DNA of 64,000 nt from the NCBI RefSeq assembly GCF_001632365.1, contig NW_024468516.1, positions 590,177 to 654,176 on the forward strand, written 5' to 3'. Numbering within the stretch: position 1 is the first letter of the stretch; every line of letters begins with the position of its first letter. Under the pieces are notes generated by a model. The model did no database searches, was not told where the DNA came from, and was given only the letters and a program-made list of their open reading frames with translations. Shown one piece after another: positions 1 to 64,000 of the stretch. This DNA comes from Laetiporus sulphureus 93-53 (lineage: Eukaryota; Basidiomycota; Agaricomycetes; Polyporales; Laetiporaceae). A program made the position numbers and the translations under genes.

Positions 1-276
1 GTGCGGACCATCCTCGAGCGCGAACTCGAGAAGCGGCGAGCATCTCAAGCTGGCGGAGTCGGTGTCGAAGGCCTCGGAGTGGAGGGTACCGAGTCCGAGT
101 TGGGCGGCTTGGAGTGCAGCGGCACGGGCGAGTTCAGGTTTGCCAGTTGGGAAGGAGGGCAGGTCGATTTCGTCGGCACCTCCGTGGATATCAGCAAAGA
201 AGCTGGGTTAGACGAGAACTCGGTCGACGTCGACGGACTGCAGCCTCTACGCCGGTGGATAGAAGAGCAACTATAG
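1..276 (+). CDS. 3' end of an unidentified protein gene (5' truncated by window)
   Basis: An open frame runs from the first base to a TAG at 274-276 and gives 91 residues. The true start lies upstream of the window, so the GTG at position 1 is not a start. The visible part is acidic and Gly/Ser/Glu-rich with a charged beginning (ERELEKRR) and ends in RRWIEEQL. It looks like a disordered C-terminal tail. No domain is recognised and no function is proposed. It could also be an out-of-frame open stretch, but the composition and the clean stop next to an AT-richer spacer favour a real terminal exon. Confidence 0.45.
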   Translation: MRTILERELEKRRASQAGGVGVEGLGVEGTESELGGLECSGTGEFRFASWEGGQVDFVGTSVDISKEAGLDENSVDVDGLQPLRRWIEEQL

Positions 277-1163
277 CCCTGTTGATGGGCAGATCGATCG
301 CCTGTGCGCAATCGCTTTGCAAACAATGACAAACAACCCGGACAATATAAAGTTTTCCCGACGGTGAAGTTGCTCCTCTCATGCAGCCTCAAAGACAGTG
401 CCTGTTCTTCGTTCAATACTCCACGGGGAACATGGCGATTCGGCATTGCAGAGAGTGATACTGTGGGTGGCAAAAGAGCTCTAGCATCTCCCCCTTGGAG
501 GGCCATGGTGTCGTGAGTGTCAGAACTTCCCTACATTCCTTCTCTGTAGCGCACGTACCATGTACGTTGTGTTGTGTTTGCATTGCACTGCAAATCATTA
601 TTTATAGCTATCTACGGGCATGTAGTGATGTAGTGATAGCCGTGTGTAGCAACGCTAACAATTGATGATTTTCTACCGTTCATATACCTTGCGCATCCTC
701 GACTAAAACCGCTGCCACAACGTTTGCAACATTCAAGAATGATCTGAGTCCCCCTCTCTAAGACCGTTATTCGCTTGCATAGACGTCCAATAATAGTAAC
801 ACTGAAGATATCAGCTACGGTAGTACTTTGGCATCACTGTGTCTGCTCGACCTGCGGCAGAGGAATTTACTTGTCCGGGTCCGATTGAATGGATTCTGTT
901 GAATGTAACTACAAGAACTAAAGTGCAGTTTCATCATCGATTCCATTGAATATCCACAACTCAGTAAGGCCTCTATATGCTTAAATGTTGTCCTGGTATC
1001 TATCGTATTTTCAAAAGCAAGGCCACCGTGACGTCGCCAAGGTAAGGAATGTGACGTCACTGAGACTTGACTTGTTGTCACGGTCACTCCACGGGCGGGC
1101 CGTACACGAGCTTAACTTGACGTACGTTCTCTCGTTCGTCGACGACCATTTGCTAGCGACGCC
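277..1163. other. Intergenic region before SAR1
   Basis: About 0.9 kb lies between the stop of the first gene and the SAR1 start. Short open frames on both strands have no recognisable domain and no supporting splice pattern. The stretch presumably holds the 3' end of the first gene and the SAR1 promoter and 5' UTR. I see no RNA gene or repeat in it. Confidence 0.4.
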
Positions 1164-2001
<838 letters not shown>

Positions 2002-2445
2002 TCACTCGTCGCTGCCCTGCCCTGACTGCTGACAGTCTCTCGGTAAATCTGAGACTTTGGTAGATGTGTTGATATGTAACCGTCCGGTGACCGTCAGTCA
2101 TGTGGGAATTACTGTCGTCTTACTGCTTTTCCTATTGTTAGTAGCTACTCTCCTCTATGTTGTGGAACATTTTTTTTGCTCTTCATCTCAAGAAGTGACC
2201 CAGCGACGGACATGGGTCCTGTTGATAGATGCGTACCATATTGTTCTAGGAGCTGGTATGGTGCACACCATTTATCGGTCCGTGGCTACCATTCCGCCCC
2301 ATCATTCGACTGCGCGATGGACAGCACTCGGGAAGATCGTTGCGAAATAGTGAACACTAGAGCAGCGATGTCATGCCATTACCTTTTCAAGCGCCCATGC
2401 ATCGCGTCGAGCGTCAACGCGCTTCGTTTGGCAAACCACAACGCG

Positions 2446-4016
2446 ATGGCGTTCGTTTCCGATTCACCTCGTCTGACACGGCTCATCCCTTCCTTCACGA
2501 ATGTTGTGCTCGTTGCAATCCTACTACGGATTGTTCTCATTCTGTACAGCGAATGGCACGACGCACGTTCCGTAGTCAAATACACCGACGTCGATTATCG
2601 CGTCTTTAGCGATGCGGCTCACTTTGTCTTGCATCCATCAACCGGTAATCGTGCTCAAGGACCATTGGGGAGGTTGTTGGACATCGGAGAGTGCGTCTTT
2701 TAACAGCCTCCCATTACTCTCGTAGCTTATAAGTATGCCGCGTACAGTCCATATACGAGGGCGACATATCGTTATACGCCATTGCTTGCCCTTCTGCTGA
2801 TACCCAACGAGCTACTCCATCCGTCCTTTGGAAAGTGCTTGTTTGCGGCATGCGACATCTTAGCGGGCCTGCTACTGCACAGACTCCTGACGTCCGTCAT
2901 TCTCGTGCCACGACAAATGAAGCAATGCTCTCCCAAGCCCGATCAAGGTATATCACTGACGGACGGAGGCCTCACGGAGAGGAATGGTGTAATAAAAGAA
3001 GACAAACTGTCTCTGGAACGATATGCGACTTTACTGGTCTCCATCCATTTGCTCAACCCGCTTGTCTTCACCATCTCCACACGGGGCTCCTCCGAGGCCG
3101 TTCTGTCGCTCTTCGTCCTGAGTACACTCTATTGCGCATTAAGAGGAAGATGGAACACATGCGCTATCCTGCTAGGCTTAAGCACGCATTGGAAGATCTA
3201 TCCGTTCATCTATGGCGTTGCGTGTCTTTACGTCATCGGCAGCGAAGCTGGGACAGGGAAGGGCTGGAATGCATATTGGAGGAGCATTATCAATTTGAAG
3301 ACAATGAAGTTTTGCGTTCTGAGTCTGACGACGTTCCTTACTTTGGGCGCGGCCGTGTATGCAATGTAAGGTACAACGACTTCTTGCTGCGATTTTGGCT
3401 TATCAAAGTCATGCAGATGGGGATACCCTTTCTTATACGAATCCTATCTATATCATCTGCACCGACTAGATCATCGGCACAACTTCTCGCCTTATTTCTA
3501 CCTGATCTACCTCACCTATCCATCACCCTCCTCATCTGCTGGTATCGCTGACATGACGCTCTGGAGGAAGCTTTTGAGATCTCCCCTTACGAGCTTCGTA
3601 CCGCAAATGATCCTCTCGTTAGGAACCGGGCTGTTGTTCGGGCGTCGTAAAGATGACCTTGCGTTCGCGTGGTTTTTGCAGACTGTGATGTTTGTCGTGT
3701 TTAACAAAGTTTGCACGTCGCAAGTGAGTGGCTACTTTGCTAAGCATGCACGACCGTTGTCTGACTCGCTGTTCAGTACTTTTTGTGGTACATTCTCTTT
3801 TTGCCGCTGGTCGTTCCCCGCGTGCGCATGTCTCTGAGACAGGCTGTGCTCCTTCTAGCGGTATGGGCAGGGACGCAAGCATTATGGCTTAGCGAGGCTT
3901 ACAGATTGGAGTTCCTGGGCGAGGACGTGTTCCGTGGGCTGTGGACGAGGAGTTTGATATACGTCGTAGGCCATTGTTGGGTCCTGACAGAGCTGATGAA
4001 ATATTACATAAGGTGA
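2446..4016 (+). CDS. GPI14: GPI mannosyltransferase I catalytic subunit (PIG-M / GPI14)
   Basis: This ER membrane enzyme adds the first alpha-1,4 mannose to the GPI anchor precursor using dolichol-phosphate mannose. Exons 2446-2644, 2726-3365, 3417-3723 and 3777-4016 join to 461 residues, close to the family norm. The luminal acidic motif is in YTDVDYRVF after the first membrane segment; SPYTRATYRYTPLLALL, YPFLYESYLYHLHRLDHRHN and FSPYFYLIYL are family signatures. About ten hydrophobic segments are visible. An in-frame ATG at 2368 would add 26 residues; I prefer 2446, which leaves a short cytosolic tail before the first helix. The gene follows SAR1 by about 440 bases on the same strand. Confidence 0.92.
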
Positions 4017-4408
4017 TAGCTCCTCATCGCATCTGAGCAACGACGATTCCTGAAGCTGTGACATGGTTGATCTCCGCGATGCCTCAAGGAATTGGATCTA
4101 TATCGCTAATCTCTGTGCGCTTTGATGATCCGAATCGGCACTCGAGGCCCTCAAATATGAAATGCTATCGCGTAACATCAACACCTCCAATGCAATTCAC
4201 CGACACGTCAATATGTCTCAATACAAAAGCCCATATCGTCAACACTCCTGCGCAACCCGTCTCATCAAGCTCCGAGAGATGGTATCGCTATAACCTAGCA
4301 TGCGCACTTGGCTAATACATTTCACGAACAATTAGCCTACAAGCCTCAGCAGAATACAGGACGTCGGGAACTTACATATGACGACCGGGAGAAAGCATCG
4401 GACCGCTT
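4017..4408. other. Gap between GPI14 and mini-peptide gene copy A
   Basis: The stretch holds the converging 3' ends of GPI14 (plus) and the mini-peptide gene (minus). The part nearest 4360-4408 resembles the 3' flanks of the other two mini-peptide genes. No further gene is seen. Confidence 0.4.
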
Positions 4409-4585
4409 CTACTTCTGCTTTGGTGGCTCCGCACAGCCGCATGCGGGATAAGTGCAGCTGCCGCCGTTGGCTTGAACATTAGCGCAAGTTGCTTTGTCCT
4501 ACACACCGACAGAGCGAGTCAGTGTCAAATCTGTGCTCTAGACCGCATCAAACGGTATAGAGAGTGAATGACTACTCACAGACAT
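4409..4585 (-). CDS. 31-residue cysteine-containing peptide, copy A
   Basis: The gene has two exons: 4585-4580 encodes only Met-Ser, then an 81-base intron (donor GTGAGT, acceptor TAG), then 4498-4409 encodes 29 residues and a TAG stop. The second exon reads DKATCANVQANGGSCTYPAC followed by GCAEPPKQK. There are four cysteines spaced C-x9-C-x4-C-x-C, with no signal peptide and no membrane segment, so a cytosolic location is likely. The CxC pair and small size suggest a metallothionein-like metal-binding peptide, but the cysteine content is lower than in classic fungal metallothioneins and this is inference only. Two near-identical copies elsewhere in the window, with the same intron position, show that the frame is selected. 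A TATATAAGG box lies about 50 bases upstream. Confidence 0.82.
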
Positions 4586-4634
4586 GGTTGTGATGGTAGT
4601 CGAGGACTGGGGAGGACATGGAGGGTCGGTAGGG

Positions 4635-4645
4635 CCTTATATATT
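4635..4645 (-). promoter_or_regulatory. TATA box of mini-peptide gene copy A
   Basis: Reading the minus strand, TAATATATAAGG lies about 50 bases before the ATG at 4585. Copies B and C have TACATAAG and GATATATAAAT at a matching place, so this is probably the core promoter. Confidence 0.6.
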
Positions 4646-4672
4646 AACAACAGGAGTCAGCCCTGACCCGCG

Positions 4673-4731
4673 ATTGGGTGCGTAATGCACTTTGCGCGAT
4701 TGGTATGAACAATGCGGAACAAGCTATTGGT
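4673..4731 (-). promoter_or_regulatory. Conserved 59-base upstream block of copy A with CCAAT boxes
   Basis: On the minus strand this block starts ACCAATAGCTTGTTCCGC and ends CCCAAT. It aligns without gaps to 22045-22103 upstream of copy C with 56 of 59 bases identical. Its distance to the ATG is the same in both genes (87 bases between block and start codon). It contains three CCAAT motifs, the sites normally bound by the HAP/NF-Y complex. Copy B keeps only parts of it. Confidence 0.7.
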
Positions 4732-4739
4732 GGTAAGCA

Positions 4740-5659
4740 GCGCAGCCGACGTGCATGGATCAAGCTGATGCCAGTTTGACAGAAGAGACACTTTCCATTG
4801 GTCCAAGTCATCATTCTATGCGGCAAGGCTGAGCTCGTGGAAGCCGCAGTCTCTTCAGCATGTCGCACACGGACCTATGTGAAGACCCAGTCTCGTGCAC
4901 ATCACACGAGGTGGGCCTTTCAAGCGACGCAACTCCAATATAATCAGGAACTTGACGAAACTCAAACGTGTAAGTCAGATCGCGAACATTCTTAGAAACA
5001 GTAATCACTGGACACTCATCATTTGAGCCTTAGAGTTGATGCATGATGCATGATGTGTCATCATCAATGTGAAGAGGTAGGCTATCCCACTCTATTGCAA
5101 ACATCTAACGTCTTGCTGACGTCTACCTGGAATGTATCATCACTCGCCTGAAGCACCTAGTTTTAACTCAAACTCCGAGTTAACACATGCATTGCAGCCA
5201 AGATTCCACGGATACGTTCGCGTGCTTTGTGAGGCTCGTTATGTCCTGTATCCGACTGATTTATGTGAAGACTAATACTTAAATCACCGAAATCGCGTCG
5301 CTGGGCGGCAGTGGACTGAATGCAACGGGTTTGGGAACGTGCATGTCGGACGAAGAGTTATATTAAGAGCAAGAGGTCCTCACGCATGATTATCGGTCTG
5401 CTTCAAGCGCGGCGTTCATTCAATCTCCATTGCAAGCCATCGATGCAAGATACTAAGTCGCAATACACATCCTTCTCGTCTACAATCCGCCTGACTAGCT
5501 GACATCACCCCCACGGATCCCAAGAGACGGTTCAGGCAACGAAGCAGAGTGTGCACCTAACTAGAGGCATAATACATAGCGATGGTGAGTTTTGCGCTTT
5601 CACGAAGCTAATGATGGAGGCTTGCCTGTGAAGACGAAGGACCAAGCACGCGGACGGCT
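4740..5659. other. Spacer between mini-peptide copies A and B
   Basis: About 0.9 kb holds upstream sequence of copy A and the 3' flank of copy B. A short repeated ATGATGC/TCATCATCA tract lies at about 5037-5066. Open frames here are short, lack domains and are not supported by splice sites. No gene is called. Confidence 0.4.
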
Positions 5660-5825
5660 TCACTTCTGCTTGGGTGGCTCAGAGCAGCCACACGCTGGGT
5701 AGGTGCAGGTGCCGCCGTTGGCCTGGACGTTAGCGCAAGTAGCTTTGTCCTATTCACCGACAAAAATGAGTAACCAGCCGCCTTGCTCGACAATCGGGAA
5801 TGGAGAAGAGAGTACTCACAGACAT
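5660..5825 (-). CDS. 31-residue cysteine-containing peptide, copy B
   Basis: Exon 1 (5825-5820) encodes Met-Ser. A 70-base intron follows (GTGAGT...AATAG), then exon 2 (5749-5660) encodes 29 residues and TGA. The peptide differs from copy A only at two places: Thr for Ser before the second cysteine and Ser for Ala near the end (GCSEPPKQK). The spacing C-x9-C-x4-C-x-C is kept. It lies about 1.1 kb upstream of copy A on the same strand, forming a tandem pair. A weak TATA-like TACATAAG is at about 5883-5890. The upstream region shares fragments such as GCATTGTG and CCAATTGCG with the other copies, but has diverged more. Confidence 0.8.
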
Positions 5826-6305
5826 GTTTGATACTTGTGGATGTGGTAGTCAGGGACTGGAGGGAAGTGAGGCTCGCGAGGCTCTTATGTACCAACTTTG
5901 AAGATGTCATCCTTGGATCGCAATTGGTCGCGTTTTCACAATGCGTCGATTTCGTGCAGCACAATGCGTATCAGGCTGTTGAAGCATGATTAGCAGTTCG
6001 GTGTCAGTTGACAGAACCGACGCATGCCATTGGTCAGGGAATGATACAATGGCACTGAGGTGAATCTCCGGCCGGGACAAGTATAGCATTAGCAGCTTCA
6101 TGGTTGGGCAATGCTGGGAACGAGCTCTAGTTTTCCACTCACGGGATAGTGGCAGACTGGGGGAGGTCGCATGCGCTTAGAAATTGAGCTCTCTCGTGTG
6201 GCAGACTAGCGAATCTTTCTATTCCTGCATTTATCAGAACAACTAGTATCGTACATAAATCGGAAATAAAGACATCGAAGCCAGACCATCCACATTGAGT
6301 ATTGG
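5826..6305. other. Upstream region of copy B and 3' flank of GMF
   Basis: The 0.5 kb contains the diverged promoter of copy B (5826-6030) and then the 3' end of the GMF gene. A short TTGACAGAA...CATTGGTC arrangement at about 6008-6037 recurs near 4778-4803 upstream of copy A, on the same strand relation. No gene is seen. Confidence 0.4.
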
Positions 6306-7089
6306 TCATCCATGAAGCAGTTTCGAGTCGATAATTTCCTGTGTAAGCCCCTCTGCTCCGTCGCGAACCTCTATCACCTTGCTGATATCCGCCTGGAGCA
6401 CAGGGCAGTTCACACGCGGTCACTGATCCATCAGATCGTAAGGCACTCACTGTATTCTGGAAGTCGATGAATGCACTGGCGTGCAATGTGAGGAGGCTCA
6501 TCTCGCTCGATCGCGGAGCCCAATTGACAAGGACCAAAGGGAATGACTTGCGTCCGTCAGAATGGTTCAATTCATGTGATAGGACCACATAGCGTGGTGC
6601 GTTCTCCGGTAATGCTGATTAAGGGAACGATGTGATGTGCAGCTGGACTGGATTCAGCACAGAGCACACCTTCCGCCAGGTCATCAATACTGATACTGTC
6701 GAATTGCTCAACCTCCTCCATGATCAGTTTCTGCTTGTTGATTTTAACGACGAGCGCGGCGCTCCCTGCATCGCGCCGGGCGAATCTGAACTTGCGGAGT
6801 GAGGTCTTGAGCTCTTGGGGGATATCGACGGTATGAGACTATATGCAGGGTGGCAACGCTCAAGATTGCATGCAGAATGGCAGCATGAAGCACAAGAACA
6901 AACCATTGGAACCGCGTTTGCTGACCAGGTATCGCGCTGGCTGGAGAAGAGATGACCGGCGTCACTGGCGCCGCTGTAAATAAAGATAAGATAAAGTTCC
7001 GGATCGTTAACGGGATCTCTTTTGCCATACACGGCAGTCTTCTCTTTGGTCTGCAAGCTTGCCTCACACGCAGAATAGGTTGCGCTCAT
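6306..7089 (-). CDS. GMF1: Glia maturation factor, ADF-homology Arp2/3 debranching protein
   Basis: GMF proteins bind the Arp2/3 complex at actin branch points and remove branches. Three exons are clear: 6838-6670 (VDIPQELKTSLRKFRFARRD, then ALVVKINKQKLIMEEVEQFD), 6614-6451 (LPENAPRYVVLSHELNHSDG, RKSFPLVLVNWAP) and 6392-6306 (ADISKVIEVRDGAEGLTQ, IIDSKLLHG, TGA). They join in frame to 139 residues and cover a complete ADF-H fold. Exon 1 is not settled: an ATG at 7089 opens MSATYSACEAS and could splice from GCC|GTGTAT near 7032 into 6838, but that intron would be about 195 bases, long for this genome. The divergent neighbour at 7282 shares the upstream region. Confidence 0.88.
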
Positions 7090-7281
7090 TTTTCAATGGC
7101 AATGCTATCGCTATTCACGTCGTCGCCGGAAAGAGATAGTTCGGTGCTTTGTGAAGGTGGTCTTGGGTCGTGTGCCGCTCCAAGCCTATCGTGCCTATCA
7201 GCTGGACGATAACGCAGTGCTCACCGTATTCATATCCATTTCAGCTGACGTCCGTGTCGCCGACGTTTCATTCTCATAGCC

Positions 7282-9724
7282 ATGTCGAGTTCGAGGGAGT
7301 CCTCGAGGTATCACCGCGATGCGTCTCGTGAACGGCACCTCGCGTCGACTTCGCGCGGAACGCGTAGCGTCTCCGCATCGCGTACATTCCCTCTAGAGCT
7401 CGATGTCGAAGCAGATCTCCTCATTCACCCCGATGGTGCTGTCGCTACGGAGATTCTCCGTCCTTCCGAGACTGAGATCGAGGAGGCGACGGACAGTTTG
7501 GAAACTCCTGTCCACGGAGTTTCATCGAACGGACAGGATTTTAAGCCGTGGTGGAAGCGGCCCTCTCCATGGTGGTGCGTGTAGTCGAGCGGTGTTCGTT
7601 CAGATTCAAAGACACTCATTTGTATTTGCAGGTTCCTTACCATCACTCCGGTCGTGGCTCTTGCGAGAGCTGCCACAATGGCACCTCGAGTAGAGATATA
7701 TATCCAACTAGTATGCGATGCGTACAGGCCGGACACAACCGTCGGTCAAATGTTCTCATTAGCTGCGAAAGATGGAGGTCGGTCATTATATTCCCGAGAA
7801 AGCTGGGGACGGAACTGAATGTCGCATATGCCTTCAGATAGATGGGAGCTCTGCTCGTCCGATCCGGTCGTGCAAGCCGCTGTGGCGAAGCTGGCGATGG
7901 CGATGACGACATCTATGGGTGTTCTGGGATGCCTTACCACAGGTTGGTGGGGCTCGGTACGTAATGTCCAGATTCCTACTGGCGGCCATCGTTAATGAGG
8001 CTCTTAGCTTTCTGATCGGTATGGTCGTACGAGAGTGATGACTGTCGCGATCATCGGGCTTTTGTTGGAGGACCTGGGCTTCCTGATAGTATGCAATTTC
8101 TCCAAACTACTGCCAGGAGGTTATTGGGCCTTGACGGTTGCGCCTGTGATTGCGGGACTAATGGGAGGTGTGCATATAGTCAGTGTCGGATCACATGTCG
8201 TCCTAAACGTTGACGAGGAGCGCAGGATTGGGGACGGCTGGCGCCAACATGAATGCCTACATAGCTGACTGCACAGATGTGACGTCGAGGTGCGTCTCAA
8301 TATGTCTCCATCTGTGCTCATGCTGAATTTCCCTGCATACAGATCCCGCTTCTTCTCTCTCAGCCTCGGCCTCCTCTTTCTAGGCTACAGCATCGGGCCC
8401 ACGTTCGGCAGCGTGCTCATAAGCTACACACGGAATACACTCTCTGTTTTCGCCGTCGCCGCGACGCTACACGTCGCGTACGCGTTCCTCACGGGCTGCA
8501 TCATCCCTGAGTCCCTGAGTACTGCGCACATGGCGGAAGCGCGCGGGCGGGCTGCGGAGGAAGAAGCACAAAGGACAAAAGGTGGGGTGAGGATATGGCT
8601 GGCGAGGACGGTGGGCGGGTTTATAAGACCACTGGCCTTGTTGCTGCCTGGCAAAGTGGAGATGGAAGATGGAAAGCAAAGGAGAAAGAGGGACTGGAGC
8701 TTGTTGTTGCTCGCGGCAGGGTACGGGTGTACGATTGCTCTCAAGGTGGGCAATACCGTATACTCGTCGAGAAATGGAAGACTAACAATATCTAGGGGGA
8801 TATCACATATGAGTATCAGTACATGTCCCTGATGTACGGATGGACATCCGAAGAGGTGCGTCTGCGTCAATTCTGAATTTCTACGTGCATGTTAACCAAT
8901 GCATTACTATGACCAGCTCGGATACTATACGAGTGCGCTCGGTACTACTCGCACCGTCTATTTGACAATCCTGTTGCCTCGTGCGTGCCATTCATAAATG
9001 TGTCAACTCATGTGCTGACCACTTGGCATGCATAGTGATCATGAAAACCCTCCAGCCTAAGCCTGCCATTCAGATATCAACAGAACAGCACAAGCCCTTG
9101 GATTACAGAAGTATCTCCCGACCAACATCCCCTTCTACCAAATCTCAGTCGCCGCCGCCAGGATCCCCATCCCACCATGCCTCACCTGCCCTTGACCTCG
9201 CCCTCGCGAGGCTGTCCATCCTTATCGAGCTCGTTGCATATACGTTGATGGCGCTTGCGCCGAATGGTCACCTATTCACCGCATACGCTATCGTCAGCGC
9301 ACTCGGGGCCGGATTCACACCCGCAGTGAATAGCGTTGCATCGGCGCTATATATGCAGCAGGGTGGGCGCGAGCTTGGGAAGCTGTTTGGCGCTCTGGGA
9401 GTTGTGCAGACGATTTGGTGCGTGTGGTTTTTCTCTCCATGCACTGATGCCTGTTAATGAACCTGTCTCAGCTCGCAGGTTATGGGCCCGTTCGTCTTCG
9501 GGGTAACGTATATGAAGACGGTAGCGACGTTTCCGCAGGCGATATTTGTGGTAACGGTCGCTGTGTTGGCGGTGTCCTTCATAATGCTAGTTCCCACCCG
9601 TGTGCACTCACCCTCGAACGTGGACGTTGAGGGACCGACCCGCGAACCCACGCCCGTTGGCGAGCGCGCGCCGTTGCTGATGCAACGAGGCAGGAAGGCG
9701 GCTGGGCTATCGGCGACTGCCTAG
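7282..9724 (+). CDS. Major facilitator superfamily transporter, paralog 1
   Basis: Ten exons (7282-7574, 7632-7777, 7838-7956, 8008-8167, 8226-8289, 8343-8745, 8796-8855, 8917-8980, 9036-9417, 9472-9724) join in frame to 647 residues. A Ser/Arg-rich cytosolic N-terminus ends in KPWWKRPSPWWF just before the first membrane helix. MFS motif A between helices 2 and 3 reads GSLSDRYGRTRVM. A long charged loop (about residues 290-350) separates the two halves, and the tail carries ERAPLLMQRG. The family resembles fungal DHA1/ZIF1-like drug or metabolite exporters; substrate unknown. The first intron splits the codon of the second Trp of SPWW, as in the paralog at 14431. Confidence 0.9.
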
Positions 9725-9855
9725 GTAACTGAGGATCTGTCGAAGTCTATGCTAGAATGGATGGCATCTGTAATATTTTCTCATAACTTCAATTCAATGT
9801 CGTGTGACACCGACGCGCGAAAATGTTCAATCGACTATGGAAGGAATGGCACCTA

Positions 9856-10585
9856 TCACACAGAGGGTCCAAAAGTGAGGATGGGGGTGCCCCAAAGCCA
9901 ATCCGGCTTCACCACTATAGGTCGTATCGGGACAGTGAATACTGCCCTGGTATCTGCACCCACAGTCAACATGAAGGATTCCCCTTCATACACCTCATGT
10001 ATGTCTCTCCCATCCTCCCTCTCAACCCTCCCACGGAGAAAATGTGGCAACCAATATCGATCGGGTGTTTGAACTCTGTAGAGGTGGCATGACGGGGGAG
10101 TTCGGATGTGCTGCAACGTACGTCTGTCGACGAAATCGAGGCAGTACGTATGACAGGCTTCCATGCCTTTGCCCCAGATACGGACGGCGAAGTTCACATT
10201 CGGCACTGAGAGATAATGGACGTCGCGCTCTCCGGGCACGGGTAGGCGCTGATTGTTCGAGTATCAGTGGGATGAATGATGCGAGACACAAGGCGCTTAC
10301 TCCAATGATGGGTATCGACTGGTCGAGGACCGCCTTCGCATGCTGCCGGACCTCCTCCATAGCTTCGCTATCTGTGATGCTATCACCGTACTTGAACTTG
10401 CTCTTCATCATTGCGAGCCAATCGTGAAAGGTGCCGTTGAAGGCGATGTGATAACGGCCCCAGTACAGCAGCTCGGTGTCGTCCATTTTGGTGTGGTCGA
10501 GTTCAGGATGGCGGACACGCACTATCGCCACAGCGTTTGAACGGTTTGTTCCTGAAGCGAGTTCTAAAAACTCGGAGGGCGGCAT
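9856..10585 (-). CDS. Uncharacterised protein, 225 residues
   Basis: Two exons, 10585-10301 and 10248-9856, splice at GGA|GTAAGC and ...TCAG|CGC to keep one frame of 225 residues. The ATG at 10585 (MPPSEFLELASGTNR) is chosen because a TATAAGG motif lies about 40 bases upstream at 10625-10632. No domain is recognised. Visible features are a mixed alpha/beta composition, DDTELLYWGRYHIAFNG, and a C-terminal half rich in aromatic residues (DRYWLPHFLRGRVERED). There is no signal peptide or membrane helix. It sits directly downstream of the truncated TPR/J gene on the same strand. Confidence 0.65.
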
Positions 10586-10648
10586 AGGGTGCACTATCGG
10601 TCGCTCTTGCTGAGCAGGACCGGCCTTATATGCTTGACGACGTCGCGT

Positions 10649-12417
10649 CTACGCAGACAATTCGCCATTTGCTTGACTGGAGCTTGTATAACAGACAGCA
10701 CACACCTTTCCAGAAGTGCTTCTCGTTGGTCCAATGTTTGCCCGCTGTGAAGAGTCCGTCGCTTCCTTCGACACACCTGTAACTATCCTGAGTACTGAGT
10801 GAAGGCTAGGTCTTGTAGCGCACGTACCGAGGATTTTGGAGTAGTCCTTCGATTTGCTCCGTTTGAGCGCCAGCTCGGCCTTCTTGAGCTCAGATCGCAA
10901 TGCCTTCACGTCCGCATCGCTGCCTTCGAACTCGGCCTGCTCAATGGCCGACTTGAAGTCGGCTATCGCGTTGTCGTATTTCTCAAGATGCAAATAGATG
11001 TGGGCGCGCGTGCGGAGCCCCTTGAACGATGCAGGGTATAAGCGAAGAAATTCTTCCGTATCTTGAAGGGCATCTTCGTATTGCTCGAGCTATGGCCACC
11101 GAGAATACGAAATTAAGCTTCAAGGGATGCTAGGGTTCCTCGTACACTACGGACCTTCATTAATGTCGTGGCGCGATGCGACAGGAAGATCGCGCGGATC
11201 TGTCCACCATTCCCTTCGTTGTCCTCCTCACCAATGCGCTGAGCAATGACGTCAATGATCGCGGACTAGCCTAAAGCAAACCACCCTCACACCAAGTGCC
11301 TCGCCATACCTCTCGGTGGCTTCTTGCAAGCGGCCAGCCTTGAAGGCAACGTTACCCTCCTCCTTCAATCGTTCTACGTCCTTGATCCGCTTCCGTAACC
11401 GTTGAGCAACTTCGTGTCCGGGGTCCAGACGCAGAGCAGACTGCACATGCTGCAGTGCCTCTTCGATCTTCGCAGTCAGGAAGAGGACCAACCCTCGGAG
11501 GGCCAGTACATCTGGTGAGTTGGGCTCCAGATGCAGTGCCTCACTGGAGAGCATGACGCCATCGATGAGGGCGAAAGTGTACGCAGGGGCGTCACACAAC
11601 TTACCTGGATGCAATACCAGCCGCATCCCAGTTTTTCTGTGCCAATTCAAACTCAATCCGTCCCAATTTCCACTGCACTGGTATATCTCCTCCTTTCGCT
11701 TCGATTGCCTGCACGCACTTGTCCAGTGCAAGCCGCGCCGTCACCCAGTCCTGCCTTCTCTTTGCGTCCTGAAAGTTCTGCAGATGCGCCTCCAGCTCGA
11801 GCACCTTCTTCTGCAGTTGTAGAGCCGGTCCATTGTATGGCTCGAGATCAAGCACAGCGCGAAGGGTGGATAGAGCCGGCGCTGTCGACCCAGTAAATAG
11901 CTGACAACGAGCTAAACGGATCAGTGTTTTCGATGACGGAGATTCTGATTGAAGGTCAGCCGCTTGTTGGCAGTCTGCGAGCGCAAATTTGAACTTCTTC
12001 AGAGCCATGTAGGCGGCGGCTCGATTTGTGAGATACGTCGGCTCTGCTGGGTTTAATTCTGATGACAGCGCATGAAGAAGAGCCATAGAAGATGCAGGTT
12101 TATCTATTCACCAATAGCCCAAGAATACGATTCGACGGCATCCATATATCGCTGCGCTCTGAAAGCGGCATTGCCCATTTCCTTGACCTTCTCCGCGAGC
12201 TTGATTGGGTCTTCCTCGGGCTCAGGCTGCATGTCTACTGTCTCAAATTGTTCAGCTTGATCAATATCAGGTTGATCGACCTCGACAGGGCTTTCATATC
12301 TGCCCACGCGCTCAATTGGAGCATCGCAAGGCATGATAGAAGAATTGCGTACCCGTCGCTGCCAGAGCCAGCAGCAGCCTTCGCCTGTTGCCTCTTTCTC
12401 GCAAGCGTGTTCATCAT
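10649..12417 (-). CDS. TPR co-chaperone of DNAJC7 type with truncated J domain
   Basis: DNAJC7/TPR2 proteins pass clients between Hsp90 and Hsp70, using TPR repeats and a C-terminal J domain. Exon 1 starts at the double ATG 12417 (MMNTLARKRQQAKAAAGSG). TPR units follow from 12299 down: EKVKEMGNAAFRAQRYMDAV, AIELNPAEPTYLTNRAAAYM, EALHLEPNSPDVLALRGLVL, RLKEEGNVAFKAGRLQEATE and LEQYEDALQDTEEFLRLYPA, ending with KKAELALKRSKSKDYSKILG. The J domain begins correctly (KDYSKILGVSKEATDS) but then leaves the family pattern: no HPD motif follows, and the frame stops at the TAG at 10651-10649. The TPR part is intact. Either the gene is 3'-truncated or the annotated end lacks an exon I could not find. Confidence 0.85.
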
Positions 12418-14430
12418 ACTTCGAGTAATCTGAGCCTACAGCGACGGAGTCTTCCTAGGAGCAACGAGGCAGGACGAGCCACTGAAACCGCGAATAAGCG
12501 CCGGTCAACGCGTTCAACGCCACAGGCGCGACTGCGACGCGTCGCGGACGCGACGATCGCACGTGTTCGGGCTATTTCCGTGAGTTCCGCCAAATTCTGA
12601 CACTTATATATGCGTCTCGCTGGCTACAAGTTGAAGGAAAGTCAGTCGTGACTGACGCTGCGATGGACATTGGAACTACGACATGTTGCATCGTCTCACA
12701 TCCTCGGTCTACTAGTAGAATTGTTTGTGGACACTTTCTTTCTCCGAAAACTGCGGAAGAAACACCGAGCGAAACGTTCTCGTGCAAAAATCATTCCTTC
12801 CACCTCAGAGGGAGGAAAAGATCAGCTAGTAAGTTACTGCTATCACTTTCCTAGGAGTTTACGTGCAGAAGGGACTCAGGATGATTAAGTTTAGTTCCAG
12901 GAGTGTGGATTGCTAACGATAAGACGACCGAAATTGGTCAACGTACGTGCGCACGGATCGCTTACATGTGGTACTACTACTTCAGAGCATGTTGATCTAA
13001 TGTCCGACCAGATCTCAAGATCGACGCGGAGGTCGACGCAGTCGAGCATGCAGCGCACAATGCAGCAAGGAGCATTCCTGCGCAAACAATTCACATCAGA
13101 TAACACAGTACGTGCCACTGTTTTCGATGTCCTGCACAATCTTCGACATATACCCGACGGGGACCTTGAATTCTCAGACATAATGTAAGTGAAGTACGCA
13201 TAGAGGGGAACAACTGTTGTTCCAAGCCTCATCGACTCCAAGATCTGAATTGCATGCACGCTCAGACAAATTCCAAGATCACGACATATATCAATAGCAC
13301 AGTTTCCTGAGCATCCACGGGGAGAGGCCATCACATGCGGGACATCAATACTTAGTTCAATTAGCCACAGCATAGGCAGAAAACAGCGAGTTCGCTTGAA
13401 GTTTCCGCGTCAATGAATGATGGGAATTCTCATCAATGGTCATTTTGAACGCAGCTGTGAAGTGGCATTGCTGGATCGTGTCGCATTGCATATGAGACCG
13501 AGGATGTCGAGCATAGATTGGCGAATTTCTTGGCCTTGGACTGTATCCTCGGCACGGAGCCTACGAAAGATAAGATCAGAGAAACGATGGAATCCGCCAT
13601 TTGGCAGAATCGGGAGGGCGTTGCGGACGAAGACAAATGGGAGCTGCAGTTCGTCCTTTGGACAGTGACTGCTCCGCAGAATGGCCTGATGGACATCTGC
13701 AACATCCGAGTTAACAGCTACAGTGCCCCAATGCACGCGTTCGTCAACCTTGCGCAAGTATCTCCACGTCTGGAAGGTGCTGTAGGTAGTCTGGGTGGGT
13801 CTCCACTTGCATTTGAGCAGAGCGAATCGGCAGGGTGCCGTCGTCAGTAGCATGACAGGAGGCGCAAGACTCCCCAGGTGTGGGACTCGGGAGGGACAGA
13901 GTATGCGAGCCGGATCTGCTGGAGTGTCCACTCATACTCGCGCAGAAGCAAACAGACCCGACGAGGTTACGACGCAGTTCGGCGTGTCATCCTTGCGCGC
14001 GTCGTTGATCGCGTGTGTTCTTGCCGAAGGCTCTTCTTCGGCCCGCTGACGTCTGTGCTAGCTACTAACTGCGCCTGCATCGAGGCCCTGAGGCTGATGG
14101 GATTGGCGCAGCAGCTAGCAGCAGGTGTCATCGCTGATGATTTATCTTTATATCTGGAGGCGTACATAGTGCTTCAAGACGTCCGAATTGATAGGAACAA
14201 TATCCGTGCAACGTCGATTCACCCGACATCCGTCACCGTGGCCGAGGCGTGAGAACGCCGAGCGATCAAGAGTGCCTGCGGGATCTTGAGCTCTCTCATG
14301 GCTGACCGTATCCGCGTTGTAACCCATGGCGCCAGTGGCTACAAAGACCCGTTTTCCGCTGCCCCTCCCAATCTCCCCTCGCTCCCCTCGCCCCACCTGA
14401 GCGCAGCCAACGACATAGACAGTCGCGTCC
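12418..14430. other. About 2 kb without a confidently identified gene
   Basis: Several open frames overlap here. On the plus strand, pieces at 12652-12831, 12902-12942 and 13012 onward can be spliced with good GT..AG sites and look protein-like (VELFVDTFFLRKLRKKHRAK; GVWIANDKTTEIGQ), but no start codon or known domain is found. At 13440-13931 a 163-codon minus frame overlaps a plus frame at 13518-13850. The stretch may hold a decayed gene or an uncharacterised one. The promoter of the transporter at 14431 must also lie at its right end. Confidence 0.35.
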
Positions 14431-17040
14431 ATGTCGTCCAGGGACCCCTCTCGCCTTCGCGTGCGCGATGCGCCCTCGCGCTCCCGTTCTCGCCGCCCGC
14501 GCGCGTCCCGCAACTCCTCGCTCGTATCGGTCCCCTATCTCCCCGATAACCCTGATGCGCTCGTCAATCCGGACGGACAAATTGGCGACGAAGCTGCAGA
14601 GCTTCTGCACGAGTTCGTGCATCCACACAGGCACGACTCGGACGAGACACTCACGGCGGACGAGGAGCCGCGCGAAGAGGCTGATGGATCGCTGGAGAAC
14701 GACGATCTGCTGGAAGAGGCTGTTTTGGAATGGAGGCAGAGCCTGCCTTGGTGGAAGAGGCCTTCTCCTTGGTGGTGAGCTGGTACTCTCTGCTGTCTGC
14801 ATGCCGCGAAGTACATGTTGCATGCAGGTTCATCTTTCTTGTGCCTTTCTCTGCCATTGCCATATCCGCCACGATGGCTCCACGCATCCAGATCTACACA
14901 CAGCTCGTATGCGATGCGTACAAGCCCGAGTTCAAAGCTGGCCGAGGCGCGGACAAGAGCCCGATGTCCCTGCTGTCTGCAGTGGCACGTTCATCCTACA
15001 TGCTGTCTACGGTCACTGCGCTAGACGGTACAGCTATTATGCACCGCTCGCAGTATGCATGAGCTTATTGCCTGTCGTATATGCACAGACCGAACGTACG
15101 AGCTGTGTGCGGCCGACCCCGTCGTGCAGCAGGCAGTATCTAAGCTCTCGCTTGCCATGCTTAGCACCATGGGAATACTCGGCTGCTTGACCACCGCTTG
15201 GTGGGGATCGGTGCGTTACTTCGCCCCGTATCGCTGCATCATGCTGCATGTCGCACTTACATCTATGATGATTAGCTCTCCGATCGATTTGGGCGCACCC
15301 GAGTGATGAGCTTCTCCGTCATCGGTCTGCTGACGACCGACGTGAGCTTCATCGTCACTGCGACTTTTGCCAACAAGCTGCCCGGAGGGTACTGGTTCCT
15401 GCTATTTGGACCTATTGTGGAGGGCATGTTTGGCGGTACGTAGTCGTTTAACTCCTCGTCCGTCTTGAGTGCTGATAACGGACTGGATGGACAGGGATAA
15501 GTTCTGTGATGGCTGCGATCCACGCATACATTGCCGACTGCACTGATCCCGCTGCCCGGTAAGTACCAGCGTCAGTTGTTTATTCGCCGTGCTGTGGTTT
15601 CTGACCGCATATACCCACTTTTTGTAAGCTCCCGCGCCTTCTCTCTCTTCCTCGGCCTACTCTTCACGGGCATGTCCGTTGGGCCTACGCTGGCCTCGCT
15701 CCTGATCAAACACACGCGCAATCTCCTCGCCATCTTCTATATCGCTACGGCAGTGCACATAGTGTATGCGTTCCTCATCCTGTTCATCATTCCTGAGTCG
15801 CTTGCGCCCGTGCAGAGGGCGGCATCACGGAAATTGTGGAAAGAGGAGCGCAAGAATAGAAAGGAGGAAGAGGACGGGCGGAGCGGTTGGTTGCGGTTGA
15901 AGAAAGTGCTAGGGTTCGCGAAGCCGCTGGCGATGTTGGTGGAGAGTGTGGAAGACGAGACAGGGAGGCGGAGGCGGGATTGGAGTTTGCTCATGCTCGT
16001 GGCTGCATACGGGTGTGTCGTGATGCTTCTCGGCTCGATTACGTCGAAGATGCAGTACATGACGATGATGTTCGAGTGGTCGGCGGAACAGGCGCGTGCT
16101 TCCCATTTTTATGTCCCATGGCTGTTGTTAATAGCACACGTCTATTCAGGTTGGCTACTGGTCCAGCACGGTCAGCGCTGTCCGCGCTTTGTGGCTCACT
16201 GTCCTCCTTCCTGGTTTGTATTCTTCAGTATGGAGCATGCATGGATCTCTGATGGACTTGTCCAGTAATCATTAGCTTCTTGCAACCAAAAGCATCTGCG
16301 GTCCGTCTGCCCGTGGAGCCGGACGAACCGCTCGTTCCCTCCCGACCCTCCTCCCCATCATCATCCCCTCCAGCTGCTGCCCCTCCACCGATCACGCAAT
16401 TCTCTTCCACACGCGCGGCAACACACCACCATCACGCCCACTTGCCCGCATTTGACCTCGCACTGGCACGCGTTTCGCTCCTGATTGAGATGGTTGCATA
16501 TACTCTTATGGCTAGTGCGCACACGGGCACGCTATTCACTGCGTACAGTGCTCTGGGTGCGTCCGGTGCGGGCTTCGGGCCTGCGATTAATAGTGTCGCA
16601 GCGACTTTGTATTCGCGGCGCGGAGGGCGGGAACTTGGGAAGTTGTTCGGCGCGCTCAGCGTGGTGCAGGTTATCTGGTAAGATGCTGTGTTAATTACTG
16701 GAATACCTAAGCTGATGATACGTGCGCGTGCAGCTCACAGATACTCGGCCCGTTCCTGTATGGTGTGATGTACATGAGTACCGTGGCGACGTTTCCGCGC
16801 GCGGTCTTTTTCCTGTCCGTAGGCTCGCTCACTGTGTCGTTCGTGCTGCTTTCCTGTATCCGGCTCCCGAAGGACACGGGCGCGAGCGGCGACGAGGAGA
16901 GTCGGGCACCGCCGCACCGCGAGTCCACACTCGTGGACGCGGATGTGGAGATTATCGTGGAGGACGTGGACGAGGAGGAGGCTGCGCGTGGGCGGAAGCC
17001 TGGGATTAAGCCTGCCGTTGCGGGCGGGTCAGAGGCGTGA
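14431..17040 (+). CDS. Major facilitator superfamily transporter, paralog 2
   Basis: This is a close paralog of the transporter at 7282-9724, in the same orientation. It starts MSSRDPSRLRVRDAPSRSRS, has the same LPWWKRPSPWWF sequence before helix 1, and the first intron (donor at 14775) splits the same Trp codon. Shared landmarks include TMAPRIQIYTQLVCDAYKP, GSLSDRFGRTRVM (motif A), KLPGGYWFLLFGP, HAYIADCTDPAAR and GRELGKLFGALSVVQVIW. Loops differ: the central loop carries a Pro/Ser-rich stretch and an HHHH run, and the C-terminus is long and acidic (DVEIIVEDVDEEEAARGRK). Twelve membrane helices are likely. Substrate unknown; the shared exon structure shows origin by duplication. Confidence 0.9.
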
Positions 17041-17395
17041 TACTGTTTTCAAACATCCGTCGCGATCCTTACCCCTTACCGCTGTTTATGCTCGGCGCAA
17101 GTCGCCCTCCTGGCTAGATTTTCCTCCATGAACTGCGATCTATTCTCGTGCGGTTCTCCTTGTGATTGTACTTGTATCTCCTTTCGGCTTCCCGCGGTGT
17201 AGTGCGCGATTACTGTAACTTTGTATACGAAGAGTATTGTACCATAGATGCTGCTATGCGAGCATAACAGCATAGAGTAGTATACGGTAGACGATACGCT
17301 AGCTAGATAGACAATGTCATTTCGCGATAGAAACTAAACATATTTACCACACGTGCGCCACTCAGCGATCAACTCATTTGCACGCACAGCATCGT

Positions 17396-18963
17396 CTATA
17401 CCGCCTGCGAGCCATCCTGCTGACCCCGCCACCGCCACCACCCCCACACGCCGAGACCGAGCACAAAGTTGCCGACGCCGAGAGCTGCGGAGCCTGCGCC
17501 GATGAAGACGAGGAGGCACCAGCAGTAGCCGACGAGCCGGCCTAGGACTCGGCCGGTATACCGCTTGAGCGGTGCGTATGGGTCGGGACGCGGTGTGTAG
17601 GTGGGTGGAAGGCGGAGGGTAGGTGGAGTGGGTGATTGAGGGGACGGAAGAGGGGGGGGAGGGGGGAGGAGGAGCAGAGTTACGATGGGTTTCTGGGAGT
17701 TGTTTGAGTGGAGGCAAGGGAAGGAGAGGATGAACAAGGAGGAGGAATGATACGTACATGGTCTGAGGTGGTATATGAGGGCACGGTGGTATATAGGAGG
17801 TTGCTGATGTGTGACTCTTCTGAGTTGTCGGAAGAGTCGGTGTACGTCGCGTACATGATGCGGTCTGTCCAGGCGGGTAACCGCTTTAAGCTAGCGTAGA
17901 GTGTGAAATCGGGTTAGACAATTGAAAGAGGGAAATGGCTGGCCACGCACTCAAACTCATGTATCTCACCCAGCTTATACTTATAGCTACACATGAACCG
18001 CCAGAACTCGCCCTCCCGCAGACAGGCGAATGCGCTCTGGTTCACGTCTCGCTCGACACTGAGCTCGTCATACTCCGCCAGCTCGCGCCTCGTGGACTCG
18101 TCAGACAGTGCGTGTGCAAGGTCTGCGGGTGAGAGAGCGGCAAGGCGGTGCGTGGGTGGGATCCTGAGTCGGAAGTTGAGGTCTCCAAAGAAGAAGAGGT
18201 GGGAGGAGGCGTAGATCGTCGTGGGGGCGCTGGAGCTGGTGGAAGAGGAGGAAGAGGGGAGAGGAGGGAAGAGCAGCGTGCCGACGATATGGTGGTAATC
18301 CTGGACACGCCGGTGGAGGTTGCAAGCATGGGCGGTGAGGTGCGCGCAGACGAAACTGTTTCGTGCGTTCGATAATCGCGTTCATAGCAAGTCTATACAC
18401 ACGACGCGCATTGTGGACGTACGTGTACACCTCGCCCAAACCGTCATCCTCGCTCGGAACGCGGAACCGCACGCCCACCGCGCCCTTGTTGCCCATGTAC
18501 GCGGGGCCGCATCCCGTCCACTGCGTCTCCACATCACACACTGTGCGCGCGACACCTTCATCCAAACCGTATACTAGCAGCGCCACGCCGACGTTGACCT
18601 CTTTCGCGATGAGCGAGTAGCGCTCCTTGTTGGGCGCGTGCGCTTCGATCTGGGAGAGGATGAGAGCGTTCCTGCTGTCGATTACCGAGGACGATAGGCC
18701 TGCAACTATATACATAACCTCATGTGAGTCGACATGACCCATCTCTAGAGAAGAACGCAATCACATCCCAGGTGCAGCGGAAGGAGCTCCTGGAAGCCAA
18801 CCGCGACAATGTCTGGAGCGCGGTGCGTGACCTCTGCTGCACGAGGCGTCGACGCCTCGAGGGTCGGGGAGAGCCAGTCGACAAGGTCCTGGGGGAGGCC
18901 GCTGTCGGCCTGGAGATTTGTATTGTAGGACGCTATCTGGACAAGCAACCTGTCCTCAGACAT
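17396..18963 (-). CDS. Inositol polyphosphate 5-phosphatase with C-terminal hydrophobic segment
   Basis: The enzyme removes the 5-phosphate from phosphoinositides or soluble inositol phosphates. Exon 1 (from ATG 18963) gives MSEDRLLVQIASYNTNLQAD and PDIVAVGFQELLPLHLG. Later motifs in order: YMGNKGAVGVRFRV, FVCAHLTAHACNLHRRVQDY, FFGDLNFRLRIPPTH, EFWRFMCSYKYKLGEIHEF, LKRLPAWTDRIMY and TTSDHKPIVTL. These are the EEP-fold signatures with catalytic Asp/Asn and His. After the domain comes a Pro-rich linker (PPPPPLPSPQSPTPP) and a hydrophobic span (YCWCLLVFIGAGSAALGVGN onward) ending near 17396. No Sac1 domain is present. The tail suggests membrane anchoring. It converges with the transporter gene ending at 17040. 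Confidence 0.9.
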
Positions 18964-19057
18964 CGCAGCAAGAGCGCCCGTGGTGAGGCGATATTCAATC
19001 AGTCACCACCGCAGATGATCGATCGGCGATTGATCAAGACATTTAGACTCAGCGCGC

Positions 19058-21282
19058 ATGCCGTCCGCCACTGTGCATCTCATCCTCGTCGACATGCCTC
19101 CGCCCGGAAAAGCCACTGTGCAACAAAGGCGTCGTAGACGGCCGCTGAATTTGAAGAAGTATTCGAAAAGAGAGCGCGTGCAACAGCTCGAGGGTGTCCC
19201 GACAGAAACCGAATGGAATGCAATGAAGCGCCTCGGATCATTCACTAGTAAGTAGCTGCCATGTCTTCTCTATTTGGCACTGACTCTCATCTTTTGTACA
19301 GTAGATGTTCAGGAGAAGCTGGATGAAGAGAATTATTATGACACTGGTTCTTCGAGTGACCCAGATGGTGCGTCACCAAGTTCACTTGTCGGACCAGGCT
19401 CGAGCAATACACCAGATTCGGGTGACACCGACACGACGAGCATTGTGACTACAGGAACTGGAACGAAGCTAATATCACGACCGGTCACATTTTGCAAGGG
19501 CAACGAGTGAGGATTTTGGGGAATCTTGTGCTGTATCCTTTGCGCATTCTGATCCACATACCTAGTGCGAGGCTCTTTTCGGTTGACGATGATACCGAAA
19601 ATGCGTGGATTGGGAGAATCCGGCAGATTCGAAGGGATCTCACTGATGATAAGGTCTGGGTGAAGGTCTACTGGTACTATTCGGGATTCGACATTAAGCA
19701 GACCCTGCTGCGTAAATTGTAAGCAGTCCGATTGTTTTGTCACTCTCAATGCATTACTTTAATGGTTATTCCCAGCAACCCTGCAGATTTTTCTCCATAT
19801 GAAAGAGCAGCCTCTGACGACTGTGACATTGTCTCTGCACGCTCTTTCCTTGGTATGTATCTATTACAGCTGCTTCAATATATTTTTATGGCCTCCACTC
19901 ATCCTGACTTGCTTGTAGGAGTGGTCTATGTACATGACTATGATGAGCACAGACTGGATCCCCCCGACATAGAACCAGACACGTTCTTTACACGGACATA
20001 CATTCAGCCTCAGAAGAAAATCATCGAGGTGAGGGACATGTAAGGTTTTGTGTGGACATATTCACAGCTATTAACAGCCAAAACCTGGGACGGAGACATG
20101 CCTGTGTAGACAGGCATATATCCCGTATCCTTGGCAAGGTTCTAGCATTGCCTCGCCGTAAGTAATCTGAAATCAGAAGTCTCATGAACGATGATCTGAA
20201 CAAACAATTTTGTTCGCATATAGTAAGGATGACGCTGCTCCAGACAGCATGCACTTCTGCCCGCGGGAGAACTGCCGCACTTGGTACCACACATCATGTC
20301 TGATGAAGTACGGAAGGGTTGATGATTTCAATGTTACGTGTTATGAAGGAGACCGTGGCGTGCGCCTCCTCGCTGTCAATCCAGACAGTGACCTTGATTG
20401 TGCAGTGCTAAGCAGTTTCTCAAGGCCGCACGACCTGGATGTGAGTGTCACATTCAAGCTACATCTCGCCTTTAGCTCCACCATGGTATTCATTACATGT
20501 TGCCTTCCATCTTCATGTGTCCTGGGTCAACAATGCTTGATCTGTATTGATGCATCTCCTTACAGGACTCTACAAGCGAGACTTCAGAACTCAACCGCTC
20601 CCTGTCCGGCACACCTGCCACCACCTTCTCCACCCTCGCACCACCTCTCTCTCCTCTCTCCCTCTCGGAAATTATCGAGCAGATGGCCGTGTCCTATCGC
20701 ATCGCCCACCTTCCCTCCTCCCTTGTGCGTCTCGCGCAGAGCCCAATTGTCCGCCGACCAGGCATTCCGCCACCCGACTCGGGCTGGAGCGCAGTGGGGA
20801 ACGTGAAGGAGGTCGTGCTTGCGCGGCGATTCGTGTATGCTGCGCTTGAGGGATTCCATCCTGAGAACGGCGAGCATCCTGCCGGACAGATGGAGGAGAG
20901 GATGAGGGATATGGAATCGCTGTTGGAGGCGATGGAACGGGGTGAGATATGGGCATTCGATGGGGAGGCGGGGGAGCACGAAAGGGAGGATATGGATGTT
21001 ATGATGGATGTGGACGGAGAGGGCGAGGAACACATGAACGAAGAGCGTGAGGCTGGCAATGGCAACAGTCACGCAAGCGGCAATGCTGGAGCAGGAGCTA
21101 TTGTGGATGACAAAGAGCGCCGACTTCAAATTCTCGAGAAGCTATGTGTAGAGCTCACGGAGACTATTCTTCTGGCATCCCCATATCAACCGTATTGGGA
21201 GCGACGTGAGCATGAGCTCGAGACAGAAATGTGGATGAACACCCCACCACTGGTATGTCCAAATTGCAGGGGTGCCATCTAG
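19058..21282 (+). CDS. BAH domain protein with a PHD-like zinc finger
   Basis: The N-terminus is basic (KATVQQRRRRRPLNLKKYSK), so nuclear location is likely; an alternative in-frame ATG lies at 19094 (MPPPGKATVQQ). A Ser/Asp/Thr-rich linker follows, then a BAH domain over several exons: NAWIGRIRQIRRD, KVWVKVYWYYSGFDIKQ, CDIVSARSFLG, VVYVHDYDEHRLDPPDIEPD. A zinc-binding part begins ETCLCRQAYIPYP and continues MHFCPRENCRTWYHTSCL. About 280 mostly acidic or coiled residues follow, and the protein ends in LVCPNCRGAI at 21282. Such proteins read or organise chromatin. The final CPNC may complete the finger across the long insert. Confidence 0.82.
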
Positions 21283-22190
21283 AGTCAGGTGCATATGCTG
21301 GATGGTAGCTGGGAACATCTCTTTGGATTCATAGATACCATGCGATAGTTGAGCAGGTTGTGGACGAGGTCCGCTTGCATTGTGACTGTATATGCATCAG
21401 TGAATTGCATCGTGATTCTCACGAGTGAATGAATGACTGCACTTGAGTTATATCCAGTACAGTGTTCGCCATCGATGAGAGATGCGAAGATGTATTTTCT
21501 CTGTGACTGTTGCATGAGTCAGAGTCATTGAGGATTACGTAGCAGACTTGTAAAACAGTCTGGCTTACGATCGAGCGGGGCAACGTACACCGATGCACTC
21601 AGCTACCTTGGAAATACGATGCAGCATACAATGAGATCATACGCGAATGAACAACAAGCAAATCGTCATATGCTTCAAACACAAGTCAGCAAGATGTTAG
21701 GCGGTCTTCGCAGAGCGAAATAGCTCATGCACTATAAAAGACTCAAAAACTTTCAGCTGCACCGCTACGGATGATCATAATACTAGACTTTCTTGGATAT
21801 CAAGCTCCCGTATATATCGTATCGAGTTACCTGTTATTGATACTGCATGGCTCCAGGCACCGACTTTGACTGTTTCGTATGGACGTTTAGTTCGTAGGGG
21901 CCCGTGTACATGCGCGGAGATATGTAGGCTCCACGAGGCCCGCGCCTTGTGAGTTCCATTCAATAATCTCCTACCCAATCGTAAGCGTCTACTCCGTCAA
22001 ATTGGCACTGGATTAGTGCTCACATTATTTGCCACACCTCTGATACCAATAGCTTGTTCCGCATTGTTCATACCAATCGCACAAAGTGAATTACGCGCCC
22101 AATTGCAGCTCAAGTCTGACGTCTTCAGAGCTGATATATAAATCCTCGTCAACTCGACATTTTCTTCACCCCTCGACTACCATTGCAATT
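21283..22190. other. Intergenic region before mini-peptide copy C
   Basis: The 0.9 kb holds the 3' flank of the BAH gene and the promoter of copy C (from about 22040). Open frames between 21285 and 21978 are short and featureless. No RNA gene or repeat is recognised in 21283-22040. Confidence 0.4.
22045..22103 (+). promoter_or_regulatory. Conserved 59-base upstream block of copy C with CCAAT boxes
   Basis: This is the counterpart of the block at 4673-4731 (minus strand). It differs at three positions only and ends 87 bases before the ATG, as in copy A. It holds ACCAAT at both the start and the middle and CCCAAT at the end. A TATATAAAT box follows at about 22134-22142. Confidence 0.7.
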
Positions 22191-22366
22191 ATGTCTGTGA
22201 GTGCTCGTTCGTCTCCCGAGTGCCTGCGCGCCGCAGAGTTGCGGCGTGATGCTGACGCGCTTTTGTCGATGAATAGGATAAAGCAACCTGCGCTAACGTC
22301 CAAGCTAACGGCGGTACCTGCACATACCCTGCATGTGGCTGCGCGGAGCCACCCAAGCAGAAATAG
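22191..22366 (+). CDS. 31-residue cysteine-containing peptide, copy C
   Basis: Exon 1 (22191-22196) encodes Met-Ser. The intron 22197-22276 (80 bases, GTGAGT...AATAG) is followed by exon 2 (22277-22366), 29 codons and TAG. The second exon reads DKATCANVQANGGTCTYPAC then GCAEPPKQK, a blend of copy A (Ala near the end) and copy B (Thr before Cys2). It lies about 17 kb from the tandem pair and in opposite orientation. A TATA box and the shared CCAAT-rich block lie upstream. After the stop, GTCCGGTCTCC and TCGTCGTCACAG match the 3' flanks of the other copies. Function unknown; metal binding is inferred only from CxC. Confidence 0.82.
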
Positions 22367-22924
22367 ATGCTGTCCGGTCTCCTATTCCTCGTCGTCACAG
22401 GTGGGTCTCGCCTTCAATCACCTTGCTGAACAGCAACTAACTGACTAACTGCAACACTTGCAACGTTTAGTCGATTGTATGCGCTGGATTGCAGCGAGCG
22501 CCACCTCTAGATGAATCGCGACAATCAGGCGGAGGTATCAGAGACATGGAATAAACATTGTAGCTTACCTTTTTGTTGATATACGCACCCGAACTTCCGA
22601 TAATTGTGACGGGTTACTGCTCTTGCAAAACTGAAATTGCGGCTGCAGGAGTGCCGTCCACCGCAATATTGACCATCGAAATAACTGCATATCCCAGCGA
22701 CTTGTCGCGCAAGTCAAAAGCTGACTTTATAATTGCACTCGAGCAATATGATCAGGCCGTCGGAGTTAACATGAGAAACCGAATGACACACAATGCTGTG
22801 TGGACGACAACGCCTACATCTTCGTTCACCGAAGTGCAGATTACCAGACCATCATACCTTATTTGATACGGACGCGTGGTGCGAAAGCTTACTGAAAGCC
22901 ACGAACGAAACCGGATACCATTGA
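22367..22924. other. Gap between mini-peptide copy C and uL3m
   Basis: The stretch holds the converging 3' ends of copy C (plus) and the uL3m gene (minus). An open frame at 22573-22866 has no domain and no good start context. No gene is called. Confidence 0.4.
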
Positions 22925-24082
22925 TCATACGTAAGGAAGGAAGGGGCTCCTATGATGAGTAGGTGCCTCAATGACAGGTGGAAGATGCTGCGTCATCTCC
23001 TTAGTGCCTGCGGGAAATGGTAGTGCGTCGACGCCCTTCGGGAGAATCTTCTCCTCCACACCCTTTGCATGTGCCACGCGGGCCTTTTGGACCATCTTTT
23101 TCGAATCCCTTAGCATGACCTGTGCGTCATCCACTCCGGGCACATTGCCCTTCACGAAGATCAAGTCCAGCGCGGAGTCGACACGCACCACAGACAGGTT
23201 CTGCTTCGTAACGCGCCTATTACCCATGTGACCCGCCATCTTCTTGCCCGGCCACACACGGCCGGGGTCCTATGTGGCGTCGTCAGCGAAGTGATGTAGC
23301 TGGGAGGCGGATGGATTCTACCTGGTGTGCACCAGTAGCACCAGCGGACCGGTGCGCGAGTGAAGTACCATGAGATGCACTCTGGCCATGGTAGCCCCAC
23401 CTCTTCATAACACCCTGGAAACCCTTTCCGACCCTATGGATATAAGATCAGCAACACTGCAACGGGAGTGTTTTCGGAAGCGTACGAGTTGGCGGTAACG
23501 TCGACATTTTGTCCCGGTACAAAGTGGATGGCAGATAGTGTTGTCCCTGTAGATAGAGAACGCGAGTGAAGATAAGTTCGACGGAAGAGCTTGACCGAGG
23601 CATACCAACGGGGAGATGCGCATCAGGTGTCACCGGGAATTCTTTCACAATCTGCTTCGGAGGAACGCCAGCCTTATTAAAGTGCCCCAACATCTGTCTT
23701 GTAGTCGTCTTTTCGCGCTTGTCCGAGGCACCGACTTGCACTGCGTGGTACTCTGTCTTGTCCTTCTTCACGTTCTTGATGTTCGCCGTGACTTGACAAT
23801 TCTCAAGCTAATAATGCTCGAGCTGTAACAACTGCTATCCTGGGAATATACAGAACATACCTGGAGGACCGTCACCGGGAACCGGGCACCGTGGTCGTCC
23901 CACATAGACATCATGCCGCGTTTACGGGCAATCACGCCTGTCCTGACGGAGAACGGTGTCCACCGCGCTTCAGTCTGCGGCTTTTGTTCCGTTGAAGCAG
24001 AGGCATTGCTTGCTATTGTCGAATGCAACGTTCTACATGAGGATATTCGAGGACATTGACGTGAAGCCCACAGCCTGAGCAT
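22925..24082 (-). CDS. MRPL9: Mitochondrial large-subunit ribosomal protein uL3m
   Basis: This is the mitochondrial counterpart of ribosomal protein L3. The ATG at 24082 opens a basic targeting sequence ([15 protein letters not shown]). Domain landmarks over several exons: [123 protein letters not shown] and [20 protein letters not shown]. The [11 protein letters not shown] and [14 protein letters not shown] parts are diagnostic of L3. A longer upstream in-frame stretch up to 24184 is not needed. It shares a 130-base divergent promoter with the gene starting at 24213. Confidence 0.94.
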
Positions 24083-24212
24083 GTCGAGGAGGATGTCGAG
24101 GTGAACTAGCGAGCGGAGCACGCTCGAGACGCGCGCTTGTCGGTTTTTCGCGGACTGGAATCGATCATATTTGTACTCTGCCACTCATCCTGTTTTATGC
24201 TCGTCAAATGGA

Positions 24213-27200
24213 ATGGACCAGTGGCCTGCAGATCTTAGGGCGACAAGGAGCAATACCGCGGGCAGGGGCAAGGACGAGGGCGAGGACAACAGCGAAGTCG
24301 CAACGTGGACATACCCACAGCTCGAGCACGGCGCACTGGCCGCAGCGACTCTGCACCAGCAAGGGCATCGTCTCGAATGGACGTTCCTTTCTGGTCGTGA
24401 CATAGGTATCACCCAAAGCCTGATTGTCCCTGTGAGTTAACCTGATATGTCGGACAGGACGGAGGCTACTCTCGAGATGTGACAGTGTAGAGGTCTTTCC
24501 TCAGACCCGCCGCGCCGACGCATACACATCCCACGCAGTATTGCGGCAACAAGGAGTACGTCAGCGACTTCAGTTGTATGCTAGTCCGAACTTATGTCCA
24601 CAGGCAAAATTCATTCACACCCACTATCTGGACGTTGGCAATTCTTCCAAGATGATCAGGGAGCAAATAGCAGAGAATGCCTCGACGCTACGAGACCTTG
24701 AGCAATTTTATCCCTATGAGGGTAGCATAATAGAGGCATTCTCTTCGGCATGTGGCAATGACGACGACCGCATGTTTCTTACCTTTCCAATGGGCGAATC
24801 TTTCCGCGAATTGAGTCAGTCCACTTCGTTTCATCACGATTCTTTCCGCCATTCAGAATTTTCGACACAGATATCTCTCCCGTCGAGTTCTCAAATAGTG
24901 AAGGCATTAAATTGATTGGCACCCCAGAACCTGCCTGGACATTTCATGCACCGATCTACCAGATTGCCGCTCCTTCAATCGTCGCCGGCGGACGAAGTGA
25001 GTGTAATTCGCGAGCAGATATCGTTCATGATTATCTCATTTATTCTTCCGCAACTCGTCCAGCGGTATCGACAATATTGGCCGTCAGAACCTGGGATTCA
25101 GCTAATCTGTTGATCATCGAACCACCATCGACTCGACGCCCATTCGAACTTCGTCAACTTGTTTCCTATTCCCGATCAGACGTGGAAGATAGGTGTATAG
25201 TCGACATGATGCCTATACCTGGTTCGCTTGCAATGTTGGTGAATGACAAAGGCACCGTTTTTAAATGTGTTCTTCGGGATGACGCCGAAGCACTGTGAGT
25301 CACTTTCTTGCTTTCGGCGCGCTCAGGCTCTCTCAATAGCATTCTGTATAGGCTGTTACCACAACCTCGGATACTTCCCTCAGACAGTCTCGATGACAAT
25401 ATGTGGAGATTAGCACCGTGGAATAACGAGGAATCCTGTGTACTGATGTCAGGACGTGCCATACACCATCTTGACTTACGGGTACTCCATTCTGTGCCCT
25501 GTATTATTCGCTATTCTGACAACTTGTGCAGACGCAGGGTACTCATCTCGAATTGTACCATACACGGCGGCCTTCGGAATTGCTGACAGCAATCGAGCAC
25601 TTTCAAGAAGACCGGATGATCCGTCTCGTTTCTACGAACGAGATCATGTGGATTGATCAACGAAATACGAAGCGCCCTGTGCTTGGTATCAAACACGGGC
25701 GAGAATCAGAAAGAACGCTGCGACCACAAACACAGAATGTCGGAGGGGGTGGGTCGGTTCGCATTCATCCTGCGGACTTCGCTGAACGCAAATTTTAACA
25801 GTACCCATCACGTTTCTTACCTCTCGCCAAAACGGCCTCGTAACTGTCTATGATGTTTCTCGTTCAACTGACAACTTGGTTCACCTTCATGCTCCTGCAT
25901 ATCCATTACCGTCCATGCATACCCTTGGTCGCCGAAACCTTGGCCACAGCTTCCTCCACCATCCATCAGATGACAATGAAGAGAACGTCAGCATTTTGCG
26001 GCTCACCGATGTGGGAAGTATACAACTGCTTGAGCTAAATATGGCCAAGGGTGGTGTAAGCCGTGACGCTGCGCGTTTGCCTCGCCAATCGCCTGAACGA
26101 TCTGCTGATTTTAACGCCTTGAGAGCGCGAATGAGGGATTCTTTACCTAAGCTAGGCCCCTTGGACTGGCGCATGTTCATTCAAAAAGACCTACAGATCG
26201 TCTATAATAGTATGTAATTGCTAATAGTGATTGTGCATCAGCTGATATCTTCCGTCAGGGCTACTTTGCGCAAGGGATGATGCATCCTCATCAAGGAATG
26301 CAGATGCCGTATTCGAGCTTCTAAAGAAGATGTCGTCCTTTTGGCAGGATGAAGACATACCCATCGAATACACCTTGACAACGTGACTCTGTCAATATGT
26401 GCTCTGTTGCTTGCGCTGACTTCCGTAATATCTAGCCATGACATTGCATTCCGATCAGGCGCTCGACCGATTGATGCGTCCAGGGATGATATCTTCGCTG
26501 GAAACTCTCTCAACTCGAAAAGCGGTTTTCGTGCTCTAGTTGAAGACCACATACCTGTCAACATTTTGGCCAGCCGAGTGTCGTGGCACCTCAATATCGT
26601 CGAGTTTCTGCGATCCTTCATTCCTGACCTTCTGGACAATCACGATGCTACGCTGGAGAGTCTCGGTCGATACGATCTTTTATCCGAGGGGGACAGGCCT
26701 GCAGAACCATTATATAGGGAGCTAGAAGCCCGTGAACAGCTCCTGGTGGATCTGTCATTATCATCGGATGTTTTCGCGCCATGGTCGTTCGGAAGACCAG
26801 TGAAAACCAATACCAACAGCTCCCCAAAAACTATGCCGCGTGCTGCAGAAGCCATGGCGGTTGTAGGGAGTGAACCCCCTCCCGTGCATTTTGGGTTCCT
26901 GCATCCTGTACCACAGGGGTCCGTCGACTCTCGCAAGACAGAGCGTAAACCGAGCCAACAGGTATCGGAGAGCTTCACACCGCTTGGGGTCCGCCTTCTC
27001 CTTCAGGAATGGGAAGTCGGCACGGATCCTCAAGCCTACCACTACGAGGATCCGTATGGTGTCGTTTTGCCAAAGGCGCCGTCTGACTCGGAGCCATCCA
27101 GAGTACGCCGAGCTGACACACCAGCTCTCGAAACCGCTGCGATATCTCAAAGGCCTCCAACGATTGTGTCAGCAGCCGCCCCTGCTCCACCTCCTATCGC

Positions 27201-27423
27201 CACAACCTGCCCTGCTGCACGGCGCGGTATAGTTGCTACTATTCCAGCCGTCGAGGTTGAGGGGAGATCAATTGTGGACAGCCGCAGCCAGCCCACAGAG
27301 AGTGCGAGGCTCGCAGGTGCTTCGTCGCGAATTCCTATGGCCAGTACTCAAGTGCTTCCTGGCCGTCATGGCGGCAGACCTGCTCCGGCGAAGAAGCCTG
27401 CTAAGAGGGTCAGCGGTTTTTAA
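24213..27423 (+). CDS. RRN6-like RNA polymerase I core factor subunit
   Basis: Rrn6 with Rrn7 and Rrn11 forms the core factor that recruits RNA polymerase I to rDNA. The ATG at 24213 gives MDQWPADLRATRSN, then PQLEHGALAAATLHQQG. About ten exons follow with beta-propeller-like segments (STILAVRTWDSANLLIIEPP; AWTFHAPIYQIAAPSIVAGG; NMWRLAPWNNEESCVLMSGR; MIRLVSTNEIMWIDQRNTKR) and a helical second half (VFELLKKMSSFWQDEDIPIE; WHLNIVEFLRSFIPDLLDNH). The tail is low in complexity and ends in KKPAKRVSGF, like the Lys-rich end with final Gly-Phe of fungal Rrn6. The family call rests on layout and these segments, not on a catalytic motif. Confidence 0.6.
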
Positions 27424-27987
27424 TTAGAATGTATTACATATGTGCGTCTTGTTTTCCTGTCATTCTCTCCATGTAGTCCTCAATTGCCCCACCATTCCAG
27501 TCGTTGGACATTTGTGCAGTTCATAATTTGTGCGCTTGCGAGGGGGGTCCCTTTACGTTGCCTGCTATGATCTGTCTCACTGGCTATTCCTTGCCTCCTC
27601 CATGCTGTATCCTGGCGACTTCCTTGAAAAATGCAGCCTCCGGCGAAGGAGGGGGGTCAAGCGAACTTCGCATCACATCCTCCACATGACATGGTTCTGG
27701 GTCTGATTGAGCTATCTGTTCTCAGGGATTCCTGCTTGTTAGGCCAATAGAATTTCTTTTCCTGAAGTTCAGGCTGCGCGCTCCGCTGCATCCTGGTCAT
27801 ATGCTCCAAGTCCGGAGTCACCTTCGCGCCGGCGGTGTGAACGGGGTCACCACGTTCTTTGTCGGTATCTACTTGGCAAGGGATCAAGGATGTACTTGAT
27901 GAGGGCCCTTGCTGGAAGTGTGTGTGTCTACGCTCACCCGTTACGATCGTTGAACTTCGACGGACACTCTGTCTCACTGCTCAAGAG
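27424..27987. other. Intergenic region before the P450 gene
   Basis: About 0.56 kb between the RRN6-like stop and the P450 start. A minus open frame at 27657-27977 has no domain. The stretch presumably holds the P450 promoter. Confidence 0.4.
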
Positions 27988-30142
27988 ATGCCGCCGTATG
28001 GCGATGTTCTGTTCATTCTTGGGATAGCCTTGACTACTGTGACGGTGTATTATTTCAATCGTTCTATAGTCAAACTACCCCCGGGCCCTCGAGGCATCTC
28101 TTTCTTTGGCAACCTCTTCCAGGTGCATGCCTTACGTCCTCATCCGCAGGCAAGCCATACGATCCTTGATTGCCTCTCCGTCATCTCACTTTGCAGAGAC
28201 AGTTCTTAGAATGGGCACAACAGTATGGAGAGATATTCCATCTCAAGATGGGCTTCGGCCATATGATTGTGCTCAACACCGCGGAGGCTGCCGACGAGTT
28301 GCTGGCCAATCGTAGCAAGATCTACTCCAGTCGTGCAACCCCGCATGTTGCGCAAGATATCGTGAGCGATGGCCAGAGGATGGTGTTCATGTCATACACG
28401 AGAGAATGGAAGGTCAGACAGGTGACATTGCAATCGAGCTCGCTCTCACCGAGGTGTCTGGACACGCATCCATTGTTTAGGTTTTGAGACGAACCCTGCA
28501 GAGTATCCTTGGTCCCGGACCATCGAAGCGGCTGCGCAAGATGCAAGAATTGGAATCTCGTGTTGTGATCTATGATCTGCTGAGCCACGCTGATCAAAGC
28601 GTCAGAGAAATTCATCTACAAGGTCCCAATGGCGAGGTGCCCGAGCGACACTGGTTTGCGCTCGTTAGACGCTACGTGAGTTATCCGTGGCCTGGAATGG
28701 CTTCGCAGACCTAACCGCGTACAGACGACAAGCGTGGTCCTGCATATGGCATACGGGCATCGTGTTCATCGGCTGTCGAACAATCCCGAGCTGTAAGTTG
28801 CATGTGCTCAAGGAGTACGACTGCCTGACACCTACATAGGCATAAAATATACGATGTCTTGGGTAACATCACATGCGTGGCTCAACCTGGGAACTACTTG
28901 TTAGTCCACACAGTGCGATTCTCGTGAGAGACAGGCTTAGAATTTCGTCGCAGAGCAGACGCGTTTTCGAGCCTGCGGAAACTGCCAGACTTCTTAGCCC
29001 CGTGGAGAGTTGATGCTCGAAAGATGCATCTATGGTAAGCCTCGTTTTGTCGCAAACATTGGGAGTCTCATTCTGTCTGTGTCAAATATGCGCAGGGAGA
29101 TGGAGCTATGGGGCAAGCTGTTTGCCGACTGTCGGGCTGCACTTGAGAATGGGATTCCTCGCGCAGGTTTCGTAGCGTCATACCTTCAATCGCGGGCGGA
29201 AGCCGGACTGCAGCATTTAGCTGGGAATGGTGTTACACCTGGGGGATCGGGCTGGATACGCGACAAGTTGCTTGCCTACACGGCAGGATCAGTATTAGAA
29301 GCCGGTTCAGACACCACCGCAACGACGATCCAGATTTTTGTCATGCTGATGCTACACAATCCAAAGGCATTGAAACAAGCAAGACAGGAGATCGACGAAG
29401 TAGTAGGGATGGATAGAATGCCAACTTATGAAGATGAAGAAAAGCTGCCTTGGCTTGTTGCCTGCATCAAGGAAACCTTGCGGAGGCGCCCTCCGACCAT
29501 CATGGGTGAGTTGAACGGTTTGAGCACTGTCTATGCGGAAAACTGAACAACCGTATCGACGGGATCAGGGGTTCCACACCGAGTAGACGAGGATGACATT
29601 TACAACGGCTACTTTATCCCTAAGGGCTCCACGGTGGTGGGAAACGTTTGGGCTATCCACATGAATCCCGAGCGTTTCCCAAATCCTAAAGCATTCATGC
29701 CCGAGCGATTTTACGAACCAGGCAAACCCTCGCGCTGGGGCAGCGGTCCGGATTCGCAAGACCGCGACCAGTGAGTAGACCGAGCAGTCTAGTGTCTCGG
29801 TCGCTGTATATTGATGCGCTCAACTGCAGCTATGCCTTTGGCTGGGGTAGGCGATTCTGTCAAGGAAGCCATATATCTGAGGCTTCGCTCTTCATCGTCC
29901 TATCGCGTCTTATCTGGGGGGTTGAGTTTTCGGCGCCGATCGATCCACAAACGGGCAAGCCAAAGCTTCCGGACATTGACGACGAGGTCAAAACTTGGAG
30001 CGAAGGGTTCATCAGCGTTCCAAGGATATACCCGGTGGCCTTCAAGGCACGCTCCGACAAGCATGCAAGTATAATCCATCGAGCGTTTGACGACGTCCAG
30101 ATTGAATGGCAAGGAATGGGTCTAGCTGGAGATGAACGATAG
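27988..30142 (+). CDS. Cytochrome P450 monooxygenase
   Basis: ER-bound heme monooxygenase. The ATG at 27988 begins MPPYGDVLFILGIALTTVTV, a membrane anchor, followed by the hinge LPPGPRGISFFGNLFQ. Further landmarks: YGEIFHLKMGFGHMIVLN, EWKVLRRTLQSILGPG (spliced), AGSVLEAGSDTTATTIQIF (helix I, with the Asp/Thr pair), CIKETLRRRPP (ExxR), MNPERFPNPKAFMPERF and the heme loop FGWGRRFCQGSHISEAS with its cysteine. About ten exons join to roughly 500 residues; small introns near 28780-29100 need transcript support. It resembles basidiomycete P450s often named after O-methylsterigmatocystin oxidoreductase. Substrate unknown, and no biosynthetic cluster partners are next to it. Confidence 0.92.
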
Positions 30143-30546
30143 TGATGTGGACGAAATTTGTGGCGTGGAATTGGCGTTAGCGCTATATAAGCGAGTTTGC
30201 GTAGCACGAGGATTAACTCTTTGTCATTCGACGGTTTCGCTGTACTGTACTCCATCTCAGGCGTCTGGAACATGTTCACGGTCGTTACGAAGAGGAGGGG
30301 CTATGGAAAGAAGAGAAATACTCATTTGGAATCACGCGAGAGCGAGGAGCAACATCCGGGCGCCTACCGTCTGTACAGTACAATCCATGCCGGACCACCC
30401 AAGACAACATTGAATCCGAACGACGACTTCTACAACGTCTGACTCTTTGGCGCTCTGGCAAGAACGGATATTTCGCCTGGTTGAATAAATCGTCACCTCG
30501 TGCGGCGGCACGATCCTGGACTCTCGGGGCCCCGTGAAAGCATCCT
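30143..30546. other. Gap between P450 and carrier genes
   Basis: About 0.4 kb with overlapping short open frames on both strands. One plus frame ends at 30442 in PKTTLNPNDDFYNV, but no start or domain supports it. No gene is called. Confidence 0.4.
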
Positions 30547-32112
30547 ATGAGTGAGAAAAGGTGCGTGATTTACCCCGCATCGGAGACGCCTTCACAAAAT
30601 CAATCGGGGACGTACAGGCCAGCGGGCTCTCTGTTCGACTCGGCTGCTCTCCATGAGTCCCTCCGACGTACATTTCAGCCTCCTCTGCGCGTACATGGAG
30701 AAGGTGGAGTGACGTCCCGTTTCCGACAGATAATAAAGCGGTCGTCTGTGCTGTGTCCGCCAGCTACATCTCGACATTTGCGGGATACCCTGTAAGCTTG
30801 AATTTTCCAGTTTCGATGTGGGACCCTCTCTAAGGCACTGTGCCCAGCTGGATTCCCTCAAATCCAGACTGCAGACACAGCGCACCCCCATCAGCGTCCC
30901 AAAGCTTGCTCTCCGGGTCTATAATGAGGAAGGCATCATCGGTTTCTACCGCGGTCTATGGATTCCGTTGATCACCATCTCATTCGTTCGTGAGTGCATT
31001 CTTAGGACGTTCTTTTTTGCTGCTAACCAAAGCTTTGCCAGGTGCCGCCTCGTTCACGATATATAGCAGTACCAAGGAGCACTTCCGAGAGCACAACTTA
31101 TTGGCGCGCGATACGTTGCCATGTATAGCGGCGACGAGCGGGATTGGGTAAGTATGCTCTCGAACCGCACAAGCTTTACCCTTCATCGTCTCCGCACAGC
31201 GGTGCCTTATCAGGCTCGTTGATCTCATTCGGCAGCGCTCGTGAGTCCAACGTTCCACGGGCGTAAGAGTATCACTTACAGTTATGTGCAGCATTCGAGC
31301 TTGTAAAGGTTGGTATACAGCATTTACCTACATCTCAAGACGGACTATAACATGGCTACCAGGTCCGACGACAATTGGAGTACTCTATCGCAGAAAGTAA
31401 AGGCCTAAAACTGGTGAAAGCACCTGGGACGTTCGAAGCTGTCCGAGACATCTTCAACTCGTATGGTCTCAAAGGCCTGTATCTGGGTTTCCGCCTGCAC
31501 TTCGGTAAGTGTATGCTTTGTTGGAATATTTGCCACTATATAATCTGATACTTCGAAGTTCGAGACACCACGGGTACTGGGTTATACTTCCTCGAGTATG
31601 ATGCTATGCGGCACATAATGGGGCGCCTGTCATCTGGCGAGCAAGGTCCGACGCCAAGCTGGCTACCAGTACCTGCCTCGGTCGTTCCTTTCATGTGCGG
31701 TTCGCTAGCGGGCGTAACTTCTTGGGCGCTCATATATCCGTTGGACGTGTACGTTTTCCGTATTATGCTTCTAAAATACATGACAAAGTAGCTTCATGAG
31801 TAGTGTGAAAACCAAAGTGCAGCAGCGTGCATTGGCTGGCGAGCAGCGGAGGGGTGTCTTAGAAACCCTTCGTCGTCTTATTCGAGGTACGCTCGTCCTC
31901 CTCAGCATGTACTGGTGAGATGTTAACTTTTGCCATGTACAGGGCCGGATCCGAAAGCACCAAAACCGATATTGCTCGGCCTTGCACGGCTCTATCGAGG
32001 GCTGGGAGTGAGTGCCGTGAGGAGCGTTACGACCCACGGTTTGCTATGGACATTCTTCGATCTTACTGCTTCGTATATCGACAACCTGCCTCGTAGTGAC
32101 GACAATACATAG
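30547..32112 (+). CDS. Mitochondrial carrier family protein
   Basis: Inner-membrane solute carriers have three repeats, each with a Px(D/E)xx(K/R) motif. Here the first is FAGYPLDSLKSRLQTQ (codons joined across the intron 30791 to about 30845), the second repeat includes GALSGSLISFGSA with AFELVKVRRQLEYSIAES, and the third is SWALIYPLDVVKTKVQQRAL. FYRGLWIPLITISF, GLYLGFRLHFVRDTTGTGLY and RLYRGLGVSAVRSVTTHG follow each matrix helix, as expected. The C-terminal end is ASYIDNLPRSDDNT at 32112. The N-terminus is not settled: an ATG at 30547 precedes at least one intron before DNKAVVCAVSASYISTF near 30732. Substrate cannot be told from this. Confidence 0.85.
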
Positions 32113-32365
32113 ATTGACCGATGAGTCTCGCGCGAACCATGTGGAACGTCTTTGTCAATTGTTCGGAGCGTAAGCTAACTATTCGTACATTCTGGTCGCC
32201 CGCGATCAGTGCAAGATTGTAAGTTAGAAGAGAGATCATGCGGCAAGTGAGAGGTGAAGTTTACAACACAAAGCGATAAATAAGGCAGCGATATTGAAAG
32301 CAATTGTCCAGGGAATGTAAGAGGCGGTCTGTAGGTATACACATTGAGTCCAAGCCAGGAGCGCG

Positions 32366-33642
32366 TCATGCATCCTGGACGGCATAGGGGTGTCGCACAA
32401 GCTCGTCGTAGAGATCCGGTGGAAGGTCGCGAACGAGAGTTACAGCAATACCGATGACAGGCAGGGCCTCAAGAGGCGGGAATGTTCGCAGCAGCTTCAT
32501 CGGACTGATAGATATATGGGGAATGATGAGAATGTTCAGACGGTACATTTGTCGCAGGGAATACGTACCTGGATGAAGCCATCACTTCGGCTCGCATAAG
32601 AAGAAGCTGAGCAATGACACAGAGCACATTGAGATGCACCCCAAATGCCAGCAAGAAATCCCAGAGCTGGAGCACTTGGTCCAAAGGAGGCGTACATGCA
32701 CAAAGTGTCAAGACCGCTGTAGCACAGACTGTCATCAAATGGGGGACTACGCCCATGCAGCAGCACTCACAAGGGAATGCGTAGATTTCTGCGGACAACT
32801 TCCTAGATCGCAGATGGGCATACAGCTCCGGGTCGACAATCTCGAGACATCGATCAAGCAACTGGAAGGAACAGTCAGTAGCTCATCACAACGGTGCTAC
32901 TTAAAGGCACACATTTAGACCGCGATGGACACCCTCGAGGGTGGGCTGGACATACAGCGGGCAACATTCCTCAATGAACTTTGCGAAGCAGAAGAACGCT
33001 TCTAGTTCGGAGGGCATGGTGTAAAGGAAGGGCGCAGCGAGGACGTTCATTCCCTGGACATAGGTGAAACCGAGCTGATGCGTTTCCTGTCTGTCTATCG
33101 AACGCTCGCACTGCATGCAACAACTCAGGACAGAAAGAGCTCACCATGATTCCGCCATACGAACGCGTCCAACAGGCGGACGAGCATGTCCTCGCGCACA
33201 CGCTCCTTGAATCCACGGTCTGTGGCTAGTGTCCTGCACCAACGTGAACCCGTGGTTTACGATAGACATGCGAAGTACAAACCTGAAAGTATCATTCCTT
33301 ATTTTCTCCCGGACTTCACAGGGCCCTCGCGAGACGTACTCCAAGAATGTGTCGGCAGACATGTCCCGGACGCGTAATAATATCTTCCATATTCTAGGGC
33401 GCAATGTCGGATCCTAGCACTATGTCAAACCGCGGACTGTATCACAGCGGTAGAGTTCGAAGACGCACCACGTCTGATGGAATTCCGTCGACTAGAATCA
33501 GCCTTCTAAGCTTGTTGACGGTATCCTCAATGTCATCACGAGAGCGGCGTTTGGAGGATAGTGTGAGTTGGTTGAGAATCTTGTTGAATGAATGCGCTGT
33601 GGCTGCTGCAGATGACGCGGGCGAGGATGAGGAGGAAGCCAT
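32366..33642 (-). CDS. BUB2: BUB2/Cdc16-type TBC domain GTPase-activating protein
   Basis: BUB2 with Bfa1 keeps the Tem1 GTPase inactive at the spindle pole until the spindle is positioned, delaying mitotic exit. The ATG at 33642 starts MASSSSSPASSAAATAHSFN. TBC landmarks: RPRIWKILLRVRDMSADTFL (the IWKxLL start), a spliced ND(T/I)FRTL region, QLGFTYVQGMNVLAAPFLYT (catalytic Gln finger), EAFFCFAKFIEECCPLYVQP, LDRCLEIVDPELYAHLRSRK, PLDQVLQLWDFLLAFG and ALPVIGIAVTLVRDLPPDLY. It is about 330 residues, the length of BUB2 rather than larger TBC proteins. The Arg finger lies in the exon between about 33190 and 33270. It diverges from the adaptin gene with only 81 bases between start codons. Confidence 0.9.
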
Positions 33643-33723
33643 GTTGCTGCTTACCACAACCGGCCACGATCACTCTTGTACTCAATCAGCGACGTTGTCC
33701 TCGCATTCAAGCCACCCGCCTAG

Positions 33724-36700
33724 ATGGACATCCCCTTTGTCTCGTCAGGGGCGCTCAGTCGTTCGCATTATGCTCTGGTCAGGAAGGTAGAAACCTCCCA
33801 GTCTTCCCAGCTTGCCGACCAACATCTCTTGGATGAAATCGAGGCTATTAGTGCGCAGCTTGCGCGGCCGACATTGACCCAAGTATGTGCGAGGTTGATG
33901 ACATCTGTACATTTAATCTGAGACTGGTACTAGAAGCAATGCAAGGAGTGCTTGATATTACTTTTGTATTGCTCTACGAACGTTAGTTCAGGCATCGGTA
34001 TGGACTTGGAGTTTGCGCTGCACCATGCAGTCAATCTGGCGGAGACTGGACAGACGGTGCATGACAAGAGAATAGGTATGTTGCTCGACCGTGAATGTAC
34101 ATCTGCCGTGCGAAGATACATATAGGTTATCTGTTCTGTGCGGAAATCATGCCGCCTGACCATGAACTGCAACTCATGCTTGTCAACACGCTACGCAAGG
34201 TGCGTGAGGTTAGGTATCGAGCATTACCCTATCTGACAACATCCAGGATATGGAAAGCATTGCAGCTCCCCGCATATGCCTTGCCCTTGATACCCTTATT
34301 CACTTCTCAAGTGAAGACGTGATTCCCGCCATACAGTCCCGCTTGCTCGACTTACTCTCATACAATTCGTCAGTATGTAGCCTGGACAGTATGCCTCCGA
34401 GTTCTACTGACAGATTGTGTCATGGACGTGATACCCCAGGCTTCATATTCGTCGTCGAGCACTGTTCGCATTTCACAAATTAGCCCGACGTGATCCCAGT
34501 ATCCTGGCAGGGATTGTCACCAAGGCACAAAAACGTCTATCTGATTCAGAGGGTGCGGTTGTCAGCGCAGCGTTGACAGTCTGTGCGGACCTCGTGAAAG
34601 TGAGCTCCTACGTTCTTCGAGTTCAATACTGAGCTAACACATGTGAAGTACGGGCTTTTGACGTCCGAGACTTTCCACGATTTATTGTCCAACCTTCTAT
34701 CGTCTGTCTGGCGACAGCCACACAGTGCTGCTAAGGACTGGCTTACGAGCAAGATACTGAGCCGGCTACGAACAGTCACGTCAGTCGATATCTCTCAGAA
34801 AAGTCGCGCATTCTCATAAATCTCTTTACAGTCTCTCTCAGCATGATCTGAGATCGATCCTTAGAATCATTAGATCATCCTCTCAACGAGGACGCGCTGG
34901 GCGCTGTGAGCAGAGTTGACCTCCAATTGCACCAAACATATATAACTGACTGTACCGTAGCGGTTCTATTGCAATGTTACCTTACCTTTGCTGGTGTCAC
35001 ACCTGAGTCCATAGTGCAAGCTCAGGCAGACTCAAAGTGTGCCGTGGTGCAAGAAATTCGACATCTGCTGACGTCGGAAGACCCCAACGATATATACGTC
35101 TTTATGTCCTGCCTTGAATGCATAGATCCTTCGCTTTGGGCCGGTACCACTCCAGGCATTCCAGCAGTTTTAGAATCATGGGAAGTGGAACGGATAATGC
35201 AATTACTGGAAAGTAATGATTGCACAATTCGTCGGAAGGTATGCCAAGCCATTAATACATGTTGTCCTTCAAAGCCTGTCCAACTTTTTGGTCTCAGACT
35301 TTGCGCATTCTGCAGCGCGTGGATACCGTCATACTGGAACAGTACTATGCCCGCATGCGTCAGAGGGACCTGACGTTGCACCCAGACTCCGATGTGCTGC
35401 CGCAGAGGATGCTCGAGATTATTGACGTCCTGTGCGGGGAGGATGGAGAGACATATGCCTCGCAAGTAAACCAGATCGTACGGACAGAGGAGGGGGACGC
35501 ACCGTTCGACAAGCGGCCAGTCCTACAGGGAGTGGTGGAAGATGTGCTTACGCGTGTTCGAAATGGTGAGCTTAGTGGAGCGTCCCATGATGTAGAGCTA
35601 ATCTCATTTACTAGGTAGCGACACTTTTAGGAGCGGGTGTATCGGAGTGTGGTTTACAAACGTCGTTGATTTGGAAAAACCGCTGGGCTCGACACTCATG
35701 GTCATCTTGACTGCATTAATTACGGAATATCTCGGATCATCCCCGTGCTCGCCAGTGGACCTGCTGCGGGGTACGAGTGGACGTATTATGTCATACCCAG
35801 GTCGGTCCCATTACTGGCGATGACACATTATTTTTTGAAGCTCGTCTGCTGTAGTGTCTATCCAGGACGTTTGCCTGCTATGCATGATGAGGGTCGCTGC
35901 AGAATGCGATGACATACCCGCCGACGTTATTGATGTTGTGCGGAGCTTGCATGACCGCTCTGGGCGGTATATTAGACGGGTGTGTCTATCATGTTTTTGT
36001 TGTGCAGCTGTTTGCCTTACGAAGATATTACAGCGATGCCACCAGTTCATCAATTTTGCTGCAAAGAAAGGCGCTTTGCGAGACGTCGTGTTGGCGGCGA
36101 AGACGGCCACGGTGCGTCAAAAGCTCAAGCGCGTTCAACGTGAGATCTCATTCTTTGAAAGTTGCCGGACTTTCTTGCGGCTCTGGAGGCATGCGAAGCA
36201 AATAACAAGGACGTTCACGCAATTCCGCAATCATCCGCCCCACAAACGGGGCGGTTGAGTGCGGGCAAACTTCGTTACGATGCATATGAGCCTCCGAAGC
36301 CAGCGCTTCGTCTCAGACGCATGAGCAACAGCAGTTCGCGCGCCTCTGATGATGGAAGCTCCAGGTTTATCGGCCAGGGAAAGACGACGGAGGACCATCT
36401 ATCGAGGACGATCACAGCAGGTGATCTGACCGTTGTTGCTGGCGGCGACGAGCTTGAGAAGTTGTCTAGCGTGAGCTTGCTTTATATAGATCGTATTGAA
36501 CGTTGATAGTAATGCGTCTGCAGGCTTCGGGGCCAGAGGTAACATTACCCGCTGTCCAGATCATGGATGAAGACATTTCAGTGAGCTGCGAGCCTGTCCA
36601 CTCTCTCATAACTTACCTGACCTTCCTTCCAGGCCACACGTGTCGACTTGATTGCCTTCGACTCGCCGTTTATGCCTGAGCCCGCCGCTGCGTTGATAGG

Positions 36701-37075
36701 GTCACACCAGTTATCTGCAATTGACTTCGAGGCCTCTTGGAATAAGCTAGAGGCATATAATTCGCGAGGCTGGTGTGAAATGTCCTTGGATGAGGTCCAG
36801 GATCGGATACGCAGCTCGTTCAGATACGTTAAGAGTGTTACAGCCGAAGAAGAGCCGTTCAAAGGTTCGATTCGTTGTGAATAATCTCCAAAGCCATCTA
36901 ACTTCAGACAACAGACGAGATGAAGATCGTGGTTCTATCGGGCACCGACTCTAGTAACATGCAGGTCGCTGTGCTGCGTCTCAAACAGAGTGATGAAGAT
37001 GGGACGCTCTGGCGCATGCGATGCGAACACCAAGACCTCGCAAAGGCTATAAAGGGCCTTCTGTCAGAGTCATAG
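33724..37075 (+). CDS. AP-4 epsilon-like adaptin large subunit
   Basis: Adaptin large chains form the core of heterotetrameric vesicle coats. The ATG at 33724 gives MDIPFVSSGALSRSHYALVR, then KQCKECLILLLYC, DLEFALHHAVNLAETGQTVH, DKRIGYLFCAEIMPPDHELQ, LMLVNTLRKDMESIAAPRIC and a spliced HIRRRALFAFHKLARRDPSI. ARM-like helices continue to about 36200 (LECIDPSLWAGTTPGI; ERIMQLLESNDCTIRRKTLR). A Ser-rich hinge (RLRRMSNSSSRASDDGSSRF) leads to a small C-terminal ear ending at 37075. The N-terminal order matches AP-4 epsilon more than AP-1 gamma or AP-2 alpha, but divergence is high. About twelve introns. Membership in AP-4 rather than a divergent AP-1/AP-2 copy is inference. Confidence 0.75.
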
Positions 37076-37194
37076 GCCTCGTTCGAATTTGCTGAAAGCA
37101 TTTCCATTTCATCAGGCCCTTTCCTGCCCACTGCACTGGCATACTCGATTACAGTAATTGAAATGTACACCTGTTCAGCTCAATCAGACAGATA

Positions 37195-39243
37195 TCATCG
37201 TGACTGGACGTAGTCGTCAATCTTGAGCAATAGACAGACAGTTTCCGTCGCCAGTTCAACTGCGCTTGTAGATACCAGCAGCGGCTGCACGACGTCTTCC
37301 TCCAAGATGTTCGAGATCAAACCCTGCAAGGAAGCGATGGACATCAGGAAGGTCTATAATCATACAAGTGCTATACATACCTTGCGCACGTTGATACCTG
37401 CATTACGCTCGCCCATGGCGTGCCTGTTCCGGAGCTCGGTGACAATGGCGATAGGGTTGAGACCTGCGTTCTCGGCGAGCGTTGTCGGAATAACCTCCAG
37501 TGCATCAGCGTATGCCTGGAAGCAATAGGCCTCCATGCCCTTGAGAGTCTGAGCGTATTGTGAAAGCAGACGAGAGACGTGGATCTCTGGTGCACCTCCG
37601 CCTGCAATCAGAGCACTGTAAACCGCGGATCAGGTCATCAGTCGATATGGTTCAAAATAGTCACGCACCGCTTCTTTACAAGGCACCGAACGACACACAG
37701 AGCATCGTGCAAGCTACGCTCGCACTCCTCGAGCACGAGGTTATTGCTGCCCATTGCCAAGATGCTCACTGTGCGCCCGCGGTTCTTCACACCGGTGATG
37801 CGCACCACCTTCGCACCCGCATGGCTGCTCTCGTCCACGAGGTCCGCATAGCCGAGTTTATCCTCCGTGAATGCCTCGATGTCCGCAACGGGTTTGCAGC
37901 CGAGGCTCTTCGATAGGAACTCGATTTCGTCTCGCTCGACGTCCTTGACGACGAGAATGTTGAGGCGCTTGAGGAAGGTGAGCGAGGTGTCGTCAACAGC
38001 ATCGCGGAGGATGGACTTCTGGATCAAGAGCACGTTGCAGTTTGCCTTCTTGATCTTTTTGCAAATGTTGAGCAGGTACTGTCGGCCTTCCTTGATGACC
38101 TTGTCCATTTGCCGGTAGTCGTTGATGACGACCGTGTTGTCCATCTAGAAGCACCATCCTTTCAGCAACATTTGAGTTACTCATTCATAGGTCCAACTCA
38201 CATCCGGTTTTGGTGCACTTAGCTGGAACTGGATAATACCGATCTTGGCCTTCTCTATACGAGTAGGTCCACCGGCGGCAGTGACAACGTTCTGGTTTAG
38301 CACAACACCGTCGACAAGTTCTGTGTCCTCAATCGTGCCGCCAACTTTTTTCACTATGCGGATGTCTCGTAGGTCGACATTAGAAGATGTTGGGGTGACA
38401 AGGCGCGTCACTGCGTCAACTGCAATTGGTGCGAGGGTTGAAGAGTATCCCGAGACAATCTGTGATGAGCATTTAGTGCATCTGCCAGCTCGTGGGTATG
38501 ATCCATGCACACGCACTTTTGAGTTAAGAGAGGTTGTTGCAGCGCGAAGGAGAGCAGACCTGTCTGACAGGTCGATCGGCATGGAAATTTCTGTGAGGTA
38601 TTCTACTGCCTTCGCAGACGCCTTCAAGAACGACTCGGCAATAATCGTTGGGTGCATTCCCTTCTGCAGCATCTTCTCAGCCGCACCGAGGAAGCTTCCC
38701 GCGAGGACCACGACGGTAGTCGTGCCATCACCTGCCTCGATGTCTTGAGCTGCTGAGAGGTCGACAAGCTGCATCGAATGTGAGAATTTGCCGTTAGGGC
38801 GAGCACAGAGCTGACCATTTTTGCGGCAGGGTGCAGGGCCTGAATGCTCTTCAGAATAGTTGCGCCGTCATTCGTGATGATGAGCTCCCCCTTGGAGGTT
38901 TGGATCTGGTTTGGACGGAATGGTTGCTACGCGCACGCTCAGCGGTTTAAACGGCGTACCATCTTGTCCATACCCCGAGGGCCTAGGGATGTCCTCACGG
39001 CATCGCTGATCGCTATAAGAACGCATAAATTAGATAGATGCTTGCTTGACATTGAAGACAATGGATAAGAGAAAACACACCCTTAGCAGCGACCATATTG
39101 GACAAGCGCACTTCCATAGGCTTGCCCTTCGTAAATTGTTAGAGTTGAACAGAAGGCAGCACCGATATGCTCACCTTGTCATTGAACGCAGTGTTTGCGC
39201 CTAAGCGCGGCTGATTATGCGCTGCTGGTGTGGATGAGGCCAT
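37195..39243 (-). CDS. CCT4: T-complex protein 1 subunit delta (CCT4)
   Basis: CCT4 is one of eight subunits of the cytosolic chaperonin ring that folds actin and tubulin. The ATG at 39243 begins [20 protein letters not shown]. Motifs in order: [48 protein letters not shown] (the GDGTT ATP site), [61 protein letters not shown], the delta-type loop [54 protein letters not shown] and the C-terminal KIDDYVQSR. All parts are intact across about seven exons. It starts 188 bases from UFD1 on the other strand. Confidence 0.97.
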
Positions 39244-39431
39244 GTCTGGAGAGAGTGTCGCTATTGCAGAGTCGGAACGACTGGACATGAGAATACTGGG
39301 CGCTTAGCGCGATTCCATGGATCACATGACCAAGGTCTTACGTCGCTCGATTTGGGCGTCGTAAGTGCATCCCTGTGCATCCTTTGCCCTTGCCTCTCGC
39401 CTCCAACTGCTCAGTTACATCCCGTCAAGTC

Positions 39432-41181
39432 ATGGATCTGGTGAGCTATATACGCGCAAAATTACTATCCGAAGCTTGATTGCTGAGCGGCTTGCGAATA
39501 GGATCCTTTTGGTACGGGCCCGGCTGGTCTCTTCGCCCAATTAGCACAGTACGCTACTTCGCTGATTGACCCGTGAAACACCGCAATTAACTCGTTTCTG
39601 GACACAGAGGATTTGGTGGAGGATATGGCCTTCACATTGCAAGACGACCAGCGCGTGCGTATGATGAGTATTTCAAGGCGTACAGTGTGGCGATGCTTCC
39701 AGGCAAGGCTCGAGAGAATCTAAATTACGGCGGCAAGAGTATGTGCCATCCGTTCAATCTCGTTATAAAGCATTGCTCAATTCGCAATGCACAGTTATTA
39801 TGCCACAATCTGCTCTCGCAAATTTGACTGCGATGGACCTCGAATCGCCGTGGATGTTCAAACTGCGCAACCCTTCGAATCCTGCTGCGTCTACTCACGG
39901 AGGTGTTCTTGAGTTCATCGCAGAAGAGGGTTGTGTGCATTTACCTCATTGGATGATGAAGACTCTGCGACTGGAGGAAGGAGATCCAATCCGGATTACG
40001 GGCGCTGAGCTACCCAAGGGAAAGATGGTCAAGCTGCAGGCACAAAGCGTGATTTTTCTCGAGATCTCTGATCCCAAGGCAGTGTACGTGGTCTACTTTC
40101 TGATAACAAAGGCATGATTCTCATTATCTCGTGGTCCAGCTTGGAGCAGGCTCTTCGACATTTCTCATGTCTCACTCAGGGCGATATCATCGAGATTTCT
40201 TATAATTCAATAGTCTTTGCGCTTCTAGTAATGGAGACTCAACCGGGGGGAGAAGGCATCAGTGTCCTTGATACCGATCTCGAGGTCGATTTCGCAGCGC
40301 CTGTCGGTTACGTCGAGCCTGAGCGCCCGAAGCCCGCACCGCCCTCAACCATGGCTTCCAAACTCAACATTGACCTCAGTTCGCAAACGCCTGGCTCCTC
40401 TCGTCCTTCATCCTCCCTTGGCGGCACATTTGCTGGAACCAGTGCTCGTGCAACTACCGTCAGCAAGGGTGGCGACGTTTGGGAGAGCTTTAAAGGCAAG
40501 GGCGAAACACTGTCCGGTCGCAGGACAAAGGGCAAGGGCATCAGTTATCGGAAAGTGGAGGAAGCCCCGGCAGACAGCAAGATCATTCGGACTGAGTAAG
40601 TGAACATGCTAGTGGGACAGACAGCCTGACTTGAACGCATGTTCGCTCCATAGTAACCATCGTATTGTGACATCAGAGACTCTGGAGTCAGAAGTGTCTG
40701 CACCTGCTCCATTGAACTTGCCCTTTGGCAAGTTATTCTTCGGATTCAATGTCCCGCCATACACTCCACCGGAATCCAAGTCTGGAGATTCAGATCAGGT
40801 TGGATTTATTGCTCAGTTGTCACGATCTCTCTTGTTGACGTTTACAACTCGTAGCCACATGCATTTACTGGCTCAGGCAACACCCTAACCGGACGTTCAC
40901 CGGGGTCGGTACAGCAGCAGTCGTCAAGTGCGAAGGGAAAAGAGAAGGAAAACACATCTTCCAGCTCGTCGTGGGGTTCTGGCGGTCACACTCTTGGTTC
41001 GCGATCATCGGCCGCTCCCCCACGGTCATCATTGTCCTCAGCCTCTCGAGCGCTGGGTGTTGGAGGTGCATCCGTACCTATTCTGCCTCAACGGAATAAC
41101 TCTTCGCGGCAACGAAGTTTATCGCCTGAAGACTGGGGAGTTGATGACGAAGACGATGTCATTGAGATTGACAGTGACTAA
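39432..41181 (+). CDS. UFD1: UFD1, Cdc48 ubiquitin-recruiting adaptor
   Basis: UFD1 with Npl4 brings ubiquitinated substrates to the Cdc48 segregase. Exon 1 encodes just Met-Asp-Leu at 39432-39440 before GTGAGC. Then DPFGTGPAGLFAQL, FKAYSVAMLPGKARENLNYG, KVIMPQSALANLTAMDLESP, WMFKLRNPSNPAASTHGGVL, EFIAEEGCVHLPHWMMKTLR and ALRHFSCLTQGDIIEISYNS make up the double-psi barrel. Downstream NLPFGKLFFGFNVPPYTPP and FTGSGNTLTGR fit the SHP boxes that bind Cdc48. The tail is Ser-rich and ends acidic (DDEDDVIEIDSD). Near 40810-40890 a short intron restores the frame to HAFTGSG. Confidence 0.95.
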
Positions 41182-41429
41182 TGCATTCAGCGGACAGTGA
41201 CCAACGCATTCAGTAGTATTGCGATGCGTCGATTCGTGAGCGACGGGCTGTGGGCGTGTATGTAGTTGTTGTTCGGTTTTCGACCATTGTAACACCATCA
41301 CCGAGCCATACAAGGACCTTCTTGGTAGACATGTGGCATCGTATGATTCATGACGTGTGATAGATTTAAATGCGTGCAATTAAATCCTCGGGTATTCCTG
41401 ACTATATCACCTTGGCGAAGGTCGTAAGC

Positions 41430-43556
41430 TTACAGCATGCCCACGCCGATGCCCCTTCCTGCCGGTACCCCATCTACCGGGCTGATGCCCGCCAGCGGTG
41501 AGGTCCTCCAGTTATACAGGTAGTAATTGAGCAGACCATCCCCCTTCCCGAACTACGGACATATTTTTTAAGTGCGCATGATCTGAGGATGCTGCAACCG
41601 GTCATACCTTGTGATCCTGTAGGAACATGACATTATCCATTATCGTCAAAGCATTGACGACATCGAAGTCTGCTTGACTAGCAATGATCATGCAGTCGCC
41701 GATGAGCTCTTCAAGGCGTCTCTTCAAGCGGCCGTCTTGGTCGGCGCCCTTGGAGAAAGCGACGTTCGTGCCGTAGTAGAACAGATACGCTGCCTTTAGT
41801 AGGTTGTGCTTGTCTGAATTCATGACCGTGGAGGGGAGAGAGTAGAACGAGAAATAGTCGGTGATTGTGCGTGTTTCTGGATCCTGCCGACCAAAACGTA
41901 TGTCAGACACGGATGCGTAGTACTGAATAGAAAGTAATTTACCTCGACGACGTAAGCCCACACCACTTGTGCCTCCCTGGGGGCCTTCCAACTATCCGGG
42001 TGCGTCGACCCCTCGCCCCGTCCGCTCAAGAACAAGTGGCCGATCTCCTCCTCCGTCATGAGGTGCACCATGCCGAACCTGCTCATGTACTTCGCATAGA
42101 GCTCCGTGACCTGGGGGATGTCGCGCTCCTCCATCTCACGCAGCCCACTACTGAGAAGGCGAGGTGTGTCGGGCACTTTATGCAGGCGTAGCATGCGTGC
42201 GAGCGTCATCGTGGGCGGAACCGTCGTGAAGTGCACGTCCACCAGCTTCTTGACATTCAGGCAGCGATGATGATATCTGACGTGAGGATAAAATTGACTT
42301 CTTGGACCAGAGGACGTGAAGAGACATACTGGCATGTCGACACTGGCGTCGGCAGGAAAACACCACCTGTATACAAAGCCTGGAAGATGCCCTTCAGATG
42401 GCATTGTCGCGTGATCTCCTTGATCAGGACGGGAGCGAGTCGCTTCGACCGCAACTTCTTGTGTACGCAGAGGAAGTTAACCTCACTCGCTTTGAGTGTA
42501 CTGAATGCGCGGTTGCCTGTGAGCTCGCAACGCACATCGTGGAGGCTCGAATGGAGGCGAACTCACTTCTCTCGGACACGCAGGCTTATGGGCACCGCAG
42601 AGATGAATGCGACTAGCTTCTTATTCGACGCGACCCGTACCCCAACGTGCCATTCCTTGTAGGAGCCCGGAGGTTTCAGCGCCCTGTCCGTAGCTCTATC
42701 GGTCTGGTACAGTCATTCATGTCGGTAAGTGAACGCACCATCTAAGGAACTCTGCAGAGTATTGAAAGCGAAATGATGCTTCATCATCCTCTACGTAGTT
42801 TGCTGACAGAAGTTCGTAGACTTCTCGTAACTAAAAACGCATAAATTTGGAGAATAAACGGCTCACAACATGATGACATACCTGTGCAAGATCATTGATA
42901 TCGAGCGTCGCCCACTCGAAGTCCTTCGGCAACGGATATGGATCCTGGCGTATTTCCTCTGGTGGTTTGGATGGCTCGATGTAGCCATCACTCTCCGAGG
43001 GCACCTCGCCTTCATGTACGTATCAGCACTACTACGACGCTATATAACATGGAGAGCTCACCTAACTGAGGAACGGGTTGTGTGGCCCAGAACTGGATGC
43101 AATTATAGCTCGAGTATATCAGATCCGCCGAGGTCGTATGCGCACCTTGTGGCCACCAGTATCCTTCTTATTCTTCCCTCCAATGCCAGCCTTGCCCTGT
43201 ATCATGTCCCTGATCTTCATTTGCTCTAATGCTTGCCGAATGGTGGCCACGTCCATGCTCGCCATCTCTTCGCCACCTTCTTCGTGCATCTTCTGCACCA
43301 CGGCGTTCACAAGGCTATTCGGAACCTCATCCTTGTGTCCACTTCGAAGCGCATTTAGGGCCTTGATGGCCTTGGATCGCTTCTTCTTTTTCTTCTTGCT
43401 CGACGTGGACGGCATACTGGCCTCGGGAAGTGTAGAGCTTGTTGCCTCCTTCTCTTCTTCCGAGAAATCAGAGCCCGAGTCCCTGCTATCACCGTTCTCT
43501 AGGCGTTCCCCCTCAGGTTCCGCGACCTGCTTTTCCTTTGCTTTTTGCGATGGCAT
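41430..43556 (-). CDS. NMT1: Glycylpeptide N-tetradecanoyltransferase (N-myristoyltransferase)
   Basis: NMT moves myristate from myristoyl-CoA to N-terminal glycine of proteins in the cytosol and at ribosomes. The ATG at 43556 ([10 protein letters not shown]) begins an acidic N-terminus with a Lys run (KKKKKKRSK), as in animal and fungal NMTs. Motifs: [161 protein letters not shown] and the C-terminus [20 protein letters not shown] ... GIGVGML. The free carboxyl end acts in catalysis and is in place at 41430. Complete; about nine exons. Confidence 0.96.
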
Positions 43557-43789
43557 CAGGGGTATAGGCACGAGATGAGAGTAGTAGATAGAGTTGGTGG
43601 CGCGTCTAACTGCTCGCTCTCACCGTACGGTATGCGCGCTAAAAGTACGGATTGTTACGATTCATAAGACACGTTTCTGTTAGTTTCTATGTAATCATCA
43701 ATGTATTGCGCAGACGTTTTTGCTTCCGTACTGCGATAGTAGTATATGTAAAAGGTGTATGGTTCCCAAAGAACTGTCGTATGCCAAAG

Positions 43790-45301
43790 CTATGCGACCA
43801 CTGAAATCTCGGCAGCCTTCGTGACTGCGGCGCGTCGCCGTCTCTTCACTCTATCGGCCATGTTCAACCCGTCATTCACACTCGGCAATAGATCCAATTC
43901 CCCATCCTTGGACGATGCCTTAATGATTGCCCGTTTCCGTTTGCTCGAGGATGACTGCGGAGTAGGAGTGGCGGGAGGTGTAGCAAGGCCACTGACAATC
44001 TCGCTTCTGCATGACTTCTTCGGAGTTCGTTCTTTGACCGAGGGCGATTGGGATGGCGACGGCAAGCCGTAGGATGCGAACGCTTTGAGGTCAGAAGTGA
44101 AAAGGACCTACGGAGGGCATGAGCTCGGAAGCCTCAAGCAGACTCGAGAAAACAAACCGAGTGTGCCCATCCAGCATAGTCACCCCAAACTGCGGCGAGC
44201 TTGCTGCTCACTTCGTCGTATAATTTCGAAGTCATGTTGCCTTTTGCCTTCGACGATGAGCTTATGCCATAATGTTTGACAGCAATCTGGTGTACGTGGG
44301 TATCTACGGGAATAACTTCTTTCTAGAGGCATATAGTCATATTCATACGATCAGCCACGAAGACATATTGATTCATACCTTATCCAAGCTCATGAGCAGC
44401 ACGCAATCAGCAACCTTTCTGCCCACGCCCATGAATTTGAGAAGCTCTTCGCGTGCTTCAGAGGTACTCATTTGTCTCAGGGTACAGAGCCACTTCTCCG
44501 CAGGTTCAAGTGATGCATGCCCAAGTTGCTCAGATGCATGAGCATCCACAAGCATCTTCGCAGTTTTCTGAACAAATTCCGCGCGGTACCCAAAACCGAG
44601 CGTGCGCAATGTCGCCGAGATGTCAGAAGCAGCCAGGATGGATGGTGGGGGGAATGGGTGGTAGCTCTCTACTTCCAATGAGGCATCACTTGCACTGCTG
44701 CATTCCGCATCCGTTGGCGGCGGAAGCGACAGCAGAGCAGGTGAGTAATGTTTGCAGAGGGTTTTCACCATCTTCGTGATCCGCACGATGTTATTGTTGG
44801 AAGAGCATATAAATCTGATCCGACTCACTACAGCATGAGTAATCTCGAAGTGAACACCACGTACGATATCAAGTTCTCAAATGGCTCCTGCCTCAGCATC
44901 CTGATCCCGGCGAACCGCTCCCTGCAATTGCGGAATACTGGATCTCGCTTGCCCCATTGTTCGTACAGTTCAATGAGATCCACATCGAGCTGAAAATAGT
45001 CTCGTAACCATGCTAGGGTCTCTTGCTCGCGCAGTACATCCTCTGAAGGCAGTGGCGGTGGCCCTGGAAGCACTGAGCGGTAGAATAAGATGTCTGGTGT
45101 TTGGCGCAGGCAGACCACACGGTCGCGCAAACAGAGGCGGTACTCATGCGTCGGAAAGAGGTTGTCCTGAAACGCGCCATCCGAGAAGAGCGGGAATACG
45201 TTCCAGCGGAAAGATTGACCACACTGTAGAACCGCAGCGAGAGACAACTGGGTAATAGACAATGGGAGAGCGCGGAAACCGGTCGGAATCATGCAAGCCA
45301 T
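43790..45301 (-). CDS. OGG1: 8-oxoguanine DNA glycosylase OGG1
   Basis: OGG1 cuts out 8-oxoguanine and nicks the abasic site. The ATG at 45301 begins MACMIPTGFRALPLSITQLS, followed by LAAVLQCGQSFRWNVFPLFS and EYRLCLRDRVVCLRQTPDIL of the N-terminal domain. The HhH-GPD part shows FENLISYVVF, FICSSNNNIVRITKMVKTLC, LRTLGFGYRAEFVQKTAKML, FMGVGRKVADCVLLMSLDK (with the Schiff-base Lys of GVGRK) and EVIPVDTHVHQIAVKHYG (with the catalytic Asp). The C-terminal extension of about 90 residues is Ser/Pro-rich with basic clusters SSSKRKRAIIKA and VKRRRRAAVTKA, probably nuclear localisation signals. The stop is at 43790. Confidence 0.95.
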
Positions 45302-45536
45302 GTTATTGAGCAGCAGTAAAGGGGCACACGGCTTTGCGAAATTTCCGACAGCACGAATTGTAGCCTTGCTACTGGAGATGGTGGTAGAACCACGACACTG
45401 TCACCTAGTTCGGCGCCCACGTTTGTCGCCCGTGCTCGGTGCTCTCCCACAGAGCAGACAACGAGACTTTGGAAAAATCATTGCAAGCGACAGAGACATC
45501 CCAGCTACGCTATGATGTGGAAAATGCAAAACGTTT

Positions 45537-45629
45537 TGGACACACTGGGAATTGAACCCAGCACCCCCCGCAAACACACTAATGCTAATAATGCTAAGCG
45601 GATGTGATAACCAACTACACCATGTGCCC
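45537..45629 (-). tRNA. tRNA-Ala (anticodon AGC) with intron
   Basis: On the minus strand the acceptor stem GGGCACA (45629-45623) pairs with TGTGTCC, followed by discriminator A at 45537. The third pair is G:U, the G3:U70 identity mark of alanine tRNA. The anticodon stem TCCGC/GCGGG encloses TT-AGC-A, then an intron of about 19 bases sits in the usual place after position 37, then T. The T arm is CTGGG-TTCAATT-CCCAG. Total 93 bases, 74 without the intron. It lies between OGG1 and the TFIIIC subunit gene. Confidence 0.93.
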
Positions 45630-45779
45630 ATGTTGAAACTTAATATTCTTGATTTTATCAGCCTTTAATATAATTGATCCCGCAAACTTTGCTAACAGTG
45701 ACCAACCTGACAACGTCTACATCTCCTAAATTACGTGTCATACTCAGAAAGACCATCTGGAGCACCGGATATTCCGTCC

Positions 45780-48719
45780 TCAGTCTGACTCTTCATCATC
45801 CTCGTCGAGTCCCGCGACCTCTCCTCTGATACCCTCGATCCCGCCATACGGGACACGGTCTCTCATCCATCGTCCGAGGACCCAGTCGACCCGACAGAGG
45901 CCCGAGCCTGTGGACGACGCGAGATACGGTGCCGCAGCTAGCCCGTTGCCCGAGTTCCAAACCACACACTGTACGGCGGTTTCCTTCGGCCATGCGCCCG
46001 TCCCAACTGGTATCTTCTTCCCGTTTCTTGCAGCCGTCAGTCGATCAATACTTTCCTGCTTTAGTGATCAGTCGCAATATTCAAGGTAATGTCTGTGAGG
46101 CGCTCGCCTGAGGGAGAAACTTCTCCAGCATTCTCCATTCTCCGTCTTTCCGGCTGTAGTCGAGCTGATATATTTTGTGAGCTAGGAACGGCTGATCGAC
46201 AGGTGAGACATAGTACGCATATCATTGAACAGATACCTACCACTGCGCCACCGCGCCGTGTGGTCCTCATGATGTTTGTCGTGATGCAACTGCCGTCCGT
46301 CACTCCAACAGCAAGTTGAGGATGATAGTCAGATGCACTGATGCACTGTTTGAGTTAACGTATCAGCCAAATACAGTACGGAAAGCACTCGACGTACCCA
46401 AGTAGGACCGTCGGGCTCTAAAAGCATATGACCTCTGCCCAGCATAAGAGGTGAAACCGAATACGATTTGATGATGTTCTCGTGATCGATCGTCACCGGG
46501 CCTCCACAGTATGGCGAGTAGCACATCGAGTTGATTACATCTACAAGTGGCCGTATTTGATGTCAGTAATTCCTCCAGAAGGAAAAGAGTGCGATATACC
46601 TCTCGTCCGGTTCATGACGTTTCCGGCAAGTTCCCTGATGTCAGTTAGACACTCCATACCATCGTAGCCACCGCTCGCAATAACGGTAGGATTGTCTGCG
46701 CTGCGTTCTCCTCTGGCAGAGACGACAGGTGCGCGAACCCAAGCAAGAGCACGTACAGCCGACTGATGCACAGTAAAATAATGTGTGGGCAACAAGTCTG
46801 CGAACGTCACGTTGCATAATTATTCAAGAACTGTAGAGCACAGACGCACTTTGCAGTGATGGCTGATCAGAGTTCAGCGCCTCGACGAGGTTATATACCG
46901 CTATATTACCTACGAAGAGTTTGCATTGGTTTGAATTGGAAAGCATTTCACTCAGAATATCGAACGAACCATTTGTACATCCCACCGCAATGACTTCACT
47001 GTTAGCCCAATCTAGGCCCCAGCACAACGTCTCTTCCAACTCGAGCCGAATCAATGGCCGTTGAAATCGGACTGTGCACGCTAAAGTGAGCAATGAGCCC
47101 ATTGACTATGCACAGGGCAAACACACCGTATGCAGGGCCAGTGAGGTCGTACTTGCCACCTGAAGCAGCTTTCACACTTGCAGGATCGGGGACAACGTAA
47201 AGCGACAAGGAGCCATCCTCGAACGTCCCAGCAAGAATGCCTAGCTTTCGTGCAGAGTGCTCGCGAGCTGTCACCTCCGGACTCTATATTCGACATTTAG
47301 CACCGCAGAGCTTGCGTTCACGTACGCTAACTCACCTGGACTGGATCATTCGACGGCAGCGGACACCATTTCAGCTCAAACGCAGGCCCGCTGTCGATGC
47401 ACAGCACCATCTCGCAGCGCATCTCGCCGGGGTCACCGTCGCTACTTTGTGTGTCTGTGCTGTCCACGTCCATAGCGTTCTGGGACGGCTCAAGGGACCA
47501 GATCTGTATGCAAGCGAGGCTAGGTCTTTCAGCTCGGACGCCGATTGACGGAGAATGAGCACGCGTAGGGAACGGGGCAACGGCTATGTATTGCTTGTAG
47601 GACAGAGCTGTGGGCCAAATAGCAACTCCTGTGCTTTGGATCATTTCAGCGTTACATACCTGCACGATCATCGGACTGCAACGGGCACCAGTCAAGTGCC
47701 CATACGGGTGCTCCAGCATTGAAGACATGGGCTTTGCTCTTTGGTATGAAATCCGCTAAAACATGGTCTGTTTAAAACAGGACTGGTAAACATTGGTTCC
47801 ATTGTACCTATCTTGTGTGTTTCGAACATTCGCGTTGACACACGAACCTGCTTGCCATATGGTCCAAAGGAACATGGAACAGGAGGAGGTGGGTTCAACT
47901 TTGTGTCTTCAGGCTTGGGAACGTCATGTGGCAGATACGAGGACGCTTCTCTTGATTCTCGTAAAATGTCGGTAAGAGGAACCTTTGCATTCCAGTCGAG
48001 TTAACGCACTCGGAAGAGAGAACATCCCAGTCTTGCATGACGACTTTATGGTATACTCTTGGTCGGCGACATTTCTCTGCTTCACTTTCTTCTCCACCAG
48101 CTTGCAATGACTCCTTAAAGAAGCTCCTGTCTTCCATCACGTCCCACAGAGGACCTGGACCAACGTTCAATCCCCATGACTTGCCAATGCGGTCAACGGC
48201 TTGTGAACCGGTGGACCAGCTGTTCGTAGCAGCAAGAGACGGAGCTGTGAATGGCTCCGGACGCTTCAAGAGACGTTCCACCGGTGCGCTTCTATCAAAT
48301 ACCGGCACCGGCCTATGACGATGATGGACATTAGGCAGTGTATACGTTTGCCTGCTAGAAGAATATGCAAGTCCTGGAATCTGGGACGTAGCTGTCTTGC
48401 TCGCGTTTCCGCTGGACTTGCGCCTTTTTGCAGGTGCTGATAACACCCCGATTGAGCCCTCCAGCTCATTTTCTGACGGACGCCCCCTCTCGCTAGCCGC
48501 CTTTCCTTCGCCTTCTGAATCCGCAATCAAGTCATCGTCGTCTTTGGCGGTTTGCGCATCGGCAACCTCATCTAGGGCGAAGTCGCTACCACCGTCCACG
48601 TCTTCAAAAACGGTTGCAGGGGCATTAGAAGGCCCATTATCATTGTTTTCACTATCATCGTGTTGGAAAAGCGCTGCATAGTTTGGTCGTGATGCTCGCG
48701 ATCGAAGTTGTCTGGCCAT
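45780..48719 (-). CDS. WD40 subunit of transcription factor TFIIIC (TFC6/GTF3C2-like)
   Basis: TFIIIC binds the B box of tRNA genes; this subunit is a beta-propeller. The ATG at 48719 begins MARQLRSRASRPNYAALFQH, with an acidic region and basic patch PAKRRKSSGN. WD-type segments include VSTRMFETHKI, VFNAGAPVWALDWCPL, RAERPSLACIQIWSLEPSQN, GPAFELKWCPLPSNDPVQ, LGILAGTFEDGSLSLYVVPD, LELEETLCWGLDWANSEVIA, SAVRALAWVRAPV, IASGGYDGMECLTDIREL and SASDYHPQLAVGVTDGSCIT. The C-terminus WVLGRWMRDRVPYGGIEGIR is distinctive of fungal Sfc6-like proteins. About ten exons, near 790 residues. The family call rests on this tail and the propeller layout. Confidence 0.82.
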
Positions 48720-49078
48720 GGTGGGTTAACCGTGAGCGCGCTTGGCGCCCGCCGATGGGTCCTTGACGCGTCTGTCACGTCACGTCACATCGCAGGAGTT
48801 CAGGAACAATTGGTACTCACAAGTACTCCATGGACTCGTCATTTCGAGTCTCAGACAAGGAAGAATTTCATTTGCATCCAATTCTGCTAGCTACGATTCT
48901 GGACTGAAAGGATGATCACAGAATTCGTTTGATGGCAGTTGATCACGGGAGCATGTGGGGAAGGCACCGGTGTGAGTGGGACTTCTCTCGTGCCTTCGCT
49001 TATCTACTAGACAGTCTTATATATGCCGCCTTGAAAGTTGTTCATGCAGCTCGTACCCGAGTGTCTCTCATCCTGCAA

Positions 49079-50644
49079 ATGACAGCTCCAGCCTCATTTC
49101 CAAAGTCCATCAAGGCTCTGATCTTGCGCCAATCTCCTCAAGATCGCAAGCCGCTCTATCATGATGTAGTGTTGGAAGAGAAGGCACTCCCGCCTTTGCA
49201 GAAAGGCTTACTGCTGGTCAAGATAGGCGCTGCAGGCTTCAATCATCGAGATGTGCGCTCTCATGATTTCGCGTTGACGCCTTCGCCAGTCCGCTAAGCC
49301 GCGATGAGAAGGTATGGATACGCAAGGGACTGTATCCAGGTATCGCCATAGGCAGCGTCATGGGAGGGGACGGCGCAGGTGTGCATCGTGAACAGCATGC
49401 GCTCTGGCAAGCAGGAGTCTGACACTAAGATCATGCAGGGACGGTGGTGGCATCGGGGGACGATAACGACCCCTTGCTAAACAAACGCGTCTTCCTTGTC
49501 CCATCGCGTGGCTGGGAGCAACATCCAGATGCACCCGAGTCTGAGTGAGTTGCTCCTAGGTTGAGAAAGGTACATGAGCTTACGCGACTCATCAACCGAT
49601 GTTACGTGACTGTAGCTTCAGCATCATGGGGGGAAGCGCTAAAATACCTATTGGAGCTTTTTCACAATACGTTGCCATCGAGAGCGATCAAGTAATCCTT
49701 ACCCCCAACCATCTGGATGACATACATGCAGCAGCATTGCCCATCGGCGCAGTCACCGCTTGGAGGTACGTGTGTATGCTGTGACATAGATACAATTCCA
49801 TAGGCTGAATGACACGCTCCACAGAGCAACGATGGTGAACGCGCGAGTGCAGAAGGGCGATAACGTCCTCATAACTGGCATAGGCGGAGGAGTCGCCTTG
49901 ATGGCAATGCAGCTGTGCATCGCCAAGGGCGCAAACGTATATGTGACGAGTTCCTCGGAAGAGAAGATTCACCGGGCCATCTCTTTGGGTGCAAAGGGAG
50001 GAGTGAACTACAAAGCCAGTACGGACCAGAGCCTGCTCCCAGACGCAGTTGTGACGCTGAAATCTTCATTCCGGTTCCAGAGGATTGGCCCGTTCAGCTG
50101 GAACGAATGCTCCAGAAGCAGAACTCTTCTAAAGTAATCGGTGGAAGCAGTACTGGATCGTTCGACGCCGTAATTGATGCTGCCGGTGGAGACATCATGC
50201 CCAAAGTAGGCAAGGTGCTGAAGCCCGGTGGAAGAGTCGTCGCCTACGGGATGTCAGTGGCACACCTTCTTATATAGACTTGAAATCTTCTGATCGTAGG
50301 AACCCCTCTGAATGTAGGCATGCTTATCCTTCTGTTACGTTTACGATGCGCGAAATACTGAAGAACCAGCAGTTCATTGGTATGTAGCATCTCCAGCCTC
50401 TTCCCATGTGCCGGAAGCTCGAAGCTGAATTCACAATGACCTAGGCTCCACCATGGGCTCGCATAAGGATCTCATTGACGCGACGAACTTCATTGCCAAA
50501 CATCGTATCGTCCCAATCGTGTCTAACGTCATCGACGGACTGGAGGCAGCGGAAGATGGGTTTGAGCTGATTCGGCGGGGAGAGCAGTTCGGTAAGGTTG
50601 TGATAAATATTGGCGATGAGTCACAAGAACGCGCGAAGCTGTGA
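49079..50644 (+). CDS. Quinone oxidoreductase-like MDR family protein
   Basis: A zinc-independent medium-chain dehydrogenase/reductase using NAD(P)H. The ATG at 49079 starts MTAPASFPKSIKALILRQSP. Then GLLLVKIGAAGFNHRDVWIR, KGLYPGIAIGSVMGGDGAGT, GAFSQYVAIESDQVILTPNH, AALPIGAVTAWRATM, GDNVLITGIGGGVALMAMQL (Rossmann loop GIGGGVA), FDAVIDAAGGDIMPKVGKVL, KPGGRVVAYG and GSTMGSHKDLIDATNFIAKH. The end FGKVVINIGDESQERAKL stops at 50644. The Cys and Asp/His ligands of zinc ADHs are absent. Closest in layout to fungal YIM1/AST-like or zinc-binding oxidoreductases of unknown substrate. About eight exons. Confidence 0.88.
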
Positions 50645-50959
50645 GTGTACCGATGTCTCTTCAAGTGCACATCTATTTCGGAGGTTATGTAGCGTGTTCA
50701 ATAGCGGTCACAAGCAACCTACTGGCACTGCTAACAGATCAAATATTTACTGTTCAGATAAAAAGACGCTTTGCTTGCGAGTAGACGTTCCTCTCCTCGG
50801 CGAATAGGTGAAAGTAAGCCTTTGCAGAATGTGCGAGAGACCCGCGTCTGTCGCTCTAAGCATCAGTCGAGCGACTTGAGCGATATCGATCATCTATCCA
50901 ACTACTTATGGGCGCTTCAATCTCCTCAAGAAACTGTCACAGGTTTGTCACATCACACA

Positions 50960-51409
50960 ATGTCCTTCTTCGGTGCCCTACGACGTCCACCGCGGTTCGC
51001 CATCTGTGCTCCTGCCCGCAGATGCTACGCTAGCGGGGCAAACCCCTCTCAGGGAGTTCCGGCACCAGCCAAAGCGGACTCTGTAAAATCTGTAGAGATT
51101 ACCGGGAAACAAAGTTCGTGAACCAATCTCTCGACCTATATTTACTTTCGTTGACCCAATACATGATGATGTCTAGTAGCATCAAAGTCGTGCTGTCCAG
51201 AAAATACCGTTCTCGATGGTCTTGCGTATCTCAAAAATCAGCCTCCGGTGCTAGCACAATCGGACGATGCGTACCCGGACTGGTTGTGGACATTACTTGA
51301 CAAGAAGGAACTTCCGGACGATGGGCCCGGCGGGAAGGCGGAGAAGCACATGCTGAGGAAACAAAATAAGCAGCGGATTCGGGACCAGAACTTCATAAGA
51401 ACACAGTAG
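50960..51409 (+). CDS. MRPL37: Mitochondrial large-subunit ribosomal protein mL54
   Basis: Exon 1 from ATG 50960 gives MSFFGALRRPPRFAICAPAR and RCYASGANPSQGVPAPAK, a mitochondrial targeting sequence. A donor at about 51115 (A|GTTCGT) and acceptor TAG at about 51180 give SKSCCPENTVLDGLAYLKNQ, then PPVLAQSDDAYPDWLWTLLD and KKELPDDGPGGKAEKHMLRK. The YPDWLW motif and C-P-x-x-T-V are signatures of mL54. The last codons RIRDQNFIRTQ end with TAG at 51407-51409. About 127 residues. The exact splice donor is inferred from reading frame; an alternative joins in a different frame and breaks the conserved part. Confidence 0.86.
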
Positions 51410-51747
51410 TGACCGTAGCGCATGGTGCGCTTTGCGCAGGGTACCAGACTTGCAGAAGGTGAGTCCTGCATGCATGACTCTTGCGGCGCAACCTGACATG
51501 AGACTACTAGCACCCCACTGCTGCGACACCCTGTTCATATATGTCGACCCATTACATTCTGTTGGCTGACAGGTATCAGGCCGGACTGCGTCACGAACAC
51601 CCCTTTGTATGACAGGGATCGTATTCAATGTCGGTTCTACAGCTACAACTCTGAGTAGCTATAATATCGCGTTTACCGAGAGGTGCACAGTGTACTGGCA
51701 GAGTATAGATGAGCGGAGCCAACCTCACAGGCAACTTCACGGAGCTC

Positions 51748-54312
51748 TCATGTAGGGAACGACCCCAACGTGAACAGAGTCTGCTTCTGTTTGCCCTTGC
51801 CCTTCTTACCCTTGCCTCCAGTAGGCTGTGGAGATGCAGATTCGATGCCAGCAGGACCTTCTACTGGCGCAGCCGTGCCAGAACCGCCTGCGCCTGTGCT
51901 TCCGTTCTGACCATCCGTACCCCACGCAGGTACTGCCGGAGTTGACTCGCCGAGAATTCTTTTCAAGGATTGGTTGCTGCCGATCGCTGCTCTCGGTGGT
52001 CGCTGCGTCTTAGCACCAGGAAGCTCCGGGAATGCAGATTTGGATAACACCGGGGCCGCTTTTGCCCTCACATTTGCGCCAGGACCAGGGATAGAGGTCG
52101 GGCCCCTAACAACGGGGGCAGCAGCAGCAGATGACGTCCAAGGCGTCTGACGCTGTGGTTGACGGAACGGTGTGGCAGAAGGTGCTGGCGCGGAAGGTTG
52201 CAAAGGAGGGAATGCCTGAGAAGGACGAGGCGGGTGTGCTGAGGTGGAAGGAGCCGGCGACGACGAAGACCCCGCTGCTCGAGCGACACGATCCCAGAGT
52301 TGTCGGCTTGATTGTGAGGAAGAGCGCGTTGCAGTGGAGTGCTTAACGTTCAAGACGCGTCCACTCGCCACGCCGGACCATCCAGATCCTGTGGCCGTCG
52401 GCACGAGTTCGGGGAATTGAGCGCGTTGCTGTAGTTTAAGCGATCAGTTTATGTCGGGCGAGAAGTTGTTGTTCGGTGTACCTCGATCTTGAAATTGTTC
52501 CAGGCTGTCAGCAGCTCCCGATTCTTATCTTCTTCGTCAATAAGATCGACAAGCACATTGATTATGCTCGCCGTTCCGTCAAGATCGCGATCCAAGATGT
52601 TCCATATTGTAGATATGAGGTCCCGAGCGGCGGATTCCGAGACTCGATACGAACGAACCGCCGCTTGAATGGCAGGGAGGGCAGTCACTGGGTGCAGTGC
52701 CAAGGCATTGATCCGGGAAACCAGAGCACCGCTCTTCCTGCAGGTGGTTCGTGAGCATAAGAGATCATGTACGTGGCAGAAAAATTTACTCTGGAATCCC
52801 GGATTCCCCGTCTGACGGCGACGGCGGAGAACGTGACTGGCGTCCGCTTGCTTGCAGGCTGAGGTTGGCGACAGCACCAGAGCTCCCTTCATCAGTGGTT
52901 AGATTACCGCCAAATGCCTCCCTTCTTCGACCCCCTGCTCCGTTAGGTCGTGAGGGGCCTGGAGGAGTCGGAGCAGACGGCGGTGGCTCCCGTTCGCGCT
53001 CCCGATCCCGCCTGTCTCGTCTTCCCCATCTGTTTCCCATGCCCGCTTCCTCGAACTCGAAGTCTACTTCGATGTGTCTGGCATCTTTCCTGTCCCTTGA
53101 GGACATTTGCGCTCCATGTTCCTCCACCATGTGCGCCTTGAGATCCAGCGCGGAGCCAAACACTACAAACTTCTGTGCAAGACACTGGGGATGAGTACAT
53201 CGGTGATGTGCGTGTATGAAGTGCTGTTCCTGAGATTCACAATATTAGACCAAACACTTGCGGATGAATTCGGAGCACGCTCACTAATGCACCGTAGTTG
53301 CGGAAGCTATGAAAGCTTCAGCACGACTGCGAAACACAATACAGACACGATACTCACTACTGATCTCTGATTTCGTTACGCTTGCATATGAAACATTCTT
53401 CATGCCGTTCCCTCATGTGTGCGTAGAGCTCGTCGTCCCCAAAGAAGCATTCTCTGCAGAATTCACATAGAGGGTGTACGCCGCCTTCTATTTGCTGCTT
53501 GGTCCCGGAATTATGCACATGGCCCCGTTGCATAGATGGCAGATGGATCAGCAGCTCGGCAGGGGTATACAACGCATGCTCATGGGTAAATATCTTCTTG
53601 AAACGTATGCAAAGATCACTGTATATTTCATTCGAACCGACAGACGTGCAAGACATTGCATAAGCACTTACCACATGACTTTTCCATGAACGGCATGGGT
53701 ATGGAGCTTCAAGTCCGACCAGCCATTGCCGACGTAGTCGCAATCAGGGTCAGGGCAGTTGAATCGAAGAAGGATAAGCGTCTCCTCCATCATCTCCTGT
53801 GTCTCAAAGAATATCGACAGCTTGGGATCCTTGTATGGGATCATGTCGGGCGTATATGATGACCATAACGCATCCGGCGATTTCGTGAAGATGACGGAGG
53901 TTTGCGGTGCCTGCGCACGCAATTGAGAACAGTACTCAGACAAGGACGCGTAATATTAATGAAAGAAATTGCTCACCTTACAGAATGTACATTCATGTTT
54001 CTGATAGAGCGCTCTGAGCCTCAATGCACAGACATGGCAGGTCCGGTGATTGCACTCAGACAGAGACCAGTACTTGACAGGCTCAGCACAAATAAAACAG
54101 ATGTCGCCCTCTGCACCGGCATCATCTGTTACATTGCTGGCGACTGTTTGTACAGATTCCGATGGATTGACTCCCTCTCCCTGAGCTTGGTCGGTGGCTG
54201 CCCTCGGTGCCGCCTTCTCGCGCTGAGTGCCTCGCTGCCCTCCACGACCTTTATGGCCCTTTCTGCCGCGCGGAGCTGAAGCGTGGGTTTCAGTGGCAGT
54301 CGAGGAATGCAT
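51748..54312 (-). CDS. HEL2: HEL2/ZNF598-type RING E3 ubiquitin ligase of ribosome quality control
   Basis: HEL2 ubiquitinates collided ribosomes to start quality control. The ATG at 54312 starts MHSSTATETHASAPRGRKGH. The RING reads GDICFICAEPVKYWSLSECN, then HRTCHVCALRLRALYQKHEC and TFCK. After it come SVIFTKSPDALWSSYTPDMI, zinc fingers FNCPDPDCDYVGNGWSDLKL, DLCIRFKKIFTHEHALYTPA, HPLCEFCRECFFGDDELYAH and MRERHEECFICKRN, then a further finger CLAQKFVVFGSALDLKAHMV. A Ser/Pro/Arg-rich region and a helical part (PAIQAAVRSYRVSESAARDL) precede a low-complexity Ala/Pro/Ser tail ending KGKKGKGKQKQTLFTLGSFP. Complete; about eight exons. Confidence 0.92.
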
Positions 54313-54542
54313 CCGCAAAGTGAATGGCTGAGAAAATAGTGGTAGCAGCCGAGGAGATAAAGCGAGTCGAAGTTGGTGGAGCCGCTGGAGACTTTAAGTA
54401 CGTTACCAAATCTGGAAGGTCTCAGGAAGGCGTATGTACACGTCCGCGCTGGCTGAGCTCAATCGTATTCAATTGTGCAGTTCATCGTCTAGATGAATCC
54501 CGTGCGCGCACAGGCTTACTATTAAGCAGAAACATCTGCAGA

Positions 54543-57500
54543 CTACTCTACATCAGAGTCCACGTCATCACCCTCCTCGCCGTCACTCGTAGTGGTGTCA
54601 TCATCCTCAGGGTTGCTCGCCGCCAAAGGGCTGATAAACTGTGGCCTGACGGGAGAAATACTTTTCAGACCGAAGGACTGAGTGCGCGCGCCGAGACCAA
54701 GCATATAAGATGCCGGCGCCATACGAAATTGGGTGTTCATTTTTGCAGGTGTTAAGGAAGGCGACGCAGGGATGACGGGTATAGGCATCGATATGCGCAG
54801 CCCTAGGCTCGCGAAAGGATCATTATGATTTGAAACCACGGAATCGTCCGAGCGTTGTCGCGAATGTGATAATGGTAACTGATGTGGTTTCGGGGATGCC
54901 GAGATGGAGCCGAATGCAGGGCTTGCTGGACGAGAAGGAGTGAGCAAGCCGGAGGCCCAGGACGACCAAGGTTTTGCAGGAGAACGGGGCGGCGGCAAGT
55001 CTTCAGATGATGCGGATAGCTCGTGCAATGCATGCTTCACAGCCGCAATGTCGTGTTCGAGGTCATCCAATTTGTGGCTGAATTGTTGTGTAGCCTTCGA
55101 AACTTCCCTGTCTGTGCCGTCTAGGAACGCTTTGATTTCTGCTTCCAACTGCGCCTCGTCGATCTCGTCAGACATCGCGCCAGGAATGGTCAGCAGCGCT
55201 TCGTATCCAGACGTAATACGAGCCTCATCCGTGACACGGATCTCCAGCTCCACACGGGCATCCTCGTTGAAGTCGACCAGTCGCTCGACTGCTTTCTGAA
55301 GGACGAGAGCCATCTCTAAGTTCTTGGGTAGCTGCATGAGACCTTTCTTCATTTCCTTGAGTGCAAGATAACAGTCACGGAATCCATGCTGCAACGTATT
55401 GTAGCGCTGCTTCACATTGTGCAGATTAGGTAATAGCGACGGTACCTTGGCCGGAACGATAGTCGGCGCGCTTGTTGCAGTGAACAGTTGCGATGAAGAA
55501 GGAGGAATCGCGTCCGGCGCGTCGCTCTGAATGGGCATGAAAACATTCCCAACAGCTACGGGCATCTGACCGCTTGTTGTAGGCTCGTTCTCCGCCTCAG
55601 ACGGCTTGACTGGCCCAACTTCAGCGATAACGAGCTCGCTCTCATCTTCGGGTATATGCGAGGGTATAGAAAGTGAAGAGTAGTCACGCGCTTGTGTATA
55701 GTTGGTGGGACTTGCTAAGGTTTGTAGTTCTGCACCAATAGGAGGTAGAATGCTATCTACTACAGCACCGTCCAAAGGTCCAGGCCGCAATGTTGCCGTA
55801 GGCGTTGATGCCAGTTCTGCAGTGTCTTCTTGAGTTACTAAGGGTGCCGAATGCGCCGATTGTGAGATGCCTGCTGAATCCATATCGATGTTGCCACCAG
55901 CCGGGGGAGTGCACGGAGGAGGGTCATCATTATCTCGAGAATGCTCTGCGACATCTTCGATCAGAGGCTTGTTGAACGGGGAGGAGACAGCAGTATCAGT
56001 AGGCTGGAAGTGAATGACGGAACTGCTTGTCCTCGTCTCTGGAATCGTCGACAGGAGATGCGACGAGCTGGCAGGGAATACGTCGTTGCCATCGGGGACG
56101 GGAGCGTCCTGTAAGTCCAATTCTATGCTCGCATTTGATGCAGACTGCATGACAGATCTCGTCACAGTAGTCGAGCCATTTTGATGCGGCTTGTCCGTCG
56201 CCGAATGAAGTAATGGAAGGTCAGACAACCGTTCCGGTAATTTTCGACTGTCGTGCTTAGTTGTCAGAGTTTCTGGAGAATGCGAGACACCGTTTACGAT
56301 TGGAGTCGACACGCCATGAGCGACATAATACTGCGCCAGTCGTCGTTCCAATTCAAGACGCCGTTCCGTCTCTACGTGCAACTCGTGGGTCAGGTTGGTA
56401 ACCGCATTTTGTGCAGCAATGACGCGTGCCAGAGAGCCAATGGGATCGCCGTCAGCTGACGGTGGGCCATTCAAAGATTCGAGGAGCAATTCGGCATCTC
56501 GTATGCTGCTATCAAATACGACCCGCAGATTAGATAGGGCATGCTGGCCGTCTTCTGAGGAACCGCCATGGTCGAATGACTCCCGAGAGCGCCGAATCCA
56601 ACGTCTGAGACCTTCTGCAAGGCTCTCTTCGCGTCCGAGGAAAGCCAAGCGTAGCGAGATCTCCCGCCGTCGCCCATACGTTTCACGAGAGATGTCCTCC
56701 GTGAGTCCGTCCAGCGCAAGTCGCAGCCTTTCCCCCTCCCGTCGCTCACCGAGAAGCGAACGCTGCAAGTGGTCTATTTCCACGCTCAACGTCGCCGTCG
56801 TGGCTGCATGCCGAGCTCGCATTGCCTCCATTGCATGCTGAAGTGCGTCTATCGACGACTGCGAAAACTTCCTGTGGAGGTGTCAGCATATAAAATGAAG
56901 CGGAGAAGCTTATGTGCGCTGACATGTAGCGGGATACCATCTTCGCAGCAGTATTATCATCAATCTGGTACTTCTCGAGTGCGGCCTCGGCTGCAACAAG
57001 CCTTGCTCGGTCGTCAGACGCACGCTTGCACTCCGCCTCAAGCTCAGCGGACAGCAGCGCGTATTCGTCCTGCTGCCGGCTGAGTTCTGCGCCCAGCCGC
57101 TCTGTCTCGGCGTTGAACTCTTCCAACAGGCGCTGTAACCCAGACTTGCCCTCCACCAAGGTTTCTACAAGAGTCGCGCTCGAACTTGTTGCCGAGCTGG
57201 AGAATGATTGAGAAGACGGTGAGATTCGGGGCCTGCCTTCGAGCGTGCGCACGAGATCAGCATATTCATGCACGACAAGGTCGGCGAGACGCCGCTCTTC
57301 CTCGGCTGCTCGCGCTCTGCGTTCAAGCTCGCGTCCCCTAGCCTGTGCCTCTTTGAGCTCGTTTCTCGTCCGGGAGGCTAGCGCCTCAGCGCCATCCACA
57401 TTATGACGAGCCTTTGCGAGATCACTCCGAGCATGTGCAAGCTCTGTTGTTCGAAAGAGAAGCGATTCTTCTGTAAGCGTGAGCTTGTCCGAAAGGCGAC

Positions 57501-57845
57501 GGTGAGCAAGTGTGAGCTCCTGGACCTGGAAGGTAGCCGGATGCGGGGTCGTGTCCGGATGTGCTCTGAGTACAGCAAGTTCCTCCTTGAGTTGCGTGTT
57601 CTCCTTCTCCAGGATATGAGCGCGTTCAATAACGTGAGAGGTCTCAACTGAATGACGCTGCAATCTCAGTGATGTCGCATGTGCTTCGTGCTGTGCAAGG
57701 AAGCCCGCAGGTCAGTAGATGAGATCGGCAAGGTGAAGAGATATCACCACCGAGCCAGCCGAACCTGATAGCGAGAAACAGCGCTACATAGGCTCTCGAG
57801 CTCCAGCGCCAAAGGATGATCATTGTTGAGTGCGACAGCGGTCAT
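54543..57845 (-). CDS. Large coiled-coil protein, uncharacterised
   Basis: The ATG at 57845 gives MTAVALNNDHPLALELESLC, SAVSRYQ, then an intron (57763 to about 57690) and QRHSVETSHVIERAHILEKE. Residues about 30-330 are heptad-rich coiled coil (NTQLKEELAVLRAH; LERRARAAEEERRLADLVVH). A second intron near 56875-56930 joins DNTAAKMVSRYM to KFSQSSIDALQHAMEAMRAR. The middle 400 residues are Ser/Thr/Pro-rich and probably disordered. A helical part follows (NVKQRYNTLQHGFRDCYLAL; ALVLQKAVERLVDFNEDARV), and the protein ends in an acidic tail (DGEEGDDVDSDVE) at 54543. No enzyme domain. About 1050 residues. It may be a cytoskeletal or septation scaffold, but nothing in the sequence proves that. Confidence 0.8.
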
Positions 57846-58363
57846 GGCACTCTGAACATTTGAGCTCGAAGATGATTGCGGTGTGGCCGCTGCGCTTCAC
57901 CATGGAACCCGCATCAGACTCTTGCCCGCTCCCCTGCGCCAAGTCACGTGATCGAACAAGGACGGTGTCTAACAAAATGTTAGCGCCTGTGCTGAGTTCA
58001 TCCTCCACGCACTCTCCCGCCCATCGCACCTCAACGCTCTCCGACAGGACACTCTGCATCGTCAAGAACAGTGCCTGCGAGCTCGCTTACAAGTTCTCGT
58101 TTTGTGCTTGCCTCGACAAAGTCTACTTAGACTAGGAAGACGCCCTCTCGGGATATTCGATCTCATACCAGTGGGGCAGCACTAGCTGATGATACCATTG
58201 CGTTACCGGTTCATGCCTCCTGCAATTTTTTCCTTGGCCAATTAAAATCAGAGGCAGAAGCACGTCTCACTGTGAGTATGCCTATATAGTTGCACGGGTC
58301 GCGACTGATTACGTACTGTGCTTCTTGTCTCTCACCATCTATTTCACGACTATATAGGCAAAA

Positions 58364-61268
58364 ATGGCAAGCCCAAACTCTCCCTATCCTATCCCGGGGC
58401 CCTCTACCTACTATCATACCCCTCCTCCGCCTCAGCACCAGTACGGTCATGCTCCGGGTCCCGCATCTCTCTATCCGTACATGCCGCCAATCAATGGGCA
58501 TGTTCCATTACACCAGCCCACCTCCCCGAGGATAAGCCCCACAAGTAGAGGACGATATAATACTGGCAGGGGAGGAGGTATCCATGGCTATCAGCACTAC
58601 CAGCACCTGCCACCAACGTATGGCATTCCTCCCACTAACATGCAATCGCCGCCAGTTTCGCCAGTGAGCCCATTCACGCAACCCCAGAAATATACCCCGC
58701 ACGTGCCACAGATCCCGTATTCACCACCCTATGCCCATCAGACCAACGGGTCGTATCCTCCTGCATGGTCCGCACAGCCGCTGTCGCCATTGCCAAAACA
58801 ATTATCGATGCTGCCACCCACGGCACCATCGCAATCCGCTCAATTTTCCCATCCCTCTCAGCCTCAGGTTCAATCTTTTCCATCTGCTTCGTTGTCCGAG
58901 ACGATAGCTCAGCCATCACCGGCTCTGTCGCATCCGTCATCGCCCAAACCTGAGTGTCCCCCAGCTACAGTAGTCAATCAAGATACTGTGCCTCAGGATA
59001 ACGTTTTTCATGATATAGCGTCGACACCAGATTCCCCGCTACCATCTTCTCGATCAAATAGTGGCCAATTTGTGGTATGGTCACGAAGACCTCAAGACCC
59101 TTCGCAAGCACCGGGTGTGATCATATCCTCTGAGGCCTTCCCGCCAGAAGATGTTTTGCAGCAAGCGCTCGACCTGCCGACTCCTCCAGCCTCTCCCAAA
59201 CTTCAAGCAACGGAGGCGTCAACACAACCCACAGAGCCTTCGTCCGATGCTCATCATGTACCCGATGAATTCCATGATGAGTCTCCAGAGGCAGCTGATG
59301 TGACTTCTTCTGTCACGGAGACGTCCACGTCCTCAACAATGGGAGAGACGCCTATGCCGGGCTCCCCAGCATCCTCGCATACTTCTATGTCGATGCAGGC
59401 TGCATCTCCCTCTGTAGACAATGCTTCGAAGGTCTCACCTTCGTCGCAGGTTGAGACGCAGCTAATCTCAACAACGCCGTCGACTGCTGAAGGTGCCCCA
59501 ACTCCTACCACGGAGTCTACAACCTCAGTCACACCCGCGGCTCCTAGCGCAGACTTGCAGCCGGCGTCTGTTTCTTCGCCTACAACGTCACAAAAGGCTC
59601 CCCTCAAGAAGTCGTGGGCCTCCCTGCTTCAATCGACCGATGCCGCAGCATCCTCGTCAAAGACTAGCCTCCCAGTCTCTTCCGTGGTAGGCATCTCCAT
59701 TCCAGCATCGGCACTGTCGAGTTTGTCAGCAAGCACCACGGTTGGCGCTGTCGTTCCCGCCCAACAGCGCAGCGAACTCTTACATATATTAAATAAGGGG
59801 CCAAGCACAGCCAATGTCCCGCTGAAGATCCAGCCTCGTGGTCTAATCAATACGGGCAATACGTGCTTTGCTAACGCTGTCCTTCAAATATTGGTGTACT
59901 GCCAACCGTTCAACAAGCTCTTCACGGACTTGTCCAAGTATCTCACCGGTCCTGTTGTGGGCTCTCAAAAGGAGGGGACGAAGGCTACACCCTTGATTGA
60001 TGCCATCGTCCGGTTCATGAAGGAGTTCGTTCCTGAAACTAGCTCCGATGCGAAAGCGAAGGGTAAGGAACGGGAGGATGATTTCTATGAGCCGGAGTCC
60101 TTCATTCCTTCATATGTTTATGATGCGATGAAGGAGAAGAAACGCTTCGCGAGCATGATTGTACGTGGTCTATTCATCGCTGATCGCGGTCTCGCACTGA
60201 CAGTGACCCATCCAGGGTGGACACCAAGAAGACGCGGAAGAGTTCTTGGGATTCTTCCTGGACACTCTCGAGGAAGAGCTCTTGTTGCTATCCGACTCAT
60301 TATCCCCAAAACGTCCCAAAACGAACGAGCCGGCCGAACAAGAACCCTCTCCAGATGAAGGCTGGTACGAAGTTGGCAAGAAGAACAGGCCGGTGATGAC
60401 ACGAATGGTAAGCATATCCAGAGCTTCGCGAGTTTCTCACTGATCTCACCTTACATGCTAGGTCAAGTCGACGGAGTCTCCGATAACGAGGATCTTCGGC
60501 GGTAAATTCCGGACGACACTGCGGGCCCCTCATCAGAAGGACTCTGCTACCGTCGAGGACTGGCGCTCGCTCCGTCTTGATATACAGGTGAGTTTGCTGA
60601 ACTTCGCTTTGCGAGTACAATAACTCATCTCCTCTGTAGCGGGAGCAAGTACACACCATCAAGGATGCGCTGCAGCACATCTCTCATCCCCAACCTGTGC
60701 AGATCAGCCAGTCCACGCGACCTGGTGTCGTAGTCGAGGCTACGCAGCAGGCACTCGTCGAAGCCCTCCCTCCGGTGCTTGTGCTCCATTTGAAGAGGTT
60801 CTTGTATGATACCAATGTGGGTGACGTCGTCAAGATCGGGAAACAGATATCGTACGGTCCGGAGTTGGAGATCAGCCCAGGTACGTATATCGTCTACTAT
60901 CAAGATATCTACCTTACGAGCCCCTTTCTTAGATCTGCTGACTCCCGCAAAACGGACGCCACATCCCGCGAAGTACCAGTTGTTCGGAGGTCAGTACAAG
61001 TTCCCAATTGCCGCTCACTCGTGTCTGATCGTCGTCTCCAGTGTTATATCATCATGGGCAATCGGCGTCCGGGGGGCATTACACCCTTGACGTTCTACAT
61101 CCAAACCGGGATCTGAGCGACAGGCCGCGGCCGGCTTGGATACGGATAGACGACGAGCTTGTTTCCGATGTTCGACCTGAGGATGTATTTGGTGGAATGG
61201 AACGGGACGATCGATGTGCATATTTGTTGTTTTACCGTAGATTAGCTGGCTGGGGAGCCCGGCCGTGA
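58364..61268 (+). CDS. UBP3: Ubiquitin carboxyl-terminal hydrolase, UBP3/USP10 type
   Basis: A cysteine protease that removes ubiquitin. The ATG at 58364 (MASPNSPYPIPGPSTYYHTP) opens about 480 Pro/Ser/Thr-rich residues, probably disordered. The USP domain starts PRGLINTGNTCFANAVLQIL (catalytic Cys box), followed by GGHQEDAEEFLGFFLDTLEE, IFGGKFRTTLRAPHQKD, LPPVLVLHLKRFLYDTNVGD, YHHGQSASGGHYTLDVLHPN (catalytic His box) and AWIRIDDELVSDVRPEDVF. It ends DRCAYLLFYRRLAGWGARP at 61268. Introns near 60164-60215, 60409-60461, 60591-60639, 60881-60934 and 60990-61040 are short and canonical. UBP3 works in ribophagy and rescue of secretory proteins in yeast; that role here is by family. Confidence 0.94.
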
Positions 61269-61417
61269 TTTTATCAATGCACTGTTGAGGCTGCTTTCAG
61301 TGCTCTCCATATCGTTGGTGTGCAGTGTATTGTGACGTGTCCGACACATACAGCATTGATGATTGCAGCAAGTACTATAACACATTAAAACAGCAACAAG
61401 ATATCCTGACGCCCTCT

Positions 61418-64000
61418 TTACTCTTCGTAGATATTCCAAGTCTGCATGCGAACTGTGTCAGCGTGATTGACCACGAGGCGGAGGAAGAATCACTCACAGA
61501 ACGCCATTTGAGACCCCAATGGTCATTAATAGGGCCATCGATACCGAAGGCTACTCCCTTGAACCACCAGAAGGTGGCGACGATGAGAAATACTATGACT
61601 CCAAATACTACCCACTTCGTACGCTCGGTTAGACGGCGAGAAGTGAAGATGAAATGATCGAGCACATGAGCGGCCATCAAGACTGAGAAGTACAGCGTGG
61701 GCAACTATGTACAATTAGTCAGTCGATGTATCGCAGAAGAATCCGTTGTCTACGTACATAGTGATGCACGTAGGTGACACGACCCATGATCAAGAAGGGA
61801 ACTGTTGCGCGGAGGTTAGCTACATCTCCCTCATGAGACATCGGTTGACGACTCACCGAAGTGCAGCAACCAGCCGATTCCAGCAATCTTGCAGACATAC
61901 AAGAAGTGATCCCAATCCCCTGCCAAGACGTCAACCAACTGGCGAACGGAGTGTCGCCACACTCACTTGTTTCCATATCCACGTATTTCCGTTGCATGCG
62001 TACGAGGTATGTCCCGAATGCGATCGCAGCAATGTGCAGACTCAATGTCCCACCCCACCAGATCACCGGTGTGCCGAGGAGATAGTATTTTGCCTGATTG
62101 GATCCCCATCCGCACATACGCAATCCTAGGCGCAACCATGGCCAGTCGAGGGGCTTGGACGCTAAGATATCCTCCTTGTCTGGGTCAGGCACGAGCGCAT
62201 TGTTGGTCGTCATCATGGCCACATTGAGGTGCCAGAAGTCCCTTAAGAACGATGATTTGTAGAACTTGCTGTCGCCCGGCGGCACTATAGGCATGCGTCA
62301 GATATGAATCAAACATCCAGTGCGTATATTATACATACGTCGATCATTAATGTGCGTCTCCACGTTCCAATATGTGTAAATGTCGCTGGGGTTGTTCTCC
62401 TTGACACAGCTGACCTCAATTTGCCTGAAGCCCCACTGAGGCAATATCTCATTGCCAGCTCGAAGGTAACAGCCAGTCGCCTGATGACGGAACCTAAGAC
62501 GGGTCGTGAGCGAGTGTATCTTGTCGACATGACTCTTGCTGCCGCGGCGCAGGTCGTCGACGACTTCCACGACCCAGTAATCATGCAGGTCGCCGATAAC
62601 GTCGTTCCCATATCCAGAGACTTCGTTGTTCAGCTTGGACACGGGAGCCGGAATAGAGTGAGAGTGAAGGTTGCGTTTCGTCGGAACGTGGTTTAGACGA
62701 ATGACATCACCGTCGCCGAGGAACTTGATCGGATCCTCTGGATTCAATAATGGCTCGTCCCAGCGTGGAAGGACTACCCAGTCGTTGTTGTCGTCCTTAT
62801 AATGATAGCACGTAACCTGCTGTTGTGTGGAACCATCCGGATACGTCTGAACATGAGAATGAAGCAGACCGCCTGCCCAACCCATGTTCTTGAGAGTAAT
62901 CTTCGAGCCGTACGCAACCTCTGAAAACATATTAGCGGTCGGACGTATATGTAAGTCCGACAAACTACTAACCTAACGGATTCTGGGAGAACGTGTTCCC
63001 AATGAGGTTCGCCTGGAACAAAGAGCTCATCTTCGCATCGTCAGGACCCGAATGGTTCAGAATCATGAAGTGGATTTTGAAGAAGCTCAGATACAGCAGG
63101 AAAGGAAGGACGATAAGGCATGCGACGCGTGCACCCCAATGTCTCAATTGGTCGCGCTGTTGTGAATTTGGTCATCGGATGACAATGCTATAGATGGGGA
63201 GCACTTACCGTAGACATTCGAAGGTCACCAAACTTCTCCCAGAGGTCTTCAATTGTGTACAGACCAACCAGTGTCGTCACAAAAAGGCCCACCCATTTGA
63301 TACTGAGGCATGATGAACCGTCTTAACAAGAATAGGCAACGTGGGCAACGTAAAGTTACCTTGTGACACATCCTATCGATGCGCCTGTCAGCGTAAGCCA
63401 TAACCACCAATCAGGCGAGAAAGACCTGAAAATGAGGTGACGAATGTGACTAGTTTGGACTGAAAACGGTGACCTACTGATATTGTTGATTGTGTAACTT
63501 CGACAGACAGAAGACCGTTGTAAATGTGAAGAACAGTAGCATAGAATCCAAGAGGATGAATCGAGAGATACACAGCCAGCCAACGTCTATTCGCGCAATG
63601 GGTGAACGAACAAATGATGTCAAGGATTCGGACATACCAAGGAGAACCATTAGAGCTACCAGGTGGCATGCCTTCCAGGTCATACCAAGCTCGACAGCCG
63701 TGTACCAGCCTAAAGGGACTAGTGCCACTCCGAAGATCGCCATCATTACACGCATAGCCACGTATGGGACGGACTCCGGGTAGGTCGCTCCACTTGCGAA
63801 GTCGAACTGCCCATCATAACCTGACAACAGGCCTGCAAGACCGACAAGCATCTTGCCCAGTGGCGGATGGACATCGAAGTAGAATTGGCGCTTCAGGTAG
63901 AAAGAGCCAAACTTCCCAAAGTGCGCCTCATCCCAGATGACGAGGTTGGAATGACCGATCTTGTGGAAGCGCGTCCAGCACGAAAGAAGCGTGTATACTA
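61418..64000 (-). CDS. PMT2: Dolichyl-phosphate-mannose protein O-mannosyltransferase, PMT2 family (5' end outside window)
   Basis: PMTs transfer mannose from dolichol phosphate to Ser/Thr in the ER. The gene runs off the right edge, so the N-terminus is missing. Visible in order: SNLVIWDEAHFGKFGSFYLK (loop with the catalytic Asp-Glu), FYFDVHPPLGKMLVGLAGLL, SRFILLDSMLLFFTFTTVF, IKWVGLFVTTLVGLYTIEDL, the three-part MIR region (ITLKNMGWAGGLLHSHVQTY; VIRLNHVPTKRNLHSHSIPA; LRFRHQATGCYLRAGN), NKALVPDPDKE-like MMTTNNALVPDPDKEDILAS, and WPWLRLGLRMCGWG. The last exon is reached by splicing KWRS to TWNIYEE and TAA at 61418, which gives the usual PMT2 end. The LHSH and NNALVPDP parts indicate the PMT2 group. 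Confidence 0.95.

Follow-up and report, generated by a model that had tools for sequence, protein, structure and literature searches.

The window, a 64,000-nucleotide stretch of the Laetiporus sulphureus 93-53 genome, holds three small two-exon genes (copies A, B and C) that encode almost the same 31-residue peptide (Table 1). The coordinates, strands, ATG TCT exons, GTGAGT donors, intron lengths and 29-codon second exons given for them in the first-pass annotation all match the sequence, as does its statement that the peptides differ at just two residues (Thr or Ser at 16, Ala or Ser at 25). The same annotation had called the intron interiors unrelated, which goes too far: the window introns align above shuffled controls (z 2.6 to 4.5), and their 3' ends resemble one another. 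Upstream of the genes, the three copies share strong similarity over about 200 promoter bases (z 11 to 23), which that annotation had not mentioned. A scan of ten neighbouring frames recognised no metal-handling gene, which counts against a metal role.

Table 1. Genes of copies A, B and C and their promoters, in window positions.
Feature	Position	Strand	Remarks
Copy A exon 1 (ATG TCT)	4580..4585	-	
Copy A intron, 81 bases, GTGAGT...GTGTAG, CTGAC branch-like site	4499..4579	-	predicted splicing
Copy A exon 2, 29 codons + stop	4409..4498	-	
Copy A promoter	4586..4801	-	CCAAT starts 4801, 4730, 4703, 4677 (middle two with N12-ATT); TATAT near 4643
Copy B exon 1 (ATG TCT)	5820..5825	-	
Copy B intron, 70 bases, GTGAGT...GAATAG, CTCAT branch-like site	5750..5819	-	predicted splicing
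Copy B exon 2, 29 codons + stop	5660..5749	-	
Copy B promoter	5826..6033	-	only two CCAAT starts, 6033 and 5927, both without N12-RWT
Copy C promoter	21975..22190	+	CCAAT at 21975, 22046, 22073, 22099 (middle two then N12-ATT); TATAT at 22135
Copy C exon 1 (ATG TCT)	22191..22196	+	
Copy C intron, 80 bases, GTGAGT...GAATAG, CTGAC branch-like site	22197..22276	+	predicted splicing
Copy C exon 2, 29 codons + stop	22277..22366	+	

What had been taken for a three-copy family proved larger, as a genome-wide search returned 16 matching loci, 14 intact and two decayed. In all 14 intact copies the first exon consists of two codons, ATG-NCT, directly followed by GTNAG. The copies fall into two subfamilies, DKATC (seven copies, including the three in the window) and DTVKC. 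Every intact copy has an in-frame stop 2 to 46 codons upstream of the ATG, so no longer N-terminus can be common to the family. This rules out, for the family, the extended starts of two L. sulphureus database models, P0001, which lacks the ATG TCT exon, and P0002, which begins too far upstream; near-identical duplicates (the first L013 copy and L015) also have different upstream frames, which likewise opposes a longer N-terminus. It had been anticipated that gene finders would miss a two-codon exon, and these models bear that out. In the searches made, L. sulphureus database proteins represent only 2 of the 14 intact genes, both with a doubtful start. A two-codon exon is thus able to conceal an entire peptide family from annotation.

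Rhodonia placenta encodes a homologue, P0004, and both this model and P0002 splice between MS and D at the predicted site. A family profile search, restricted to proteins with 5-letter words in common with the query and a length 0.55 to 1.75 times its own, drew eight matches (E up to 10) from 178 candidates; those assigned to named species come from L. sulphureus (two) and R. placenta (one), both brown-rot polypores. One scan of prokaryotes with two patterns found no relative, and no description of the peptide was found in the portions of the literature on metallothioneins and cysteine-rich peptides that our searches covered.

The codon pattern upholds the earlier claim of selection on the peptide through mostly synonymous change. 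Within the window trio, the minimum changes are 19 synonymous and 2 non-synonymous, against a chance expectation of 25 to 26% synonymous, and within the two subfamilies they are 30 to 4 and 18 to 1, where about a quarter would be expected to be synonymous. Binomial p-values for this excess are 1.8e-9 (the trio, computed with 27% expected synonymous), 8e-10 and 1.2e-13, although the copies are related and the tests are not independent. For six DTVKC copies, mean dN is 0.0046 and mean dS is 0.49.

The peptide has four cysteines in 31 residues (12.9%), spaced C-x9-C-x4-C-x-C. Across all 11 aligned forms the cysteines never vary, and neither do NGG, PP and the G of CGC; the invariant non-cysteine residues are D3, A8, N13, G14, G15, P20, G23, P27, P28 and K31, and position 19 is aromatic (Tyr or Trp) throughout. 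A retained aromatic and frozen non-cysteine residues are unusual for a mere chelator, and count against a buffer. The peptide carries no signal peptide or hydrophobic leader (highest 9-residue hydropathy 0.79), and the AlphaFold model of P0002 has a mean pLDDT of 58 and a pTM of 0.25.

No known family had been recognised at first, and searches of Pfam, NCBIfam and PDB likewise gave no significant match. The initial comparison to a minimal metallothionein is weakened by our results. Metallothioneins in general have a high share of cysteine and few or no aromatic residues, whereas this peptide is low in cysteine, keeps its aromatic, holds many other residues as fixed as its cysteines, and has neither of the published seven-cysteine patterns of fungi. 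Agaricomycete metallothioneins are described as having seven cysteines in the form C-x4-C-x-C-x2,3-C-x-C-x4-C-x-C (PMC12508003). Proteins of this type (AcMT, HcMT, LbMT, PiMT) are short and encoded by more than one gene per genome, as here, and the AcMT introns measure about 50 bases; their motif ends in C-x4-C-x-C like that of the peptide. The family 8 Cu-thionein of Neurospora crassa, reported as 26 residues with seven cysteines (PMC4755600), is similarly very short and cysteine-containing, and as a query it found no match in this genome in a search run without a positive control. With four cysteines, the peptide belongs to neither group. RaZBP1 and RaZBP2 of Russula, basidiomycete peptides reported to bind Zn via Cys and His (PMC9696665), are by that description set apart from the peptide, which has no His.

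Most bacterial metallothioneins of PF02069 (pseudomonad 6gv6, 6gv7 and 6grv; SmtA 1jjd) show the spacing of the peptide in their last four cysteines. It occurs in the C-terminal half of 27 of 36 such proteins, 18 of them close Pseudomonas kin; in the remaining nine the first gap is x10. Aligned by BLASTP with one pseudomonad metallothionein, the peptide is identical at 8 of 18 positions (E 0.001 for that single comparison), but similarity beyond the cysteines is weak, as 19 and 27 of 300 cysteine-fixed shuffles score equally. Furthermore, the bacterial proteins carry an N-terminal CxCxxCxC or YCxxC part and His, which the peptide lacks. PF02069 did not match three family peptides (a pseudomonad control scored 52.9 bits, cut-off 33), its genome search gave four weak matches below the cut-off and none at a family locus, and a profile comparison gave 13% probability. 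We therefore dropped a bacterial origin, given the shuffles and the empty prokaryote scan, and claim neither homology nor transfer. Ergtoxin (Toxin_17, 1ne5), a secreted disulfide toxin, has the same four-cysteine spacing together with NGGTC. Because the spacing is common to pseudomonad metallothioneins and a disulfide toxin, it decides nothing.

The promoters of the DKATC copies are rich in CCAAT boxes, with 2 to 5 in each of the seven and a density of 3.7 per 300 bases, compared with 0.52 in random window stretches and 0.86 in the promoters of the other seven copies. Of 23 such boxes, 10 have the form CCAAT-N12-RWT, compared with 4 of 101 in the rest of the window, a background that is the window at large and not a promoter set. 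The motif CSAATN12RWT of targets of the CCAAT-binding complex and HapX, defined in an ascomycete (PMC10602907), occurs at least once in six of the seven DKATC promoters. Nine motif types, HapX-type sites among them, were scanned once the CCAAT boxes had been noticed, so the HapX p-values are post hoc. A looser count on both strands gives one HapX-like site in each of three of the seven promoters in the other subfamily as well, which blurs the contrast between the two. A HapX-like protein and HapB are encoded in the genome. The promoter sites and the HapX-like gene are new here. From the promoter sequences, the DKATC subfamily is probably under the control of the CCAAT-binding complex with the iron regulator HapX, and the DTVKC subfamily is probably controlled differently. 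MRE, STRE, HSE, AP1 and YRE motifs were not enriched; an ACE1-type motif is present in four of the seven DKATC promoters (0.57 versus 0.21 per 300 bases, few occurrences), and unbiased k-mers were mainly TATA and CCCCAG start regions plus pieces of CCAAT. Copy B, in which the TATA pattern used found no box, is the DKATC promoter that lacks an N12-RWT site, which speaks against HapX control.

We favor, at a probability of about one half, true two-exon genes for a multi-copy cytosolic peptide acting as a metal buffer or in the manner of a very small metallothionein, with its DKATC copies linked to HapX. The likeliest cargo of the four invariant cysteines would be a single divalent metal ion or a few Cu(I), and the many copies, mostly TATA-like promoters and an intron directly after the start would together give a high dose of product. 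As far as the sequence can tell, the best reading is a Cys4 microprotein that is metallothionein-like yet outside the families tested, with metal binding suggested by its cysteines. Possible, but less probable, is a structural zinc-knuckle microprotein, in which a Cys4 site folds the peptide and a conserved surface of NGG, W/Y and PPK contacts a partner, either protein or RNA, acting as a regulator and not as a buffer. The low dN of the DTVKC copies and the ten invariant non-cysteine residues fit such a fold, and four cysteines permit just one tetrahedral site; however, it is without a known partner, and 14 near-identical copies are better explained by a dosage product than by a regulator.

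We see little room for a disulfide-bonded CS-alpha-beta-type peptide acting outside the cell. In PDB, ergtoxin 1ne5 matched best (E 0.66 and 0.21), and Toxin_17 gave E 0.2, but these values are not significant, and CS-alpha-beta peptides have a signal peptide and six or more cysteines, whereas this one has four and no hydrophobic stretch. That the loci are duplicated non-coding DNA without a functional peptide, as the two decayed copies of 16 might suggest, is barely credible: the codon pattern contradicts it, and conserved splice signals and a homologue in another genus also stand against it. It is unlikely, if less so, that the peptide belongs to the SlMTa and SlMTb family of Suillus luteus, a basidiomycete metallothionein family reportedly published by Nguyen et al. 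in 2017. The sole metallothionein detected in R. placenta is described as a Suillus-type Cu-thionein, ubiquitous in Agaricomycotina (PMC9320278), which would fit the presence of P0004 in that species, but an Agaricomycotina-wide family should match widely, and the profile search, within its length and word limits, found eight proteins.

In that copper-tolerance study of R. placenta, classical mycorrhizal-type metallothioneins are reported as not found, only the Suillus type (PMC9320278). The Cys4 peptide, which is highly conserved, has multiple copies in Laetiporus and also occurs in R. placenta, is a candidate to fill this gap in the metal handling of brown-rot fungi. HapX-type promoters would connect it with iron, which brown rot requires (PMC8052766 names Fenton chemistry). 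A doubtful extension is that this is a microprotein family hidden from annotation, amplified in brown-rot polypores and serving iron handling. The HapX-controlled Cys4 peptides might then hold iron, an Fe-S cluster, or zinc and copper entering with iron, and act during iron-based Fenton wood decay, while the differently controlled second subfamily would cover other conditions.

Re-reading of the three window loci (copies A, B and C) followed by in silico splicing yielded 31 residues each, as the first-pass annotation had proposed, with predicted introns of 81, 70 and 80 bases bounded by GTGAGT donors and TAG acceptors. The conceptually spliced peptides read MSDKATCANVQANGG[TS]CTYPACGC[AS]EPPKQK and vary at two of their 31 positions. 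However, a family of three copies proved too narrow a description. A search of the 38.6 Mb genome (124 contigs), in which the window occupies G000:C7:590177-654176, returned at least 15 matches with the trio peptide as query and at least 16 with a second query, and we count 14 intact genes genome-wide together with two decayed copies. Named by peptide letters, the intact genes comprise seven DKATC (DK), six DTVKC (DT) and one DSVKC copy.

Family members and associated features in the Laetiporus sulphureus 93-53 genome
Feature	Location	Strand	Description
DKATC type, 7 intact	three in window, three on C3, one on C41		
Copy A (DK)	window 4409-4585	minus	
Copy B (DK)	window 5660-5825	minus	
Copy C (DK)	window 22191-22366	plus	
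DTVKC type, 6 intact	four on C16, two on C14		
DSVKC type, 1 intact	C23, L017:2614-2795	plus	42 residues, ATG GCT first exon; sole intact copy with C-terminal run-on
Decayed DTVKC copy	L014:4450-4539 (C14:346449-346538)	plus	in-frame stop in exon 2; ATG TCT GTGAGT start retained
Decayed copy	G000:C23:31577-31663 (L017:578-664)	minus	Cys residues lost
MFS-like regions	window 7249-9457 and 14419-16681		between A/B and C; PWWKRPSPWW common to both
HapX-like gene	L054 (C23:212819)		Hap4/HapX binding motif above cut-off

The unusual gene structure extends across the intact copies: the first exon is ATG TCT in 13 of 14 and ATG GCT in one, and the peptide is exactly 31 residues long in 13. Donors are GTGAGT (10 copies), GTCAGT (two), GTAAGT and GTGAGC (one each), introns span 52 to 84 bases, and a branch-like CTNAY site is found in 10 copies, or in 13 under the looser YTNAY. 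Several basidiomycetes are reported to need introns for expression or to benefit from them (PMC8379801), and the pattern here, in which the position of the intron is fixed and its sequence mostly varies freely, would be compatible with such an expression-supporting role.

Selection on the peptide, claimed from the sequence at first sight, was borne out by the substitution analysis. Rough estimates from 31 codons gave dN of 0.014 to 0.028 and dS of 0.93 to 1.44 within the trio, means of 0.035 and 0.92 for the DK set, and means of 0.0046 and 0.49 for the six DTVKC copies; across 90 of 91 pairs, cross-subfamily pairs included, dN/dS had a median of 0.12 and a maximum of 0.41. Minimum synonymous to non-synonymous changes were 19:2 in the trio, 30:4 in the seven DK copies and 18:1 in the six DTVKC copies, against a synonymous share of about 25% expected without selection. 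Given the divergence at synonymous sites, the identity of the peptides is not accounted for by recent gene conversion. The 200-base upstream regions of the trio are strongly alike (z 11 to 23), and the 150 bases downstream weakly so (z 4.4 to 5.1). The introns, whose interiors had been described as unrelated, are mostly free in sequence but weakly alike (z 2.6 to 4.5).

Two protein searches recovered eight relatives: two from L. sulphureus 93-53, one from Rhodonia placenta and five ENA proteins. The L. sulphureus model P0002 is identical at every residue to the first C16 copy when this is read in frame from upstream and continued by MS|DTVK and the remainder of exon 2, and both P0002 and the R. 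placenta model P0004 use the proposed splice site. The second L. sulphureus model, P0001, represents another splice form in which intron letters are read through and the ATG TCT exon is unused. MSVSI, the reading expected from unspliced ATG TCN GTN AGY, is present in relatives P0005, P0006 and P0008. The peptide family is real and for the most part unannotated; it is under strong selection, and its odd gene structure is conserved. The decayed C23 copy has the upstream reading MIFSPRVPAQTTFYPSPHTIF, which closely resembles MIFTPRLPAQTTFYPSPDAIF, the N-terminal extension of P0004; the likeness may point to a conserved 5' leader or to a second family form of greater length.

Consistent with the earlier failure to recognise a known family, Pfam and NCBIfam scans gave no match to the peptide above cut-off. 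In a PDB search, ergtoxin at E 0.66 and a metallothionein from a pseudomonad at E 2.8 came ahead of all other matches, and both share the C-x9-C-x4-C-x-C spacing with the fungal peptide; a PDB profile search kept only ergtoxin (E 0.21). Among 36 bacterial metallothioneins, the last four Cys are spaced x9-x4-x, as in the peptide, in 27 (18 of these being close Pseudomonas relatives), x10-x4-x in eight and x10-x3-x in one. The two fungal peptides compared with this bacterial set outscored 300 of 300 full shuffles, but when the Cys were held fixed, 19 and 27 of 300 shuffles did as well; profile-profile comparison with bacterial metallothionein gave 13% probability. Since likeness beyond the Cys positions is weak, the spacing hints at a mode of working and not at descent. 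By its sequence, the peptide lies outside the definitions of the metallothionein families tested (bacterial PF02069 and the fungal seven-Cys types); if it does belong to a known family, the Suillus SlMT family would be the main candidate. Hydropathy revealed no hydrophobic leader, and the peptide is therefore most likely cytosolic. Four reduced Cys within 18 residues in the cytosol would most simply form a metal site, and the peptide most likely acts like a tiny metallothionein.

Of ten neighbouring frames scanned with Pfam, seven reached E 0.01 or better: a GPI mannosyltransferase, two MFS pieces that stayed under the MFS cut-off, a TPR protein, a phosphatase, RRN6 and P450. The other three had no such match, and the scan gave no sign of a gene cluster. 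The two MFS-like regions were perhaps duplicated along with the peptide genes.

The most informative new lead is a putative link to iron through HapX, a fungal iron regulator. CCAAT occurs 2 to 5 times (mean 3.7) per 300 bases of DK promoter, both strands counted, compared with 0.86 in the other seven copies and 0.52 in random window stretches; four or more were found in 0.5% of 2000 such stretches. Of 23 plus-strand CCAAT within 320 bases in DK promoters, 10 have a 12-base spacer and then RWT, always ATT, compared with 4 of 101 elsewhere in the window, a background of the window at large and not of promoters. Grouping sites by similar spacers left 7 of 17 with RWT (binomial p 2e-6, post hoc and from related copies). 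The spacers of the ten CCAAT-N12-ATT sites average 43% identity around an invariant ATT. The copy B promoter has no CCAAT-N12-RWT site, and three of seven promoters of the other subfamily carry one by a looser two-strand count. In work on Fusarium, CSAATN12RWT is given as the motif bound by HapX (PMC10602907), a site that a basidiomycete HapX may or may not share. The genome encodes a HapB/NF-YA protein above cut-off as well as the HapX-like gene, whose next frame contains several Cys-rich stretches and a bZIP-like stretch (Pfam bZIP 20.8 bits, below the cut-off of 27.6).

Pattern scans also located TATA[AT] 56 to 102 bases upstream of the ATG in 10 of 14 copies, TTAAAA in one more, and a CAGTY start-region motif in 11. 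Finally, the two intact C14 copies and the C41 DK copy all have TGACATACC in their upstream regions, and GACATACC is found in three of five lineages of the DT set; these are possible control elements.
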